A stretch of DNA of 48,217 bases from positions 1-48,217 of IMG/VR virus record IMGVR_UViG_3300027659_000052, one strand, 5' to 3'. The notes under the pieces were generated by a model, which saw only the letters and a list, made by a program, of their open reading frames with translations, ran no database searches and was not told the DNA's origin. Source of the DNA: a virus. The position numbers and the translations under genes were made by a program. Each line of letters begins with the position of its first letter. Positions within the stretch are counted from its first letter, which is position 1. Below, piece by piece: positions 1 through 48,217 of the stretch.

Positions 1-3000
1 TGGATTCCAATATCAAAAACATTTACATTTCCAACAAATGTTGATGCAGAGTTTAAAATTGTTTTTAAAATTATATCTTCTGATGGAGGGTCCGCAGGAG
101 ATTATGATGTTCAATTTAATGGTATTACTGTAGGTCAACATAGCGAAGAGTTTAACGCAACATCATTAGGTCAAACAAAAGGAACTTTTCCAACTGATAT
201 TAATTTATCACTAGAAGGAATTGTTGATGCAGATGCATATGGACTTAATGCAGAAAAAGGATATTATGTTGTAGAAAATAATTCTTTAACTGCCAAAAAT
301 TTTGGTGTTCCAATTGTTTATGGTTCTGCTAGGGCTGTTGAAATAATTCCACACTCAGAAGTTGTTGACTATAGAACTTGGGATCAGGTTGCAGATGAAA
401 GTTGGAGTTATTGGGAAGATCAAGAAGATTCTTGGTCAGATGTTAACTTTTTTACGGCAGAGCAAGATTTAATTGTTAACTCAAAGCCATCATTTATTTT
501 TCCAGGCTACGGATTTTTAAATGAGTCTGGAAGAAATAATAATTATACTTTAGAATTTTGGTTACAAGCAGATGTAAATACAATAGATGCAAAAAGAATT
601 TTAGGTCCAGTATCATCGACAGATGGTTTATATGTAAAAGATTGTTTTTTAACTCTTGCTATTGATGGAAATTTTGTTTCACATTATGTTGGCGAATGGT
701 TTAGGCCAATGATTATCCATATTAAACTTATTAGAGATCAAGCAACACTTATGGTAAACGGAGAAGACGTTGGCACTCTTTCAATAAACACTTCTACCAT
801 GACCCTCCCACCTGAATATTCAGTTGAAGACTCTACCAAGAGTAATGATTGGATTGGAATTTACGCTTATGAAACTCTTGTAGATCAAATTAAAATAGAT
901 TGTATTGCTATATATCCTTATTCTATTTTAAACAATGCTGCAAAAATTCATTATATTTTAGGTCAGGGAGTTCCAAGAACACCGCAGATTATAGATTCAT
1001 ATTATGGGGGTTCTACTGCAGAAATAGATTATTCTTTTGCAAATTATAGTAACAACGTTACTTTTCCAACCACTAGAGCCTGGAGTTCTGGATCAGCAGA
1101 TACACTAATTCCAGATGTTGTAAGATTAAAAACACCAAATTATAGCCTGCCCAACTTTGTTCTAACTGGATCTTCTGGAACAAAAACTCTAAAAGAATTA
1201 GAGGCTGATAATAAATTAATTCAAAGTGAAACGAATAAGTTTTTTACTTTAAAGCCATCTAACCAATGGACGAGTAACTCTTATGTTTATTTTGAAAATC
1301 TTTCTTTTCTTTCAAACTCTTTAGACTCCATTGTTGGAACTTTTAAAGTCACAGAAGATGAAGATGGAACCTTATTGTTTTTGCAAAAAGAAAGCAGTAG
1401 TTTTAGCATTGAAAGAGAATCAGGAAATTTAAAATATCTATTTAGACATAACCTTGCTCCAGGAGATCCATCAGTAGTTATTAAATCAGTAGCATGCCCA
1501 ACAGGAATTTTTTCTGCAGGAATTCAAATATCAAAACTTCTTGAAGAAAGTTTAGTAGATGGATTGTCTCAATTCTTTTCAAACCCATCATCATTAAAAC
1601 TATATATTGGAAGTAGGCCTAATTCATCAAATATGTTTACTGGCAATATTTATAAAGTATCTTTAAATACTTTTAAGCATACAAATACAATAAGCACTTA
1701 TTTTGAAGAAGACGGAACTGCAGTTGCAAATGCTAATTTTATTGATCATGTTGGAAGTTATAGCCTGTTTTCTTTTGAAGACTATGGTGGATTTTTTATT
1801 GATATTGCAACATTTGGCTATTGGGAATCCTACACTCCATTGTCATCCCTTGCAAAAAACTCTTTGAATGTTTCAGAAGAAACAGTTTTAGACATTGATT
1901 TTATTCAATTTAATTTTGACTATCCATCACCATCAGAAATTCAAGATGAAGAAAGTGGAGAAGAGTCTGGATATTGGATAGACAATAGTGAGTCAATTAA
2001 TACAGATAATTCTAACGTAAGAGCATTTGTTACTTTTCAAAATATTTTAGAAAATGTTACACAAACAGATTTTGAATACACAACAACAATGCCAGCACTT
2101 AAAAATAAAATTCTTGATTTAAATGAAGAAGCAAATTGGGAAACAAAAAGGTTTGAAGTTGTTGACAACTACTTGATCTATCCATCAAAAACAGTTGATT
2201 TTAATAATATTGCAATAGTTTATCTTTTAACCTTTAAAGTTTTTGGTATTTTACACAATCAAGTTTCTTTAAGAAAGTTAGAACTTGCTGCAAAAACTTT
2301 TAATGCAACAGAACCTAATCCAATAACAACCAGATATGCAATAAATATAGAGCCATATGTTTTAGAGCAAGAATCTGGATCAACAGAATTGTATGACTAC
2401 AAGGCGCAAAACTCATATTTAATTGACAAAGAAAGTGCACCATACCTTTACCTAACAAGAAAAAGCGGTATTGAATTAATAGGAGGAACAACCAACCTAT
2501 ATCGTGGAATCTCTATTGATGTTAATCCAACAGAAATAGATCTTTTTTCTATAAGTGCCATTCAATTATTTTTAAGATTAGACTTATGGGGTTTTCCACA
2601 AAACCCAGTTTTAATATTTGAAATAGAAAATGCTGCTGACACTATAGAATTTTACATTCAGGCTAACTCATCAAATGCAGATAGAGGAAGAATTTTTGCA
2701 AAAACAAAATCTAACAACCTTTCTTATAATTTAATTGATTATTATGTAGACGGATTGTATGTTTCTGATCCAACGCTTAGTATTCAGAGATGGACAGTTT
2801 TAGGCATGTCTTTTCCAAGTAACCTAAACTTTAATGCTTTTAATGGAAAAATTAACCTAAGAAACCTTATGACCTTTAATAACATTTCTTTTTATAAAGG
2901 AACAAGGTCACAGTTAGAGTTGTCCAATGTTTATAGATCATGGGATGAAGTTAACGATGAGAGTTGGGCATATTGGGACACCGTTACAAACGAGTTTCCA

Positions 3001-3195
3001 GTCGCAGATTGGAATAACGTTTTAGTTAAAAGAAGGGATAGTAGGTATATTGTTAATGCTGGTGAGGTTTATAATAACTATACTGGAACAAATAAAATTA
3101 TTGTAGACGATAATGAAGGAATTTACCTAGAAACAGATGAAGTTTCTGTAATTCAAGACGCTATTTGGCAAAACTCTGTACTACCTCCAGCATAA
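1..3195 (+). CDS. Large LamG-like virion protein, 5' end missing
   Basis: The frame is open from base 1 to the stop at 3193-3195 (1064 codons), so the true start lies outside the window. Codons about 175-300 read like a LamG/concanavalin-type jelly-roll (motifs NNYTLEFWLQADV and VNGEDVGTLSI), and a second beta-rich module occupies about 800-970. A tryptophan-rich motif, W-D-x-V-x-D-E-S-W-x-Y-W, occurs twice, near codons 126 and 980, and seems to punctuate modules. The protein is rich in Asn, Ser, Tyr and Phe, with no signal peptide or catalytic motif visible. Lying two genes before the portal, it is probably a virion surface, fibre or adhesin component; that role is inferred. It could be a carbohydrate-binding decoration or a receptor-binding protein. 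Confidence 0.6.
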   Translation, partial: WIPISKTFTFPTNVDAEFKIVFKIISSDGGSAGDYDVQFNGITVGQHSEEFNATSLGQTKGTFPTDINLSLEGIVDADAYGLNAEKGYYVVENNSLTAKNFGVPIVYGSARAVEIIPHSEVVDYRTWDQVADESWSYWEDQEDSWSDVNFFTAEQDLIVNSKPSFIFPGYGFLNESGRNNNYTLEFWLQADVNTIDAKRILGPVSSTDGLYVKDCFLTLAIDGNFVSHYVGEWFRPMIIHIKLIRDQATLMVNGEDVGTLSINTSTMTLPPEYSVEDSTKSNDWIGIYAYETLVDQIKIDCIAIYPYSILNNAAKIHYILGQGVPRTPQIIDSYYGGSTAEIDYSFANYSNNVTFPTTRAWSSGSADTLIPDVVRLKTPNYSLPNFVLTGSSGTKTLKELEADNKLIQSETNKFFTLKPSNQWTSNSYVYFENLSFLSNSLDSIVGTFKVTEDEDGTLLFLQKESSSFSIERESGNLKYLFRHNLAPGDPSVVIKSVACPTGIFSAGIQISKLLEESLVDGLSQFFSNPSSLKLYIGSRPNSSNMFTGNIYKVSLNTFKHTNTISTYFEEDGTAVANANFIDHVGSYSLFSFEDYGGFFIDIATFGYWESYTPLSSLAKNSLNVSEETVLDIDFIQFNFDYPSPSEIQDEESGEESGYWIDNSESINTDNSNVRAFVTFQNILENVTQTDFEYTTTMPALKNKILDLNEEANWETKRFEVVDNYLIYPSKTVDFNNIAIVYLLTFKVFGILHNQVSLRKLELAAKTFNATEPNPITTRYAINIEPYVLEQESGSTELYDYKAQNSYLIDKESAPYLYLTRKSGIELIGGTTNLYRGISIDVNPTEIDLFSISAIQLFLRLDLWGFPQNPVLIFEIENAADTIEFYIQANSSNADRGRIFAKTKSNNLSYNLIDYYVDGLYVSDPTLSIQRWTVLGMSFPSNLNFNAFNGKINLRNLMTFNNISFYKGTRSQLELSNVYRSWDEVNDESWAYWDTVTNEFPVADWNNVLVKRRDSRYIVNAGEVYNNYTGTNKIIVDDNEGIYLETDEVSVIQDAIWQNSVLPPA
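367..447 (+). repeat. Trp-rich module motif, copy 1
   Basis: This stretch encodes YRTWDQVADESWSYW followed by an acidic, Trp-containing tail. It matches the copy at 2929-3022 in residues and spacing (R-x-W-D-x-V-x-D-E-S-W-x-Y-W), which suggests duplicated modules within the LamG-type protein. Confidence 0.6.
2929..3022 (+). repeat. Trp-rich module motif, copy 2
   Basis: This encodes YRSWDEVNDESWAYW followed by a short tail containing ADWNN. It is the second copy of the motif at 367-447, about 850 codons downstream and close to the C-terminus. Confidence 0.6.
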
Positions 3196-3197
3196 TA

Positions 3198-3206
3198 TGG
3201 TATACT
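3198..3206 (+). promoter_or_regulatory. Extended -10 promoter, TGG+TATACT
   Basis: TGG (3198-3200) followed by TATACT (3201-3206), with no clear -35. A start about 7-8 nt after the hexamer falls at 3213-3214, on the second ATG of the next gene, so the transcript may be leaderless. Confidence 0.5.
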
Positions 3207-3213
3207 AATGGTT

Positions 3214-3582
3214 ATGAGAGAGAAAAAACCAGGAGAAGTTGGTAAGTCCAAGATAAAACTTATTGAAAAAAACTATGATTGGGGTTTATATTTTTGGGAA
3301 AAACCCAATGGCAAGGTCTTTGGAGATGGTCACGGAAACCTTTTAAACATTCCTGCACGTAAAGGTGATCTTGAAAAAATCATGGAATTACGCAAAGCAG
3401 CAGAATATTGGGGTCAGCCAGAAGGAAAACCAGTTTTTCATCCTGGTGTAAACCGTGTAAGTGAAATGGAATACTCTGAACAGATTGCCAGAATGAAAGA
3501 AGGACTCATTCCTAATATGAATGATTTAGGCGCAGTTCATGCAGCACAGCAAACAATAAAGGAGCATGGTTCCGATGATTGA
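3214..3582 (+). CDS. Small conserved-looking protein before portal, function unknown
   Basis: A 122-residue soluble protein beginning MREKKPGEVGKSK, basic at the N-terminus, with no membrane segment. ATG codons are available at 3208 and 3214. I prefer 3214 because neither has a Shine-Dalgarno sequence and the extended -10 element at 3198-3206 would start RNA at about this base. The 3' end carries AAAGGAG at 3558-3564, which serves the portal gene, and the two genes overlap by 8 nt. Arg codons include CGT and CGC, more than in most neighbouring structural genes. Its position immediately upstream of portal suggests a role in head assembly or packaging, but I do not recognise the family. Confidence 0.6.
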   Translation: MREKKPGEVGKSKIKLIEKNYDWGLYFWEKPNGKVFGDGHGNLLNIPARKGDLEKIMELRKAAEYWGQPEGKPVFHPGVNRVSEMEYSEQIARMKEGLIPNMNDLGAVHAAQQTIKEHGSDD

Positions 3583-5182
3583 TGAAGAAGATTACTATCT
3601 TGGTGCAAGTATTGATAATCTTGCAGACAAAGAGGATGAATTTAAAAAGAACGATCCTTTTAATAAAAACTGGGATTTTATTAAAAATTTAAACAATCTT
3701 GATCAAAATTTTAAAAGGCGCACTGCTCGTACTCTTGGCAAGGCAGTAGATCCAACTTCCGCATATTTAGATAGCGCAAATGCAGTTCAGTCTGGTACAG
3801 ATAACACAAAATCAAAAGCCATCAATCCAGGAACAGCAGTTAGAAATGGTTATGGGCTTTTTGATGTAATTACACCCCCTTATAACCTTTATGAATTAGC
3901 AAACTATTACGATACATCTTTTGCAAACCATGCTGCTATCGACGCTAAAGTAGAAAACGTCGTTGGTCTTGGCTATGATTTTGTTGTTTCTTCACGTACC
4001 ATGCTAAAACTTGAAAATGTTGAGGATGAAAATTCTCTTGGTCGTGCTCGTAAAAGAATTGAAAGAGCAAAGATTGAAATGCGTGATTGGTTAGAAACCC
4101 TTAACGATGACGACAGTTTTACAAAAATTATGGAAAAGATTTATGTAGATGTACAGGCAACTGGAAATGGATACATGGAAATTGGTCGTAAAGTAACAGG
4201 AGAGATTGGTTACATTGGTCATATTCCATCAACAACAATGCGTGTTCGCAGATTAAATGACGGATATGTTCAGATTATTCAACCATCAGTTACATACTTT
4301 AGAAATTTTGGGGCAAAGAATCAAAACCCTGTAACAACAGATACGAGACCAAATGAGGTTATTCATTTTAAGCAATACTCTCCATTAAATACTTATTATG
4401 GAGTTCCAGATATTATTTCAGCCCTTGCTTCACTTATTGGTGATCAACTTGCATCAAACTACAATATTGATTACTTTGAGAACAAGGCAGTGCCAAGATA
4501 TATCATTACACTTAAAGGCGCTAAGTTAAGTGCAGATGCAGAAGACAAAATGTTTAGATTTTTACAAACTGGATTAAAAGGTCAGTCTCACAGAACCTTG
4601 TATATTCCACTTCCAGGAGATACTGAAAATAGTAAGGTTGAGTTTGACATGAAGCCAATTGAAAATGGCGTTCAAGAAGGATCTTTTAAAGAATACAGAC
4701 TTCAAAATAGAAACGATATTTTAGTGGCCCATCAGGTTCCATTGTCTAAATTAGGTGGAGGAGATTCTGGGTCAATTGCCAACGCACTTGCACAGGATCG
4801 CACATTTAAAGAACAGGTTTCTCGTCCAGCACAGAATGAGATATCAAAACTAATTAACAAAATTATTCGTGAAAAAACCGACATTCTTGAACTTAAATTT
4901 AACGAACTTACGCTTACTGATGAAATTTCTCAGTCTCAAATTCTTGAACGGTATGTAAAAACCCAAGTAATGATGCCAAATGAAGCAAGAGAGAAACTTG
5001 GATTGCCAATGATTAAAGATGGAGACACTCCATTTGAAATGAGTCCAAGACAAGAAACAGATGCTAGAGCAAATTTAGCAGGGAATAGAGAAAGAGATTC
5101 ACAAAGAGCAAACAATAATTCTGATAGCCCATCCACAATTGCTGGAAGAAATGCACAAGGCGAAGGCAGATCTTCTAATTAA
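3575..5182 (+). CDS. Phage portal protein (HK97/PBSX-like)
   Basis: This encodes the dodecameric ring at the unique capsid vertex through which DNA is packaged. The central region has the portal-family pattern (DVQATGNGYMEIGRK, then IGHIPSTTMRVRR), and the C-terminal half has HQVPLSKLGG, then a helical stretch and a conserved-looking MMPNEAREKLGL segment. The C-terminal 40 residues are polar and low-complexity (Asn, Ser, Arg, Gln). The start is taken as ATG 3575 because AAAGGAG lies 10 nt upstream; ATG 3566 is only 1 nt from that site. The length of 535 residues is normal for the family. It is followed by the protease and capsid genes, the usual order. Confidence 0.9.
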   Translation: MIDEEDYYLGASIDNLADKEDEFKKNDPFNKNWDFIKNLNNLDQNFKRRTARTLGKAVDPTSAYLDSANAVQSGTDNTKSKAINPGTAVRNGYGLFDVITPPYNLYELANYYDTSFANHAAIDAKVENVVGLGYDFVVSSRTMLKLENVEDENSLGRARKRIERAKIEMRDWLETLNDDDSFTKIMEKIYVDVQATGNGYMEIGRKVTGEIGYIGHIPSTTMRVRRLNDGYVQIIQPSVTYFRNFGAKNQNPVTTDTRPNEVIHFKQYSPLNTYYGVPDIISALASLIGDQLASNYNIDYFENKAVPRYIITLKGAKLSADAEDKMFRFLQTGLKGQSHRTLYIPLPGDTENSKVEFDMKPIENGVQEGSFKEYRLQNRNDILVAHQVPLSKLGGGDSGSIANALAQDRTFKEQVSRPAQNEISKLINKIIREKTDILELKFNELTLTDEISQSQILERYVKTQVMMPNEAREKLGLPMIKDGDTPFEMSPRQETDARANLAGNRERDSQRANNNSDSPSTIAGRNAQGEGRSSN

Positions 5183-5201
5183 TAAAAAGTATTAAAATAG
5201 T

Positions 5202-5210
5202 TGGTATAAT
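5202..5210 (+). promoter_or_regulatory. Extended -10 promoter, TGG+TATAAT
   Basis: TGG (5202-5204) followed by TATAAT (5205-5210). The protease ATG is at 5220, 9 nt after the hexamer, so the transcript would be leaderless or nearly so. No Shine-Dalgarno sequence at proper spacing precedes the ATG. Confidence 0.65.
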
Positions 5211-5219
5211 AGTAAGGAT

Positions 5220-6518
5220 ATGGATATCATTAATAAAGCGCATTGGAAATCGGATGGCAACAATCTTAGATTGTCTATGCCAATCTCAAAGATTGATCAA
5301 GAGCGCAGAATTGTTTCGGGATTTGCAACTCTTGATAATTTAGACAAACAAAATGACATTGTAACAAGCGATGCAAGCATAAAAGCATTTGCTGCGTTTA
5401 AAGGAAATATAAGAGAAATGCATCAACCATCTGCAGTTGGTAAGATGGTTTCATTTAAAGAAGATAAATACTTTGATGCCGACTCAAAAAAGTTTTACTC
5501 AGGAGTTTTTGTTTCTGCTTACGTTTCAAAAGGAGCGCAAAACACTTGGGAAAAGGTTTTAGATGGTACCCTTTCTGGATTTTCAATCGGTGGAATTATG
5601 AATAAATGGGACGATGGATATGATGAAAAAGTAGATCGTCCAATTAGAATTATTAAAGATTATGACTTATTTGAACTATCCCTTGTTGATAGTCCAGCAA
5701 ATCAATTTGCTAGTGTTGTGTCAATTGAAAAAGTTGATGGAATAAACGTTATGAAAGGCGACATCGCCGATCTAGCCGTAGAAAATGTTTTTTGGGATAA
5801 AGAATCTGGACTAATTATGATTTCAGATAATGATTTTGAATTAAGTCCTACAAGTGGAAGTCAGATGAAAAATATAGGTTTTGTTGAAAAGTCTGATACA
5901 GACAAAGATAAAATGATAAAGTTCTTAGTTGATAGTGCAAAAGGCATTAGTGCAATTAAGATGCAAAAGGAGGTAAGTCCTATGACAGAAGAGACAACAA
6001 ACGTTGTTGATAATGTTGAGGTCGTACCAGAGGCAACTGAGACAGTTGTAACTAAAAGCGTAGATGCTGAAGTTGCAGAAACTGTTGCAGTTGAAACAAA
6101 TGAGGCAGTTGTTGAAACTGAGATTGTTAAATCAGAAGAAGTTGTCGAGACTGTTGAAAAAACAGAAGAGATCGCTAAATCTGATGACACTGCAGTTGAA
6201 GCAATTGCTGAAATCAAGAATACTCTTGCTAATGCCTTTGGCGATCTAACAGCAATGGTTAAATCATTAAATGAAGAGACTGTATTAAGCCTACAGGCTC
6301 AAATTGCTGATCTAAGTAAGTCAATCCAAAACATTTCCGGTGAGGTTAAAGAAGTTAAGGATTCTTACAATGAATTTGGAAAGAGAGTGGATGCTGTAGA
6401 GCAAGACACCGCTTTCCGCAAGTCTGGCGATCTCGGTGAGATTGTTCAGGAACCAGAGATGGTTCAAAAATCAATATGGGGCGGACGGTTCCTCACAGAC
6501 TCCGACCTGTTTAAGTAG
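5220..6518 (+). CDS. Prohead protease (S78/XkdF-like) fused to scaffold domain
   Basis: The N-terminal ~170 residues look like an HK97-type prohead protease, which cleaves scaffold and capsid precursors during maturation. Visible are SGFATLDNLDKQNDIV, a His motif REMHQP (H68), the serine region LSGFSIGG (S119 or S122) and FELSLVDSPAN (about 151-161). Residues from about 255 form a Val/Glu/Thr-rich acidic segment and then a predicted coiled coil (about 335-405), typical of scaffold. An internal start with a strong ribosome binding site lies at codon 255 (separate entry). The gene ends just before the major capsid gene. ATG 5220 is placed by the extended -10 at 5202-5210 and lacks its own Shine-Dalgarno sequence. 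Which serine is the nucleophile is uncertain. Confidence 0.85.
   Translation: MDIINKAHWKSDGNNLRLSMPISKIDQERRIVSGFATLDNLDKQNDIVTSDASIKAFAAFKGNIREMHQPSAVGKMVSFKEDKYFDADSKKFYSGVFVSAYVSKGAQNTWEKVLDGTLSGFSIGGIMNKWDDGYDEKVDRPIRIIKDYDLFELSLVDSPANQFASVVSIEKVDGINVMKGDIADLAVENVFWDKESGLIMISDNDFELSPTSGSQMKNIGFVEKSDTDKDKMIKFLVDSAKGISAIKMQKEVSPMTEETTNVVDNVEVVPEATETVVTKSVDAEVAETVAVETNEAVVETEIVKSEEVVETVEKTEEIAKSDDTAVEAIAEIKNTLANAFGDLTAMVKSLNEETVLSLQAQIADLSKSIQNISGEVKEVKDSYNEFGKRVDAVEQDTAFRKSGDLGEIVQEPEMVQKSIWGGRFLTDSDLFK
5982..6518 (+). CDS. Nested scaffold protein from in-frame internal start
   Basis: Within the protease gene, AAAGGAGGT at 5966-5974 is the best Shine-Dalgarno sequence in the window, and an ATG in the same frame follows at 5982 with about 8 nt spacing from GGAGG. 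Translation here gives 178 residues beginning MTEETTNVVDNVEVV: the acidic Val/Glu/Thr repeat and the coiled coil, without the protease. Known phages such as lambda (Nu3 within C) use nested scaffold products of this kind. The internal site argues for separate scaffold synthesis in excess of protease. The start signal is seen directly; use of the site is inferred. Confidence 0.65.
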   Translation: MTEETTNVVDNVEVVPEATETVVTKSVDAEVAETVAVETNEAVVETEIVKSEEVVETVEKTEEIAKSDDTAVEAIAEIKNTLANAFGDLTAMVKSLNEETVLSLQAQIADLSKSIQNISGEVKEVKDSYNEFGKRVDAVEQDTAFRKSGDLGEIVQEPEMVQKSIWGGRFLTDSDLFK

Positions 6519-6541
6519 AAATTCACTTGGAGGTGAACAAT

Positions 6542-7654
6542 ATGTCAGAAGAAATCATTAAAAATCAACCAGGAGTTTCCGTACCAGGCGCTTATAACGC
6601 TGAGGGTGGATTTGCCTCCGGTGGAATTGGTGGGGTATCAACTCCAGCATCAGGAGTTATAGGAAATATTCCTACCGCTCTTTCCGGAATCACAACCGGA
6701 GCAAACGCTGTAAATCCTTCGGGTGCAGCAGGTAGTGGAATTCTACGACCTGAGCAGGCTCGTCAATTTATTGACTATGTTTGGGATGCAACTGTTCTTG
6801 CAAAAGACGGACGTAGAGTTACAATGCGAGCAAATACAATGGAACTTGAAAAAGTTAACGTTGGTGAGCGTGTAATTCGTGCTGCTGCTCAAGGCAGTGG
6901 TGCATATACAAACGCTGGTGCTACTTTTTCTAAAGTAGAACTAACAACCAAAAAGATTCGTCTTGATTGGGAAGTTACATCAGAAGGTCTAGAAGATAAT
7001 ATTGAAGGTGCTGCTCTTGAAGATCATCTTGTTCGTTTGATGACCAACGCATTCGGTAATGATATCGAAGACTTGGCTATTAACGGAGATGGTTCAACAG
7101 GATCATTCCTTTCTATTATGGAAGGCTTTGTTAAGAAAACTACAACTAATGGAGATGCACACGATTCAGTTCTTCCAGCAGTTACAAGCGATAACTGGAC
7201 AACTCCAGTTATGCAAGGCATTATCAATGCAATGCCACGTAAGTATCGTGCACTTAAGAACAATCTTAAGTTCTATGCAGGTACAGATGTTTTCCAAAGC
7301 ATCGTACGTAACAACGGTACTCTTGCAGATGCTATTTCTGAGGCTTTCTCAAGCCGTAACGGTAGCACACAAGCAAATCGTCAAGACTATCTTGATGGCG
7401 TAGGACAAACATTCGGAGGAGCCCGTACCACTCGTGTACTTGGCGTTGACGTAATGGAAGTTCCTTACTACCCAGCAGATTATGTCGATCTTACTTTCCC
7501 ACAGAACCGTATTTGGGGATTCCAACGGGATATTACCGTCAATCGTCAATATGTTCCAAAGAAAGATACAATTGAATACACCGTATTCGTACGTTTTGGT
7601 GTTCAAATTGAAGAAGAAGATGCAATTGCCTACAAGGACATTGCTGCTTCCTAA
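6542..7654 (+). CDS. Major capsid protein
   Basis: This encodes the main shell protein, probably of HK97 fold. The first ~65 residues are Gly/Ser/Ala-rich and flexible. The body has ILRPEQARQFIDYVWD, then TMRANTMELEKVNVGERVI, a region rich in charged beta segments (KKIRLDWEVTSEGLEDNI), and a C-terminal strand region ending EEEDAIAYKDI. ATG 6542 is chosen because GGAGGT at 6529-6534 is 7 nt upstream; a TTG at 6527 is less likely. Length is 370 residues. Nearly all Arg codons are CGT, unlike most neighbours which use AGA, consistent with very high expression. It follows the protease/scaffold and is closed by a strong terminator. Confidence 0.88.
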   Translation: MSEEIIKNQPGVSVPGAYNAEGGFASGGIGGVSTPASGVIGNIPTALSGITTGANAVNPSGAAGSGILRPEQARQFIDYVWDATVLAKDGRRVTMRANTMELEKVNVGERVIRAAAQGSGAYTNAGATFSKVELTTKKIRLDWEVTSEGLEDNIEGAALEDHLVRLMTNAFGNDIEDLAINGDGSTGSFLSIMEGFVKKTTTNGDAHDSVLPAVTSDNWTTPVMQGIINAMPRKYRALKNNLKFYAGTDVFQSIVRNNGTLADAISEAFSSRNGSTQANRQDYLDGVGQTFGGARTTRVLGVDVMEVPYYPADYVDLTFPQNRIWGFQRDITVNRQYVPKKDTIEYTVFVRFGVQIEEEDAIAYKDIAAS

Positions 7655-7671
7655 TCATTAAGCAATTATCT

Positions 7672-7702
7672 AGGGCAGGGGATTCGTTCTCTGCCCTTTT
7701 TA
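7672..7702 (+). terminator. Rho-independent terminator after capsid gene
   Basis: The arms 7672-7682 and 7687-7697 pair along 11 positions, with two G-T wobbles, around a TTCG loop (7683-7686), and are followed by a T-run at 7697-7701. This is the strongest terminator hairpin seen in the window. A new promoter follows directly. Confidence 0.9.
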
Positions 7703-7710
7703 ATTAAATC

Positions 7711-7719
7711 TGATATAAT
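7711..7719 (+). promoter_or_regulatory. Extended -10 promoter, TGA+TATAAT
   Basis: TGA (7711-7713) followed by TATAAT (7714-7719), just after the capsid terminator. Expected start near 7726, giving a short leader with AAAGGAG at 7726-7732 before ATG 7737. Confidence 0.7.
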
Positions 7720-7736
7720 AATAACAAAGGAGTAAA

Positions 7737-7961
7737 ATGTCAACTGTAAAGAAAACAACTCAAGAAAAGATTGTTGAAGTAAAAGAGCAAAACAGTCAGG
7801 CAGTAATCTACTCTGATAAAAACCTTTATTTTGATAAGTATGGACACATAGATCAAGGCTATAATATTGTTAAAACAGAGTTTGTTGATATATACTTACA
7901 ACACAAATCAGTTAGAGAGGCCAGCGCTTTAGAACTTGCAAAGCACTACGGTATTAAATAA
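7737..7961 (+). CDS. Small protein after capsid, function unknown
   Basis: A 74-residue soluble protein beginning MSTVKKTTQEKIVEVKEQN, with an aromatic centre (VIYSDKNLYFDKYGH) and a helical C-terminus (REASALELAKHYGIK). AAAGGAG at 7726-7732 sets the start. Its stop overlaps the start of the next gene (TAATG). The position directly after the major capsid gene and before the connector genes suggests a head or neck accessory protein, but the sequence is not recognised. Confidence 0.65.
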   Translation: MSTVKKTTQEKIVEVKEQNSQAVIYSDKNLYFDKYGHIDQGYNIVKTEFVDIYLQHKSVREASALELAKHYGIK

Positions 7962-8887
7962 TGCAAGTACTAAGACTTCCGCCATACCCAATCACTATTA
8001 CCTATGATGTTCCAAGTGCTTATGCTGATTATTTATTAGTTATTGAAAGCCCAGACTTTACAGAAATTGAAGAAGAAGTTACTTCAAATGCCAACAAAAA
8101 AGTATCTTATGTTTTAGATGACGACTACGTAAAATATGATGGATCTTATACCCTTACAATCTATGAAGCCGAAAGTGGAGCAGGCGCAGACATTGTTGTT
8201 CAAGATAGCCTTGAAATTTATAGACCATATGCTGATCCAAATGATTTAGCAACTACAGCAACTGAAATTGCAGAATATAAAAAACAAGAATTTTTAGCAA
8301 GATCTATTATTGACGCAGTTCTTGAAGAGGGATTTTATTATAAAAAGAAAATAATTGAGTATGTAGGACTTGGAACTGACTATGCACCAATTAACTATAA
8401 AAGTCATAAAGTTTTAAAAGTATATCAAGACAACATTCTTCACTATGACAGCAGTCTAGCAACCCCAGCAATTTTTGGAATTACTTTTAAGTTAAGTGAT
8501 AATGGAACTGCGGTTATTAAAGATTTGCCAGGAGAAGAATATAACAGATCAGAGCAGGCTCCTTTGTTTTTGCCAACTGCCCAGTCAGACTGGCTTGGAC
8601 CAATCGGCTACGGCAACTCCTTTGACAACCAATCAGACTTTACTTTTGTTTTAGAAACGGGATTTAAAGTAGTTCCTCTTGACATTAAAGAAGCAACATT
8701 AATGTTAATAGACGACATTCGTTGTGGCAAACTTGATTATTATAAGAGATATGTAACTACTTATAATACAGATCAATTTAAACTTCAGTTTCATAAATCA
8801 ATATTAGATGGTACTGGAAATCTTTTAGTTGACAAAATCCTTTCAAAGTATATAGCAGATTCCAGAGTTAAAATCGGAGTCTTGTAA
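7961..8887 (+). CDS. Head-tail connector/adaptor protein
   Basis: A 308-residue protein. The first ~90 residues are beta-rich and Ig-like (PITITYDVPSAYADYLLVI, SYTLTIYEAESG). The remainder contains an aromatic core and the segment VVPLDIKEATLMLIDDIRCGK, typical in pattern of connector proteins that fit under the portal (HK97 gp6-like). The gene starts within the preceding stop (TAATG) and its own stop overlaps the next start, so translation is likely coupled. Assignment as connector rests on that helical pattern and on position between capsid and tail genes; the extra N-terminal domain is unusual. Confidence 0.6.
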   Translation: MQVLRLPPYPITITYDVPSAYADYLLVIESPDFTEIEEEVTSNANKKVSYVLDDDYVKYDGSYTLTIYEAESGAGADIVVQDSLEIYRPYADPNDLATTATEIAEYKKQEFLARSIIDAVLEEGFYYKKKIIEYVGLGTDYAPINYKSHKVLKVYQDNILHYDSSLATPAIFGITFKLSDNGTAVIKDLPGEEYNRSEQAPLFLPTAQSDWLGPIGYGNSFDNQSDFTFVLETGFKVVPLDIKEATLMLIDDIRCGKLDYYKRYVTTYNTDQFKLQFHKSILDGTGNLLVDKILSKYIADSRVKIGVL

Positions 8888-9333
8888 TGTCATGCGAAGC
8901 AACAGACTTTTTGTATCCAATGATTGCAGATATATACTATCCAACTATTGAGCGTGATATGTATGGCTCTGGTTTAAAGAATTGGATTTTTGACAAAAGC
9001 GTTATTGTTAATTTTACTCCAGGCGGAACTGCATTAGCAGAAGATATTAAGGCAAAAGTTTTTACAAAAAATGAAAACATGCTTATTGGAAGAATTAAAA
9101 ATGACATTCGTAAGTCAACAAATAAAGAAAACAACTCACTTACAAACATTATTATTACAAACATAAGAAACAGTATGGATGAACTTATATATCAAGAAAC
9201 TTCTGGAGAACGTTCTGGAAAGGGCACAATCTATGAAATTGCCACCTACGATCCAGTTGTAAACCCTTTCGGTACAATAGATTATTATAAAGTTGTTTTA
9301 CGAAGAACAGAAAACCAAAGTGGGGCTGACTAA
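8887..9333 (+). CDS. Head closure/stopper-like protein
   Basis: A 148-residue protein placed where head closure (stopper) genes sit. It starts MSCEATDFLYPMIADIYYP, has a beta-rich middle with VNFTPGGTALAEDIKAKVF and ends IDYYKVVLRRTENQSGAD. The beta-barrel-like organisation fits a stopper (SPP1 gp16-like fold), but no diagnostic motif is visible. Overlaps on both sides are TAATG type. Confidence 0.5.
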   Translation: MSCEATDFLYPMIADIYYPTIERDMYGSGLKNWIFDKSVIVNFTPGGTALAEDIKAKVFTKNENMLIGRIKNDIRKSTNKENNSLTNIIITNIRNSMDELIYQETSGERSGKGTIYEIATYDPVVNPFGTIDYYKVVLRRTENQSGAD

Positions 9334-10010
9334 TGCAAGTTAAATTTGATGATAAAAAATTTGCCAAACAGATGAATAATATTGTTAATTACTCCTTTGG
9401 ATTTTTTGAAGGAATGCAAAAAGGAAAAACGGTATTTTTAAATAACTTAGGAAAAGAAACAGTAGAGGCATTAAAGATGTTTGTTGATGCAAATGCAAGA
9501 ATGGATCCAATGTCTATGCACCACGTTTATGAATGGGGCAAGGTTGGAATGGCATCTAAAAGGCTTTTTCAAGTTGACCACACCGTAAGCAATTTAGGGT
9601 TATCTATTGTTTCTAATTTTAAACAATCAACATCAATTAAACAAGGTTCTTCAGTTCCATTTTACAACAAGGCAAGAATTATGGAGTATGGTCAACCAGT
9701 TGTAATTAAACCAAGAAATGCTTCTGTGCTTTCTTTTGATGTTGGTGGAGAACAAATTTTTACAAAAAATCCAGTTAATGTTTCAAATCCTGGAGGAGAC
9801 TGGGTTCAAGGTTCTTATGAAAAAACATTTGACAATTTTATGAATTATTATTTTAAACAAACATTCTTAAGGGCTTCTGGAATTTATGACCACTTAAGCA
9901 ATCCAAGAGCATACAAAAGCAATCTAAGAGCAGGATCAAAAATTGGAAAAACAAAGGGTAGAGAAGTTGGCTATCGTTGGATTACAAACATTAATGTGGG
10001 GGTAGAGTAA
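9333..10010 (+). CDS. Neck/tail completion protein (HK97 gp10-like)
   Basis: A 225-residue protein starting MQVKFDDKKFAKQMNNIV with an N-terminal amphipathic helix and a pattern seen in HK97 gp10-like neck or minor tail proteins: a long helix with Lys and Glu, a region DANARMDPMSMHHVYEWG and a C-terminal beta region. It lies between the closure gene and the tail terminator gene. Arg codons are AGA/AGG-dominated. The assignment is by position and general pattern; it may carry extra residues compared with the typical ~150-residue family. Confidence 0.5.
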   Translation: MQVKFDDKKFAKQMNNIVNYSFGFFEGMQKGKTVFLNNLGKETVEALKMFVDANARMDPMSMHHVYEWGKVGMASKRLFQVDHTVSNLGLSIVSNFKQSTSIKQGSSVPFYNKARIMEYGQPVVIKPRNASVLSFDVGGEQIFTKNPVNVSNPGGDWVQGSYEKTFDNFMNYYFKQTFLRASGIYDHLSNPRAYKSNLRAGSKIGKTKGREVGYRWITNINVGVE

Positions 10011-10011
10011 A

Positions 10012-10599
10012 ATGGCAACTAAAGACGTAATAAATTTACCTTTCCCACCAGTTTGGATAAATGCTTATATTCAAGCAGCACTAAATGAATACGGGTTTAG
10101 TGTTTTAACAATACCTTCTAACGCAGCAGCAATTGATGATTTAAGTAAAAACAGAGTAGACATACCAACACAATATGATGATGAAGGAATTGCATTAAAT
10201 ACACAGCCAGACGTAATTGTTCAATATGATAGACTTCTTAGATATAGGAGAAGTGCTTTGTATCCTCTTAAGTGTGAGCAGTTGTTGTATTATGTATATT
10301 CAACTCCCAGCAAAATTTTAGATGTTAGCACAATTTTATCTCAATTACTAGATAGAGCAGATGCAGCAGCCGAAGACCTAAATAGATGGACAATGAAAAA
10401 ACAAGATGGAGAAACTCCTCTTTTAGATTTATCAGTGCCTTTGATTAGAAATGTCTATTTCCATGACATAAAGGTCTACCAACTAGAAGAAGTTAGAGAC
10501 CTAACAGAACTATCTTCCCTACGTGGGCTTACCTTGAATAAGTTTATTATTGAGTATGACTATCATACTATAAATGACCTAGCCCCATATTATACATAA
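10012..10599 (+). CDS. Tail terminator protein (putative)
   Basis: A 195-residue protein in the position of the tail terminator, between neck genes and the major tail protein. It starts MATKDVINLPFPPVWINAYIQ and contains FPPVWINAYI and a central SKILDVSTILSQLLDRAD helix. GGGGGTAGAG upstream may act as a weak ribosome site. The inferred role is to cap the tail tube and join it to the head. Arg is encoded almost wholly by AGA/AGG, which separates it from the next gene, so expression is probably modest. Confidence 0.5.
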   Translation: MATKDVINLPFPPVWINAYIQAALNEYGFSVLTIPSNAAAIDDLSKNRVDIPTQYDDEGIALNTQPDVIVQYDRLLRYRRSALYPLKCEQLLYYVYSTPSKILDVSTILSQLLDRADAAAEDLNRWTMKKQDGETPLLDLSVPLIRNVYFHDIKVYQLEEVRDLTELSSLRGLTLNKFIIEYDYHTINDLAPYYT

Positions 10600-10605
10600 A
10601 AAGGC

Positions 10606-10614
10606 TGATATAAT
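10606..10614 (+). promoter_or_regulatory. Extended -10 promoter for major tail gene, TGA+TATAAT
   Basis: TGA (10606-10608) followed by TATAAT (10609-10614). Expected start near 10621, giving a leader of about 64 nt before ATG 10685, long by the standard of this window. Confidence 0.65.
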
Positions 10615-10620
10615 AGTTTA

Positions 10621-10684
10621 GAGAAGGCACTAATAATGTCTTGATAACTTAATATAGAAAAAAAATTGAAAAAAGGAGTTAAAA
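10621..10684 (+). promoter_or_regulatory. Leader of major tail gene with a two-codon mini-ORF
   Basis: GAGAAGG (10621-10627) precedes ATG-TCT-TGA (10636-10644) at good spacing; the real ribosome site AAAAAAGGAG ends just before ATG 10685. The mini-ORF could be fortuitous or could tune translation or RNA stability. Confidence 0.35.
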
Positions 10685-11350
10685 ATGGCATATTCACGTG
10701 GTACGTCTACAAATATTATCGTAGGTGCAGCAGCAATTTTCGTTGCAGACTACAAACTTACACCAACAGGTGCAACAGCAATTCCATCATTTGTTGCTAC
10801 AGAGTCTTACAAATCTACACTTTCTGCAGACCCAGACTTTACAAATGTTGGCTATACAATGAATGGTCTTGAATTGACCTTCACACCAGATTTCGGCGAG
10901 GTAGCCGTAGATCAGGTTCTTGACGTTGCTAAACTATACAAGCAGGGAATGCAAGTTTCTCTTGCTACCGCTTTTGCCGAAGCAACATTAGAAAATTTAC
11001 TTCTTGCAACCGCAGGAAAAGATGCAGCATTAACTGGAACAAAGAATACATCAGCAGGTCGTACTCTTCAACTCTCAGCAGGAGATATTGGAGAAGTACC
11101 ACTTGAGCGTGGTCTTGTTGCATGTGGTCCAGGAACTGGTGATGGAGACAAGTCTGACTCAGTAGAGCGTGTATATGTTGGATATCGTGCTCTTTCAATT
11201 GAGGCAGTTACAGTTTCAGCAAAGCGTGAAGAGGCTTCTATGTTTGAAGTTTCATTCCGTATGCTTCCAGATGATTCAACAGCAACATACGGTAAGATCG
11301 TTGACCGTACCTTCTATGATGGATCTGGTACTAACTACGTCGGTGCCTAA
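10685..11350 (+). CDS. Major tail protein
   Basis: A 221-residue protein, the likely subunit of the tail tube. It starts MAYSRGTSTNIIVGAAAIFVADY and has features of tube subunits: an extended beta sandwich, a conserved-looking GYTMNGLELTFTPDFGEV and a C-terminal domain with VYVGYRALSIEAVTVSAKRE. AAAAAAGGAGTT just upstream sets the start. Every Arg codon read is CGT, as in the capsid protein and unlike the tail terminator, a sign of high expression. It is preceded by an extended -10 promoter and followed by a strong terminator, then by the chaperone and tape measure genes. Confidence 0.85.
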   Translation: MAYSRGTSTNIIVGAAAIFVADYKLTPTGATAIPSFVATESYKSTLSADPDFTNVGYTMNGLELTFTPDFGEVAVDQVLDVAKLYKQGMQVSLATAFAEATLENLLLATAGKDAALTGTKNTSAGRTLQLSAGDIGEVPLERGLVACGPGTGDGDKSDSVERVYVGYRALSIEAVTVSAKREEASMFEVSFRMLPDDSTATYGKIVDRTFYDGSGTNYVGA

Positions 11351-11367
11351 GTAAAAAAGTAAACAAT

Positions 11368-11404
11368 AACCCACTCTCATAACGGGAGTGGGTTTTGTTG
11401 TTTT
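11368..11404 (+). terminator. Rho-independent terminator after major tail gene
   Basis: Arms 11368-11378 and 11384-11394 pair in an 11-bp stem with one T-G wobble, with a 5-nt loop (11379-11383), followed by a T-rich tail TTGTTGTTTT. The next promoter starts at 11406. Confidence 0.85.
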
Positions 11405-11405
11405 A

Positions 11406-11414
11406 TGCTAAAAT
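11406..11414 (+). promoter_or_regulatory. Extended -10, TGC+TAAAAT, leaderless position
   Basis: TGC (11406-11408) followed by TAAAAT (11409-11414). The ATG at 11421 lies exactly 7 nt after the end of the hexamer, at the expected transcription start, so the mRNA would be leaderless. No Shine-Dalgarno sequence exists here. Confidence 0.6.
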
Positions 11415-11420
11415 TAACTA

Positions 11421-12140
11421 ATGGCTACAAAAGTTTTTAATGTTTCAGAAATTATATTATTAAACGGTCAAGCGCTATCTTGCTCTCCTTTAAAAATCAA
11501 GTACATGAGAGAGTTTATGGATATCTTTGTTCTTCTTGAAAAATCACAAAATGATGAAGAAGCCATAGATATTTTATTAGAATGTTGCAGGATATGTATG
11601 AAACAATACAGTCCAGATTTGTTTTTAGATTTAGACGAACATATTGATCTTAATACCCTATACGACATTATTGAAATTGCTGCGGGGATTAATATAAAGT
11701 CAAAAAATAAAGAAGCCACAGATCCTGACAAAGAAGAAACAAAACCAATTAAAGAGATTTCAAAAGATAAAGACCAAGGTTGGTTTGACCTAGATTTAGC
11801 CAAATTAGAGTCAGAGGTTTTTACTCTAGGAATATGGAAAAACTATGAAGAGTTAGAAACATCTCTTTCTATTCCAGAATTAATGCAAACGCTGTCTTCA
11901 AAAAGAGAATTAGATTATGAAGAAAAAAAGTTTTTAGCAGCAATTCAAGGGGTAGATTTAGATGACAACAAAGATAAAAACAGGGGACAAAAAGAATGGG
12001 AAGACATGAAAGCAAGAGTCTTCAGTGGTGGTCAAACAAATGATGGTAATGATGTGTTATCGTTACAAGGTCCAAATGCAACAAGAGCAGGGTTTGGCAT
12101 TGGAATGGGCTTAGATTATGAAGATTTAACTAAAAAATAA
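11421..12140 (+). CDS. Long tail assembly chaperone (G-T-like fusion)
   Basis: A 239-residue protein with two parts. Residues about 8-95 match the following shorter gene along their length (LNGQALSCSPLKIKYMREFM, ECCRICMKQYSPDL, DIIEIAAG) and correspond to the G-type domain. After a Lys/Glu/Asp-rich linker (about 95-115), residues about 115-185 resemble the T-type extension (LESEVFTLGIWKNYEELE, ELDYEEKKFLAAIQGVDLD). In most long-tailed phages the T part is added by programmed frameshifting; here it is fused in frame from an independent gene. No slippery site is evident. There is no ribosome binding site, the ATG lies at the predicted transcript start, and Arg codons are all AGA/AGG, so output should be low, fitting the small amount of G-T-like protein required. 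Confidence 0.75.
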   Translation: MATKVFNVSEIILLNGQALSCSPLKIKYMREFMDIFVLLEKSQNDEEAIDILLECCRICMKQYSPDLFLDLDEHIDLNTLYDIIEIAAGINIKSKNKEATDPDKEETKPIKEISKDKDQGWFDLDLAKLESEVFTLGIWKNYEELETSLSIPELMQTLSSKRELDYEEKKFLAAIQGVDLDDNKDKNRGQKEWEDMKARVFSGGQTNDGNDVLSLQGPNATRAGFGIGMGLDYEDLTKK

Positions 12141-12149
12141 ACGTATTTA

Positions 12150-12158
12150 TGCTATAAT
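12150..12158 (+). promoter_or_regulatory. Extended -10 promoter, TGC+TATAAT
   Basis: TGC (12150-12152) followed by a consensus TATAAT (12153-12158). Predicted start near 12165, giving a leader with AAAGGAG (12173-12179) before ATG 12186. It is nearer consensus than the promoter of the long chaperone gene. Confidence 0.7.
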
Positions 12159-12185
12159 TAACTAACTTAACAAAAGGAGAAACAA

Positions 12186-12515
12186 ATGGCAACAGCAGTA
12201 ACAGCAGCAGCAAAAGCGGACGAGAATGTAGTCGTTCTAATTGACGGAACAAAGATTTCAGTTAGACCGCTAAAGATCTCACTACTCCGTCCTTTTATGA
12301 AGAAATTTGAGGGTATTGCAGCAGTAGCAGAAGATAACGAGAAGTCAATGAACATCCTTATGGAATGTGTTCAAATTGCTATGCAACAGTACAAGCCTGA
12401 TTTGTCAGAAGACCTAAAGTCTCTTGAGGAAAATCTAGATTTACCTACAGTTTACAAAATTGTTGAAGCAGCATCTGGAACAAGTATTTCAGATAATGCT
12501 TTTATCAATATATAA
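12186..12515 (+). CDS. Short tail assembly chaperone (G-like)
   Basis: A 109-residue protein homologous by eye to residues ~8-95 of the preceding gene: LIDGTKISVRPLKISLLRPFM, ECVQIAMQQYKPDL, VYKIVEAASG. It lacks the T-like C-terminal domain entirely, ending shortly after the conserved block, and no alternative frame carries T-like sequence before the tape measure start at 12539. It has a strong AAAGGAG ribosome site and a consensus -10. It probably coats the tape measure protein and recruits tail tube subunits, acting in excess over the long form. Confidence 0.75.
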   Translation: MATAVTAAAKADENVVVLIDGTKISVRPLKISLLRPFMKKFEGIAAVAEDNEKSMNILMECVQIAMQQYKPDLSEDLKSLEENLDLPTVYKIVEAASGTSISDNAFINI

Positions 12516-12538
12516 AATAAAGTAAAGAGGTGTTATGA

Positions 12539-15500
12539 GTGGCTGATGTACAATCGAATATTCAAGTTAATCTTGATGCCTCTCAAGCACTTGCACAACT
12601 AAAAGCACTTCAAAGACAACTTGCAACTTTTCATTCTTCAGTTGCTACTACAAGTACTGCTGCTGCAAAAGCGCAAGCAAGTTTACAAAGCAATCTTATA
12701 AATTCAGTAAATGCTACTGGAAAATTTGCAGCAAGCCTTACAACAATAAAAAGTTCTGCTGATAGTTTTACTGACTCATTAGAAAGAAACAAGTTTTCCA
12801 CTAGAGAATATTTTAGGTATGCTGGTGGTGCAACAAAAACATTTGGAAGACTTTTTAAAACAGAATTTGACACAATTGGCAAGGTAGCAGAAGAACGTGT
12901 TAAAACAATGCAAACCCAATATATTAAAATGGGTAGAGATGCAAATGGTGCAATCAGGGCTATAGCGGTAAAACCTCTTGCATTGGATATGAACAACCTT
13001 GCAACTAAAACTGCCTTGGCTGCACAAAAACAACAATTATTTAATCAATTAATGAAACAGGGATCTACCAATCTTTTAAATTTTGGTAAAAATACTCAAT
13101 GGGCTGGTCGTCAGTTAATGGTTGGTTTTACCGTTCCATTAACAATGCTTGGAATGACAGCAGGAAAAACATTTATGGCATTGGAAAAACAAGCAATTAG
13201 GTTTAAACGTGTATATGGAGAAATGTTTACAAGCACTGCAGAAACAGAAAGAGCATTTAAAGACATTGAGTTGTTAGCAAAATCATTTACAAAGTATGGT
13301 GTTGCAGTTGAAAAAACATTAGAAATGGCTGCTGATGCTGCAGCAACTGGCAAGATGGGTGCTGATTTAATGGCACAGGTTGCACAAGCAACAAGGCTTG
13401 CAGTTCTTGGTGGAGTTGAACAAGAAGAGGCTCTAAGAACTACTATATCATTAACAAATGCTTTTGGAATAGCAGCAGATCAATTAAAGAATAAAATTGA
13501 TTTTCTTAACGCTGTAGAAAACCAAACAGTATTAAATATTGAAGACTTGACTATAGCAGTTCCTAAAGCAGGACCAGTTATTAGACAACTTGGTGGAGAT
13601 GTTGAAGACCTTGCATTCTTTATGACTGCAATGAAAGAGGGTGGCATTAATGCTTCAGAAGGTGCCAACGCATTAAAGTCTGGTCTTGCATCATTAATTA
13701 ATCCATCAAAGAAAGCATCCGCATTTCTTTTAGATTTAGGCGTTAACATTAATGGAATTGTTGAATCAAACAAGGGAAACATTAAAGATACTGTTATTCA
13801 ATTTGCACAAGCACTTGATACACTTGCCCCATTAGAACGATCAAGAGCAATCGAACAACTATTTGGCAAGTTTCAGTTTTCAAGACTTTCAACATTATTT
13901 CAAAACATTACAAAAGACGGAACGCAGGCTGCAAGAACATTAGGATTAGCAGGAGCATCTGTTGAAGAACTTGCTATTTTGTCAGAACGAGAACTTAGAA
14001 AAATAGAAGATGCAACTGGAACTAAATTTAAAAAATCAATAGAAGATTTAAAAGTTTCTTTAATGCCAGTAGGAAAAGAATTTATTAAAGCATTAACTCC
14101 AATAGTAGAATTTATTGGAAAAATATTAGAAAAATTTAATGGATTAAGTGACGGTGCAAAAGCAAGAATTACTAAATTATTGCTATTGTTAGGTATTATT
14201 GGACCAGCCGTTTTAATGACGTTTGGTTTAGTTGCAAATGGTGTAGCAAACATTCTTAAACTATTTGTTACTTTAAGAAAAGGTTTTTTTGGTCTTGGGG
14301 GCCAGAGTAAAACACTTGGGCAACAAATTCAATACATGTCTTCTGAACAAATTGAAGCAGCAACTGTTGCTGCATCTCTTAATCAAGCGCATTCTAGATT
14401 AAGACAAACTTTTCTTCTAGAGGCTGCTTCCTTAAATACATTAACCACAGCATATCAAAAAGGAATGATTGCAGCAAATAATTTTGCAAGAACAAATCCA
14501 GGAATGATGAAACCAGGATTTAGACCAGGTGCTCCTAAGAAGTTTGCAGATGGAGGTTGGGTTCCAGGAACGGGAAATAAAGATACAGTTCCAGCAGTAT
14601 TAACTCCAGGAGAGTTTGTTGTAAAAAAAGATGCAGCACAAGAAAATAAAGGATTTTTACAAAGATTAAATAAAGGCGGATTTGTTTTACGTAATGATGG
14701 AACTGGAACATTTAAAAACATACAAGATCCTTGGGCTGGAGAAGTAAAGGGAGGGCCAAAATACGATCCAACATTGCCAAAATTTGTACCAGGATCAATA
14801 GAGTATGCTAAAGCCTTTGTTGCACAACAGGCATTGGAAATGGAAAGTGAAAAACGTAGAATTGAATTTGAAAAAGACATAAGAAAAAATCAAAGCAAAC
14901 GACCAACCAAAAAACCAACACCAGTAAACCGAGATTGGGTTGCATGGGCAGCCGATCAGGATGCCAGAGAAGCAGCAGCAAAGGTTGCAGCACATGCAAA
15001 GAAGGTAGCAGAAAAAGAAGCATACAGGGCAAAACAATATAAACAAAGAGAAATAAAAAGACAATTTAGACCAGGAATAACAGAAAGACAAATAGGATAT
15101 GCTAAAACTCTTGCTGCAAAAACTCAAGATCAAATGGCACTTAAAACTCAAAGCCTATTTTTAGGATTGCCAAATAGCAATAAACAAGTTCAAGATATAA
15201 GACAACAAGATGCAGTACTAGATCAAATTGATAATGAAATTAGAAGTGGCAATCTTGATAAAATTAAACCAACAAATTTTGGAAAAATGATTGCAGAATC
15301 AACTGGAAGAAGTTTTCCAGTTCCTGGAATTGGCGGTATTTATGAAAGACCAGATGGGTCTAAAGTTTTTGTTAAACCATTCTTAGATGAAAAATCTGCT
15401 GTAGCAGAAGAACGTGGAACAACAATTCAAAGAGATGCTCATGACATTGTTGCACCAAATCAAAAGTTAAGTACAATGATTGATCCAAACAATCCAGATA

Positions 15501-18500
15501 GAAAATTAATTGTTTTACAATCTCCATTTGATCCAAGGTTTGCAGAGATGACTGGAGAATTTACAGAATCTGATTTTGTTAAACAAACAATTTCTGCTAT
15601 TGTTAGAGGAGACAAAGATTTATCAAAAGCAAATGTGTCTGGAGATCGTGTTTCTGATGTGGGAACTTCTGGAGTTTTTGCAACGGCATCTGCAAAACTT
15701 CCTGGAGAAAGACAATTTGGAGGAATGTTACCAGTAAGAGATCAAGCAATGGTAAACTTCTTAGGAGTTAATGGCGGTGCAAAAAGACATTTTGCTGATG
15801 CAACAAGATCAATAGCACAATCAATGACTCCTGCACAATATGAAAGAGCAATGTTAGATGAATTAGATAGAGTAATTCCTAAACTAAAAACTACTATTGC
15901 AGGTTTTGGTAATCTTACTCCAGAGGAAAAAGTTGCTTACGCTGAAATGGTGCAAAGAGCAGAAGATGCTAAAAATATTGACTGGAAAGAAATTCATAAA
16001 GTACACGTTGAAGCAAAAGTTCCAAAGATTAAAAAACCAAAAATTAAAGCCACTGAAAAAGCAGGAAAAAGAGGCCATAGGGTTTCAATTAAAGATCCAG
16101 CATTTAGAAGGTTATTAGTTGCTAGAGGGTTTGCTCCAAGAAGTCAAGGTCCTGAAAATCAAGTTGGTTATGACCGTGAAGCAGATAAATTAAAACTTTT
16201 AGAATATCCACCAAATGCGACTGAAGTAGTAGGATCGGCAGCAAATCAAACTGAAAAACTACACCTTCTAGGCGGTGACGCATCAATTTTTCATGATTCA
16301 GATCATCGTTTAGCCGGAATGAAAATTGATGAAGGATTTACTACTATGGGAAATCATGGTTATAATCAAACAACTGAAAAATCAACGTATAGACGTCTTG
16401 GTCTTCCATCTCCATATCCACTGACTTATGATGATGCGCTACGTGCACAAGCAATACTTGTAGAACAATTAGAAAGAGAGGCAGAGGATGCATATAAACG
16501 GATTGAAAGAAGAGGCCACCTTAGCAATCCACCAGAGCCACCAGTTAATGATCAGAGTAGAATAAGATTTGCAGAAAAAAATCAAATGGCAAGATTGGCT
16601 TTAGCAGACATTAGAACAAATTTAGAACTTTTTCCAGATGATGCTAGTTGGAAAGCCCAACAAAAAATTAGATACCAACATGCTGGTGCATCTGCTGCTG
16701 GAGATCCTGGTACAGATGAATATAATCGTTCTTTTACTAGATTGGGAGAGTCCTTTGACCGGGCTTCAGGAGCGGGTAACACAAGCGCTATTGTAAACTC
16801 TTTAATACGTGAGCAGAGAGACCATGTTGCTGCAGTAATTGCTTCTCGTGATAGACAAAATCCACTAACAGAACTTGATTTAACAAATAGCGACAGAAGA
16901 GACACCCTTGGCAAATTAAAAGATGCTAGAACACATATAGGCTCACGAGTAGTAAGGTTTCCAACCAATCTTGATAGAAATATAGAAGCAGATTTAATAA
17001 GTTTTATGGATAACCCAGACGCCATACTAAGTGAAATGAAAACGGATAAAGATACTGCTAGTGCACAAGTTAAAAGTGCACAAACACATTTAACATCAAT
17101 AGAAGAATCCGGCACACCAGACCAAATAAGACTTGCAACAGATGCATTAAATGACGCAATAAGGATACAAGATGATGCTCAGATAAGAAGAGACAATTTA
17201 TTAGCAAGAGGTGTTGAAGCCTTAAATGATGAAAACGGAAATCCAATTTTAAAAACTTTGCCAAGTAGTCCACAAGGTAGAAAAATTATTCCTGCAGTAG
17301 CGGATGAAAAAGGAACTCCAAGAAGTAAATCAAAACCCAATACTCTAATACTTCCAGGACTGGATTATCAAGGCGTAACTGGTACTGGTACAAGTATCGA
17401 AAGAATAGTAGCAGGAACAGGCCCAGGCGCACCAACACTAAATTATCAAAAAATACCTAGTACTGTTACAAATAAAGTAAAAATAAATAATCCAAACATA
17501 CAGGGTTATCTGCGCCAAGCAATGGATTCCCGCCAATCATTGGGAAGATTTGCTAACAATTCTTTACAGGGCGTACAAAGATTGGCAAAAGGTGGTTCTG
17601 TTTCAGGGTATGGAGAAAAAGACACTGTACCAGCATTACTAACACCTGGAGAATTTGTAGTAAATAAAAAGGCTACACAAGAAAATGGTCCAATTCTTGA
17701 AGCAATGAACTCTGGTAAAGTTCAATATAGAGCCAGTGGGACTCCTAGCATATTTGATGATCCTGAGCCTATCCGATACTATCCAAATCCATACGATGAA
17801 ATTGGAAAATCTGGACAAAGTAACACTTATTCAAAACCTGTTGATAATCCATTTGCAGATATTGGTAAATCAATTGACAAACCAATGAAAAAAACTGCTA
17901 TAAAATTTGCTGGAACAATTTCAAAAAAACTTGAAACCTCTATTCCAAAAATTGGTAAAAATCTTGGCAATGTAATAAACGAGGTTATGGCCGATAGAAT
18001 GGCGATTAGAGCGGCACAAGACGCATATGATGATGACGAATATGATGAACCAACAAAACAAAGCCAACGGCAAGAGAATCCAAAAAAGGGTAGAGTCTCT
18101 AACCCAGATCCTAGACTTGCTCAAGTCTATGCAACACAAGATAGAGTTAATGCTGATTTTGAAAAAGAAAAACAAAAATATACAAAAAAACCTACAAGAA
18201 AAGAAAAACGAATAACAAAAAGACAACAAAGAATTGAGAAATTTGAGAAAAAACCTCAAAACCCAATGAGAGGGCAGATTGCTAGCGGAGGTTTAATGGC
18301 TGCTGGTATGGGAATGGGAATGATTTCTGCAACATCACCAGACAGTACGGCAGGCAAAATCTCTTCACAATTGGCACCAATGGCTATGGCCGGATCTATG
18401 ATTGCTCCAATGATTGGAAAACCTTCGGGTGCAGTATTAGGACCACTTGCTGCTTTGGGAGGAGCACTAATTATGCTTAGAATGCAATTTGATAAAGCAC

Positions 18501-21500
18501 AGGATGCTGCTTTAGAATTAGGAGAAGCAACTGGTACTAGTACTAAAGCAATTCAAAGTTTTGCAGAGTTTGCAGGAAAAGCCACTGGAACAGAAAGAAT
18601 GGACAGAAAAAGACTTGCAGATAGAGGACAACTTGTTGCTGCAACTGGAAAAACAACATTTGGAGAGGCTTTTGTTCAATCTGAAGCAGGACAAAAAGTA
18701 GGAAAGAATTTTCAAGAAAATCTTAAGAAAAATGGAAGAGCGCAAGCACAAAGTGATCTAAAGGCACAGTTAGTAACTTCAGTAATGTCAGGGGCATTAA
18801 ATGCAGAACAAGCACAATCTATTGCAGCAAACATAGGAGCATCTCTAGGAGATGCACCAATTGGAATTCAAATTGCTGGAGAACTTCAAGGAATTTTTGG
18901 TAAAAATGGAAGAGATATAACAAAAGATGGAATTGAAATACAAACCCAATTAATGGCAGATTCTTCGACTAAAACAAAAAATTCTATAACTGCCCTTAAT
19001 CAAGACACTGCAGGAATACGTGGAATGGATAGCCAGATAGTGACTGGTGGAATGGTAGCAGCAGGTATGGGATTAGGTGCCGCTGCAGGTGCAACGTTAG
19101 GTACAATGATTGCTGGACCGATTGGTACTGGTGTTGGATTATTAGTTGGAACAGCAATTGGTGGAATTGCTGGAGGAGTTTCGGCATACTTTGCAAATAA
19201 AGGAAATGTTGAAAAAATTGGAAAACTTTCTGGTGCAGCAGTTGCTGACGCAACAGCAATGTTTGAACAATCTAAACAATTACTAGACGCATATGAAGCA
19301 GAATATAATCAACGCAGAGAACAACTAGTGTTAGAAGGAAAACTTTCAAAGGTTAGAGAACTAGATGATAAATATATCAAAAATAGAGAAAAAATTACTA
19401 ATGGACAAATTAAACAAAGAGAAGAATTTTTAGCAGCATACAAGAGTACAACTGGAGAAGGAAGAAAAGGATTTGATGATGCTCTTGACAAACAAATGAC
19501 AAGAAAGTATAAAGGTACTGCACAAGAACTATATGTTACTAAAGCAAAAGATGATTTAAGAGACCAGGTAAAAGCAGGAACCGTAACTTCTGCACAAGCA
19601 GCAGCATTAAAAGTTCAAGTAAATGCTGGAGAACTTGGCCCAGGAGATTTGTCTAAAATGTTTCAAGTTTTTTCAAGTCCAACCGATATTGCTACCATGC
19701 TTACGATATCAGCAAAATTTGGAGGAGAAGAAACAGCAGCAATAACTGATATTGTTTCTCAATTTAGAGATCAAAATGGAAACCCAATTCCAGCACTTAA
19801 CACTAAGTTTGCGCTTCAGATGAAAGGTAAAACCGATGAACAGGCTCAAGAGGCTATAAAAACATTCCAAGGAATCACTGCATTGGGTGGAGTTATGAAC
19901 CTTGATACCGAAATTGATTATATTTTAAAAAATGAAAACGTTCAAAAAGAAATATCAAAAGATTTACAGGCAATTAAAGACAATAAAGGAAAACCATTTA
20001 CTACTACATTTTTAAATACAATTGATGCAAGATTTACCAACACTTATGATTCAGAATATTTTAAAAAACTTTCAGAAAATGAAAAAGCAGTTTATGTTAG
20101 TACAATGTCAACATTGTTGAATATTAAAGATGAAGTTCTTATAAACGATCCAGGCTTTTTAACATGGCAAAAAGAAACAGGACCATTGGGTGGTGCTCAA
20201 TATAGCAATTTATCACCACCAGCACAACTTGCTAAATATAGAGACGCATACAGTCAAAAAGTTACAAGCGTTTCAGTAGATACATCTTTAGCAACAGATG
20301 GACAAAAGAAGACTGGCGGTGGTCAAAGAGTTACGCTATTTGATGAAACATTAAAAAAACTTAAACAAGTTCAAAGAGCAAGTGTTAATGCAATGGGTGG
20401 AGAAAAAGAACTTATCAAACAAGTAATGGGAAAAAATGCAATTAAATATGGTGATGGAGAAGGTGTTGATCAAAAACTTCTTAAAGATAATAAAGTAAGT
20501 GGTGAGTTCTTAGAGTTTGTTGATTCTCTGGGCCCAGAAGGAATACAAAAAGATTTGAAAAAATTTGTAACAATTGGTAAAAATGGAATTGCAACACTTA
20601 CCCAAGCAGGTAAAGCATTACAGAAAGCCTTTGGACTTATAAAATTTGGTGAAAAAATAAAAGATATTCAATTACAAAAACAAGAACTTAAAAATAGAAT
20701 TGTTGCAATGAGAGTTTTATTAAAATTAGGATTTGATAATGCAACTGCAACTTCTCTTGCAGCAGAATCAGCAACTGCCCTTGCTATTGCTACTGGTCAA
20801 ATATCTGTTCAAGATTTAAAAAATTACAAAAAAGATATGAAAGGATTAACAGACCTACAAACAGATGCAGCAAGAATACAAGATATAGCACAAAAAACGG
20901 GAATAGAAGGAGATATTGCAAGAGCAGAGGGTTTGAAAAAAATTGTTGAAGCACAAGAAGCATTAATTGAAGGCCAATATCTTTTAGAAAGAACAGCATT
21001 AGACACACAAAAATCAGAAAATGATTATGGATTAGATTTGATTGCAAGGGAAGAAGATAAAGTAAATGAAGTTTATGACAAACAAATAGAATCTTTACAA
21101 GAGATTAATCGTCTTGCTGAAAAGAATAATGCTTTAATTTTAACAAGAATGTCACTTGCTGATGCCCTTGCATCAGGAGACATTGGTGCAGCAAGTGCTG
21201 CAATGCAAGAGTACCGAAATGCAAAAATTCAACAAGTTGCAAGAACAAGAGAAGAAGCATTACAAAAAGCAAAAGAAAATGCAATTAAAAATATTACCGT
21301 AACTAACAGCAAAACTGGTAAGATAAGCACAAGAGAAGATTTAGAAAAATTAAACAAAGAAATAGATGGAAAACTTGCAGATATAGATGAAAAAATTAGA
21401 TTACAAAAAGAACAACTTAGTGTTCAATTAAAGGCAGCAAGTGGAATGACTACAGCCCAAGTTAATGAGTTTGCAAAAACTGGTCAACTTTTAATTGACG

Positions 21501-22315
21501 CATATGGAGTAGATGCTGCTAATAAAATGGCGAAAGGTTTATATAATACATTAAATGGACAGGCAGGTGCCTTTAATACAACAATTGCTCAAGGAACCAC
21601 AAACCTAATGACTTTTATTGCACAACTACAAGCAGCAAGAGCAGAAGCAGGAAGGGCAGATTTTACAGGAGCCGTTCCAAAGGATCCAGGATATCTTGGA
21701 GTCCCAGGTTTAAATGCAGATGGAACTTTTGATCCTAAGACGGCTGCATCACCACCTTATGAAACTTCGACTCCACCATCAAAAGCACCTGCTGGCCCAA
21801 GTGGTTCAAAGTCCAGTGCTTCTACACCCAAAACACCAGTTGTAAAAGTAGGAACAACCCCAACCTTTGTAAGTCCTAATGCTGCTGACAACGCTGTTAA
21901 AAAAGCCGCTGCTGCTAAAAAACCAGTGGCAAAAATTCCTCCTTGGGTAAAATTTGCATCTGGTGGAATAGTTCCTAAATACATGGCATCTGGTGGTCTG
22001 GCTCGTGGAACTGACACCGTACCAGCAATGCTTACTCCTGGAGAATATGTTATAAATAAAGATGCAACACAAAAATTTGGCCCGTTGCTCAGTGCTATTA
22101 ATTCCCCAACATTTAAAACTCCAACATCTTCTAACCCAAATTTTTCAGGTATTAACTCTTCAAGCAACATAACAAGCACAAATAATTCCAAAACCCTGTA
22201 TAATTATAACCTTAGCGTTAATGTTTCTAACAGTAATGCAAATCCAAATGATATTGCACGAACGGTTATCAATCAAATTAAGATGATTGAAGATCAAAGA
22301 ATTAGGAGATATTAA
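12539..22315 (+). CDS. Tail tape measure protein, very large (3258 residues)
   Basis: It sets tail length and is ejected with DNA. Residues about 210-480 match the TP901-type tape measure domain (RFKRVYGEMFTSTAETERAF, GMTAGKTFMALEKQAIRF, DLGVNINGIVE). Hydrophobic Gly/Ala/Leu-rich segments occur at about 542-575, and twice more near 1920-1985 and 2170-2220, which may be membrane-interacting. Three copies of a GG..DTVPAxLTPGEFV motif lie at about 669-714, 1682-1726 and 3139-3188. Between copies 1 and 2 there is a ~970-residue insertion with a possible kinase-like segment (IGGIYERPDGSKVFVKP, about 930-947). Helical coiled regions fill about 2250-3080. The start is GTG 12539 with AGAGG 8 nt upstream; an overlapping ATG at 12535 reads only four codons to a stop. 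The gene follows both chaperones. Confidence 0.92.
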   Translation: MADVQSNIQVNLDASQALAQLKALQRQLATFHSSVATTSTAAAKAQASLQSNLINSVNATGKFAASLTTIKSSADSFTDSLERNKFSTREYFRYAGGATKTFGRLFKTEFDTIGKVAEERVKTMQTQYIKMGRDANGAIRAIAVKPLALDMNNLATKTALAAQKQQLFNQLMKQGSTNLLNFGKNTQWAGRQLMVGFTVPLTMLGMTAGKTFMALEKQAIRFKRVYGEMFTSTAETERAFKDIELLAKSFTKYGVAVEKTLEMAADAAATGKMGADLMAQVAQATRLAVLGGVEQEEALRTTISLTNAFGIAADQLKNKIDFLNAVENQTVLNIEDLTIAVPKAGPVIRQLGGDVEDLAFFMTAMKEGGINASEGANALKSGLASLINPSKKASAFLLDLGVNINGIVESNKGNIKDTVIQFAQALDTLAPLERSRAIEQLFGKFQFSRLSTLFQNITKDGTQAARTLGLAGASVEELAILSERELRKIEDATGTKFKKSIEDLKVSLMPVGKEFIKALTPIVEFIGKILEKFNGLSDGAKARITKLLLLLGIIGPAVLMTFGLVANGVANILKLFVTLRKGFFGLGGQSKTLGQQIQYMSSEQIEAATVAASLNQAHSRLRQTFLLEAASLNTLTTAYQKGMIAANNFARTNPGMMKPGFRPGAPKKFADGGWVPGTGNKDTVPAVLTPGEFVVKKDAAQENKGFLQRLNKGGFVLRNDGTGTFKNIQDPWAGEVKGGPKYDPTLPKFVPGSIEYAKAFVAQQALEMESEKRRIEFEKDIRKNQSKRPTKKPTPVNRDWVAWAADQDAREAAAKVAAHAKKVAEKEAYRAKQYKQREIKRQFRPGITERQIGYAKTLAAKTQDQMALKTQSLFLGLPNSNKQVQDIRQQDAVLDQIDNEIRSGNLDKIKPTNFGKMIAESTGRSFPVPGIGGIYERPDGSKVFVKPFLDEKSAVAEERGTTIQRDAHDIVAPNQKLSTMIDPNNPDRKLIVLQSPFDPRFAEMTGEFTESDFVKQTISAIVRGDKDLSKANVSGDRVSDVGTSGVFATASAKLPGERQFGGMLPVRDQAMVNFLGVNGGAKRHFADATRSIAQSMTPAQYERAMLDELDRVIPKLKTTIAGFGNLTPEEKVAYAEMVQRAEDAKNIDWKEIHKVHVEAKVPKIKKPKIKATEKAGKRGHRVSIKDPAFRRLLVARGFAPRSQGPENQVGYDREADKLKLLEYPPNATEVVGSAANQTEKLHLLGGDASIFHDSDHRLAGMKIDEGFTTMGNHGYNQTTEKSTYRRLGLPSPYPLTYDDALRAQAILVEQLEREAEDAYKRIERRGHLSNPPEPPVNDQSRIRFAEKNQMARLALADIRTNLELFPDDASWKAQQKIRYQHAGASAAGDPGTDEYNRSFTRLGESFDRASGAGNTSAIVNSLIREQRDHVAAVIASRDRQNPLTELDLTNSDRRDTLGKLKDARTHIGSRVVRFPTNLDRNIEADLISFMDNPDAILSEMKTDKDTASAQVKSAQTHLTSIEESGTPDQIRLATDALNDAIRIQDDAQIRRDNLLARGVEALNDENGNPILKTLPSSPQGRKIIPAVADEKGTPRSKSKPNTLILPGLDYQGVTGTGTSIERIVAGTGPGAPTLNYQKIPSTVTNKVKINNPNIQGYLRQAMDSRQSLGRFANNSLQGVQRLAKGGSVSGYGEKDTVPALLTPGEFVVNKKATQENGPILEAMNSGKVQYRASGTPSIFDDPEPIRYYPNPYDEIGKSGQSNTYSKPVDNPFADIGKSIDKPMKKTAIKFAGTISKKLETSIPKIGKNLGNVINEVMADRMAIRAAQDAYDDDEYDEPTKQSQRQENPKKGRVSNPDPRLAQVYATQDRVNADFEKEKQKYTKKPTRKEKRITKRQQRIEKFEKKPQNPMRGQIASGGLMAAGMGMGMISATSPDSTAGKISSQLAPMAMAGSMIAPMIGKPSGAVLGPLAALGGALIMLRMQFDKAQDAALELGEATGTSTKAIQSFAEFAGKATGTERMDRKRLADRGQLVAATGKTTFGEAFVQSEAGQKVGKNFQENLKKNGRAQAQSDLKAQLVTSVMSGALNAEQAQSIAANIGASLGDAPIGIQIAGELQGIFGKNGRDITKDGIEIQTQLMADSSTKTKNSITALNQDTAGIRGMDSQIVTGGMVAAGMGLGAAAGATLGTMIAGPIGTGVGLLVGTAIGGIAGGVSAYFANKGNVEKIGKLSGAAVADATAMFEQSKQLLDAYEAEYNQRREQLVLEGKLSKVRELDDKYIKNREKITNGQIKQREEFLAAYKSTTGEGRKGFDDALDKQMTRKYKGTAQELYVTKAKDDLRDQVKAGTVTSAQAAALKVQVNAGELGPGDLSKMFQVFSSPTDIATMLTISAKFGGEETAAITDIVSQFRDQNGNPIPALNTKFALQMKGKTDEQAQEAIKTFQGITALGGVMNLDTEIDYILKNENVQKEISKDLQAIKDNKGKPFTTTFLNTIDARFTNTYDSEYFKKLSENEKAVYVSTMSTLLNIKDEVLINDPGFLTWQKETGPLGGAQYSNLSPPAQLAKYRDAYSQKVTSVSVDTSLATDGQKKTGGGQRVTLFDETLKKLKQVQRASVNAMGGEKELIKQVMGKNAIKYGDGEGVDQKLLKDNKVSGEFLEFVDSLGPEGIQKDLKKFVTIGKNGIATLTQAGKALQKAFGLIKFGEKIKDIQLQKQELKNRIVAMRVLLKLGFDNATATSLAAESATALAIATGQISVQDLKNYKKDMKGLTDLQTDAARIQDIAQKTGIEGDIARAEGLKKIVEAQEALIEGQYLLERTALDTQKSENDYGLDLIAREEDKVNEVYDKQIESLQEINRLAEKNNALILTRMSLADALASGDIGAASAAMQEYRNAKIQQVARTREEALQKAKENAIKNITVTNSKTGKISTREDLEKLNKEIDGKLADIDEKIRLQKEQLSVQLKAASGMTTAQVNEFAKTGQLLIDAYGVDAANKMAKGLYNTLNGQAGAFNTTIAQGTTNLMTFIAQLQAARAEAGRADFTGAVPKDPGYLGVPGLNADGTFDPKTAASPPYETSTPPSKAPAGPSGSKSSASTPKTPVVKVGTTPTFVSPNAADNAVKKAAAAKKPVAKIPPWVKFASGGIVPKYMASGGLARGTDTVPAMLTPGEYVINKDATQKFGPLLSAINSPTFKTPTSSNPNFSGINSSSNITSTNNSKTLYNYNLSVNVSNSNANPNDIARTVINQIKMIEDQRIRRY
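14543..14680 (+). repeat. Tape measure DTVPAxLTPGEFV motif, copy 1
   Basis: Residues about 669-714 include GGWVPGTGNKDTVPAVLTPG and EFVVKK. This motif type recurs in many tape measure proteins. It is copy 1 of 3. Confidence 0.8.
17582..17716 (+). repeat. Tape measure DTVPAxLTPGEFV motif, copy 2
   Basis: Residues about 1682-1726 include GYGEKDTVPALLTPGEFVV followed by NKKATQENGP. It marks the downstream edge of the long insertion and is copy 2 of 3. Confidence 0.8.
21953..22102 (+). repeat. Tape measure DTVPAxLTPGEFV motif, copy 3
   Basis: Residues about 3139-3188 include RGTDTVPAMLTPGEYVI and NKDATQKFGPLL, near the C-terminus. It is copy 3 of 3 and also carries a preceding GG segment (FASGGIVPK). 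Confidence 0.8.
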
Positions 22316-22941
22316 TGGCTACCGCAGCATATACCGCAGGAAGAAAACGTTTTGGAAGACCACAAGCCATTATCTGGTCAGAAAATCCAGGAACACTACA
22401 AAATGGAATCTATGTTCCAGAAGGAATTGAAATAGGCGCATATACAACTGCTACTACAAATTTAAATCAATTTCTAATTTTATCTGATCATAATAGAGCA
22501 CCACTAGATTTTAAAACAGAAAGAATTGAACAAAGGCAAAGAATGATTAATGGAAATATGAGGTCATTTCATATTGCTGATAAAAATACAATTAGCACAG
22601 GATGGAGCAACCTTCCGTCAAGATCATATGGTGGAAGACCAGACTGGGTAGATTCCACTGGCGTAACTACACAAGGGTCAGAATACACCGTTGATGGCGG
22701 TGCTGGCGGTGTAGAAATGCTAGATTGGTATGAGAACCACACTGGACCATTTTGGATGTTCCTATCGTATGACAAGTTTAACAATTTTGCAGATGATCAG
22801 ACTGATGACAGATATGCACATTTAGATCAATATACTGAAATTGTTCAAGTTTATATTTCTGATTTTTCATACACCGTTACAAAACGTGGTCAAACCAATC
22901 ATGATTTATGGGACATATCGGTTTCTATGGAAGAAGTATAG
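22315..22941 (+). CDS. Distal tail-like minor tail protein
   Basis: A 208-residue protein beginning MATAAYTAGRKRFGRPQAII. It has a compact mixed composition with several Trp and aromatic residues and a long N-terminal basic start. It directly follows the tape measure gene with a TAATG overlap, AGGAG at 22304-22308, and precedes the large hub protein. Distal tail (Dit) proteins usually sit here, so the function is inferred mainly from context. No enzymatic motif is visible. Confidence 0.55.
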   Translation: MATAAYTAGRKRFGRPQAIIWSENPGTLQNGIYVPEGIEIGAYTTATTNLNQFLILSDHNRAPLDFKTERIEQRQRMINGNMRSFHIADKNTISTGWSNLPSRSYGGRPDWVDSTGVTTQGSEYTVDGGAGGVEMLDWYENHTGPFWMFLSYDKFNNFADDQTDDRYAHLDQYTEIVQVYISDFSYTVTKRGQTNHDLWDISVSMEEV

Positions 22942-25900
22942 ATGTTTCTTGATGCAACTTTAAAAAATCATTTAGAAAATTCTACAACAGTTGAAACCCG
23001 TTCAACTATTTTAGCAGAGTGGAATATGAATGTTCCAGATAATATTTTTAAATTAGGCAATTATAGAAATAGAGACACAGCAATTGGAAAAGCGTCTCTT
23101 TCATTTGATGCAAACGACGTTGGTAATTTATACACGGGAGCAACAGATGCTGATATTGTTGTTGATAATGGTTTTGCTAATGATGATCAGCCAGCATTAT
23201 TCTCAACAATTAAAGAACAGTATGCAGGACTATATTCTTTAGAAGATTGCATTAAGCCATTTAGACCAAGATCGGGAATTAATAAAGCGTTTTATATTCA
23301 GGGAAGGTATCTTCATAATTTTAATACTAATTTAATTAATAACCAAGTCTTTGCTGATTCCACTGTTGGAGCAACTAGTTTTTTTACACAAAGACCAAGA
23401 TACTATATAGGATCAAGATATGATGAGTTTAAATATTGGACATCATTTAGAACAGAAAAAGAAACTCCTACATCCCTTACCACAACAGAACGGGGCATAT
23501 CAAAAAAATCTGCAAACAATCAATACCCAATTGAAGATGCTGCACCATTTGTAGTATATAAAGAAACAGTTCCAGCAAATCGAATTGTTGTCAAAATGCA
23601 AACACATGTGGGAACAAAAGATCTTGGTCCTTTTAATACTGTTACAAGTCCAATTGCAGATCCACTTTTTGGAAACTCTAATAAACAAGTTCCTGTTGTT
23701 TGGCGTATTGAATATTTATTAAATGGTTCTTGGGTTTCAGCAAAAACTTTTAATGCAAATTCTTTAAGAGATGATTCAACTGTTATAATTAAAGAAGATG
23801 GATATGTTGAACTATCTTATGGTTTAATTCTTCCAAATGAATTTAAAACTAGGTTTAGACATGTTGAAAAAATTTCTTCAATTACGGTACGACCAACAAG
23901 ATCAATTGATGGATATGCATATTTACTTTCTTCAAGCGCAACAGATCAAGGGGTTTATCATGTATGGAATGATACAACAAAAGTTTATGATACATTTGTA
24001 CCAGAGTATGGATGGCAATTAACAAATTTAGATTTAACCAAAGAAACAAACTTTGTTACAGATTTTACATCTCCAGAATATTTTATTAAAAACAATCAAA
24101 GGGTATACCGTGAATTTCAATATATTCAAGGTATAAGAGTTGTTGCAGAACAAATGAACAAGTACGAGGCCACATTAGATTTAATTGAAATGTCTCCAAG
24201 ACTAGTGGCTAATATATCAAATAAAACTATTAGTTATTCTATAACTAAACAATTATCTGATCTTGGTAATGGTTCTTTGCCAGTTGGACAGTTACTGGCT
24301 TCTACTGGAAACATATCAATATTTGATGATGATCAAGCCTTTAATGAAAACAACACAAATAGTATTATTGCTAAATATGTTACTAAAAATCTTAAGTTTA
24401 ATTTTTATGAAACATTTTTAAATGTAGGTAATAAAAACTATAGTGTTCCAATTAAAACATTATATGCAGAGGGAATGCCACAAGCAGATATAACCGGAGG
24501 AACAATCTCTTTAGAGTTAAGAGATTTTTATTTTTATTTTGAATCAATATCAGCACCAAAAATATTTCTTACAAACATATCTATTAGTTATGCAATATCA
24601 ATTTTATTAGATTCTATTGGTTTTAGTAATTATATTTATAAAAGAATTGAGGGAGAATCAGATCCAATTATTCCTTATTTCTATGTTGGTCCTGATACAA
24701 ACGTTGCAGAAGTTTTAAATACTTTAGCCGTTTCAACACAAACTGCAATGTTCTTTGATGAATATAATAATTTTATTGCAATGAGTAAAAACTATTTAAT
24801 GCCAACAGCAACACAAAGATCTGTTGATACTGTAATGATTGGCTCTAAAGTTACAGGACCTGTTTCGGAAATTGTTACAAACTTAGATGATGCTTCAACG
24901 TATAGCACTGAAGCAACGGAAACTTTAGATGCTGGATTTTACAATACTACTGAATGGGATGAAACAAATTTAGGAGGCTCTGCCTCTCTTGCAGAAAACC
25001 TAGCAACCATAATTCAAAATAAACAATTACCCAACAAAAAACTTGCTAACATAATTGGGATTGCATCAGAAGATAAAAAAATATATAATGATGGAAAGAT
25101 TAGTTATACAACACGATATATTGATAAAACATATTCCGCATTTGGTGAACAGATTGCATCAAGTGCAGAAAATAAATATTGGGTATATAAGCCATCTGCT
25201 TTATGGGAAATTTCAAATCAAGAAGAATTAAAAGATAGTAGGTCAAGCGGGTTTACTCTTTCTGCACTTGCTTTAAACTCAAATCTTCCACAAGTATTTC
25301 CAACCGTAGTTAATAATCAACTTGTTAATAATACTATTGATTTTGGCGAAGGTATTTATTTGATATCCAGACAACAAGGATATTTTTATTCAAGTGGAGA
25401 AATAATTAGATATGATGCTGTAGAGCATTCAGTTGAAGGGTTTGGAAATGTTTGGATAAGTAGTGACTCTGAATATAAAAATTATTTAAATAGATTAAAA
25501 TTTGGTGGAAAAATTTTTCCAACGGGAAAAGTAAGAATTTTTGCAGAACCGTATTATGAAACTCTTAACGGAGTTACTAAGATGGTTAATGGTCCAGTAA
25601 TTCAAAGTGGAAGGGCTCAGTTTGGAACCGTTATTCAAAACCATACAGCCTCATTAGATCCATACTGGAGCAATAAAGATAATCGTAAAGGCGTACTGAT
25701 GTCTTCTCAATACTTATTTGGAGGAGAAAATTTTGAAGGAACCTTGAACGGTACAGTTGCTGCTGGAGTTATTTCTGCAGAAGCAGCATCAATAAATGGA
25801 GTAATTAAAAGATTTTTATCAGAGTATTCCCATACAGAAACTGAAAGAGCATCTGTTTCCATTATAGATCCAGTAAAAAATAAAGGACTTCTTCAATCCT

Positions 25901-27459
25901 CTGCCCTTGTTTTTAAAGGTAAGGATTTTGTTACAACAGACCTATCTCCAAGAGATAACTTGTCATATGTTTATAAAACATTAGATCAATCTGTTTTTAA
26001 ACATTTTGGCACTAGAGTTAGAATTATTGGAGAGCCACAAGGTCAGACAACCACAGAAGATGGAAAGGTAGTTATTAATTCAATACCATTAAATGGAATG
26101 ACCTATTATGAAAACAATGCATCTAAGGCAAGTGATACAACAACATCACCAGAAGAAAAAATTAATATTTCTGGCAACTCTGGAGGAATTGCAGTTCTAT
26201 TAAACCCAACAACAAATTTAGGATATTATTTTGAAATAATTGCATTAGACAATGCAACAACAGATACACACAACGTTATATTTTATAAAGTTGCTGCAGG
26301 CGTTGGTGAAAGTAAAGCAGTCCCAATTAAATTATTTAGCACTTTTGATGAAACAATTAACTATGATTCTGGAGAATTTTTTGGTATATCAGAAAATATA
26401 AATGAAGAGAATACTAGCATATATGATTTAGCAGTAGAGTATGAGGATTTAGCAAATGGCAATATAAGAAGGTTTTATTTATATATTAATAATGAATTAA
26501 TTGCTCAGGTTGATGATGCAGATCCACTACCAAAATACCAATCAACGGCTTTGTTTGTGCGTGGTTCTTCAAAATGTATGTTTGAAAATATTTATGCTTT
26601 ATCAGACAACTATTCAAAAAATACGGGATTTGAAATTAATAATCAAATATCAAGAACTTTTTCAACTAGATCAATTACAGCAAACGATGCTATTAAAAAA
26701 TATGCATTAAGTGGAATTTTACAAGAGGCTTATTTAAAAGGTATTAACACAGTAACAACACCAAAACTTAGTATTTTTTATGATGAATTTGGAACCATAA
26801 TGAGAGAGTGTGCATACATTAATGCAAAGTTTGATAATGCATATCCAGCGTTATATGCAAAAATAGTAATGGCACCAGACAAATTAAAAGAATATACGAT
26901 TTCTGGATTCCAAGCAAATGCGTATGGAGCAGAGTTTTTAGTGTTTAATGCAACAGACACTCTTTTAAATCTTGGCACTGACACCTCTAACACTTTAAGA
27001 ATTATGGGAATTGCTTTTACTAGTGATAGTAGTAGCGAATTAACAGTAGATGATTATTTTAAAAAACGATCAAATTTTTCAGACCCAGAACTTAAAGGCG
27101 ATGCAATAGTGTATTCACCAAAATTAGAAAAAGAAAAATATAATAATCTTAAATTAAGTAGACTTAAGCACGGAAGAACAGATTTTAACATAGATGTAGA
27201 ATACATACAAACAACAGAAGAAGCAGAAGAACTAATGGGTTGGCTACTTGATAAATTAATGGTTCCAAGAAAATCAATTGGCTTAAACATTTTTGCTAAT
27301 CCAACAATTCAATTGGGAGATATTGTTTCAATTGATTATAAAAATAATAATGGATTAGATCTTGTAGCGTCAACATCTTCAAGATTTGTTGTTTATAATA
27401 TAGAATACTCAAGAAGTTTAAGTGGACCAGACATGACTATCTATTTGAGTGAGGTGTAA
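22942..27459 (+). CDS. Large tail hub/minor tail protein with LamG-like domain
   Basis: A 1505-residue protein starting MFLDATLKNHLENSTTVE, immediately after the distal tail gene. The N-terminal ~700 residues have the look of a hub or tail-associated protein. Residues about 1073-1227 form a jelly-roll-like segment (NISGNSGGIAVLLN, LGYYFEIIALDNATTD, RRFYLYINNELIAQVDDAD). The C-terminus ends with QLGDIVSIDYKNNNGLD and SRSLSGPDMTIYLSEV, a pattern seen at the ends of siphophage tail hub proteins. A role in the baseplate is inferred from position and size. No peptidoglycan hydrolase motif was noticed. Its stop overlaps the ribosome site of the next gene. Confidence 0.65.
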   Translation: MFLDATLKNHLENSTTVETRSTILAEWNMNVPDNIFKLGNYRNRDTAIGKASLSFDANDVGNLYTGATDADIVVDNGFANDDQPALFSTIKEQYAGLYSLEDCIKPFRPRSGINKAFYIQGRYLHNFNTNLINNQVFADSTVGATSFFTQRPRYYIGSRYDEFKYWTSFRTEKETPTSLTTTERGISKKSANNQYPIEDAAPFVVYKETVPANRIVVKMQTHVGTKDLGPFNTVTSPIADPLFGNSNKQVPVVWRIEYLLNGSWVSAKTFNANSLRDDSTVIIKEDGYVELSYGLILPNEFKTRFRHVEKISSITVRPTRSIDGYAYLLSSSATDQGVYHVWNDTTKVYDTFVPEYGWQLTNLDLTKETNFVTDFTSPEYFIKNNQRVYREFQYIQGIRVVAEQMNKYEATLDLIEMSPRLVANISNKTISYSITKQLSDLGNGSLPVGQLLASTGNISIFDDDQAFNENNTNSIIAKYVTKNLKFNFYETFLNVGNKNYSVPIKTLYAEGMPQADITGGTISLELRDFYFYFESISAPKIFLTNISISYAISILLDSIGFSNYIYKRIEGESDPIIPYFYVGPDTNVAEVLNTLAVSTQTAMFFDEYNNFIAMSKNYLMPTATQRSVDTVMIGSKVTGPVSEIVTNLDDASTYSTEATETLDAGFYNTTEWDETNLGGSASLAENLATIIQNKQLPNKKLANIIGIASEDKKIYNDGKISYTTRYIDKTYSAFGEQIASSAENKYWVYKPSALWEISNQEELKDSRSSGFTLSALALNSNLPQVFPTVVNNQLVNNTIDFGEGIYLISRQQGYFYSSGEIIRYDAVEHSVEGFGNVWISSDSEYKNYLNRLKFGGKIFPTGKVRIFAEPYYETLNGVTKMVNGPVIQSGRAQFGTVIQNHTASLDPYWSNKDNRKGVLMSSQYLFGGENFEGTLNGTVAAGVISAEAASINGVIKRFLSEYSHTETERASVSIIDPVKNKGLLQSSALVFKGKDFVTTDLSPRDNLSYVYKTLDQSVFKHFGTRVRIIGEPQGQTTTEDGKVVINSIPLNGMTYYENNASKASDTTTSPEEKINISGNSGGIAVLLNPTTNLGYYFEIIALDNATTDTHNVIFYKVAAGVGESKAVPIKLFSTFDETINYDSGEFFGISENINEENTSIYDLAVEYEDLANGNIRRFYLYINNELIAQVDDADPLPKYQSTALFVRGSSKCMFENIYALSDNYSKNTGFEINNQISRTFSTRSITANDAIKKYALSGILQEAYLKGINTVTTPKLSIFYDEFGTIMRECAYINAKFDNAYPALYAKIVMAPDKLKEYTISGFQANAYGAEFLVFNATDTLLNLGTDTSNTLRIMGIAFTSDSSSELTVDDYFKKRSNFSDPELKGDAIVYSPKLEKEKYNNLKLSRLKHGRTDFNIDVEYIQTTEEAEELMGWLLDKLMVPRKSIGLNIFANPTIQLGDIVSIDYKNNNGLDLVASTSSRFVVYNIEYSRSLSGPDMTIYLSEV

Positions 27460-27460
27460 C

Positions 27461-28237
27461 GTGCCATTAATTTCAGACGGAGAATATCAATATGAATACA
27501 ATGATTTTGTAAAAGCAGTAGATGAAATTAAGAAAGAAAGTGTAATAGATTACACCAAGCCTGGATCAATGGGTGATATGAGTTATTTGCCAAAAGGTAA
27601 TCTTGCTGATATAAATCAAAGTTGGGAAAAGGTACAGGTTCCAGGCGTTTACGAAAAGCCAAAAGAAACAAATTTAACAGCAGGATCAGTACAACCGCCA
27701 CCACCAATTTCAGCAACCCCACCTCCAGTTCCTCCACCTCTACCGCCAACAAAATCTCCAGTAAAAATTGCAACTCCACAATATGTTCAATTTGACAGAG
27801 ATAAAGAGGGTGATGGAGAACCAGACCAAGATTTTATTAAGTTAATATTTTTTGAACAGATCAATGGCGTAGCGTTACTATCCTTAACAAATAATGCAAA
27901 ATTAGATACTGGAACAATCCTTTATCAGCCAATTGCAAATATGGCAGAAACAATAAGAGCCTTAAATCCTAAAAACATTGTTGCTTTGCAAGATACTTCA
28001 GATAAATATTTTTTAAATTTTCCAATTAAATTAGAAACAAAAATTCCAAACGTAGGTAATGGACCAGATGGAATAAATGTTTATAGGAATGATCAAAGTG
28101 GCGCACTTGTGTCAGACCTAGCAATGGGCGCAATAGTTATAGAAGCAATAAATTTAGGGCCAAGAGAAAATATTCAGATTGAAACTCTTCAAAGTGGTAC
28201 AATATATAAGACAAATCTTGGAAATGAGGAATCGTGA
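27461..28237 (+). CDS. Tail-region protein with proline-rich linker
   Basis: A 258-residue protein. GTG 27461 is chosen because GAGGTG at 27451-27456 lies 4 nt upstream; GTG 27449 would place the start inside the upstream gene. The first ~75 residues are polar, then residues about 79-97 are nearly pure Pro with Ser and Thr spacing, a rigid linker. The C-terminal ~160 residues include DQDFIKLIFFEQINGVALLS and a strand-rich end. It may join the hub to a fibre. Not recognised beyond this. Confidence 0.55.
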   Translation: MPLISDGEYQYEYNDFVKAVDEIKKESVIDYTKPGSMGDMSYLPKGNLADINQSWEKVQVPGVYEKPKETNLTAGSVQPPPPISATPPPVPPPLPPTKSPVKIATPQYVQFDRDKEGDGEPDQDFIKLIFFEQINGVALLSLTNNAKLDTGTILYQPIANMAETIRALNPKNIVALQDTSDKYFLNFPIKLETKIPNVGNGPDGINVYRNDQSGALVSDLAMGAIVIEAINLGPRENIQIETLQSGTIYKTNLGNEES

Positions 28238-29364
28238 TAACTAACAAAGGAAAAGATATTATTGCAAAATATTTAATAGGAATCACGCCTGCCTACGCAT
28301 CTTATATGGCTTTTGGTTGTGGGGCTAAACCACTAACAACTGGAGAATCTTTTGGACAGTATTCTACTAAAGAGGTTTTAGACTTTGAAATGTTTAGAGT
28401 TCCCATTTCTTCAAGGGGATATGTAGAAGAAGATGGATTTAATAAAATAGTATTTACTTCAGAACTTCCAACAACAGAAAGATATGAGATTACTGAAATT
28501 GGTATTTTTTCTGCGGGAGGTAATCCAGATGCTTCTGGTTTTGATAGCAGACCATTATTATTATTTACAGAAGAAGAACAATGGCAATATGGTAGCACTA
28601 CATTTGAGAGTGTTAGTTCTTCAATTACAACATCCCTTGACTACCCGCTAGATGATAATATTATTGCAACTGCTTTAGATGTTTTTCAAGCAGCAGCAGA
28701 CAATTCTATATTTTTTAAAGCAAATAGAAACGAAAAAAATGAAAGATGTAGATTTTTTAATAATATGATTTTTGTAAAAGGAGATTATGGTCAAATTAAA
28801 GATATTACAAATGTTGCCTCCAGTTTAACAGGACAATATCACATACAAAAAACTGGACTTAATCTTAACTTGTCTCAAAATTCATTGTCTGATCAAATTA
28901 AAATTGCATTTTCTCTTGTAAACAAAAATGGTGCCAGTTATACAAATCCAGATAGCCTTAAAATAATTTTAGAATTTATAGACAGTAATAACAAATATGC
29001 AAGATGTTTAGTTGATTTAGTTGACGGAGCAGGCGGAGTTAATTTTAATACTAATAGATATTTTGCAATTTCAAAAACATTAGGAAATTTTGTTTTAGAA
29101 CAAGGTTTTTCCTGGGCAACAATTAAAACTGCAAAAATTTATTCATGTGTTGTAGATTCAGGAAACGAAGTAGACACACACTACATTGCTTTTGACGCAA
29201 TTAGGTTTGATAATATAAATACAGTTAATCCTTTGTATGGATTGGTTGGATATACCGTTGTTAAAAACGCAGATGGAGAACCAATAACCAAGTCTACAAA
29301 TACAAACAATTATGTTGAATTTAGAATGGCTTTAGACATTGGAACTATTGGAGATATTTCTTGA
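28234..29364 (+). CDS. Tail-fibre/baseplate-attached protein
   Basis: A 376-residue protein starting with a GTG that overlaps the previous stop (GTGA). The N-terminus MITNKGKDIIAKYLIGITPA followed by YASYMAFGCGAKPL is a pattern common at the start of phage tail-fibre attachment proteins. The middle is beta-rich with LamG-like character (KIAFSLVNKNGASYTNPDSL, KTAKIYSCVVDSG). GAGGA precedes the start. Fits a receptor-binding or fibre-connecting component. Confidence 0.6.
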   Translation: MITNKGKDIIAKYLIGITPAYASYMAFGCGAKPLTTGESFGQYSTKEVLDFEMFRVPISSRGYVEEDGFNKIVFTSELPTTERYEITEIGIFSAGGNPDASGFDSRPLLLFTEEEQWQYGSTTFESVSSSITTSLDYPLDDNIIATALDVFQAAADNSIFFKANRNEKNERCRFFNNMIFVKGDYGQIKDITNVASSLTGQYHIQKTGLNLNLSQNSLSDQIKIAFSLVNKNGASYTNPDSLKIILEFIDSNNKYARCLVDLVDGAGGVNFNTNRYFAISKTLGNFVLEQGFSWATIKTAKIYSCVVDSGNEVDTHYIAFDAIRFDNINTVNPLYGLVGYTVVKNADGEPITKSTNTNNYVEFRMALDIGTIGDIS

Positions 29365-29837
29365 TGGCAGATAAAGGCATAAAAAAAATAACAATATTAA
29401 AAAAAGATTTACCACCAGTAAACTCTGATAATAAACACGTTTTAAGATATAGAATTGTTTCCGATGATTTTAATAGAACATCGGCATGGTCTAAAATTTA
29501 TTATGTTGATTCAGTTCCACTCAATGGTCTTACTGCAGAAGTTACCAAAAATGCAGTAACTGTTTCTCCTGTTGCAGGAACAATTTCTGTTAGAACTACA
29601 GACTCTAGAGGCAGAGCAAAACTTGATATTTTTATTAAATATGGATCAGACCCATATTCTTATCATGGTACAACTAGCGAAACAGTTCTTTCTGGAAACA
29701 CAGCCACAACAACTTATACTTTTGCTAATACGGCAAGTTCGGCAACAACATTAACAATTGCAATTCAACCAGAAGGAATTACAAAAGAAAGAATTACAGC
29801 ACTAACTTTAGATACTGAATCAATTGCAATACCGTAA
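29364..29837 (+). CDS. Small tail protein with fibronectin-III-like N-terminal region
   Basis: A 157-residue protein from ATG 29364, the start directly after the upstream stop (TGATG), with GGAG nearby at 29351-29354. The beginning (KHVLRYRIVSDDFNRTSAWS) resembles a fibronectin type III strand arrangement, and the rest is Ser/Thr/Ala-rich beta sequence (TTTYTFANTASSATTLTIA). A short baseplate or fibre decoration protein is likely. It is followed by a new promoter. Confidence 0.5.
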   Translation: MADKGIKKITILKKDLPPVNSDNKHVLRYRIVSDDFNRTSAWSKIYYVDSVPLNGLTAEVTKNAVTVSPVAGTISVRTTDSRGRAKLDIFIKYGSDPYSYHGTTSETVLSGNTATTTYTFANTASSATTLTIAIQPEGITKERITALTLDTESIAIP

Positions 29838-29843
29838 GTTAAA

Positions 29844-29852
29844 TGATATAAT
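29844..29852 (+). promoter_or_regulatory. Extended -10, TGA+TATAAT, with TTGCAA -35
   Basis: TTGCAA at 29824-29829, a 17-nt spacer, and TGA-TATAAT at 29844-29852. The next start codon, ATG 29862, lies 10 nt after the hexamer. GGAGGA at 29853-29858 would serve upstream read-through RNA, as a transcript from this promoter would begin about 29859. Confidence 0.65.
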
Positions 29853-29861
29853 GGAGGAATC

Positions 29862-30317
29862 ATGGGAAGATTAATTGTACCGCAAAGAGGACAGCCTTTA
29901 GACGTTTCGTATGTTTATGACATTGTTGCAGCCGTAAACGAACTTTCTGACAGGCTATCAAGTTCAGGAAATGGAACTTTTAAAATTATTTCAGAAACTG
30001 GGGAACCCAGCACTGGATCAATCAACACAATGACTGTGTTTGCAAAAACATATGTTCTTGGCACATCAAAGGGCGTTGATGCAGGACAGCAAGAAGCATT
30101 TTCAATTACCTATAATTTTCAAAATCCTCCAATGGTAGTTGCAACTCCTTTTGATAGTGAAAAAACAGCAGCAGGTCAAGACGTTTCTGTAGTTATTACA
30201 TCAATTACAAATACAAATGCTTCTTTTATTGTAAGATATAATACTAAGGGAGTTGCAAATACAAAGATCAATATTCTTGCTATTGGAAAAGCACCTTTGA
30301 TTGGAACTTCAAATTAG
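29862..30317 (+). CDS. Tail-tip-like small structural protein
   Basis: A 151-residue protein starting MGRLIVPQRGQPLDVSYVYD. An N-terminal helix (YVYDIVAAVNELSDRLSS) suggests a trimerising stem, and the C-terminal ~100 residues form a beta domain ending TKINILAIGKAP, which recalls H-type-lectin-like fibre tips. Role as a fibre or tip protein is inferred. Its stop overlaps the next start (TAGTG). It is the last likely structural gene before the regulatory and replication block. Confidence 0.45.
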   Translation: MGRLIVPQRGQPLDVSYVYDIVAAVNELSDRLSSSGNGTFKIISETGEPSTGSINTMTVFAKTYVLGTSKGVDAGQQEAFSITYNFQNPPMVVATPFDSEKTAAGQDVSVVITSITNTNASFIVRYNTKGVANTKINILAIGKAPLIGTSN

Positions 30318-30505
30318 TGAAGTGTGCAAGATGTGGTGGTATTGTTTTTGTTGACAGACAATACAGCACAAAAGAACACATTGAAGTGTACTGTGTAATT
30401 TGTGGTAAAAGAAAATTTTACCATCCACCAGACAGCAGCAAAGAGGGATCATGGATTCTACAACAGGAAATATTGAGGGCCAAAACTACAATCAGTCCGC
30501 TATAG
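30317..30505 (+). CDS. Small zinc-ribbon protein
   Basis: A 62-residue protein from GTG 30317. Two Cys pairs, C3-x2-C6 and C26-x2-C29, form a classical zinc-ribbon. No other motif is visible. It overlaps the next gene by 55 nt in a different frame. Such small zinc-ribbons in phages are usually regulators or host-protein binders, but the function here is unknown. Confidence 0.6.
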   Translation: MKCARCGGIVFVDRQYSTKEHIEVYCVICGKRKFYHPPDSSKEGSWILQQEILRAKTTISPL

Positions 30506-30993
30506 TTTCAGGTAATAAAACTATTTGGTTTTTAAATAATGATTTAGTCAAGGTGCATCACAGAAACAGATCAGACGGAATTGTTGCGCTTTATAATATA
30601 AATAAAGACAGGATTGAAACTTGTTTTATTGCGGAATTTAAAAAGAAAAGAGAAAAGGCATATACTATTGGAGAAACTGCTATACTTATTAACAGACATA
30701 AAAAGTATATTCCTACTCTTATTAAACGTGGAACAATTCCAGCACCAATAGGATCTAGCATAGGTGGAAAGCGTGGCTGGCAGATAAGATGTTATTATTC
30801 AGAAAGTCACATAAGGGAAATAAGGGACATATTGGCATCAATTCATATTGGTCAACCAAGAAAAGATGGCCTTGTAACGAACAACATGACTCCTACTAAA
30901 CAAGAGTTGACTAGGAGAATGGGCGATGGTATACTTACATATACGAGAACTGAAGATGGACGCTTCATTCCTATCTGGTCTGAATCTATCTAA
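30451..30993 (+). CDS. MerR-like helix-turn-helix DNA-binding protein
   Basis: A 180-residue protein with AAAGAGG just before ATG 30451. The middle (about 70-130) reads as a MerR-type winged helix-turn-helix (YTIGETAILINRHKKYIPT, then RGTIPAPIGSSIGGKRGWQI, YYSESHIREIRDILASIH). It is likely a regulator of the switch between gene blocks, or an excisionase-like protein. The N-terminal region is unassigned. It starts inside the zinc-ribbon gene and precedes the replication cluster. Confidence 0.7.
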   Translation: MDSTTGNIEGQNYNQSAIVSGNKTIWFLNNDLVKVHHRNRSDGIVALYNINKDRIETCFIAEFKKKREKAYTIGETAILINRHKKYIPTLIKRGTIPAPIGSSIGGKRGWQIRCYYSESHIREIRDILASIHIGQPRKDGLVTNNMTPTKQELTRRMGDGILTYTRTEDGRFIPIWSESI

Positions 30994-31011
30994 CTACTGA
31001 ATGGATGTAAA

Positions 31012-31218
31012 ATGGAAAACGATAACACTAAGGTTTCTGTAACTTTAGGCTATACACTTAATCTTGGAAACTTCCAATCATTAAGACTTGATCTTGGAGT
31101 TGTTGACTCTAAGAAAGATGGAGAGACAACTAACGAAGCAATGGAACGTGTTTACAAGTTTGTTGAAGATAAACTAACTGATAAAATTAACGAAGCCAAA
31201 GCAGAAATCTCTGAGTAA
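31012..31218 (+). CDS. Small conserved-looking protein ahead of helicase
   Basis: A 68-residue protein beginning MENDNTKVSVTLGYTLNLGN, with beta strands and a C-terminal charged helix (ERVYKFVEDKLTDKINEAK). Ribosome site weak (GGATG). I recall similar small proteins near phage replication genes but cannot assign a function. Its stop overlaps the next start (TAATG). Confidence 0.6.
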   Translation: MENDNTKVSVTLGYTLNLGNFQSLRLDLGVVDSKKDGETTNEAMERVYKFVEDKLTDKINEAKAEISE

Positions 31219-31526
31219 TGCCAGACCGCAAAGACCGAATGGCTTTGCTTTCAAGGTATAGTAAATACCACAAAGAAAGATATGATGTAAAGCCATCAAT
31301 GAATCTTAACGTTGAACAATGGGCAGCAGATGCTCTTATTCAGTCGTATGGAATTGAAGGATGTTACGATATTTTAGAATACTATTTTAAGGTTGCTGAG
31401 AGTCCATCTTGGAATACTTTTGCATACCAGGCAGAAAAAATTATCAAGGCTAAAAAAGATAAAGATCAAGATGATGTAGAACGTGCACAGAGAAGGTTAA
31501 TGGCAAAGGAGTGGCTGAATGGCTAG
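31218..31526 (+). CDS. Small protein next to helicase; possible helicase loader-like
   Basis: A 102-residue, helix-rich protein starting MPDRKDRMALLSRYSKYHKE. The central segment NLNVEQWAADALIQSYG and C-terminal ERAQRRLMAKEWLNG are alpha-helical. It directly abuts the replicative helicase gene (8-nt overlap). Small helical loader or accessory proteins often occupy this position, so that role is a guess; no motif supports it. Confidence 0.5.
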   Translation: MPDRKDRMALLSRYSKYHKERYDVKPSMNLNVEQWAADALIQSYGIEGCYDILEYYFKVAESPSWNTFAYQAEKIIKAKKDKDQDDVERAQRRLMAKEWLNG

Positions 31527-32745
31527 CATTGAATCAAAGGTATTAAATGCAGTCTTAAAAGATAAACAGATTCACGTTTTGCTACAAGCAAATATTGATG
31601 GACTTTTACGAACACATTTAGATGTATGGACATTCATTAGAAAATATTTTGAGGCAAACAGTTCTGTTCCACCACTATCTTTAGTAATTGAAAAGTTTAG
31701 AGATTTTGAAGTAGTCGATGATATTGGAGCAACGAAGCATCACCTTTCAGAATTACAGGGTGATTATTTAAACGATAGTCTTAAAACAATTTTAAGATCT
31801 GCAGCAGGAGAAGTGCAAAGTGGGAATTCAGTAGTTGCTCTAGACTCTCTAATTACTCAAACCTCAGAACTTAAAAAGAATACCTCTTCCGTTAGAGATA
31901 TTGATGCTACTGACTTTGAATCCGCTGCTGCCTATTTTGATCATTTGCGTAAAATGGAAGAGGCTGGGATTACAGGGATTAAAACTGGTTTGCCAGGATT
32001 TGATAACTATCTTCCAAGTGGTATCGCTCCAGGCCAACTGGGAGTGTTTTTAGCCTATCCAGGCATTGGTAAGTCGTGGCTTGCTCTTTATTTTGCGGTA
32101 CAGGCATGGAAACAAGGCAAAACTCCATTAGTAATCAGCCTTGAAATGTCTGAGACAGAAGTTAGAAATCGTGTATTTACAATTATGGGCGAAGGTCTTT
32201 GGTCACACAGAAAAATTAGTCAGGGTCATGTTGAGCCAGAGATGTTTAAAACTTGGCACAAAGATAAGGTTACTGGAAAGAATCCATTTCATATCATTTC
32301 AAATGATCAGGGTGGAGAGATTAGTCCGTCAGTTCTACGTGGAAAAATAGATCAATACCGTCCAGATTTTGTTATTGTTGACTACCTACAGTTAATGAGT
32401 CCAAACCAGAAGTCAGATAATGAAACAGTAAGAATGAAAAATCTTTCTCGTGAACTAAAACTAATGGCTATTGGAGAAGAAGTTCCTATTATTGCAATAT
32501 CTTCTGCAACTCCAGATGATGTAAATGATCTTAGCAGTGTTCCAACACTTGGACAAACGGCTTGGTCAAGACAGATTGCCTACGATGCAGACTGGGTAAT
32601 TGCTCTTGGCAGGGCATCTAACAGCGACATTATTGAATGTGCCTTCAGAAAAAATAGAAATGGCTTTATGGGTGAGTTCTTAGTACAGGTAGATTTCGAC
32701 AAAGGTTATTATCGTTACAAGGATTATGAAGATAAGCAGTTATAA
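31519..32745 (+). CDS. dnaB: Replicative DNA helicase (DnaB-like)
   Basis: A 408-residue RecA-fold helicase that unwinds DNA at the phage replication fork. Walker A is AYPGIGKSW (G182, K185, S186), with the segment VISLEMSETEVRNR (about 205-218) characteristic of DnaB-like proteins, and Walker B VIVDYLQL (D288). The N-terminal ~100 residues form a helical domain. Length is slightly short for DnaB (~450-470) but normal for phage forms. It precedes primase, the usual pairing in replisomes. Confidence 0.9.
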   Translation: MASIESKVLNAVLKDKQIHVLLQANIDGLLRTHLDVWTFIRKYFEANSSVPPLSLVIEKFRDFEVVDDIGATKHHLSELQGDYLNDSLKTILRSAAGEVQSGNSVVALDSLITQTSELKKNTSSVRDIDATDFESAAAYFDHLRKMEEAGITGIKTGLPGFDNYLPSGIAPGQLGVFLAYPGIGKSWLALYFAVQAWKQGKTPLVISLEMSETEVRNRVFTIMGEGLWSHRKISQGHVEPEMFKTWHKDKVTGKNPFHIISNDQGGEISPSVLRGKIDQYRPDFVIVDYLQLMSPNQKSDNETVRMKNLSRELKLMAIGEEVPIIAISSATPDDVNDLSSVPTLGQTAWSRQIAYDADWVIALGRASNSDIIECAFRKNRNGFMGEFLVQVDFDKGYYRYKDYEDKQL

Positions 32746-32751
32746 TAAGAT

Positions 32752-33093
32752 GTGTCCATTCATCATAAGCCTATAAAGTGTTTTAAACTAGATGGCAACA
32801 TCAAGGATGAGTCAGACATCTATAGATTAAAAGAAGAGTATATTAGATTATTAATAGTACAAATGAAAGAATGTGCCTATGTTCCAAGAATTGACATAGA
32901 GCCAGACTTTACGGTATACTATAATGAAAGCAAAGACTGGTTTGAATTTAAATTAACGGTATATGGAATCTACGTAGGGAAAAAGAATATTGAATGGATG
33001 ATCGCAGCAGACGGGTACAATCCGATATATACACAGAAGATCAAATTAAAAGAGTTCTCATCGGCTCTGGAATCACAATACAATCAGAAGTAG
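32752..33093 (+). CDS. Small protein between helicase and primase, unknown
   Basis: A 113-residue protein from GTG 32752. The in-frame ATG alternative (32750) is in another frame and runs only nine codons. A TATAAT at 32741-32746 lies 5 nt upstream but without a TG extension. It has a beta-rich middle (YNESKDWFEFKLTVYGIYVG) and no recognised domain. The primase gene starts within it, overlapping by 100 nt. Confidence 0.55.
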   Translation: MSIHHKPIKCFKLDGNIKDESDIYRLKEEYIRLLIVQMKECAYVPRIDIEPDFTVYYNESKDWFEFKLTVYGIYVGKKNIEWMIAADGYNPIYTQKIKLKEFSSALESQYNQK

Positions 33094-33938
33094 ATTCCGA
33101 CTACATAATTTTCTGTCCATATCATAATAATAATAGGACTCCTGCTGGAGAAGTATCAAAAGAAAGTGGATTGTTCTTTTGTTTTGGATGCCAACAAGTT
33201 GCTAACCTACAAGAACTAGTAATGAAGATGAGCAACAGATCATATTTTGAAAGTTTGCGGTACATAAAAAGTAAAGAACAAGAATCTGATATTACTCAAA
33301 TAGTAGCAAAACAACTATACACCCCACCTGTATTTGTACAATACGATGAAGTTATTATTAAAAGATTGAACTCACAAGCGCTTGAATCACCAAGAGCAAT
33401 GAGATACTTTGATGGCAGACTAGTAACTAAGTCATCAGTTAATAAGTTTAATCTAGGTTATTCAGAGAAACAGGACATGGTTACAATTCCAGTTCACTCC
33501 CCAGAAGGAATGGTAATTGGTTTTGTTGGCAGAAGTCTTGAAGGAAAAGATTTTAAGAATACTCCAGGACTTCCAAAGAGTAAAACATTATTTAATTTGC
33601 ATAGAGTAAAAGCAAATGATAAAGTATATGTTGTTGAGTCATCATTTGATGCAATAAGATTGGATCAAGTTGGAATGCCAGCAGTGGCTACTCTTGGAGC
33701 AACTATTTCAAAAAGTCAAGTAGAGTTATTGGAAAAATATTTTAATGAGATTTATTTGATAGCAGATAATGATGAAGCAGGAAAGTCAATGTCTAAGAAA
33801 ATGATTGATAAATTAAAATCGAGGGTATCAATAATACAATTAGATACCAAGTATAAAGATATTGGAGACATGCAAGACTCTGATATACTTATGTTACAAG
33901 GCAAATTTGACAACTCAATATTGTCAATGCTACAATAA
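32994..33938 (+). CDS. dnaG: DNA primase (DnaG-like)
   Basis: A 314-residue primase. The N-terminal zinc finger has C41, H44, C63 and C66 (CPYH and CFGC). A TOPRIM domain follows: Glu motif VYVVESSFDA (E215) and Asp pair LIADNDEAG (D258, D260). It is shorter than bacterial DnaG (~600) and lacks a helicase-interaction domain. ATG 32994 is taken as the start because no other in-frame start occurs before the zinc motif; the result is a 100-nt overlap with the previous gene. It lies directly after the helicase, which it probably serves. Confidence 0.85.
   Translation: MDDRSRRVQSDIYTEDQIKRVLIGSGITIQSEVDSDYIIFCPYHNNNRTPAGEVSKESGLFFCFGCQQVANLQELVMKMSNRSYFESLRYIKSKEQESDITQIVAKQLYTPPVFVQYDEVIIKRLNSQALESPRAMRYFDGRLVTKSSVNKFNLGYSEKQDMVTIPVHSPEGMVIGFVGRSLEGKDFKNTPGLPKSKTLFNLHRVKANDKVYVVESSFDAIRLDQVGMPAVATLGATISKSQVELLEKYFNEIYLIADNDEAGKSMSKKMIDKLKSRVSIIQLDTKYKDIGDMQDSDILMLQGKFDNSILSMLQ
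33928..33936 (+). promoter_or_regulatory. Strong promoter, TTGACA and TGC+TACAAT
   Basis: A perfect -35 TTGACA at 33907-33912, an 18-nt spacer, then TGC (33928-33930) and TACAAT (33931-33936), lying in the end of the primase gene. AAAGGAG (33949-33955) precedes the SSB-like start at 33963. Confidence 0.75.
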
Positions 33939-33962
33939 ATATACAAACAAAGGAGAAAAAAT

Positions 33963-34619
33963 ATGAGCGTAGTAAAGGGACTAAAAAACATCAACGCCCT
34001 GCTCGACAAACCAAAATACGATGAAAACTCACCAAAGGTAAGATGGCTTAAACTTGCTGATGGACAATCAGTAAAGATTCGCTTTATTGAAGAACTAGAC
34101 GAAGACTCTGCAAATTATAGTGCATCTCGTGGTCTATCTTTAGTTGTTAAAGAACACGTAAATCCAAAAGATTACAAACGCAAAGCAGTAGATACTATGG
34201 AAACAGAAGGTCGTGACTGGGCAGAAGAAATGCACCGTAAAGACCCAAAGGCTGGATGGCGTGGTCGTCTCCGCTTTTACTGTAACGTATTAGTTGATGA
34301 TGGAATTGAAAAACCATACGTAGCCATTTGGTCTATGGGAATTAGCAAGCAATCATCCTTTAATACAATTCGTGAATATGCACTTGAGACTGGTAGCATT
34401 TCAAATGTTGTTTGGAAAATGAAGCGTAATGGTCAGGGTACTGAAACAAATTACACAATGATTCCAGCAGCACCAGACAAGGAACCATTTGATTGGGCTG
34501 GAATTGAGCCATTTCCAATTGAACTTGCACTTCGCAAAGTTCCTTATGCAGAACAAGAAGCCTTTTATCTAGGCTTTGACTCACCATCAACTACTTCATC
34601 AACCAATACAGATTGGTAG
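33963..34619 (+). CDS. Single-stranded DNA-binding protein (phage type)
   Basis: A 218-residue protein resembling the ssDNA-binding family of actinophages: MSVVKGLKNINALLDK, then RWLKLADGQSVKIRFIEELD, a central RGRLRFYCNVLVDDGIEKPY, AIWSMGISKQSSFNTIREYA, and PYAEQEAFYLGFD near the end. The Ser/Thr/Asn-rich tail ends TNTDW, an acidic-aromatic tip of the kind used for partner binding. Arg codons are mainly CGT/CGC, indicating strong expression, in line with the consensus promoter upstream. Assignment is from memory of the family and should be checked. Confidence 0.7.
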   Translation: MSVVKGLKNINALLDKPKYDENSPKVRWLKLADGQSVKIRFIEELDEDSANYSASRGLSLVVKEHVNPKDYKRKAVDTMETEGRDWAEEMHRKDPKAGWRGRLRFYCNVLVDDGIEKPYVAIWSMGISKQSSFNTIREYALETGSISNVVWKMKRNGQGTETNYTMIPAAPDKEPFDWAGIEPFPIELALRKVPYAEQEAFYLGFDSPSTTSSTNTDW

Positions 34620-34620
34620 T

Positions 34621-37600
34621 ATGAACTACGCAGGATTACACGTACACACTCACTATTCTCTGTTTGATGGAATTGCAACTCCAGAAGAGTATCTAAGTCG
34701 TGCCGTAGATCTTAAAATGCCAGCATTGGCAATAACAGATCACGGCACACTTTCAGGACATCGTGAGTTTTATCGTACGGCAAAATCCAAAGGCATTAAG
34801 CCAATTCTAGGTCTAGAAGGATACATGTGTGCAGACATATCTGATACAAGAGATAAGTCTGAAAGAGAAGGTCAACAAGACCTTGTTTATAATCACATTA
34901 TTCTTCTAGCAAAGAACCAGATTGGTTTAGAGAATTTAAATAAAATTAGCGAAGTTTCTTGGACTGATGGGTTTTTTAAGAAACCAAGATTTGATTTTGA
35001 AATACTTGAAAAATATCGTGAAGGTATTATTGTAACTTCAGCATGTCCAAGTAGTGTTATTGTAAAAGCATTAGAAGAAAATGAATTTGCTATTGCAAAG
35101 AAAAATATTAAATGGTTTAAGAATAATTTTGGTAGTGATTATTATATTGAAGTAATGCCACACAATACCCCAGAAATAAATAAGGCTTTAATTGAACTTG
35201 CAGATGAATTTGACATTAAGGTTGTTGTAACTCCAGATTGCCACCATTCAGATACATCACAAAAAGAAATCCAAGAGTTTAAGTTATTGATGAATACTCA
35301 TGGAAAAGTTAACAAAGAAGCCACATACGAAAAGTCTAAAAAGAAAACTAATATGATGCAAAGACTTGATTACCTGTATGGTGAAGATCGTCAAATTACT
35401 TTTAATAAGTTTGACATACATTTATTATCATATGATGAAATCAAGTTGGCAATGGAAAAACAGGGGATAGATAGACCAGACATATATTCAAATACATTAT
35501 TACTGGCAGATACAGTAGAAGACTACGATATTCAAGATGGACTTGACCTTTTACCAGTTCAATATAAAAGTCCAGATAGTGAATTAGAAAAGATTGCGTT
35601 TGAAGGTTTAACACTTAAAGGTCTGCAAGATAATGAAGAATATGTTAATAGATTACGTGAAGAGTTAGAGATTGTTAAAAATAAAAAATTTGCACCATAC
35701 TTCTTAGTTGTTCAAAGCATGATTGCTTGGGCAAAGAAGGAAGGAATTATGGTAGGTCCAGGTCGTGGATCGTCTGCTGGATCTTTAGTTTGTTTTACAC
35801 TTGGAATTACAGACATAGATCCAATTAAATATGGACTGCTGTTCTTTCGTTTTATTAATCCTGAACGAAATGATTTTCCAGATATTGATACCGATATTCA
35901 AGATACTCGTCGTGAAGAAGTAAAAGATTATTTGGTTAGACAATATAGACACGTTGCATCTATTGCCACCTTCTTAGAGTTTAAAGGCAAGGGTGTCGTT
36001 AGAGATGTTGCTAGAGTTTTAAATATTCCTTTGTCAGATGTAAACAAAGCGCTAAAGCAAGTTGACACATGGGAAGATTTTTGTTATTCAAAAACAACTT
36101 TATGGTTTAGAGAAAAATATCCAGAAGTAGAAGTGTATGGAGATCAGTTGCGAGGACGTATTCGTGGAACTGGAATTCATGCTGCAGGAGTTGTAACAAG
36201 CAAGAACCCAATTTTTAGATATGCACCACTAGAAACACGATCATCTCCAGGATCAGACGAAAGAATTCCAGTAGTCGGTGTTGACATGGAAGAAGCAGAA
36301 AGAATTGGTTTAATTAAGATTGACGCACTTGGATTAAAAACTCTTAGTGTTATTCAAGATGCTATTGCAGAAATTAAAAAGAATCATTACAAAGAAATTA
36401 ATTTATTAGAAATTGATTTAGAGGATTCTAAAGTTTATGAAATGATTTCAGATGGATATACTAAAGGGGTTTTTCAATGCGAGGCTGCACCATACACAAG
36501 CCTTTTAATTAAAATGGGTGTAAAGAATCTAAATGAACTTGCAGCATCTAACGCACTTGTTCGTCCAGGAGCAATGAATACTATTGGCAAAGATTACATT
36601 GCAAGAAAACATGGTAAGCAAAATATTGATTATTTAAATAAGGTTATGAAACCCATTACAATTGATACATATGGTTGTGTTTTGTATCAAGAGCAGGTTA
36701 TGCAAGCCTGTGTTGAACTTGGTGGAATGACAATGGCAGAAGCAGACAAGGTACGTAAAATTATTGGAAAGAAGAAAGATGCTAAAGAATTTGATCAGTT
36801 TAAAGAAAAGTTTGTTAATGGTGCTTCTAAGTACATTAGTCCTAATTCTGCTTTGGATTTATGGCATGACTTTGAAGCACATGCGGGGTATTCGTTCAAC
36901 AAGTCTCATGCGGTTGCTTACTCTACGGTCTCGTATTGGACCGCTTGGTTAAAGTATTATTACCCACTTGAATTTATGTTTGCCCTTTTAAAAAATGAAA
37001 AGGATAAAGATGGAAGAACTGAGTATCTTATTGAAGCGAAAAGAATGGGCATTAGCATTAAGTTACCTCACATTAACGATTCGGATATGGATTTTAAAAT
37101 TGAGGGTAAAGGTATTAGATTTGGACTTAGTTCTGTTAAATATATATCTGACAAGATTGCAGAAAGATATATCCAAGCGCGACCATTCACATCATACAAA
37201 CAACTTGAAGAATTTACTTTTACAAAAGGAAACGGAGTAAACAGCAGAGCCTTACAGTCACTAAGGATTACTGGTGCTGCTACCTTTTCTGATAACCCAA
37301 GAAATGATCAAGAGATCAAAGAAAATTTATATGAGTATTTAAATTTGCCAGAATTTAATATGACAGTGCCAACACAATATCATTCATTCATTCAATCAAC
37401 AGAAGATTTTGAAGAAAAAGGATCTTTTATTTTAATGGGAATGATTAAATCAATTAAAAGAGGCACAGGATGGTCTCGTGTTGATGTGTTAGACAAAACG
37501 GGATCAATTGGAATATTTGATGATGAAAACACCACTATTGAGATTGGTAAAACTTATTTGTTATTAGCATCTGATAATAGAATTGTTTCTGCTATACCAG

Positions 37601-37896
37601 TTGATGAAATTAAAACTTCACCGAATGCTTTAGTTAGATTTTTAAATTATAAGCAATTGCCATTTGCAGAAGAAGAGATGTTTGTGATATCATTTAAACC
37701 AAGAACAACAAAAACTGGAAAGAAGATGGCATTATTAACTTTAGCAGATTCATCAAGAGACTTACATTCTATAACAGTATTCCCAACATCTTTTGCAAAA
37801 GCCTATATGCATATTAAAGAGGGCAATACCTATAAGTTTGATTTTGGCAAAACAAAAGATGGGACTATAACTTTGGAGGATGTTCATGTCAGTTAG
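34621..37896 (+). CDS. dnaE: DNA polymerase III alpha subunit (DnaE-like)
   Basis: A 1091-residue C-family polymerase. The PHP domain starts almost at the N-terminus (HVHTHYSLFDG, H7, H9, H11; ITDHGTLSGH). The palm has GPGRGSSAGS (about 379-388) and the catalytic aspartates PDIDTD (D423, D425). Also visible are the YQEQVMQ and KSHAVAYSTVSYWTAW motifs typical of the family. The C-terminus (about 920-1090) appears to hold an OB-type domain (FILMGMIKSIKRGTGWSR). ATG 34621 is the conservative start; an upstream in-frame ATG at 34576 lies within the SSB-like gene. Length is slightly below bacterial DnaE (~1160). No ribosome site is evident, suggesting coupling to the SSB gene. Confidence 0.93.
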   Translation: MNYAGLHVHTHYSLFDGIATPEEYLSRAVDLKMPALAITDHGTLSGHREFYRTAKSKGIKPILGLEGYMCADISDTRDKSEREGQQDLVYNHIILLAKNQIGLENLNKISEVSWTDGFFKKPRFDFEILEKYREGIIVTSACPSSVIVKALEENEFAIAKKNIKWFKNNFGSDYYIEVMPHNTPEINKALIELADEFDIKVVVTPDCHHSDTSQKEIQEFKLLMNTHGKVNKEATYEKSKKKTNMMQRLDYLYGEDRQITFNKFDIHLLSYDEIKLAMEKQGIDRPDIYSNTLLLADTVEDYDIQDGLDLLPVQYKSPDSELEKIAFEGLTLKGLQDNEEYVNRLREELEIVKNKKFAPYFLVVQSMIAWAKKEGIMVGPGRGSSAGSLVCFTLGITDIDPIKYGLLFFRFINPERNDFPDIDTDIQDTRREEVKDYLVRQYRHVASIATFLEFKGKGVVRDVARVLNIPLSDVNKALKQVDTWEDFCYSKTTLWFREKYPEVEVYGDQLRGRIRGTGIHAAGVVTSKNPIFRYAPLETRSSPGSDERIPVVGVDMEEAERIGLIKIDALGLKTLSVIQDAIAEIKKNHYKEINLLEIDLEDSKVYEMISDGYTKGVFQCEAAPYTSLLIKMGVKNLNELAASNALVRPGAMNTIGKDYIARKHGKQNIDYLNKVMKPITIDTYGCVLYQEQVMQACVELGGMTMAEADKVRKIIGKKKDAKEFDQFKEKFVNGASKYISPNSALDLWHDFEAHAGYSFNKSHAVAYSTVSYWTAWLKYYYPLEFMFALLKNEKDKDGRTEYLIEAKRMGISIKLPHINDSDMDFKIEGKGIRFGLSSVKYISDKIAERYIQARPFTSYKQLEEFTFTKGNGVNSRALQSLRITGAATFSDNPRNDQEIKENLYEYLNLPEFNMTVPTQYHSFIQSTEDFEEKGSFILMGMIKSIKRGTGWSRVDVLDKTGSIGIFDDENTTIEIGKTYLLLASDNRIVSAIPVDEIKTSPNALVRFLNYKQLPFAEEEMFVISFKPRTTKTGKKMALLTLADSSRDLHSITVFPTSFAKAYMHIKEGNTYKFDFGKTKDGTITLEDVHVS

Positions 37897-38899
37897 CGTA
37901 GAAGATGTTTTAGCATTACTAGATCCTAAACTTAGAAAACGTTTGGGTACTGGAGAAGGAATTACTTTTGAATACCAGCCTACTCCCAGTTATGGTCTTA
38001 ACAAGGCTCTTGGTGGCGGTTTACCGTATGGAAGACAGGTTTTGATCTGGGGTAGCAAGTCAAGTGCAAAGTCCTCTATGTGTCTACAAATGATTGCAAT
38101 GGCACAAGCAGAAGGAAAAATCTGTGCATGGATTGACTCAGAAATGTCATACTCAGAAGATTGGGCTATAAAACTTGGGGTAGATCCAAAAAAACTAATC
38201 TATTCACAAGCACGAACAATTAGCGATATGGTAGATGTAGGAGTAGGTCTTATCAATGCTGGAGTTGATTTAATTGTAATTGATAGTATTACATCAATGC
38301 TTCCTGCCATTTACTTTGAAAAAGATACAGATGATATGAAGGCTTTAGAAAATACAAAACAGATTGGAGCAGAGTCTCGTGACTTTAGCAACGCTTGGAA
38401 GATGCTTAACTATGCTAATAACAAAGTTAAGCCGACTATGCTTGTACTTATTTCTCAGTCTCGTAATAATATTAACGCTATGTATACTAGTCAGCAGCCT
38501 TCTGGTGGGCAGGCTACTAAGTTTTATTCCTCTTGCGTTATTAAACTATTCTCATCGGAATCAGACAATCAAGCAATCAAGGGAAAAATTAAAATAGGAG
38601 ATAAATTAATTGAAGAAAAAATTGGTAGAAAAATTAGATGGGAATTACAATTCTCTAAAACCTCTCCTGGCTTTCAGTCTGGTGAGTATGATTTTTATTT
38701 TAGAGGTAATGATATTGGGATTGATAAGATAGGCGATCTTGTTAATACCGCAGAACAAATGGGTATGGTAAATAGAACTGGTGCTTGGTATCAACTTGAT
38801 GATGGCACAAAAGTTCAAGGTAGAGATGCATTCATTGATAGAGTAAGAGAAGACTTAGACTTACAAGAACAACTAAAATTAAAGGTAGAGAATGCTTAA
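37886..38899 (+). CDS. RecA/UvsX-like recombinase
   Basis: A 337-residue strand-exchange protein. Walker A is GSKSSAKSS (G56-S64), where the usual glycine before Lys is Ala; the catalytic Glu lies in IDSEMSYSED (E86); Walker B is LIVIDS (D133); LVLISQSRNNI holds the glutamine that senses nucleotide. The core is about the size of RecA, with a basic C-terminus. GGAGG at 37875-37879 is 6 nt from ATG 37886, the chosen start; ATG 37880 is too close. It overlaps the polymerase gene by 11 nt. A phage-type (UvsX-like) recombinase is likely, acting with the SSB and junction nucleases. Confidence 0.85.
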   Translation: MSVSVEDVLALLDPKLRKRLGTGEGITFEYQPTPSYGLNKALGGGLPYGRQVLIWGSKSSAKSSMCLQMIAMAQAEGKICAWIDSEMSYSEDWAIKLGVDPKKLIYSQARTISDMVDVGVGLINAGVDLIVIDSITSMLPAIYFEKDTDDMKALENTKQIGAESRDFSNAWKMLNYANNKVKPTMLVLISQSRNNINAMYTSQQPSGGQATKFYSSCVIKLFSSESDNQAIKGKIKIGDKLIEEKIGRKIRWELQFSKTSPGFQSGEYDFYFRGNDIGIDKIGDLVNTAEQMGMVNRTGAWYQLDDGTKVQGRDAFIDRVREDLDLQEQLKLKVENA

Positions 38900-39068
38900 C
38901 AATTTTTCTACATATAAAGGAAAGTTTGTTTGTCAAAAATGTAATGAAGAAGTTATTGTTTGTAGATTATGGACAGAAACAAGAGATTTAACTTGGATGT
39001 GTACTAAAAAACATATATCAAAAGTTAGTCTTATTCCAAAAGGAAAAAAGGATTATAAAGATGAGTGA
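38892..39068 (+). CDS. Small zinc-binding protein (58 residues)
   Basis: An ORF of 58 codons starting at ATG 38892, which overlaps the recombinase stop by 8 nt, and ending at TGA 39066-39068, overlapping the next gene by 8 nt. Cys residues are C14-x2-C17, C24 and C37, with H41. The arrangement suggests a zinc-binding fold, and TWMCTKKH is the most distinctive motif. Overlaps and the neighbouring operon strongly support translation. Function unknown. Confidence 0.6.
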   Translation: MLNNFSTYKGKFVCQKCNEEVIVCRLWTETRDLTWMCTKKHISKVSLIPKGKKDYKDE

Positions 39069-39357
39069 GAGATCAGAATCAAAAAGATTAGGTGCCAAAC
39101 AACACAAGAATAGTGGTAGAAACACTCACAAAGGAGATGCCACGTGGAAAAATTTTACAGTAGATTTTAAAGAAGTTAGCAAATCATTTACTCTTAATGA
39201 AAAAGTTTGGGCTAAAGCAACCACTGATGCAATTAAAAATAAAAGCGATCCAGCAATAGTTGTTGTGATGGGACAAGAGCATAAAAAGATAAGACTTGCT
39301 ATAATAGAATTAGAAGTTTTAGAACAAATTTTGGAGAAAAACAATGACAACAAATAA
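39061..39357 (+). CDS. Putative Holliday junction/PD-(D/E)XK nuclease
   Basis: A 98-residue protein. After an N-terminal SESKRLGAKQHKNSGRN comes GD (25-26), then VDFKEVSKSF with D35-x-K37, an arrangement like small phage resolvases and PD-(D/E)XK nucleases (E6, D26, D35, K37). The second half is helix-strand (KVWAKATTDAIKNKSDPAIV). The small size and location after recombinase fit a junction-processing enzyme. A separate RuvC-like gene is present at 41.4 kb, so this could alternatively be a general nuclease. Confidence 0.55.
   Translation: MSERSESKRLGAKQHKNSGRNTHKGDATWKNFTVDFKEVSKSFTLNEKVWAKATTDAIKNKSDPAIVVVMGQEHKKIRLAIIELEVLEQILEKNNDNK
39297..39305 (+). promoter_or_regulatory. Possible extended -10 (TGC+TATAAT) inside nuclease gene
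   Basis: TGC-TATAAT lies within the nuclease coding region, about 38 nt before the oxygenase ATG at 39344. No -35 element is evident and the match sits in codons Leu-Ala-Ile-Ile, so it could be coincidental. Confidence 0.35.
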
Positions 39358-39982
39358 CTTACGTTTAATAAAAGAAAATATAATTGTTGATAATGTTTTT
39401 TCTAAAAAAGATTTAAATTTATTATATCAAAGCATTGATATTGAATTACAAAATAATCCTATAATTCAAAACATGGGAAGAGCATATGTTCCTCTTTATT
39501 TTAAAAAAAACACAGACATAAACAACGAGCCCTGCCCTTTAAAAATAAAACAAGAACTGGTTGATGTAGTTATAAAAAAAGCAAATAAATGTTCTAATTT
39601 TAATTTAGAACTTGAAAGCATTTCATATGCTAAATATTCTTTAGATTATGGAATTCCAGAATTAAAACCACATACAGATTCTAATTTTAAAAAAGAAAGA
39701 CTAACATTTGACATACAGTTGAATAGTAATACAGACTGGCCAATAGTCATTGAAAAAAATCAATATATTTTAAAAAATAATCAAGCGTTAGTGTTTTCTG
39801 GTACAAATCAAGTTCATTGGCGAACAAAAAAAATATTTAAAAATTTAGATTATGTTGATATGATTTTCTTTCAATTTTCTGACAAAACAAATACTTTAAA
39901 AGATTTAGATTCAAAAGTTATTTTACAAAGAAACATTCTTCAAAAATCATTATCAATAAAATACGAGAAGGGTTTAATATAA
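39344..39982 (+). CDS. 2-oxoglutarate/Fe(II)-dependent oxygenase-like protein
   Basis: A 212-residue protein with the pattern of the cupin-like 2OG oxygenases: metal-binding HxD at H110-x-D112 (KPHTDSN), a distal His H158 (QVHWR) about 46 residues on, and R160 or a nearby basic residue for 2-oxoglutarate. The fold is otherwise strand-rich (TFDIQLNSNTDWPIVIEKNQ). Fe(II)/2OG enzymes hydroxylate proteins, nucleic acids or small molecules; the substrate is unknown. GGAG in TTGGAG at 39331-39336 serves as the ribosome site. Notably AT-rich, unlike most genes around it, which suggests later acquisition. Other possibility: an inactive relative. Confidence 0.65.
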   Translation: MTTNNLRLIKENIIVDNVFSKKDLNLLYQSIDIELQNNPIIQNMGRAYVPLYFKKNTDINNEPCPLKIKQELVDVVIKKANKCSNFNLELESISYAKYSLDYGIPELKPHTDSNFKKERLTFDIQLNSNTDWPIVIEKNQYILKNNQALVFSGTNQVHWRTKKIFKNLDYVDMIFFQFSDKTNTLKDLDSKVILQRNILQKSLSIKYEKGLI

Positions 39983-40281
39983 TGGAAAATACAACACTAG
40001 AACAACTTAATGATCTGTCAGATATAGCAGAGTTTATGCAAGATGAAGACCTTACAACTGCACTAACTATGATTGCTAAACTTATTATTAAACCAGATAT
40101 TCCTATTCAAGTTGCAACCTTAGAAATTGTTAGGCTTCAGGCCATTGCTGCTAAATTGGCATTAAAGGCAACCTGGATGGCAAATGTTGACAAAAGTAAC
40201 AGGGGAAAGAAAAACATTTACTATACTGCAGCAGAGGCAGTAAACAATTTAGTATCAGCATTGAAATATATCACCAGATAG
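39982..40281 (+). CDS. Small helical protein, unknown
   Basis: A 99-residue, helix-rich protein beginning MENTTLEQLNDLSDIAEFMQ, starting on the last base of the upstream stop (TAATG). It contains a long hydrophobic-amphipathic stretch (EIVRLQAIAAKLALKATWM) and a C-terminal helix. Not recognised. Confidence 0.55.
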   Translation: MENTTLEQLNDLSDIAEFMQDEDLTTALTMIAKLIIKPDIPIQVATLEIVRLQAIAAKLALKATWMANVDKSNRGKKNIYYTAAEAVNNLVSALKYITR

Positions 40282-40289
40282 TGTATACT
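40282..40289 (+). promoter_or_regulatory. Promoter TTGAAA and TATACT
   Basis: TTGAAA at 40261-40266, a 17-nt spacer and TATACT at 40284-40289; TG lies directly before without the usual spacer base. AAAGGA at 40298-40303 precedes the next start at 40310. It overlaps the stop region of the upstream gene. Confidence 0.55.
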
Positions 40290-40309
40290 TATCTAAACAA
40301 AGGAATATA

Positions 40310-41125
40310 ATGACTAAAAGTTTACTACAACAAGTAATGGTAAAGCAAATAAAGGCAGAAAGTCACATAGATACTAAATCTTTAGTTGAGGCTATTGAAA
40401 AAGGTTATCTTGTAGGTCGTGATAAAAAGTTTGTTCAAAAGAAAACATTTGCTCCATCAACAATCGCTTATGGGTTTGGTGAGTGTGCTAGATATTGGTA
40501 CTTAGCCTTTGACGGCAACGAGTTTGATGACTTAACTACTCCATTCTCTGCTGCAAATATGGGTAATGGTACTTTATCTCATGGAAGAATTCAAGACGCA
40601 ATTCTTAATTCTGGAATAGCAAAAGTATTTACTGATGAAAAAACTGGCAAGCCAACAACTGAATTTAAAATTAGTAACCAAGATCCTCCAATCTTTGGAT
40701 ATGGAGATGGTATTTTAGTTATTAATGATGAAGAAGTTGTATTGGAAATTAAAACATGCGGAGAAGAAGCGTTTCAATATTATAAAAGAATGAATAAGGC
40801 TAAAAAGGGCCATCTTATTCAAATACTTTTGTATATGAAAATTCTTAAGAAAAAAGATGGAGTGTTACTATATGAAAATAAAAATAACCATGAACTTCTT
40901 GCAATTCCAGTAAGTGTAAATGATTACTACAGACAATGGATAGACAATACATTTAACTGGCTAAGAGAAGTACGCAAGGCTTGGGAAAATCGAACTCTTC
41001 CTAATAAAAACTATCGTGCAAATTCAAAAATTTGTAAGGCTTGTCCAGTCCAAAAGGCCTGCGCTGATGCAGGACCAGGAGTAATTAAAATTGCTCCACT
41101 AGAAGGTCTAAGTGAAGCCGTGTAG
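40310..41125 (+). CDS. Cas4/RecB-like iron-sulfur exonuclease
   Basis: A 271-residue protein of the PD-(D/E)XK nuclease group. Active-site residues: D133 (GYGDGIL), E146-x-K148 (VLEIKTC), and Q171-x3-Y175 (QILLYM). Four Cys, C59 and C242-x2-C245-x5-C251, would hold an Fe-S cluster. No CRISPR array or other Cas genes occur here, so it is likely a phage recombination nuclease processing double-strand ends with the recombinase. The next gene overlaps it by 14 nt. Confidence 0.75.
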   Translation: MTKSLLQQVMVKQIKAESHIDTKSLVEAIEKGYLVGRDKKFVQKKTFAPSTIAYGFGECARYWYLAFDGNEFDDLTTPFSAANMGNGTLSHGRIQDAILNSGIAKVFTDEKTGKPTTEFKISNQDPPIFGYGDGILVINDEEVVLEIKTCGEEAFQYYKRMNKAKKGHLIQILLYMKILKKKDGVLLYENKNNHELLAIPVSVNDYYRQWIDNTFNWLREVRKAWENRTLPNKNYRANSKICKACPVQKACADAGPGVIKIAPLEGLSEAV

Positions 41126-41402
41126 TTGGTGCGAGAATATGTTTGATGCTACAGTAAGTTATCAAATTTACTGTAGTCCAACTTGTAGAAATGAAGCAAC
41201 AAAAGTAAAAATTGCTAACAAGCAGGCATTAAATAAAAGAAAAAAAAGAATTGGCAAAGATAGAAAATGTGCCAGAGGTTGTGGAACTACCCTTTCAATG
41301 TACAACGATGTTAACTATTGTCCAAATTGCACGGTAGATCCAAAAGAATTACATAGAATGCTTAATCAAATTAAAGGTTATATGCAGTATGAACAAGAAT
41401 AA
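41112..41402 (+). CDS. Double zinc-finger small protein
   Basis: A 96-residue protein from GTG 41112. Two four-Cys sites are visible: C4-x2-C7 with C21-x3-C25, and C53-x3-C57 with C70-x2-C73, separated by a Lys/Arg-rich basic stretch (NKRKKRIGKDRK). This could bind nucleic acid. It overlaps the Cas4-like gene by 14 nt and the following RuvC-like gene by 14 nt, so the three may act together. Confidence 0.6.
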   Translation: MKPCSWCENMFDATVSYQIYCSPTCRNEATKVKIANKQALNKRKKRIGKDRKCARGCGTTLSMYNDVNYCPNCTVDPKELHRMLNQIKGYMQYEQE

Positions 41403-41979
41403 ATGGGGTTTTGCTATTAAGCCAAAAAAAATATGCGCTATTGATGCTAGTACAAACAGCCTTGCATTTGCTTTATTTGAGAATGAAATTCTTGGGACAG
41501 TTGGTAAAATTAATTTTGAAGGTAACACAAATTATGAAAAGGTTATGGATGCATGCAATAAAACTAAATCATTTTTAGATCATTATGGAGGGTTTGAAGC
41601 CATAGTTATTGAACATACCGTGTTTATGAATAGTCCAAAGGTTGCTGCAGATTTAGCACTTGTTCAAGGAGCCTTGTTAGGAGCAGCAGGATTAACTGGC
41701 ACAAAAGTTATAGGAACAGTTTCTCCAATAACATGGCAAAACTTTATTGGTAATAAAAAAATTGATAAGGATGAAAAGTTTGCCATACGATTAGCAAATC
41801 CTGGAAAGTCAGAGTCTTGGTATAAAACCTATGAAAGAAATTTACGCAAAGAAAGAACAATAAGGTTTATTAATATGCAGTATGATAGATCTATAACTGA
41901 CAACGATGTAGCAGATGCTTGTGGTATTGGGCATTGGGCTATAAAAAACTGGGATAAAGCAATAGGAGTTGACAAGTAA
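41389..41979 (+). CDS. RuvC-like junction resolvase
   Basis: A 196-residue RNase H-fold protein. Catalytic acidic residues: D19 (CAIDASTNSLAF), E75 (AIVIEHTVF), and the late pair D173/D176 (DNDVADACGIGHWA). Matches the RuvC pattern. Resolves branched DNA generated in replication and recombination, supplying unbranched DNA to the terminase. Start ATG 41389 overlaps the previous gene by 14 nt. Confidence 0.75.
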   Translation: MNKNKWGFAIKPKKICAIDASTNSLAFALFENEILGTVGKINFEGNTNYEKVMDACNKTKSFLDHYGGFEAIVIEHTVFMNSPKVAADLALVQGALLGAAGLTGTKVIGTVSPITWQNFIGNKKIDKDEKFAIRLANPGKSESWYKTYERNLRKERTIRFINMQYDRSITDNDVADACGIGHWAIKNWDKAIGVDK

Positions 41980-42623
41980 TGCCAGAGTTAAATGCAAACA
42001 TACCACCGATTTCGTGTTATGTAAGAGGAAACTATTTAAGAAATCATAAAGACAGTCACGACAAATATTTTGAGTGCGTAGTCTTTGGTGTTTCAAGTTT
42101 AAAGTCTAGAAGTCCACTATTTCATATAATGATGCCAGATGGTGGTCTTTGGTGGAGGCTTCCAATTTCTGCTTTCTGTACAGAGCCAGGAGTTCCTGAA
42201 GCAGATCTTCACAATTTAGTTTTGTGGAATTCTTTTAGTCATCATATTGCTGTAACTCAGTTTGAAAATTTAACTAACCTTAGAATGTCTTATATAGATA
42301 GAACAAAAACAATGCATAAGGGAACATATTTGTTTACATTGGACTGGCATAACCCAGATACAAATGTTTTAGATGATGGGTATTCAGAAAGTCCAGCAGA
42401 CCATAAGTGTGGGCATGTTATACAAAGAGACGATGGAAACTTTGCTATTCAACCTAATAATAGAGTTCGTATCTATGAACCATCATTTACTCTTGAAAAA
42501 GAATACTTAATTGACAGAATAATCAATGAAAGAAAATATGATGTTGAAAATCAAGATAAATGGATTATGGAAAACTCAGATAGATTTGATTATGATATTA
42601 ACTTAAACGAAGTTGACAAATAA
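41979..42623 (+). CDS. Conserved-looking protein, unknown function
   Basis: A 214-residue protein starting MPELNANIPPISCYVRGNYL. Distinctive segments are GGLWWRLPISAFC and YLFTLDWHNPDTNVLDDGYS, followed by HKCGHVIQRDDGNFA. The HKCGH and other His residues could bind metal, but no family is recognised. The start lies on the upstream stop (TAATG). Its place between RuvC-like and small regulatory genes gives no further clue. Confidence 0.55.
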   Translation: MPELNANIPPISCYVRGNYLRNHKDSHDKYFECVVFGVSSLKSRSPLFHIMMPDGGLWWRLPISAFCTEPGVPEADLHNLVLWNSFSHHIAVTQFENLTNLRMSYIDRTKTMHKGTYLFTLDWHNPDTNVLDDGYSESPADHKCGHVIQRDDGNFAIQPNNRVRIYEPSFTLEKEYLIDRIINERKYDVENQDKWIMENSDRFDYDINLNEVDK

Positions 42624-42627
42624 CGAT

Positions 42628-42783
42628 ATGGCTGCTAAACTGTATACATCAGAAGTCTTTATGCGTAAACGATATGTTATGGATAAAAAGACTCCAGAGG
42701 AGATTGCTAAGGAGTGTGGATGTACAATAGAGACTGTTTACGTTTACCTTGCAAAATTTGGATTGAGGAAGTCTAAGCGATGA
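42628..42783 (+). CDS. Tiny helix-turn-helix protein (51 residues)
   Basis: A 51-codon ORF from ATG 42628 to TGA 42781-42783, overlapping the next gene by 4 nt. Residues about 23-46 read as a helix-turn-helix (TPEEIAKECGCTIETVYVYL). The C-terminus is basic (RKSKR). A small DNA-binding regulator or resolvase-derived DNA-binding fragment is likely. No clear ribosome binding site precedes it. Confidence 0.55.
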   Translation: MAAKLYTSEVFMRKRYVMDKKTPEEIAKECGCTIETVYVYLAKFGLRKSKR

Positions 42784-43025
42784 GCGATCATTTAAAAATT
42801 ACAGTTGATCAAGTTAGCCATCCAGAGCATTACACTAGCGATCCATCTGGCGTCGAGTGTCTAGAAATAACTAGACATAGAAATTTTAATATAGGTAACG
42901 CTATTAAGTATCTTTGGAGAGCAGGATTAAAAAACGAAGAGAAACATGTTGAAGATTTAAAGAAAGCAATTTTTTATATTCAAGATGAAATCTATAGAAT
43001 TGAAGGAATAAATCATGTCAACTGA
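42780..43025 (+). CDS. DUF3310-type protein
   Basis: An 81-residue protein matching the pattern of the DUF3310 family (also noted in nucleotide-kinase-like phage ORFs): VSHPEHYTSDPSGVECLEIT then NIGNAIKYLWRAGLKN and DLKKAIFYIQDEI. The function of the family is unsettled. It overlaps the next gene by 11 nt. Confidence 0.75.
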   Translation: MSDHLKITVDQVSHPEHYTSDPSGVECLEITRHRNFNIGNAIKYLWRAGLKNEEKHVEDLKKAIFYIQDEIYRIEGINHVN

Positions 43026-43551
43026 AGTAGAACTTATTGAACACTTAGATCAAATAAATAAAGTAGTAGAAGAATACCTAAAGGGTAGCGACCCAACCAA
43101 GATTTCAAAAGATTTAAGTATGCCTAGAGTTAGAGTTGTTGCACTTATAAATGAGTGGAAGGTTATGGCTTCTGCCAACGATGCCATTCGAGGCAGGGCT
43201 AAAGAAGCACTAGCAGCAGCAGATCAGCATTACGGTAAGTTAATTTCTAAAGCCTACGAAGTTATTGATGAGGCTGGATTAAACAATAATCTTGGAGCAA
43301 AGACTAATGCAATTAAATTAGTATTAGATATTGAATCTAAAAGAATTGATATGCTACAAAAGGCAGGGCTGTTAGAAAATAAAGAACTAGCAGAAGAGAT
43401 CCTAGAGGTTGAACAAAAACAAGAAGTATTGATTGGCATATTACGTGATATTGCTTCTGAGTACCCACAAGTAAGAGATGAAATTATGAAAAGGTTGTCG
43501 TCTATTGCTAAAGATAATGAGGTAATAACAATTGTCCACGATGTTCAATGA
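43015..43551 (+). CDS. terS: Terminase small subunit
   Basis: A 178-residue protein directly before the large terminase gene. The N-terminal region includes a helix-turn-helix (DPTKISKDLSMPRVRVVALI, about 26-45), which would recognise the packaging site, followed by a long helical oligomerisation region (AKEALAAADQHYGKLISKAY, LENKELAEEILEVEQKQ). The position and fold fit TerS; the exact site bound is not identifiable here. Confidence 0.7.
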   Translation: MSTEVELIEHLDQINKVVEEYLKGSDPTKISKDLSMPRVRVVALINEWKVMASANDAIRGRAKEALAAADQHYGKLISKAYEVIDEAGLNNNLGAKTNAIKLVLDIESKRIDMLQKAGLLENKELAEEILEVEQKQEVLIGILRDIASEYPQVRDEIMKRLSSIAKDNEVITIVHDVQ

Positions 43552-45319
43552 GTTTCTAGAAGTACTTGAAGATAATAATTTTTTAGAGGTGCCAGTAGAT
43601 GCAAAAACATTTATTGAATCTCCAAATTATTTAGGTCAACCACCATTATCAAAAATACAATATGAAATTGTTGAAGCAATGAGTCAAATATATAAGCAAG
43701 AAGATTTAGAAAAAATAATGGGAACAGTGGAAGGTAAAAAATATTATGACAAATTTACTAAAAACGAAATTATTCTACAACTTGGGAAGGGTAGTGGCAA
43801 AGACTTTACTTCGACTGTGGCTTGTGCCTATATTGTTTATAAGTTATTATGTCTTAAAGACCCCGCAAGATACTTCGGAAAACCAAGCGGAGACGCAATA
43901 GATCTTATCAACGTTGCTATAAATGCTCAACAAGCAAAGAACGTTTTTTTTAAAGGTTTTAAAAATAAAATTGAAAAATCTCCTTGGTTTGCAGGAAAGT
44001 ATAATGCAAAAGCAGACTCTATTGAATTCGATCAATCAATAACAGTTTATTCTGGACACTCAGAAAGAGAATCACATGAAGGTTTAAACTTATTGCTTGC
44101 AGTACTTGATGAAATTTCTGGATTTGCTTCTGAAGTTGGAACTGGTAATGAACAAGGAAAGACTGCAGAAAACATTTACAAAGCCTTTCGTGGTTCTGTA
44201 GACTCTCGTTTTCCAGATCTTGGCAAGGTTGTATTGCTTTCGTTTCCAAGATATCCAGGAGACTTTATATCAGAAAAATATGATAGTGTAATTGCTGAAA
44301 AAGAAGTTGTTGAAAGAACCCACAAGTTTATTTTAAATCCAGAACTAGGAGACACCCCAGACAATTCATTTGAAATTTCCTGGGATGAAGATTATATTAT
44401 TTCATATAAATTTCCTGGAATATTAGCATTAAAAAGACCAACATGGGAAGTAAACCCAACAAGAAGTATTGAAGATTTTAAACATGCATTCTATACAGAC
44501 TTAGGTGATGCAATGATGCGCTTTGCATGTATCCCAACATTTTCATCAGATGCATTCTTTAAACAAAAAGATAAGTTGGTTAAGTGTATGACGCTAAGAA
44601 ACCCATTAGACTCTAATAGAAGGTTTGATGAATCTTTTAAACCAAACCCAGACAAAACATATTATATACACGCAGACCTTGCACAGAAACACGATAAGTG
44701 TGCTGTTGCAATTGCACACGTTGATAAATGGGTTAACATTCAAGTTATTAAAGACTATGAACAGGTTGCACCAGTTGTTGTTGTGGATGCCGTTGCTTGG
44801 TGGGAGCCAAAAATCGAGGGACCAGTAAATTTATCTGAAGTAAAACAATGGATCATTAACCTAAGAAGGCAAGGATTTAACATTGGTATTGTATCTTTTG
44901 ATAGATGGCAATCGTTTGATATTCAAAATGAACTTAAGGCTGTTGGAATAAGAACAGACACAGTCTCAGTTGCTAAAAAACATTATGAGGATTTAGCAAT
45001 GATGGTTTATGAAGAGAGAGTTGCAATGCCACAGATTGATCTATTGCTTCAAGAACTTTCTGAGTTAAAAATTATGAAAGGTAATAGAGTAGACCACCCA
45101 CGTAAGTCATCTAAAGACTTGGCAGATGCTGTTTGTGGTGCAGTTTATGGAGCGATAGCACATACACAAAAAGATTTAGATTTAGAAATTGAAATACACA
45201 CTTGGGGTAGTGCTGCAAAAGAAAGAAATAAGCAGGAGTTTCAAGAAAGAGAAGATAGACGTAATATGCAAATGCCAAAAGATGTTGAAGAATTTTTGGG
45301 AAAGTTTAATTTATTATGA
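43541..45319 (+). CDS. terL: Terminase large subunit
   Basis: A 592-residue packaging motor. ATPase: Walker A LGKGSGKDF (G82-D88, where the usual Ser/Thr is Asp), Walker B LLLAVLDE (D190, E191). Nuclease (RNase H-like): D in YIHADLAQKHD, IGIVSFDRWQSF, and KSSKDLADAVCGA carry the acidic residues. ATG 43541 is chosen; a TTG at 43532 has a better-spaced GAGGT (43519-43523), so the first residues are uncertain. It overlaps terS by 11 nt. Together they package DNA into the prohead via the portal encoded at the other end of the window. Confidence 0.92.
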   Translation: MFNEFLEVLEDNNFLEVPVDAKTFIESPNYLGQPPLSKIQYEIVEAMSQIYKQEDLEKIMGTVEGKKYYDKFTKNEIILQLGKGSGKDFTSTVACAYIVYKLLCLKDPARYFGKPSGDAIDLINVAINAQQAKNVFFKGFKNKIEKSPWFAGKYNAKADSIEFDQSITVYSGHSERESHEGLNLLLAVLDEISGFASEVGTGNEQGKTAENIYKAFRGSVDSRFPDLGKVVLLSFPRYPGDFISEKYDSVIAEKEVVERTHKFILNPELGDTPDNSFEISWDEDYIISYKFPGILALKRPTWEVNPTRSIEDFKHAFYTDLGDAMMRFACIPTFSSDAFFKQKDKLVKCMTLRNPLDSNRRFDESFKPNPDKTYYIHADLAQKHDKCAVAIAHVDKWVNIQVIKDYEQVAPVVVVDAVAWWEPKIEGPVNLSEVKQWIINLRRQGFNIGIVSFDRWQSFDIQNELKAVGIRTDTVSVAKKHYEDLAMMVYEERVAMPQIDLLLQELSELKIMKGNRVDHPRKSSKDLADAVCGAVYGAIAHTQKDLDLEIEIHTWGSAAKERNKQEFQEREDRRNMQMPKDVEEFLGKFNLL

Positions 45320-46050
45320 TTACCGTCTACTATGCAGTCGATCCACTCGACACATTTAAATTGGGAAACGAACCTTTTCAAGAAAACCTAAACGAAATTA
45401 TGATAGAAAGTTTAGTTTCCGTATATCTTGATTTAAAACAACATGAAAATAAAAATAAAATAGATACTATTTTTGCTTGTAAGTCTTTTTTACAATATAC
45501 AAAAAATATGTACTTAATGAAAAATCCTTTTGATCTTGACATTAGAATTGAAAAAAATAAAGTTTTAAATTTTGGCAACAAAAAATTAGATCACATGTTG
45601 CAGACTAGGCTTTTACAAGTAGAAAATGCTTATAATTTTAACTATACCCCATCTTATATATTTTTTTCTGAACAATCATTAGAAATGGAAATCCTAAGTC
45701 CTTTTATGCATAAGAATACTTTTTGTAAAAATGGATACATTTCTCCAGGAGTTTTTAATATTAATGGTTGGTTTAGACCAGTAAATGCAGCGTTACAATT
45801 TTATGACAATAGCGACAAAACTATTGTTTCTTTAAAAGGAGACCCAATCATGTATATTAAATTTTTAACTGATGAGCCCGTAAGATTAAAAAGGTTTGCC
45901 ACTAATCAAGAATTAAAAGATATCATGTTTACAACAACAACCTATAAAAGATATGACCCAAATAGGTCTTTGCCATATTTATATGATAAATTTGAAAAAG
46001 CAGGGCTTAAAAAAAGAACCTTAAAACTGATCAAGGAAAACCTAATTTGA
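45316..46050 (+). CDS. AT-rich protein after terminase, unknown
   Basis: A 244-residue protein starting MITVYYAVDPLDTFKLGNEP; the start overlaps the terminase stop (ATGA). Notable segments are GVFNINGWFRPVNAALQFYD and VSLKGDPIMYIKFLTDEPVR. Codons and composition are AT-heavy like the oxygenase gene and unlike the terminase. No domain recognised. It may be a late accessory gene. Confidence 0.55.
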   Translation: MITVYYAVDPLDTFKLGNEPFQENLNEIMIESLVSVYLDLKQHENKNKIDTIFACKSFLQYTKNMYLMKNPFDLDIRIEKNKVLNFGNKKLDHMLQTRLLQVENAYNFNYTPSYIFFSEQSLEMEILSPFMHKNTFCKNGYISPGVFNINGWFRPVNAALQFYDNSDKTIVSLKGDPIMYIKFLTDEPVRLKRFATNQELKDIMFTTTTYKRYDPNRSLPYLYDKFEKAGLKKRTLKLIKENLI

Positions 46051-46067
46051 CGCAGTTCTCATATATC

Positions 46068-46076
46068 TGCTATAAT
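46068..46076 (+). promoter_or_regulatory. Strong promoter for secreted protein, TTGACG and TGC+TATAAT
   Basis: TTGACG at 46047-46052, an 18-nt spacer, TGC at 46068-46070 and a consensus TATAAT at 46071-46076. It has both a good -35 and an extended, perfect -10, the best promoter in the window. A ~40-nt leader with AGGAG (46115-46119) follows. Confidence 0.8.
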
Positions 46077-46123
46077 AAGGTATAGTCATAAAGGCTAAAA
46101 TCATGTTAACTTATAGGAGAAAA

Positions 46124-48217
46124 ATGAACTTATTTAAAAAGATTGCTGTTACAGCAGTTAGTGCGCTTGCCCTGTCTGGAGTGTCTGTAATTACATCAGC
46201 CCCAGCCAATGCAGCAATTACTGGAATTCTATCAGTAGATACCGTTCCAAACCGTTCATCATCATTATCTAATGGCGTTGCATCAGCAACTGCAGCAGAT
46301 AACAAGGTCTCTGTTTCAATGATTGCTCTTTCAGATACATCTGGAGCAAGCGAAACAGTAACTGTTCGTGGTCGTATTATTTCAAATCCAACACCAGCAA
46401 CAGTAGACGCAACAACTCAAATTACAGTTGGAGACACTCTTGTGGCTCTTGCAACTTTATCAAACAATACTGCAGCAACTGTTGTTCTAGGCGGAAGTGA
46501 TGAAACAGTTACGGTTGATTCTGTAAGCGTTTTGTCAAACGCATTTAGAACTCCAGGAACTTATAAAATTTTATTATGGATTGACAACGTGGGAAACACA
46601 ATTGGCGGAAACTCAACCATTGATGGTGGAGAGGCTTACTTTACCGCAGATGTTAAGGTTGGAGGAACTCCAGTTTCATTAGAAACAAGTTCTTCTTCTT
46701 TAGTAACAGCAGGAGATGTTTCAGTCGATCTTGGAATTACACTTAAAGATACCAATGGTATTCCAACACTACTTCGTAATTCTCTAGAAAGAATTACAGT
46801 TTCTTCAACTATTGCAGTTGGATCAACAGAAACGTTAACTGTAACAAAAGGTAAGTTAACTGCTCCAGGAAGTGTTTTAACAACCGCTTCCCGATCTGGA
46901 ACACCAACAACAAACACATTCTTAGAGTCAACAGACTCACTTACAGCATCAACAGGATCTTATGATCTTCATGCTAAGCACACTGGTTCAACAAGTTCTG
47001 CTCTTACATTTAACTTGGGTGGAATTTTAACTCCATCAGTTGCCAAAGTCGTAACATTTACAACAAATCCAGTAGCAACTGCAACAAAGGTTGCTCTTTC
47101 AAGTGCTATCGGAGTTTCAACATCTACAGTTAAGTATGTTGCTCCAGTTGCAATTGAGACACCAACATCAACAACATATTTTGCTAGTACCTCTTCTGCA
47201 TCAACACTTGGTTGGTCAATTACAGGAACAGCAGGATCTATTGTTAATGCTAAGATTACATCTTCTAGCGTTGCTGGAATTACAAATGGAACATATCCAG
47301 TAGTTATTGGAACTAATGGAATTGGAACATATGTTACTTCTGCTACTACTGCTAGTGGATCATTTACAATTACAGTTGCCCTAGCAACAGGAAACTCTGT
47401 TGTTACAGTAACGTATACTGCTCCTTCAGTTTCTCAAGGTGCGTTAGGAACAACAGGAATTTCTACATCACTATTAAGTGCATCAATTACAAACTCTGTA
47501 GTTAAGAGTGGGGATACCACAAGCCTTAAGATTAATGTAAAAAATAACTTTGACACTGCTCAGCAATATTATTTTGTTACTGGAACATTGTCTTCTTCAA
47601 GCAGAAACTTTGGAACAACAATTGCAACTTCAGTTACTGATATTAATGGAGATGCAACAATTACATTTAAAGATTCAAGCACTTCAACAACAAACTTTGT
47701 TGATGCATTGACCATTCAGGTTACTGCGCCAGGAACTTCAACTGGTTTGCTAACATCTGCAAATGTTCTTACAGTTACCTATTCTGCAACGGGATCATAT
47801 GCCTCACTAACACTAACTGGTGGAAGCACAGAGACTGTTAAAGTATTAAAAGATGTTCAAGCAACAACAGCAGGAACTGCATCTGCAGTAACCATTGCAA
47901 CATCATTAAAGAATGCTTCAGGAACTTCTGTCTCTGGAGTAGCACTTGTTGTTACTGCATCTGACGGAGTTGTTCTTAGAACTTCTGCACCTACTGTTCG
48001 TCCATTAACAGGAGATTTGAAGACTGTTACTATCGGAAGCGGAGAAGAATTTACAGCAATTGGAACGAAACCTGGACTTGCAACAGTAATTGTTGTTGGT
48101 GGAGGATTGACACAAACTGCAACCTTTACTGTTAATGATGCAGTTGCAACAACAGCAAGAAACATTACATTAACAACTGCTAGTGGAAAAGTAACTGCAA
48201 CTGTTAAAGATGGTTGG
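46124..48217 (+). CDS. Secreted S-layer/Ig-like surface protein, 3' end missing
   Basis: Open from ATG 46124 to the window edge (698 codons), with no stop. The start has a signal peptide: basic MNLFKK, hydrophobic core to about residue 25, and a likely cleavage after APANA (residue 30). The mature part is rich in Ser, Thr, Ala, Val and Gly with few charged residues and no Cys seen, and has several Ig-like blocks (GETVTVRGRIISN-like, LGITLKDTNGIP, ATITFKDSSTS, VTIATSLKNASG). This pattern fits an exported surface or S-layer-like protein. An in-frame ATG at 46103, with AAAGG upstream, is an alternative start. Codon use mixes CGT and AGA, and GC is visibly higher than surrounding genes. Host-type protein in a phage is unusual; function may be to alter the cell surface, mask receptors or aid adhesion. 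Read-through to host sequence is a further possibility. Confidence 0.75.
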   Translation, partial: MNLFKKIAVTAVSALALSGVSVITSAPANAAITGILSVDTVPNRSSSLSNGVASATAADNKVSVSMIALSDTSGASETVTVRGRIISNPTPATVDATTQITVGDTLVALATLSNNTAATVVLGGSDETVTVDSVSVLSNAFRTPGTYKILLWIDNVGNTIGGNSTIDGGEAYFTADVKVGGTPVSLETSSSSLVTAGDVSVDLGITLKDTNGIPTLLRNSLERITVSSTIAVGSTETLTVTKGKLTAPGSVLTTASRSGTPTTNTFLESTDSLTASTGSYDLHAKHTGSTSSALTFNLGGILTPSVAKVVTFTTNPVATATKVALSSAIGVSTSTVKYVAPVAIETPTSTTYFASTSSASTLGWSITGTAGSIVNAKITSSSVAGITNGTYPVVIGTNGIGTYVTSATTASGSFTITVALATGNSVVTVTYTAPSVSQGALGTTGISTSLLSASITNSVVKSGDTTSLKINVKNNFDTAQQYYFVTGTLSSSSRNFGTTIATSVTDINGDATITFKDSSTSTTNFVDALTIQVTAPGTSTGLLTSANVLTVTYSATGSYASLTLTGGSTETVKVLKDVQATTAGTASAVTIATSLKNASGTSVSGVALVVTASDGVVLRTSAPTVRPLTGDLKTVTIGSGEEFTAIGTKPGLATVIVVGGGLTQTATFTVNDAVATTARNITLTTASGKVTATVKDGW

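Follow-up and report, generated by a model that had tools for sequence, protein, structure and literature searches.

How does a long-tailed phage produce the two forms of its tail assembly chaperone (TAC), the abundant G and the scarce G-T, when each form appears to have a gene of its own? In lambda, G binds the tape measure protein and T binds the tail tube protein, and a frameshift yields G and G-T at a ratio of ~30:1 that is crucial for tail assembly; T4 aside, few recoding events of tailed phages are conserved as widely as this one (PMC5009743). We studied a locus with two neighbouring TAC genes in an uncultured phage, using a whole IMG/VR contig of 48,217 bases with a GC content of 34%, which we call the window. 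Our reading is that the two genes together are the TAC system of this phage, that a gene duplication replaced the frameshift, and that the excess of G over G-T is set by initiation. We put the probability of this whole explanation at about 0.83.

The pair lies between the genes for the major tail protein and the tape measure protein, all on the plus strand. The major tail protein gene (10685..11350) matches phrog_2175 (E 2e-32) and, at E 6e-4, phrog_885, major tail protein; its homologue in a Streptomyces phage carries the annotation major tail protein. The tape measure protein gene (12539..22315, 3258 aa) likewise has a Streptomyces phage homologue that is annotated as such, and the protein contains the motif DTVPAxLTPGE[FY]V[VI] in three spaced copies. 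Downstream of the major tail protein gene is an intrinsic terminator (11368..11394) with an 11-pair stem and a T-rich tail. It is followed by a predicted extended -10 promoter, TGC-TAAAAT (11406..11414), which is separated by a 6-nt spacer from the ATG of the long TAC gene (11421..12140, 239 aa). This gene is of the TAC-NC type and encodes G-T in a single in-frame ORF: the G (TAC-N) domain occupies 11421..11717 (phrog_10504, residues 1-99, E 8e-16), and the T domain follows in the same frame at 11781..12137 (phrog_10474, residues 138-199, E 3e-15). The short TAC gene (12186..12515, 109 aa) is of the TAC-N type and encodes G (phrog_10504, E 1.5e-17). It is preceded by a second predicted extended -10 promoter, TGC-TATAAT (12150..12158), 27 nt 5' of the ATG, and the sequence contains a Shine-Dalgarno element, AAAGGAG, at 12173..12179. 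As in the window, a TAC pair was flanked by the genes for the major tail protein and the tape measure protein in 150 of the 168 records that we looked at first; the remaining records were contig-end cuts or single-copy loci.

A preliminary description of this DNA had proposed that the two genes are TAC paralogues sharing about 85 residues, and that only the first has T-like motifs in its C-terminal region. Both proposals hold. The two proteins are 41% identical across 86 residues in BLASTP (E 2e-20), and family profiles of the long (n=54) and short-type (n=65) proteins align over 98 columns in hhalign, with a probability of 100 and an E-value of 9.5e-40. The homologous stretch corresponds to the first ~90-100 residues. 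In the comparison with G and G-T family profiles, a check that the description had called for, both proteins match the same family, phrog_10504, and phrog_10474 is matched by the long protein only. The C-terminal region of the long protein also matches the frameshifted T ORF of Streptomyces phages, and a T-like motif, KKFLAAIQGVDLD, in the long protein is the counterpart of KKFMAALKGVDLE in T of Streptomyces phage Coruscant. Homology to T here means homology to the T ORFs of Streptomyces phages, which were the comparison set, and not to lambda T.

Structures were predicted for both proteins, as had also been suggested, and were compared with a viral library using Foldseek. The short protein, in a model of middling confidence, has a tail assembly chaperone as its best match (E 8e-6). 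The long protein matches a tail assembly chaperone at E 2e-4 and an Arthrobacter phage Kitkat protein at 2e-3; the same predicted structure has no match in the PDB. Sequence searches of Pfam, NCBIfam and PDB gave nothing usable, the NCBIfam tail chaperone match being weak (E 0.0047, in 3 of 54 proteins).

To see how the locus is organized in relatives, we queried IMG/VR with the long, short, T domain and single-copy G proteins and scanned the loci obtained with G and T profiles. The resulting 260 distinct loci exist in two states. In 198 loci, G and T are fused and share one frame without a stop, which is not the layout of a programmed -1 frameshift. The preliminary description had recommended looking for the same arrangement in related phages, and a second G is indeed found downstream in 192 of these 198 loci; in the other 6, the contig ends too soon to tell. 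The remaining 62 loci contain just one G, no second G, and a T that lies in the -1 frame. Among the 260 loci, there is no mixed one, i.e., neither a slip state with a second G nor an uncut fused locus that lacks the second G.

Among named phages, those of Streptomyces (~127 records) and a few of Rhodococcus are the closest relatives. In them, G and T are two distinct ORFs, which frequently bear the annotation tail assembly chaperone. Prokaryote genome contigs yielded one relative only (L248), with a single G, T in the -1 frame and the heptamer CCCAAAC. It comes from a MAG titled uncultured cyanobacterium (CAINGU010000031.1), and could be a prophage, a phage contig or misbinned. Three single-copy G proteins (L186, L187 and L228) carry a ~30-residue insertion midway through the G domain.

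In a tree of G domains, the long G domains (54) form one clade and the short G domains (54) form another, with support of 96/95 and 98/98, respectively, in a careful subset. The short clade is placed close to the single-copy G domains found in the closest frameshifters. The long clade sits on a long stem of 0.7 changes per site, and long G evolves faster. This faster evolution could indicate that the long gene left the chaperone pair for a new role, with the short gene serving tail assembly alone or together with a distant T. We consider such a change of role unlikely, because T is conserved as much in the fused genes as in the frameshift genes, with W, E, F, G, W and K invariant, and because dN/dS values of 0.02-0.14 in the long gene imply purifying selection. 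Moreover, the pair of G-T and G is never split in uncut loci, and another T was not detected in the loci examined. Across both genes, ten pairs gave dN/dS values of 0.00-0.21, again indicating purifying selection. When near relatives with two-gene loci are compared, the short gene often shows a lower dS than the long gene, as is expected if the codons of the short gene are under stronger constraint.

A tree of T alone (122 columns) requires 5 state changes, of which only 1 is forced; it was judged too short for placing the switch between states. A four-gene marker tree, built from the major tail protein, the N-terminus of the tape measure protein and two neighbours (984 columns, 92 rows), was used instead. 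In this tree, the 50 rows with the two-gene state group in one clade (SH-aLRT 100), which is nested among frameshifters. Together with the lack of mixed loci, this position supports the original idea that two paralogous genes replace a frameshift. Given that there is a single two-gene clade, and that the long and the short G domains are each one clade, one duplication appears to have replaced one frameshift. As judged from these sequences, the simplest history would be a single tandem duplication of a frameshifting gene, of which one copy was fused in frame and the other lost T.

The reverse history would start from an ancestral two-gene state, and frameshifting would have arisen through loss of one copy. 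The trees leave some room for it, in that their rooting was by outgroup choice and a clade uniting long and short G lacks positive support: when the two are constrained to one clade, the result is neither rejected nor positively supported (AU p 0.39). However, we regard an ancestral two-gene state as very unlikely. The two-gene loci fall in a single nested clade. In the distant outgroups that we looked at (phages of Streptomyces and of Rhodococcus), T either lies in the -1 frame or is annotated as joined, and frameshifting is also common among other long-tailed phages (PMC5009743).

Slip sites follow the same division into two states. An X XXY YYZ heptamer occurs near the end of G in 51 of the 62 loci with T in the -1 frame (GGGAAAC in 34, CCCAAAT in 11, CCCAAAC in 5 and GGGAAAT in 1), and two loci have a second heptamer. 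The other 11 have CCCGGAA near the end of G, possibly a non-canonical slip site. These 11 loci (L163-L166, L168-L172, L174 and L177) belong to Karimac/Samisti-like Streptomyces phages and near relatives, and in many GenBank records, the T ORF is a separate hypothetical protein that is not joined to G.

In the two-gene loci, slip heptamers at the end of the short gene are present in 10 of 198 loci and are of scattered types, with none conserved. In the window, the stop codon of the short gene is 23 nt from the start of the tape measure gene (12539), which leaves no room for a T behind the short gene. The preliminary description was thus right that neither a slippery site nor an out-of-frame T comes after it. 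The G/T junction of the long gene likewise lacks a conserved heptamer: over the 40 codons that precede T, heptamers occur in only 32 of the 198 fused loci, and these are of mixed types, mostly A runs, in AT-rich sequence. The least likely alternative is that the long gene still frameshifts in the manner of dnaX at A AAA AAT (codon 94) to give a truncated G, the short gene being an extra; the window junction does read A AAA AAT AAA, where a -1 shift meets TAA immediately, but we rejected such truncation because the site is not conserved, the codon-94 heptamer being present only in the window and in one near relative (L005) among 50 representatives.

The preliminary description had reported a TAAAAT -10 and no Shine-Dalgarno element for the long gene, and TATAAT and AAAGGAG for the short gene. 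These signals are present in the window, and we found that the difference is kept across 54 representatives, for which 271 other ORF starts and shuffled sequences served as controls. Of the 54 representatives, 50 have TGN-TANNNT ahead of the long gene, its last base 5-9 nt (mode 6) from the ATG; the same holds for 2 of the 271 other ORF starts and about 1 of 54 in shuffles. Five or more Shine-Dalgarno bases occur before the long gene in only 5 of 54, and most of these overlap the -10 box. The hexamers are TAGAAT (12), TAAAAT (11), TATAAT (10), TACAAT (8), TATACT (8) and TAAACT (1). Since 10 of the 50 are a perfect TATAAT, the weaker -10 of the long gene is a tendency and not a rule.

Transcription usually starts 7 nt after the -10 hexamer. 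Given that the hexamer of the long gene ends 5-9 nt before the ATG, a leaderless mRNA is predicted. In the window, the hexamer ends 6 nt before the ATG, which accounts for the missing ribosome site, and transcription is predicted to begin at the A of the start codon.

The short gene has TGN-TATAAT 24-39 nt upstream in all 54 representatives; this signal was found before 1 of the 271 other ORF starts and at a rate of 0.07 per 54 in shuffles. A Shine-Dalgarno element of at least 4 matching bases is also present in 54 of 54. The single-copy G genes of frameshift loci have signals of the same type, with a TGN-10 at 22-43 nt in 41 of 42 and a Shine-Dalgarno element in 42 of 42. Therefore, the short gene seems to have kept the ancestral signal type. 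The promoter-like 16-mers TGCTAWAATTAACTAA have only two perfect matches in the window, both at the TAC pair. For this reason, and given the single occurrence of TGN-TATAAT among the other ORFs, we rejected the idea of a phage-wide late promoter.

A terminator-like hairpin is present at most 130 nt upstream of the long gene in 54 of 54 loci and of the frameshift-type G in 40 of 42, compared with 15 and 10, respectively, in shuffled sequences. With a limit of 60 nt, the terminator had seemed to be missing in frameshifters (2 of 42), a result that was overturned by the wider limit. Given that frameshifters share the terminator, it is ancestral and lies outside the switch. By contrast, no terminator was found within 60 nt before the short gene (0 of 54), which makes it probable that transcription of the long gene continues into the short one. 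One locus (L060) has ~700 nt inserted between the long and short genes, including an ORF that resembles a small methyltransferase. Its short gene retains its own promoter past the insert, which fits an independent unit.

From these signals, we propose how the two forms might be made. The ancestor would have produced both from one gene, with a small fraction of ribosomes shifting into the -1 frame at an X XXY YYZ heptamer, and the relatives would still represent this frameshifting state. In the window lineage, the gene would have been duplicated once. The upstream copy would have become a gene with G and T fused in frame, and its 5' leader would have disappeared, such that its promoter ends at the ATG and its mRNA is leaderless. 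The downstream copy would have lost T and the slip site but retained TGN-TATAAT, the ~27-nt leader and the Shine-Dalgarno element. The short gene would then supply the G that coats the tape measure protein, and the long gene would supply G-T, whose T domain recruits the major tail protein. G would exceed G-T via initiation, as the long gene has an on-average weaker -10 and lacks a Shine-Dalgarno element. The short gene would be read from its own promoter and probably also by read-through from the long gene.

The hosts are probably actinobacteria, judging from the relatives, and we assume that leaderless initiation is used here because these relatives infect Streptomyces and Rhodococcus. Leaderless reporters in M. 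smegmatis gave less protein and less mRNA than leadered ones (PMC7148126), although translation of leaderless genes in M. tuberculosis can be robust (PMC8485053). It is a tentative and somewhat doubtful suggestion that a stoichiometry fixed by slippage moved once, and stably, to an initiation route in which the scarce protein is leaderless and the abundant one uses a Shine-Dalgarno element. If this is true, the ratio of G to G-T would follow the balance of leaderless and Shine-Dalgarno initiation in the infected cell.

In both states, codon usage agrees with G being abundant and G-T scarce. The long gene of the window had been described as using only AGA and AGG for Arg, and it contains 4 AGA, 2 AGG and 0 CGN codons. 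This Arg bias is a general one. The CGY share of Arg codons is 0.88 in the major tail protein, 0.67 in the short gene, 0.22 in long G and 0.10 in long T. We also calculated codon scores with weights from the major tail protein versus the tape measure protein. In two-gene loci, these scores are -0.003 for short G, -0.355 for the long G domain and -0.254 for T. The short gene scores higher than the long gene in 54 of 54 loci (Wilcoxon p 1.6e-10, which is not literal because the loci are related). In frameshift loci, the scores are 0.002 for G and -0.253 for T, with G above T in 28 of 29, and T scores are equal in the two states (-0.25). The score partly tracks GC3, which is 0.24 in long G and 0.34 in the short gene. 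A third-base test that is neutral to GC failed to tell high and low reference genes apart and was uninformative.

The closest known systems are those of Stanwilliamsviridae (such as Streptomyces phages Yaboi, Coruscant and BillNye), which have a lambda-type G/G-T made through a -1 frameshift. The window locus has the same position between the major tail protein and the tape measure protein, and homologous G and T domains. As in the lambda type, short and long products have a common N-terminal domain. Unlike in the lambda type, the long product in the window is encoded by one in-frame gene and the short product by a second gene, and the window lineage has separate promoters and start signals and no conserved slip site. 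The gene order in this lineage is G-T, then G, then tape measure.

In T4, TAC-N and TAC-NC are made from separate genes (26 and 51). A 2022 study by Vladimirov, Gautam and Davidson (Virology 566:9-15) reportedly describes separate TAC genes in T4-like phages as a route other than frameshifting. It is cited in PMC12846349 and PMC12859696. The window resembles T4-like phages in having TAC-N and TAC-NC on separate genes, although the two are unrelated as far as known. In contrast to the T4-like case, both states occur here inside a single family. A single switch between them can be located on a tree, and the contrast between leaderless and leadered signals is conserved. Some Microbacterium phages, in some cluster EA subclusters, are described in a passage of PMC7302621 as lacking an evident frameshift. 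This passage mentions neither paralogous G domains nor promoters, whereas both genes of the window have a full G domain. The open-access literature that we searched contained no report of a switch within a family or of a leaderless/leadered contrast. Thus, separate TAC genes were already known from T4-like phages, but the documented switch and its promoter logic appear to be new.

The two-gene lineage is a large one, made up of uncultured phages whose nearest relatives make both forms by frameshift; the phage collection yielded no cultured member of it. It would constitute a natural experiment in which the frameshift was given up and replaced by gene duplication with diverged start signals. 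The existence of close relatives in both states could permit direct tests of whether a fixed ratio, co-translation from one mRNA or slippage itself is what matters.

Some other genes in the window are worth noting. Positions 34576-37896 encode a full-length, bacterial-type DNA polymerase III alpha subunit, and positions 40310-41125 encode a Cas4-like/PD-(D/E)XK nuclease. The gene at 41979-42623, which is without a Pfam match, matches a PHROG named ferredoxin (E 1e-59).
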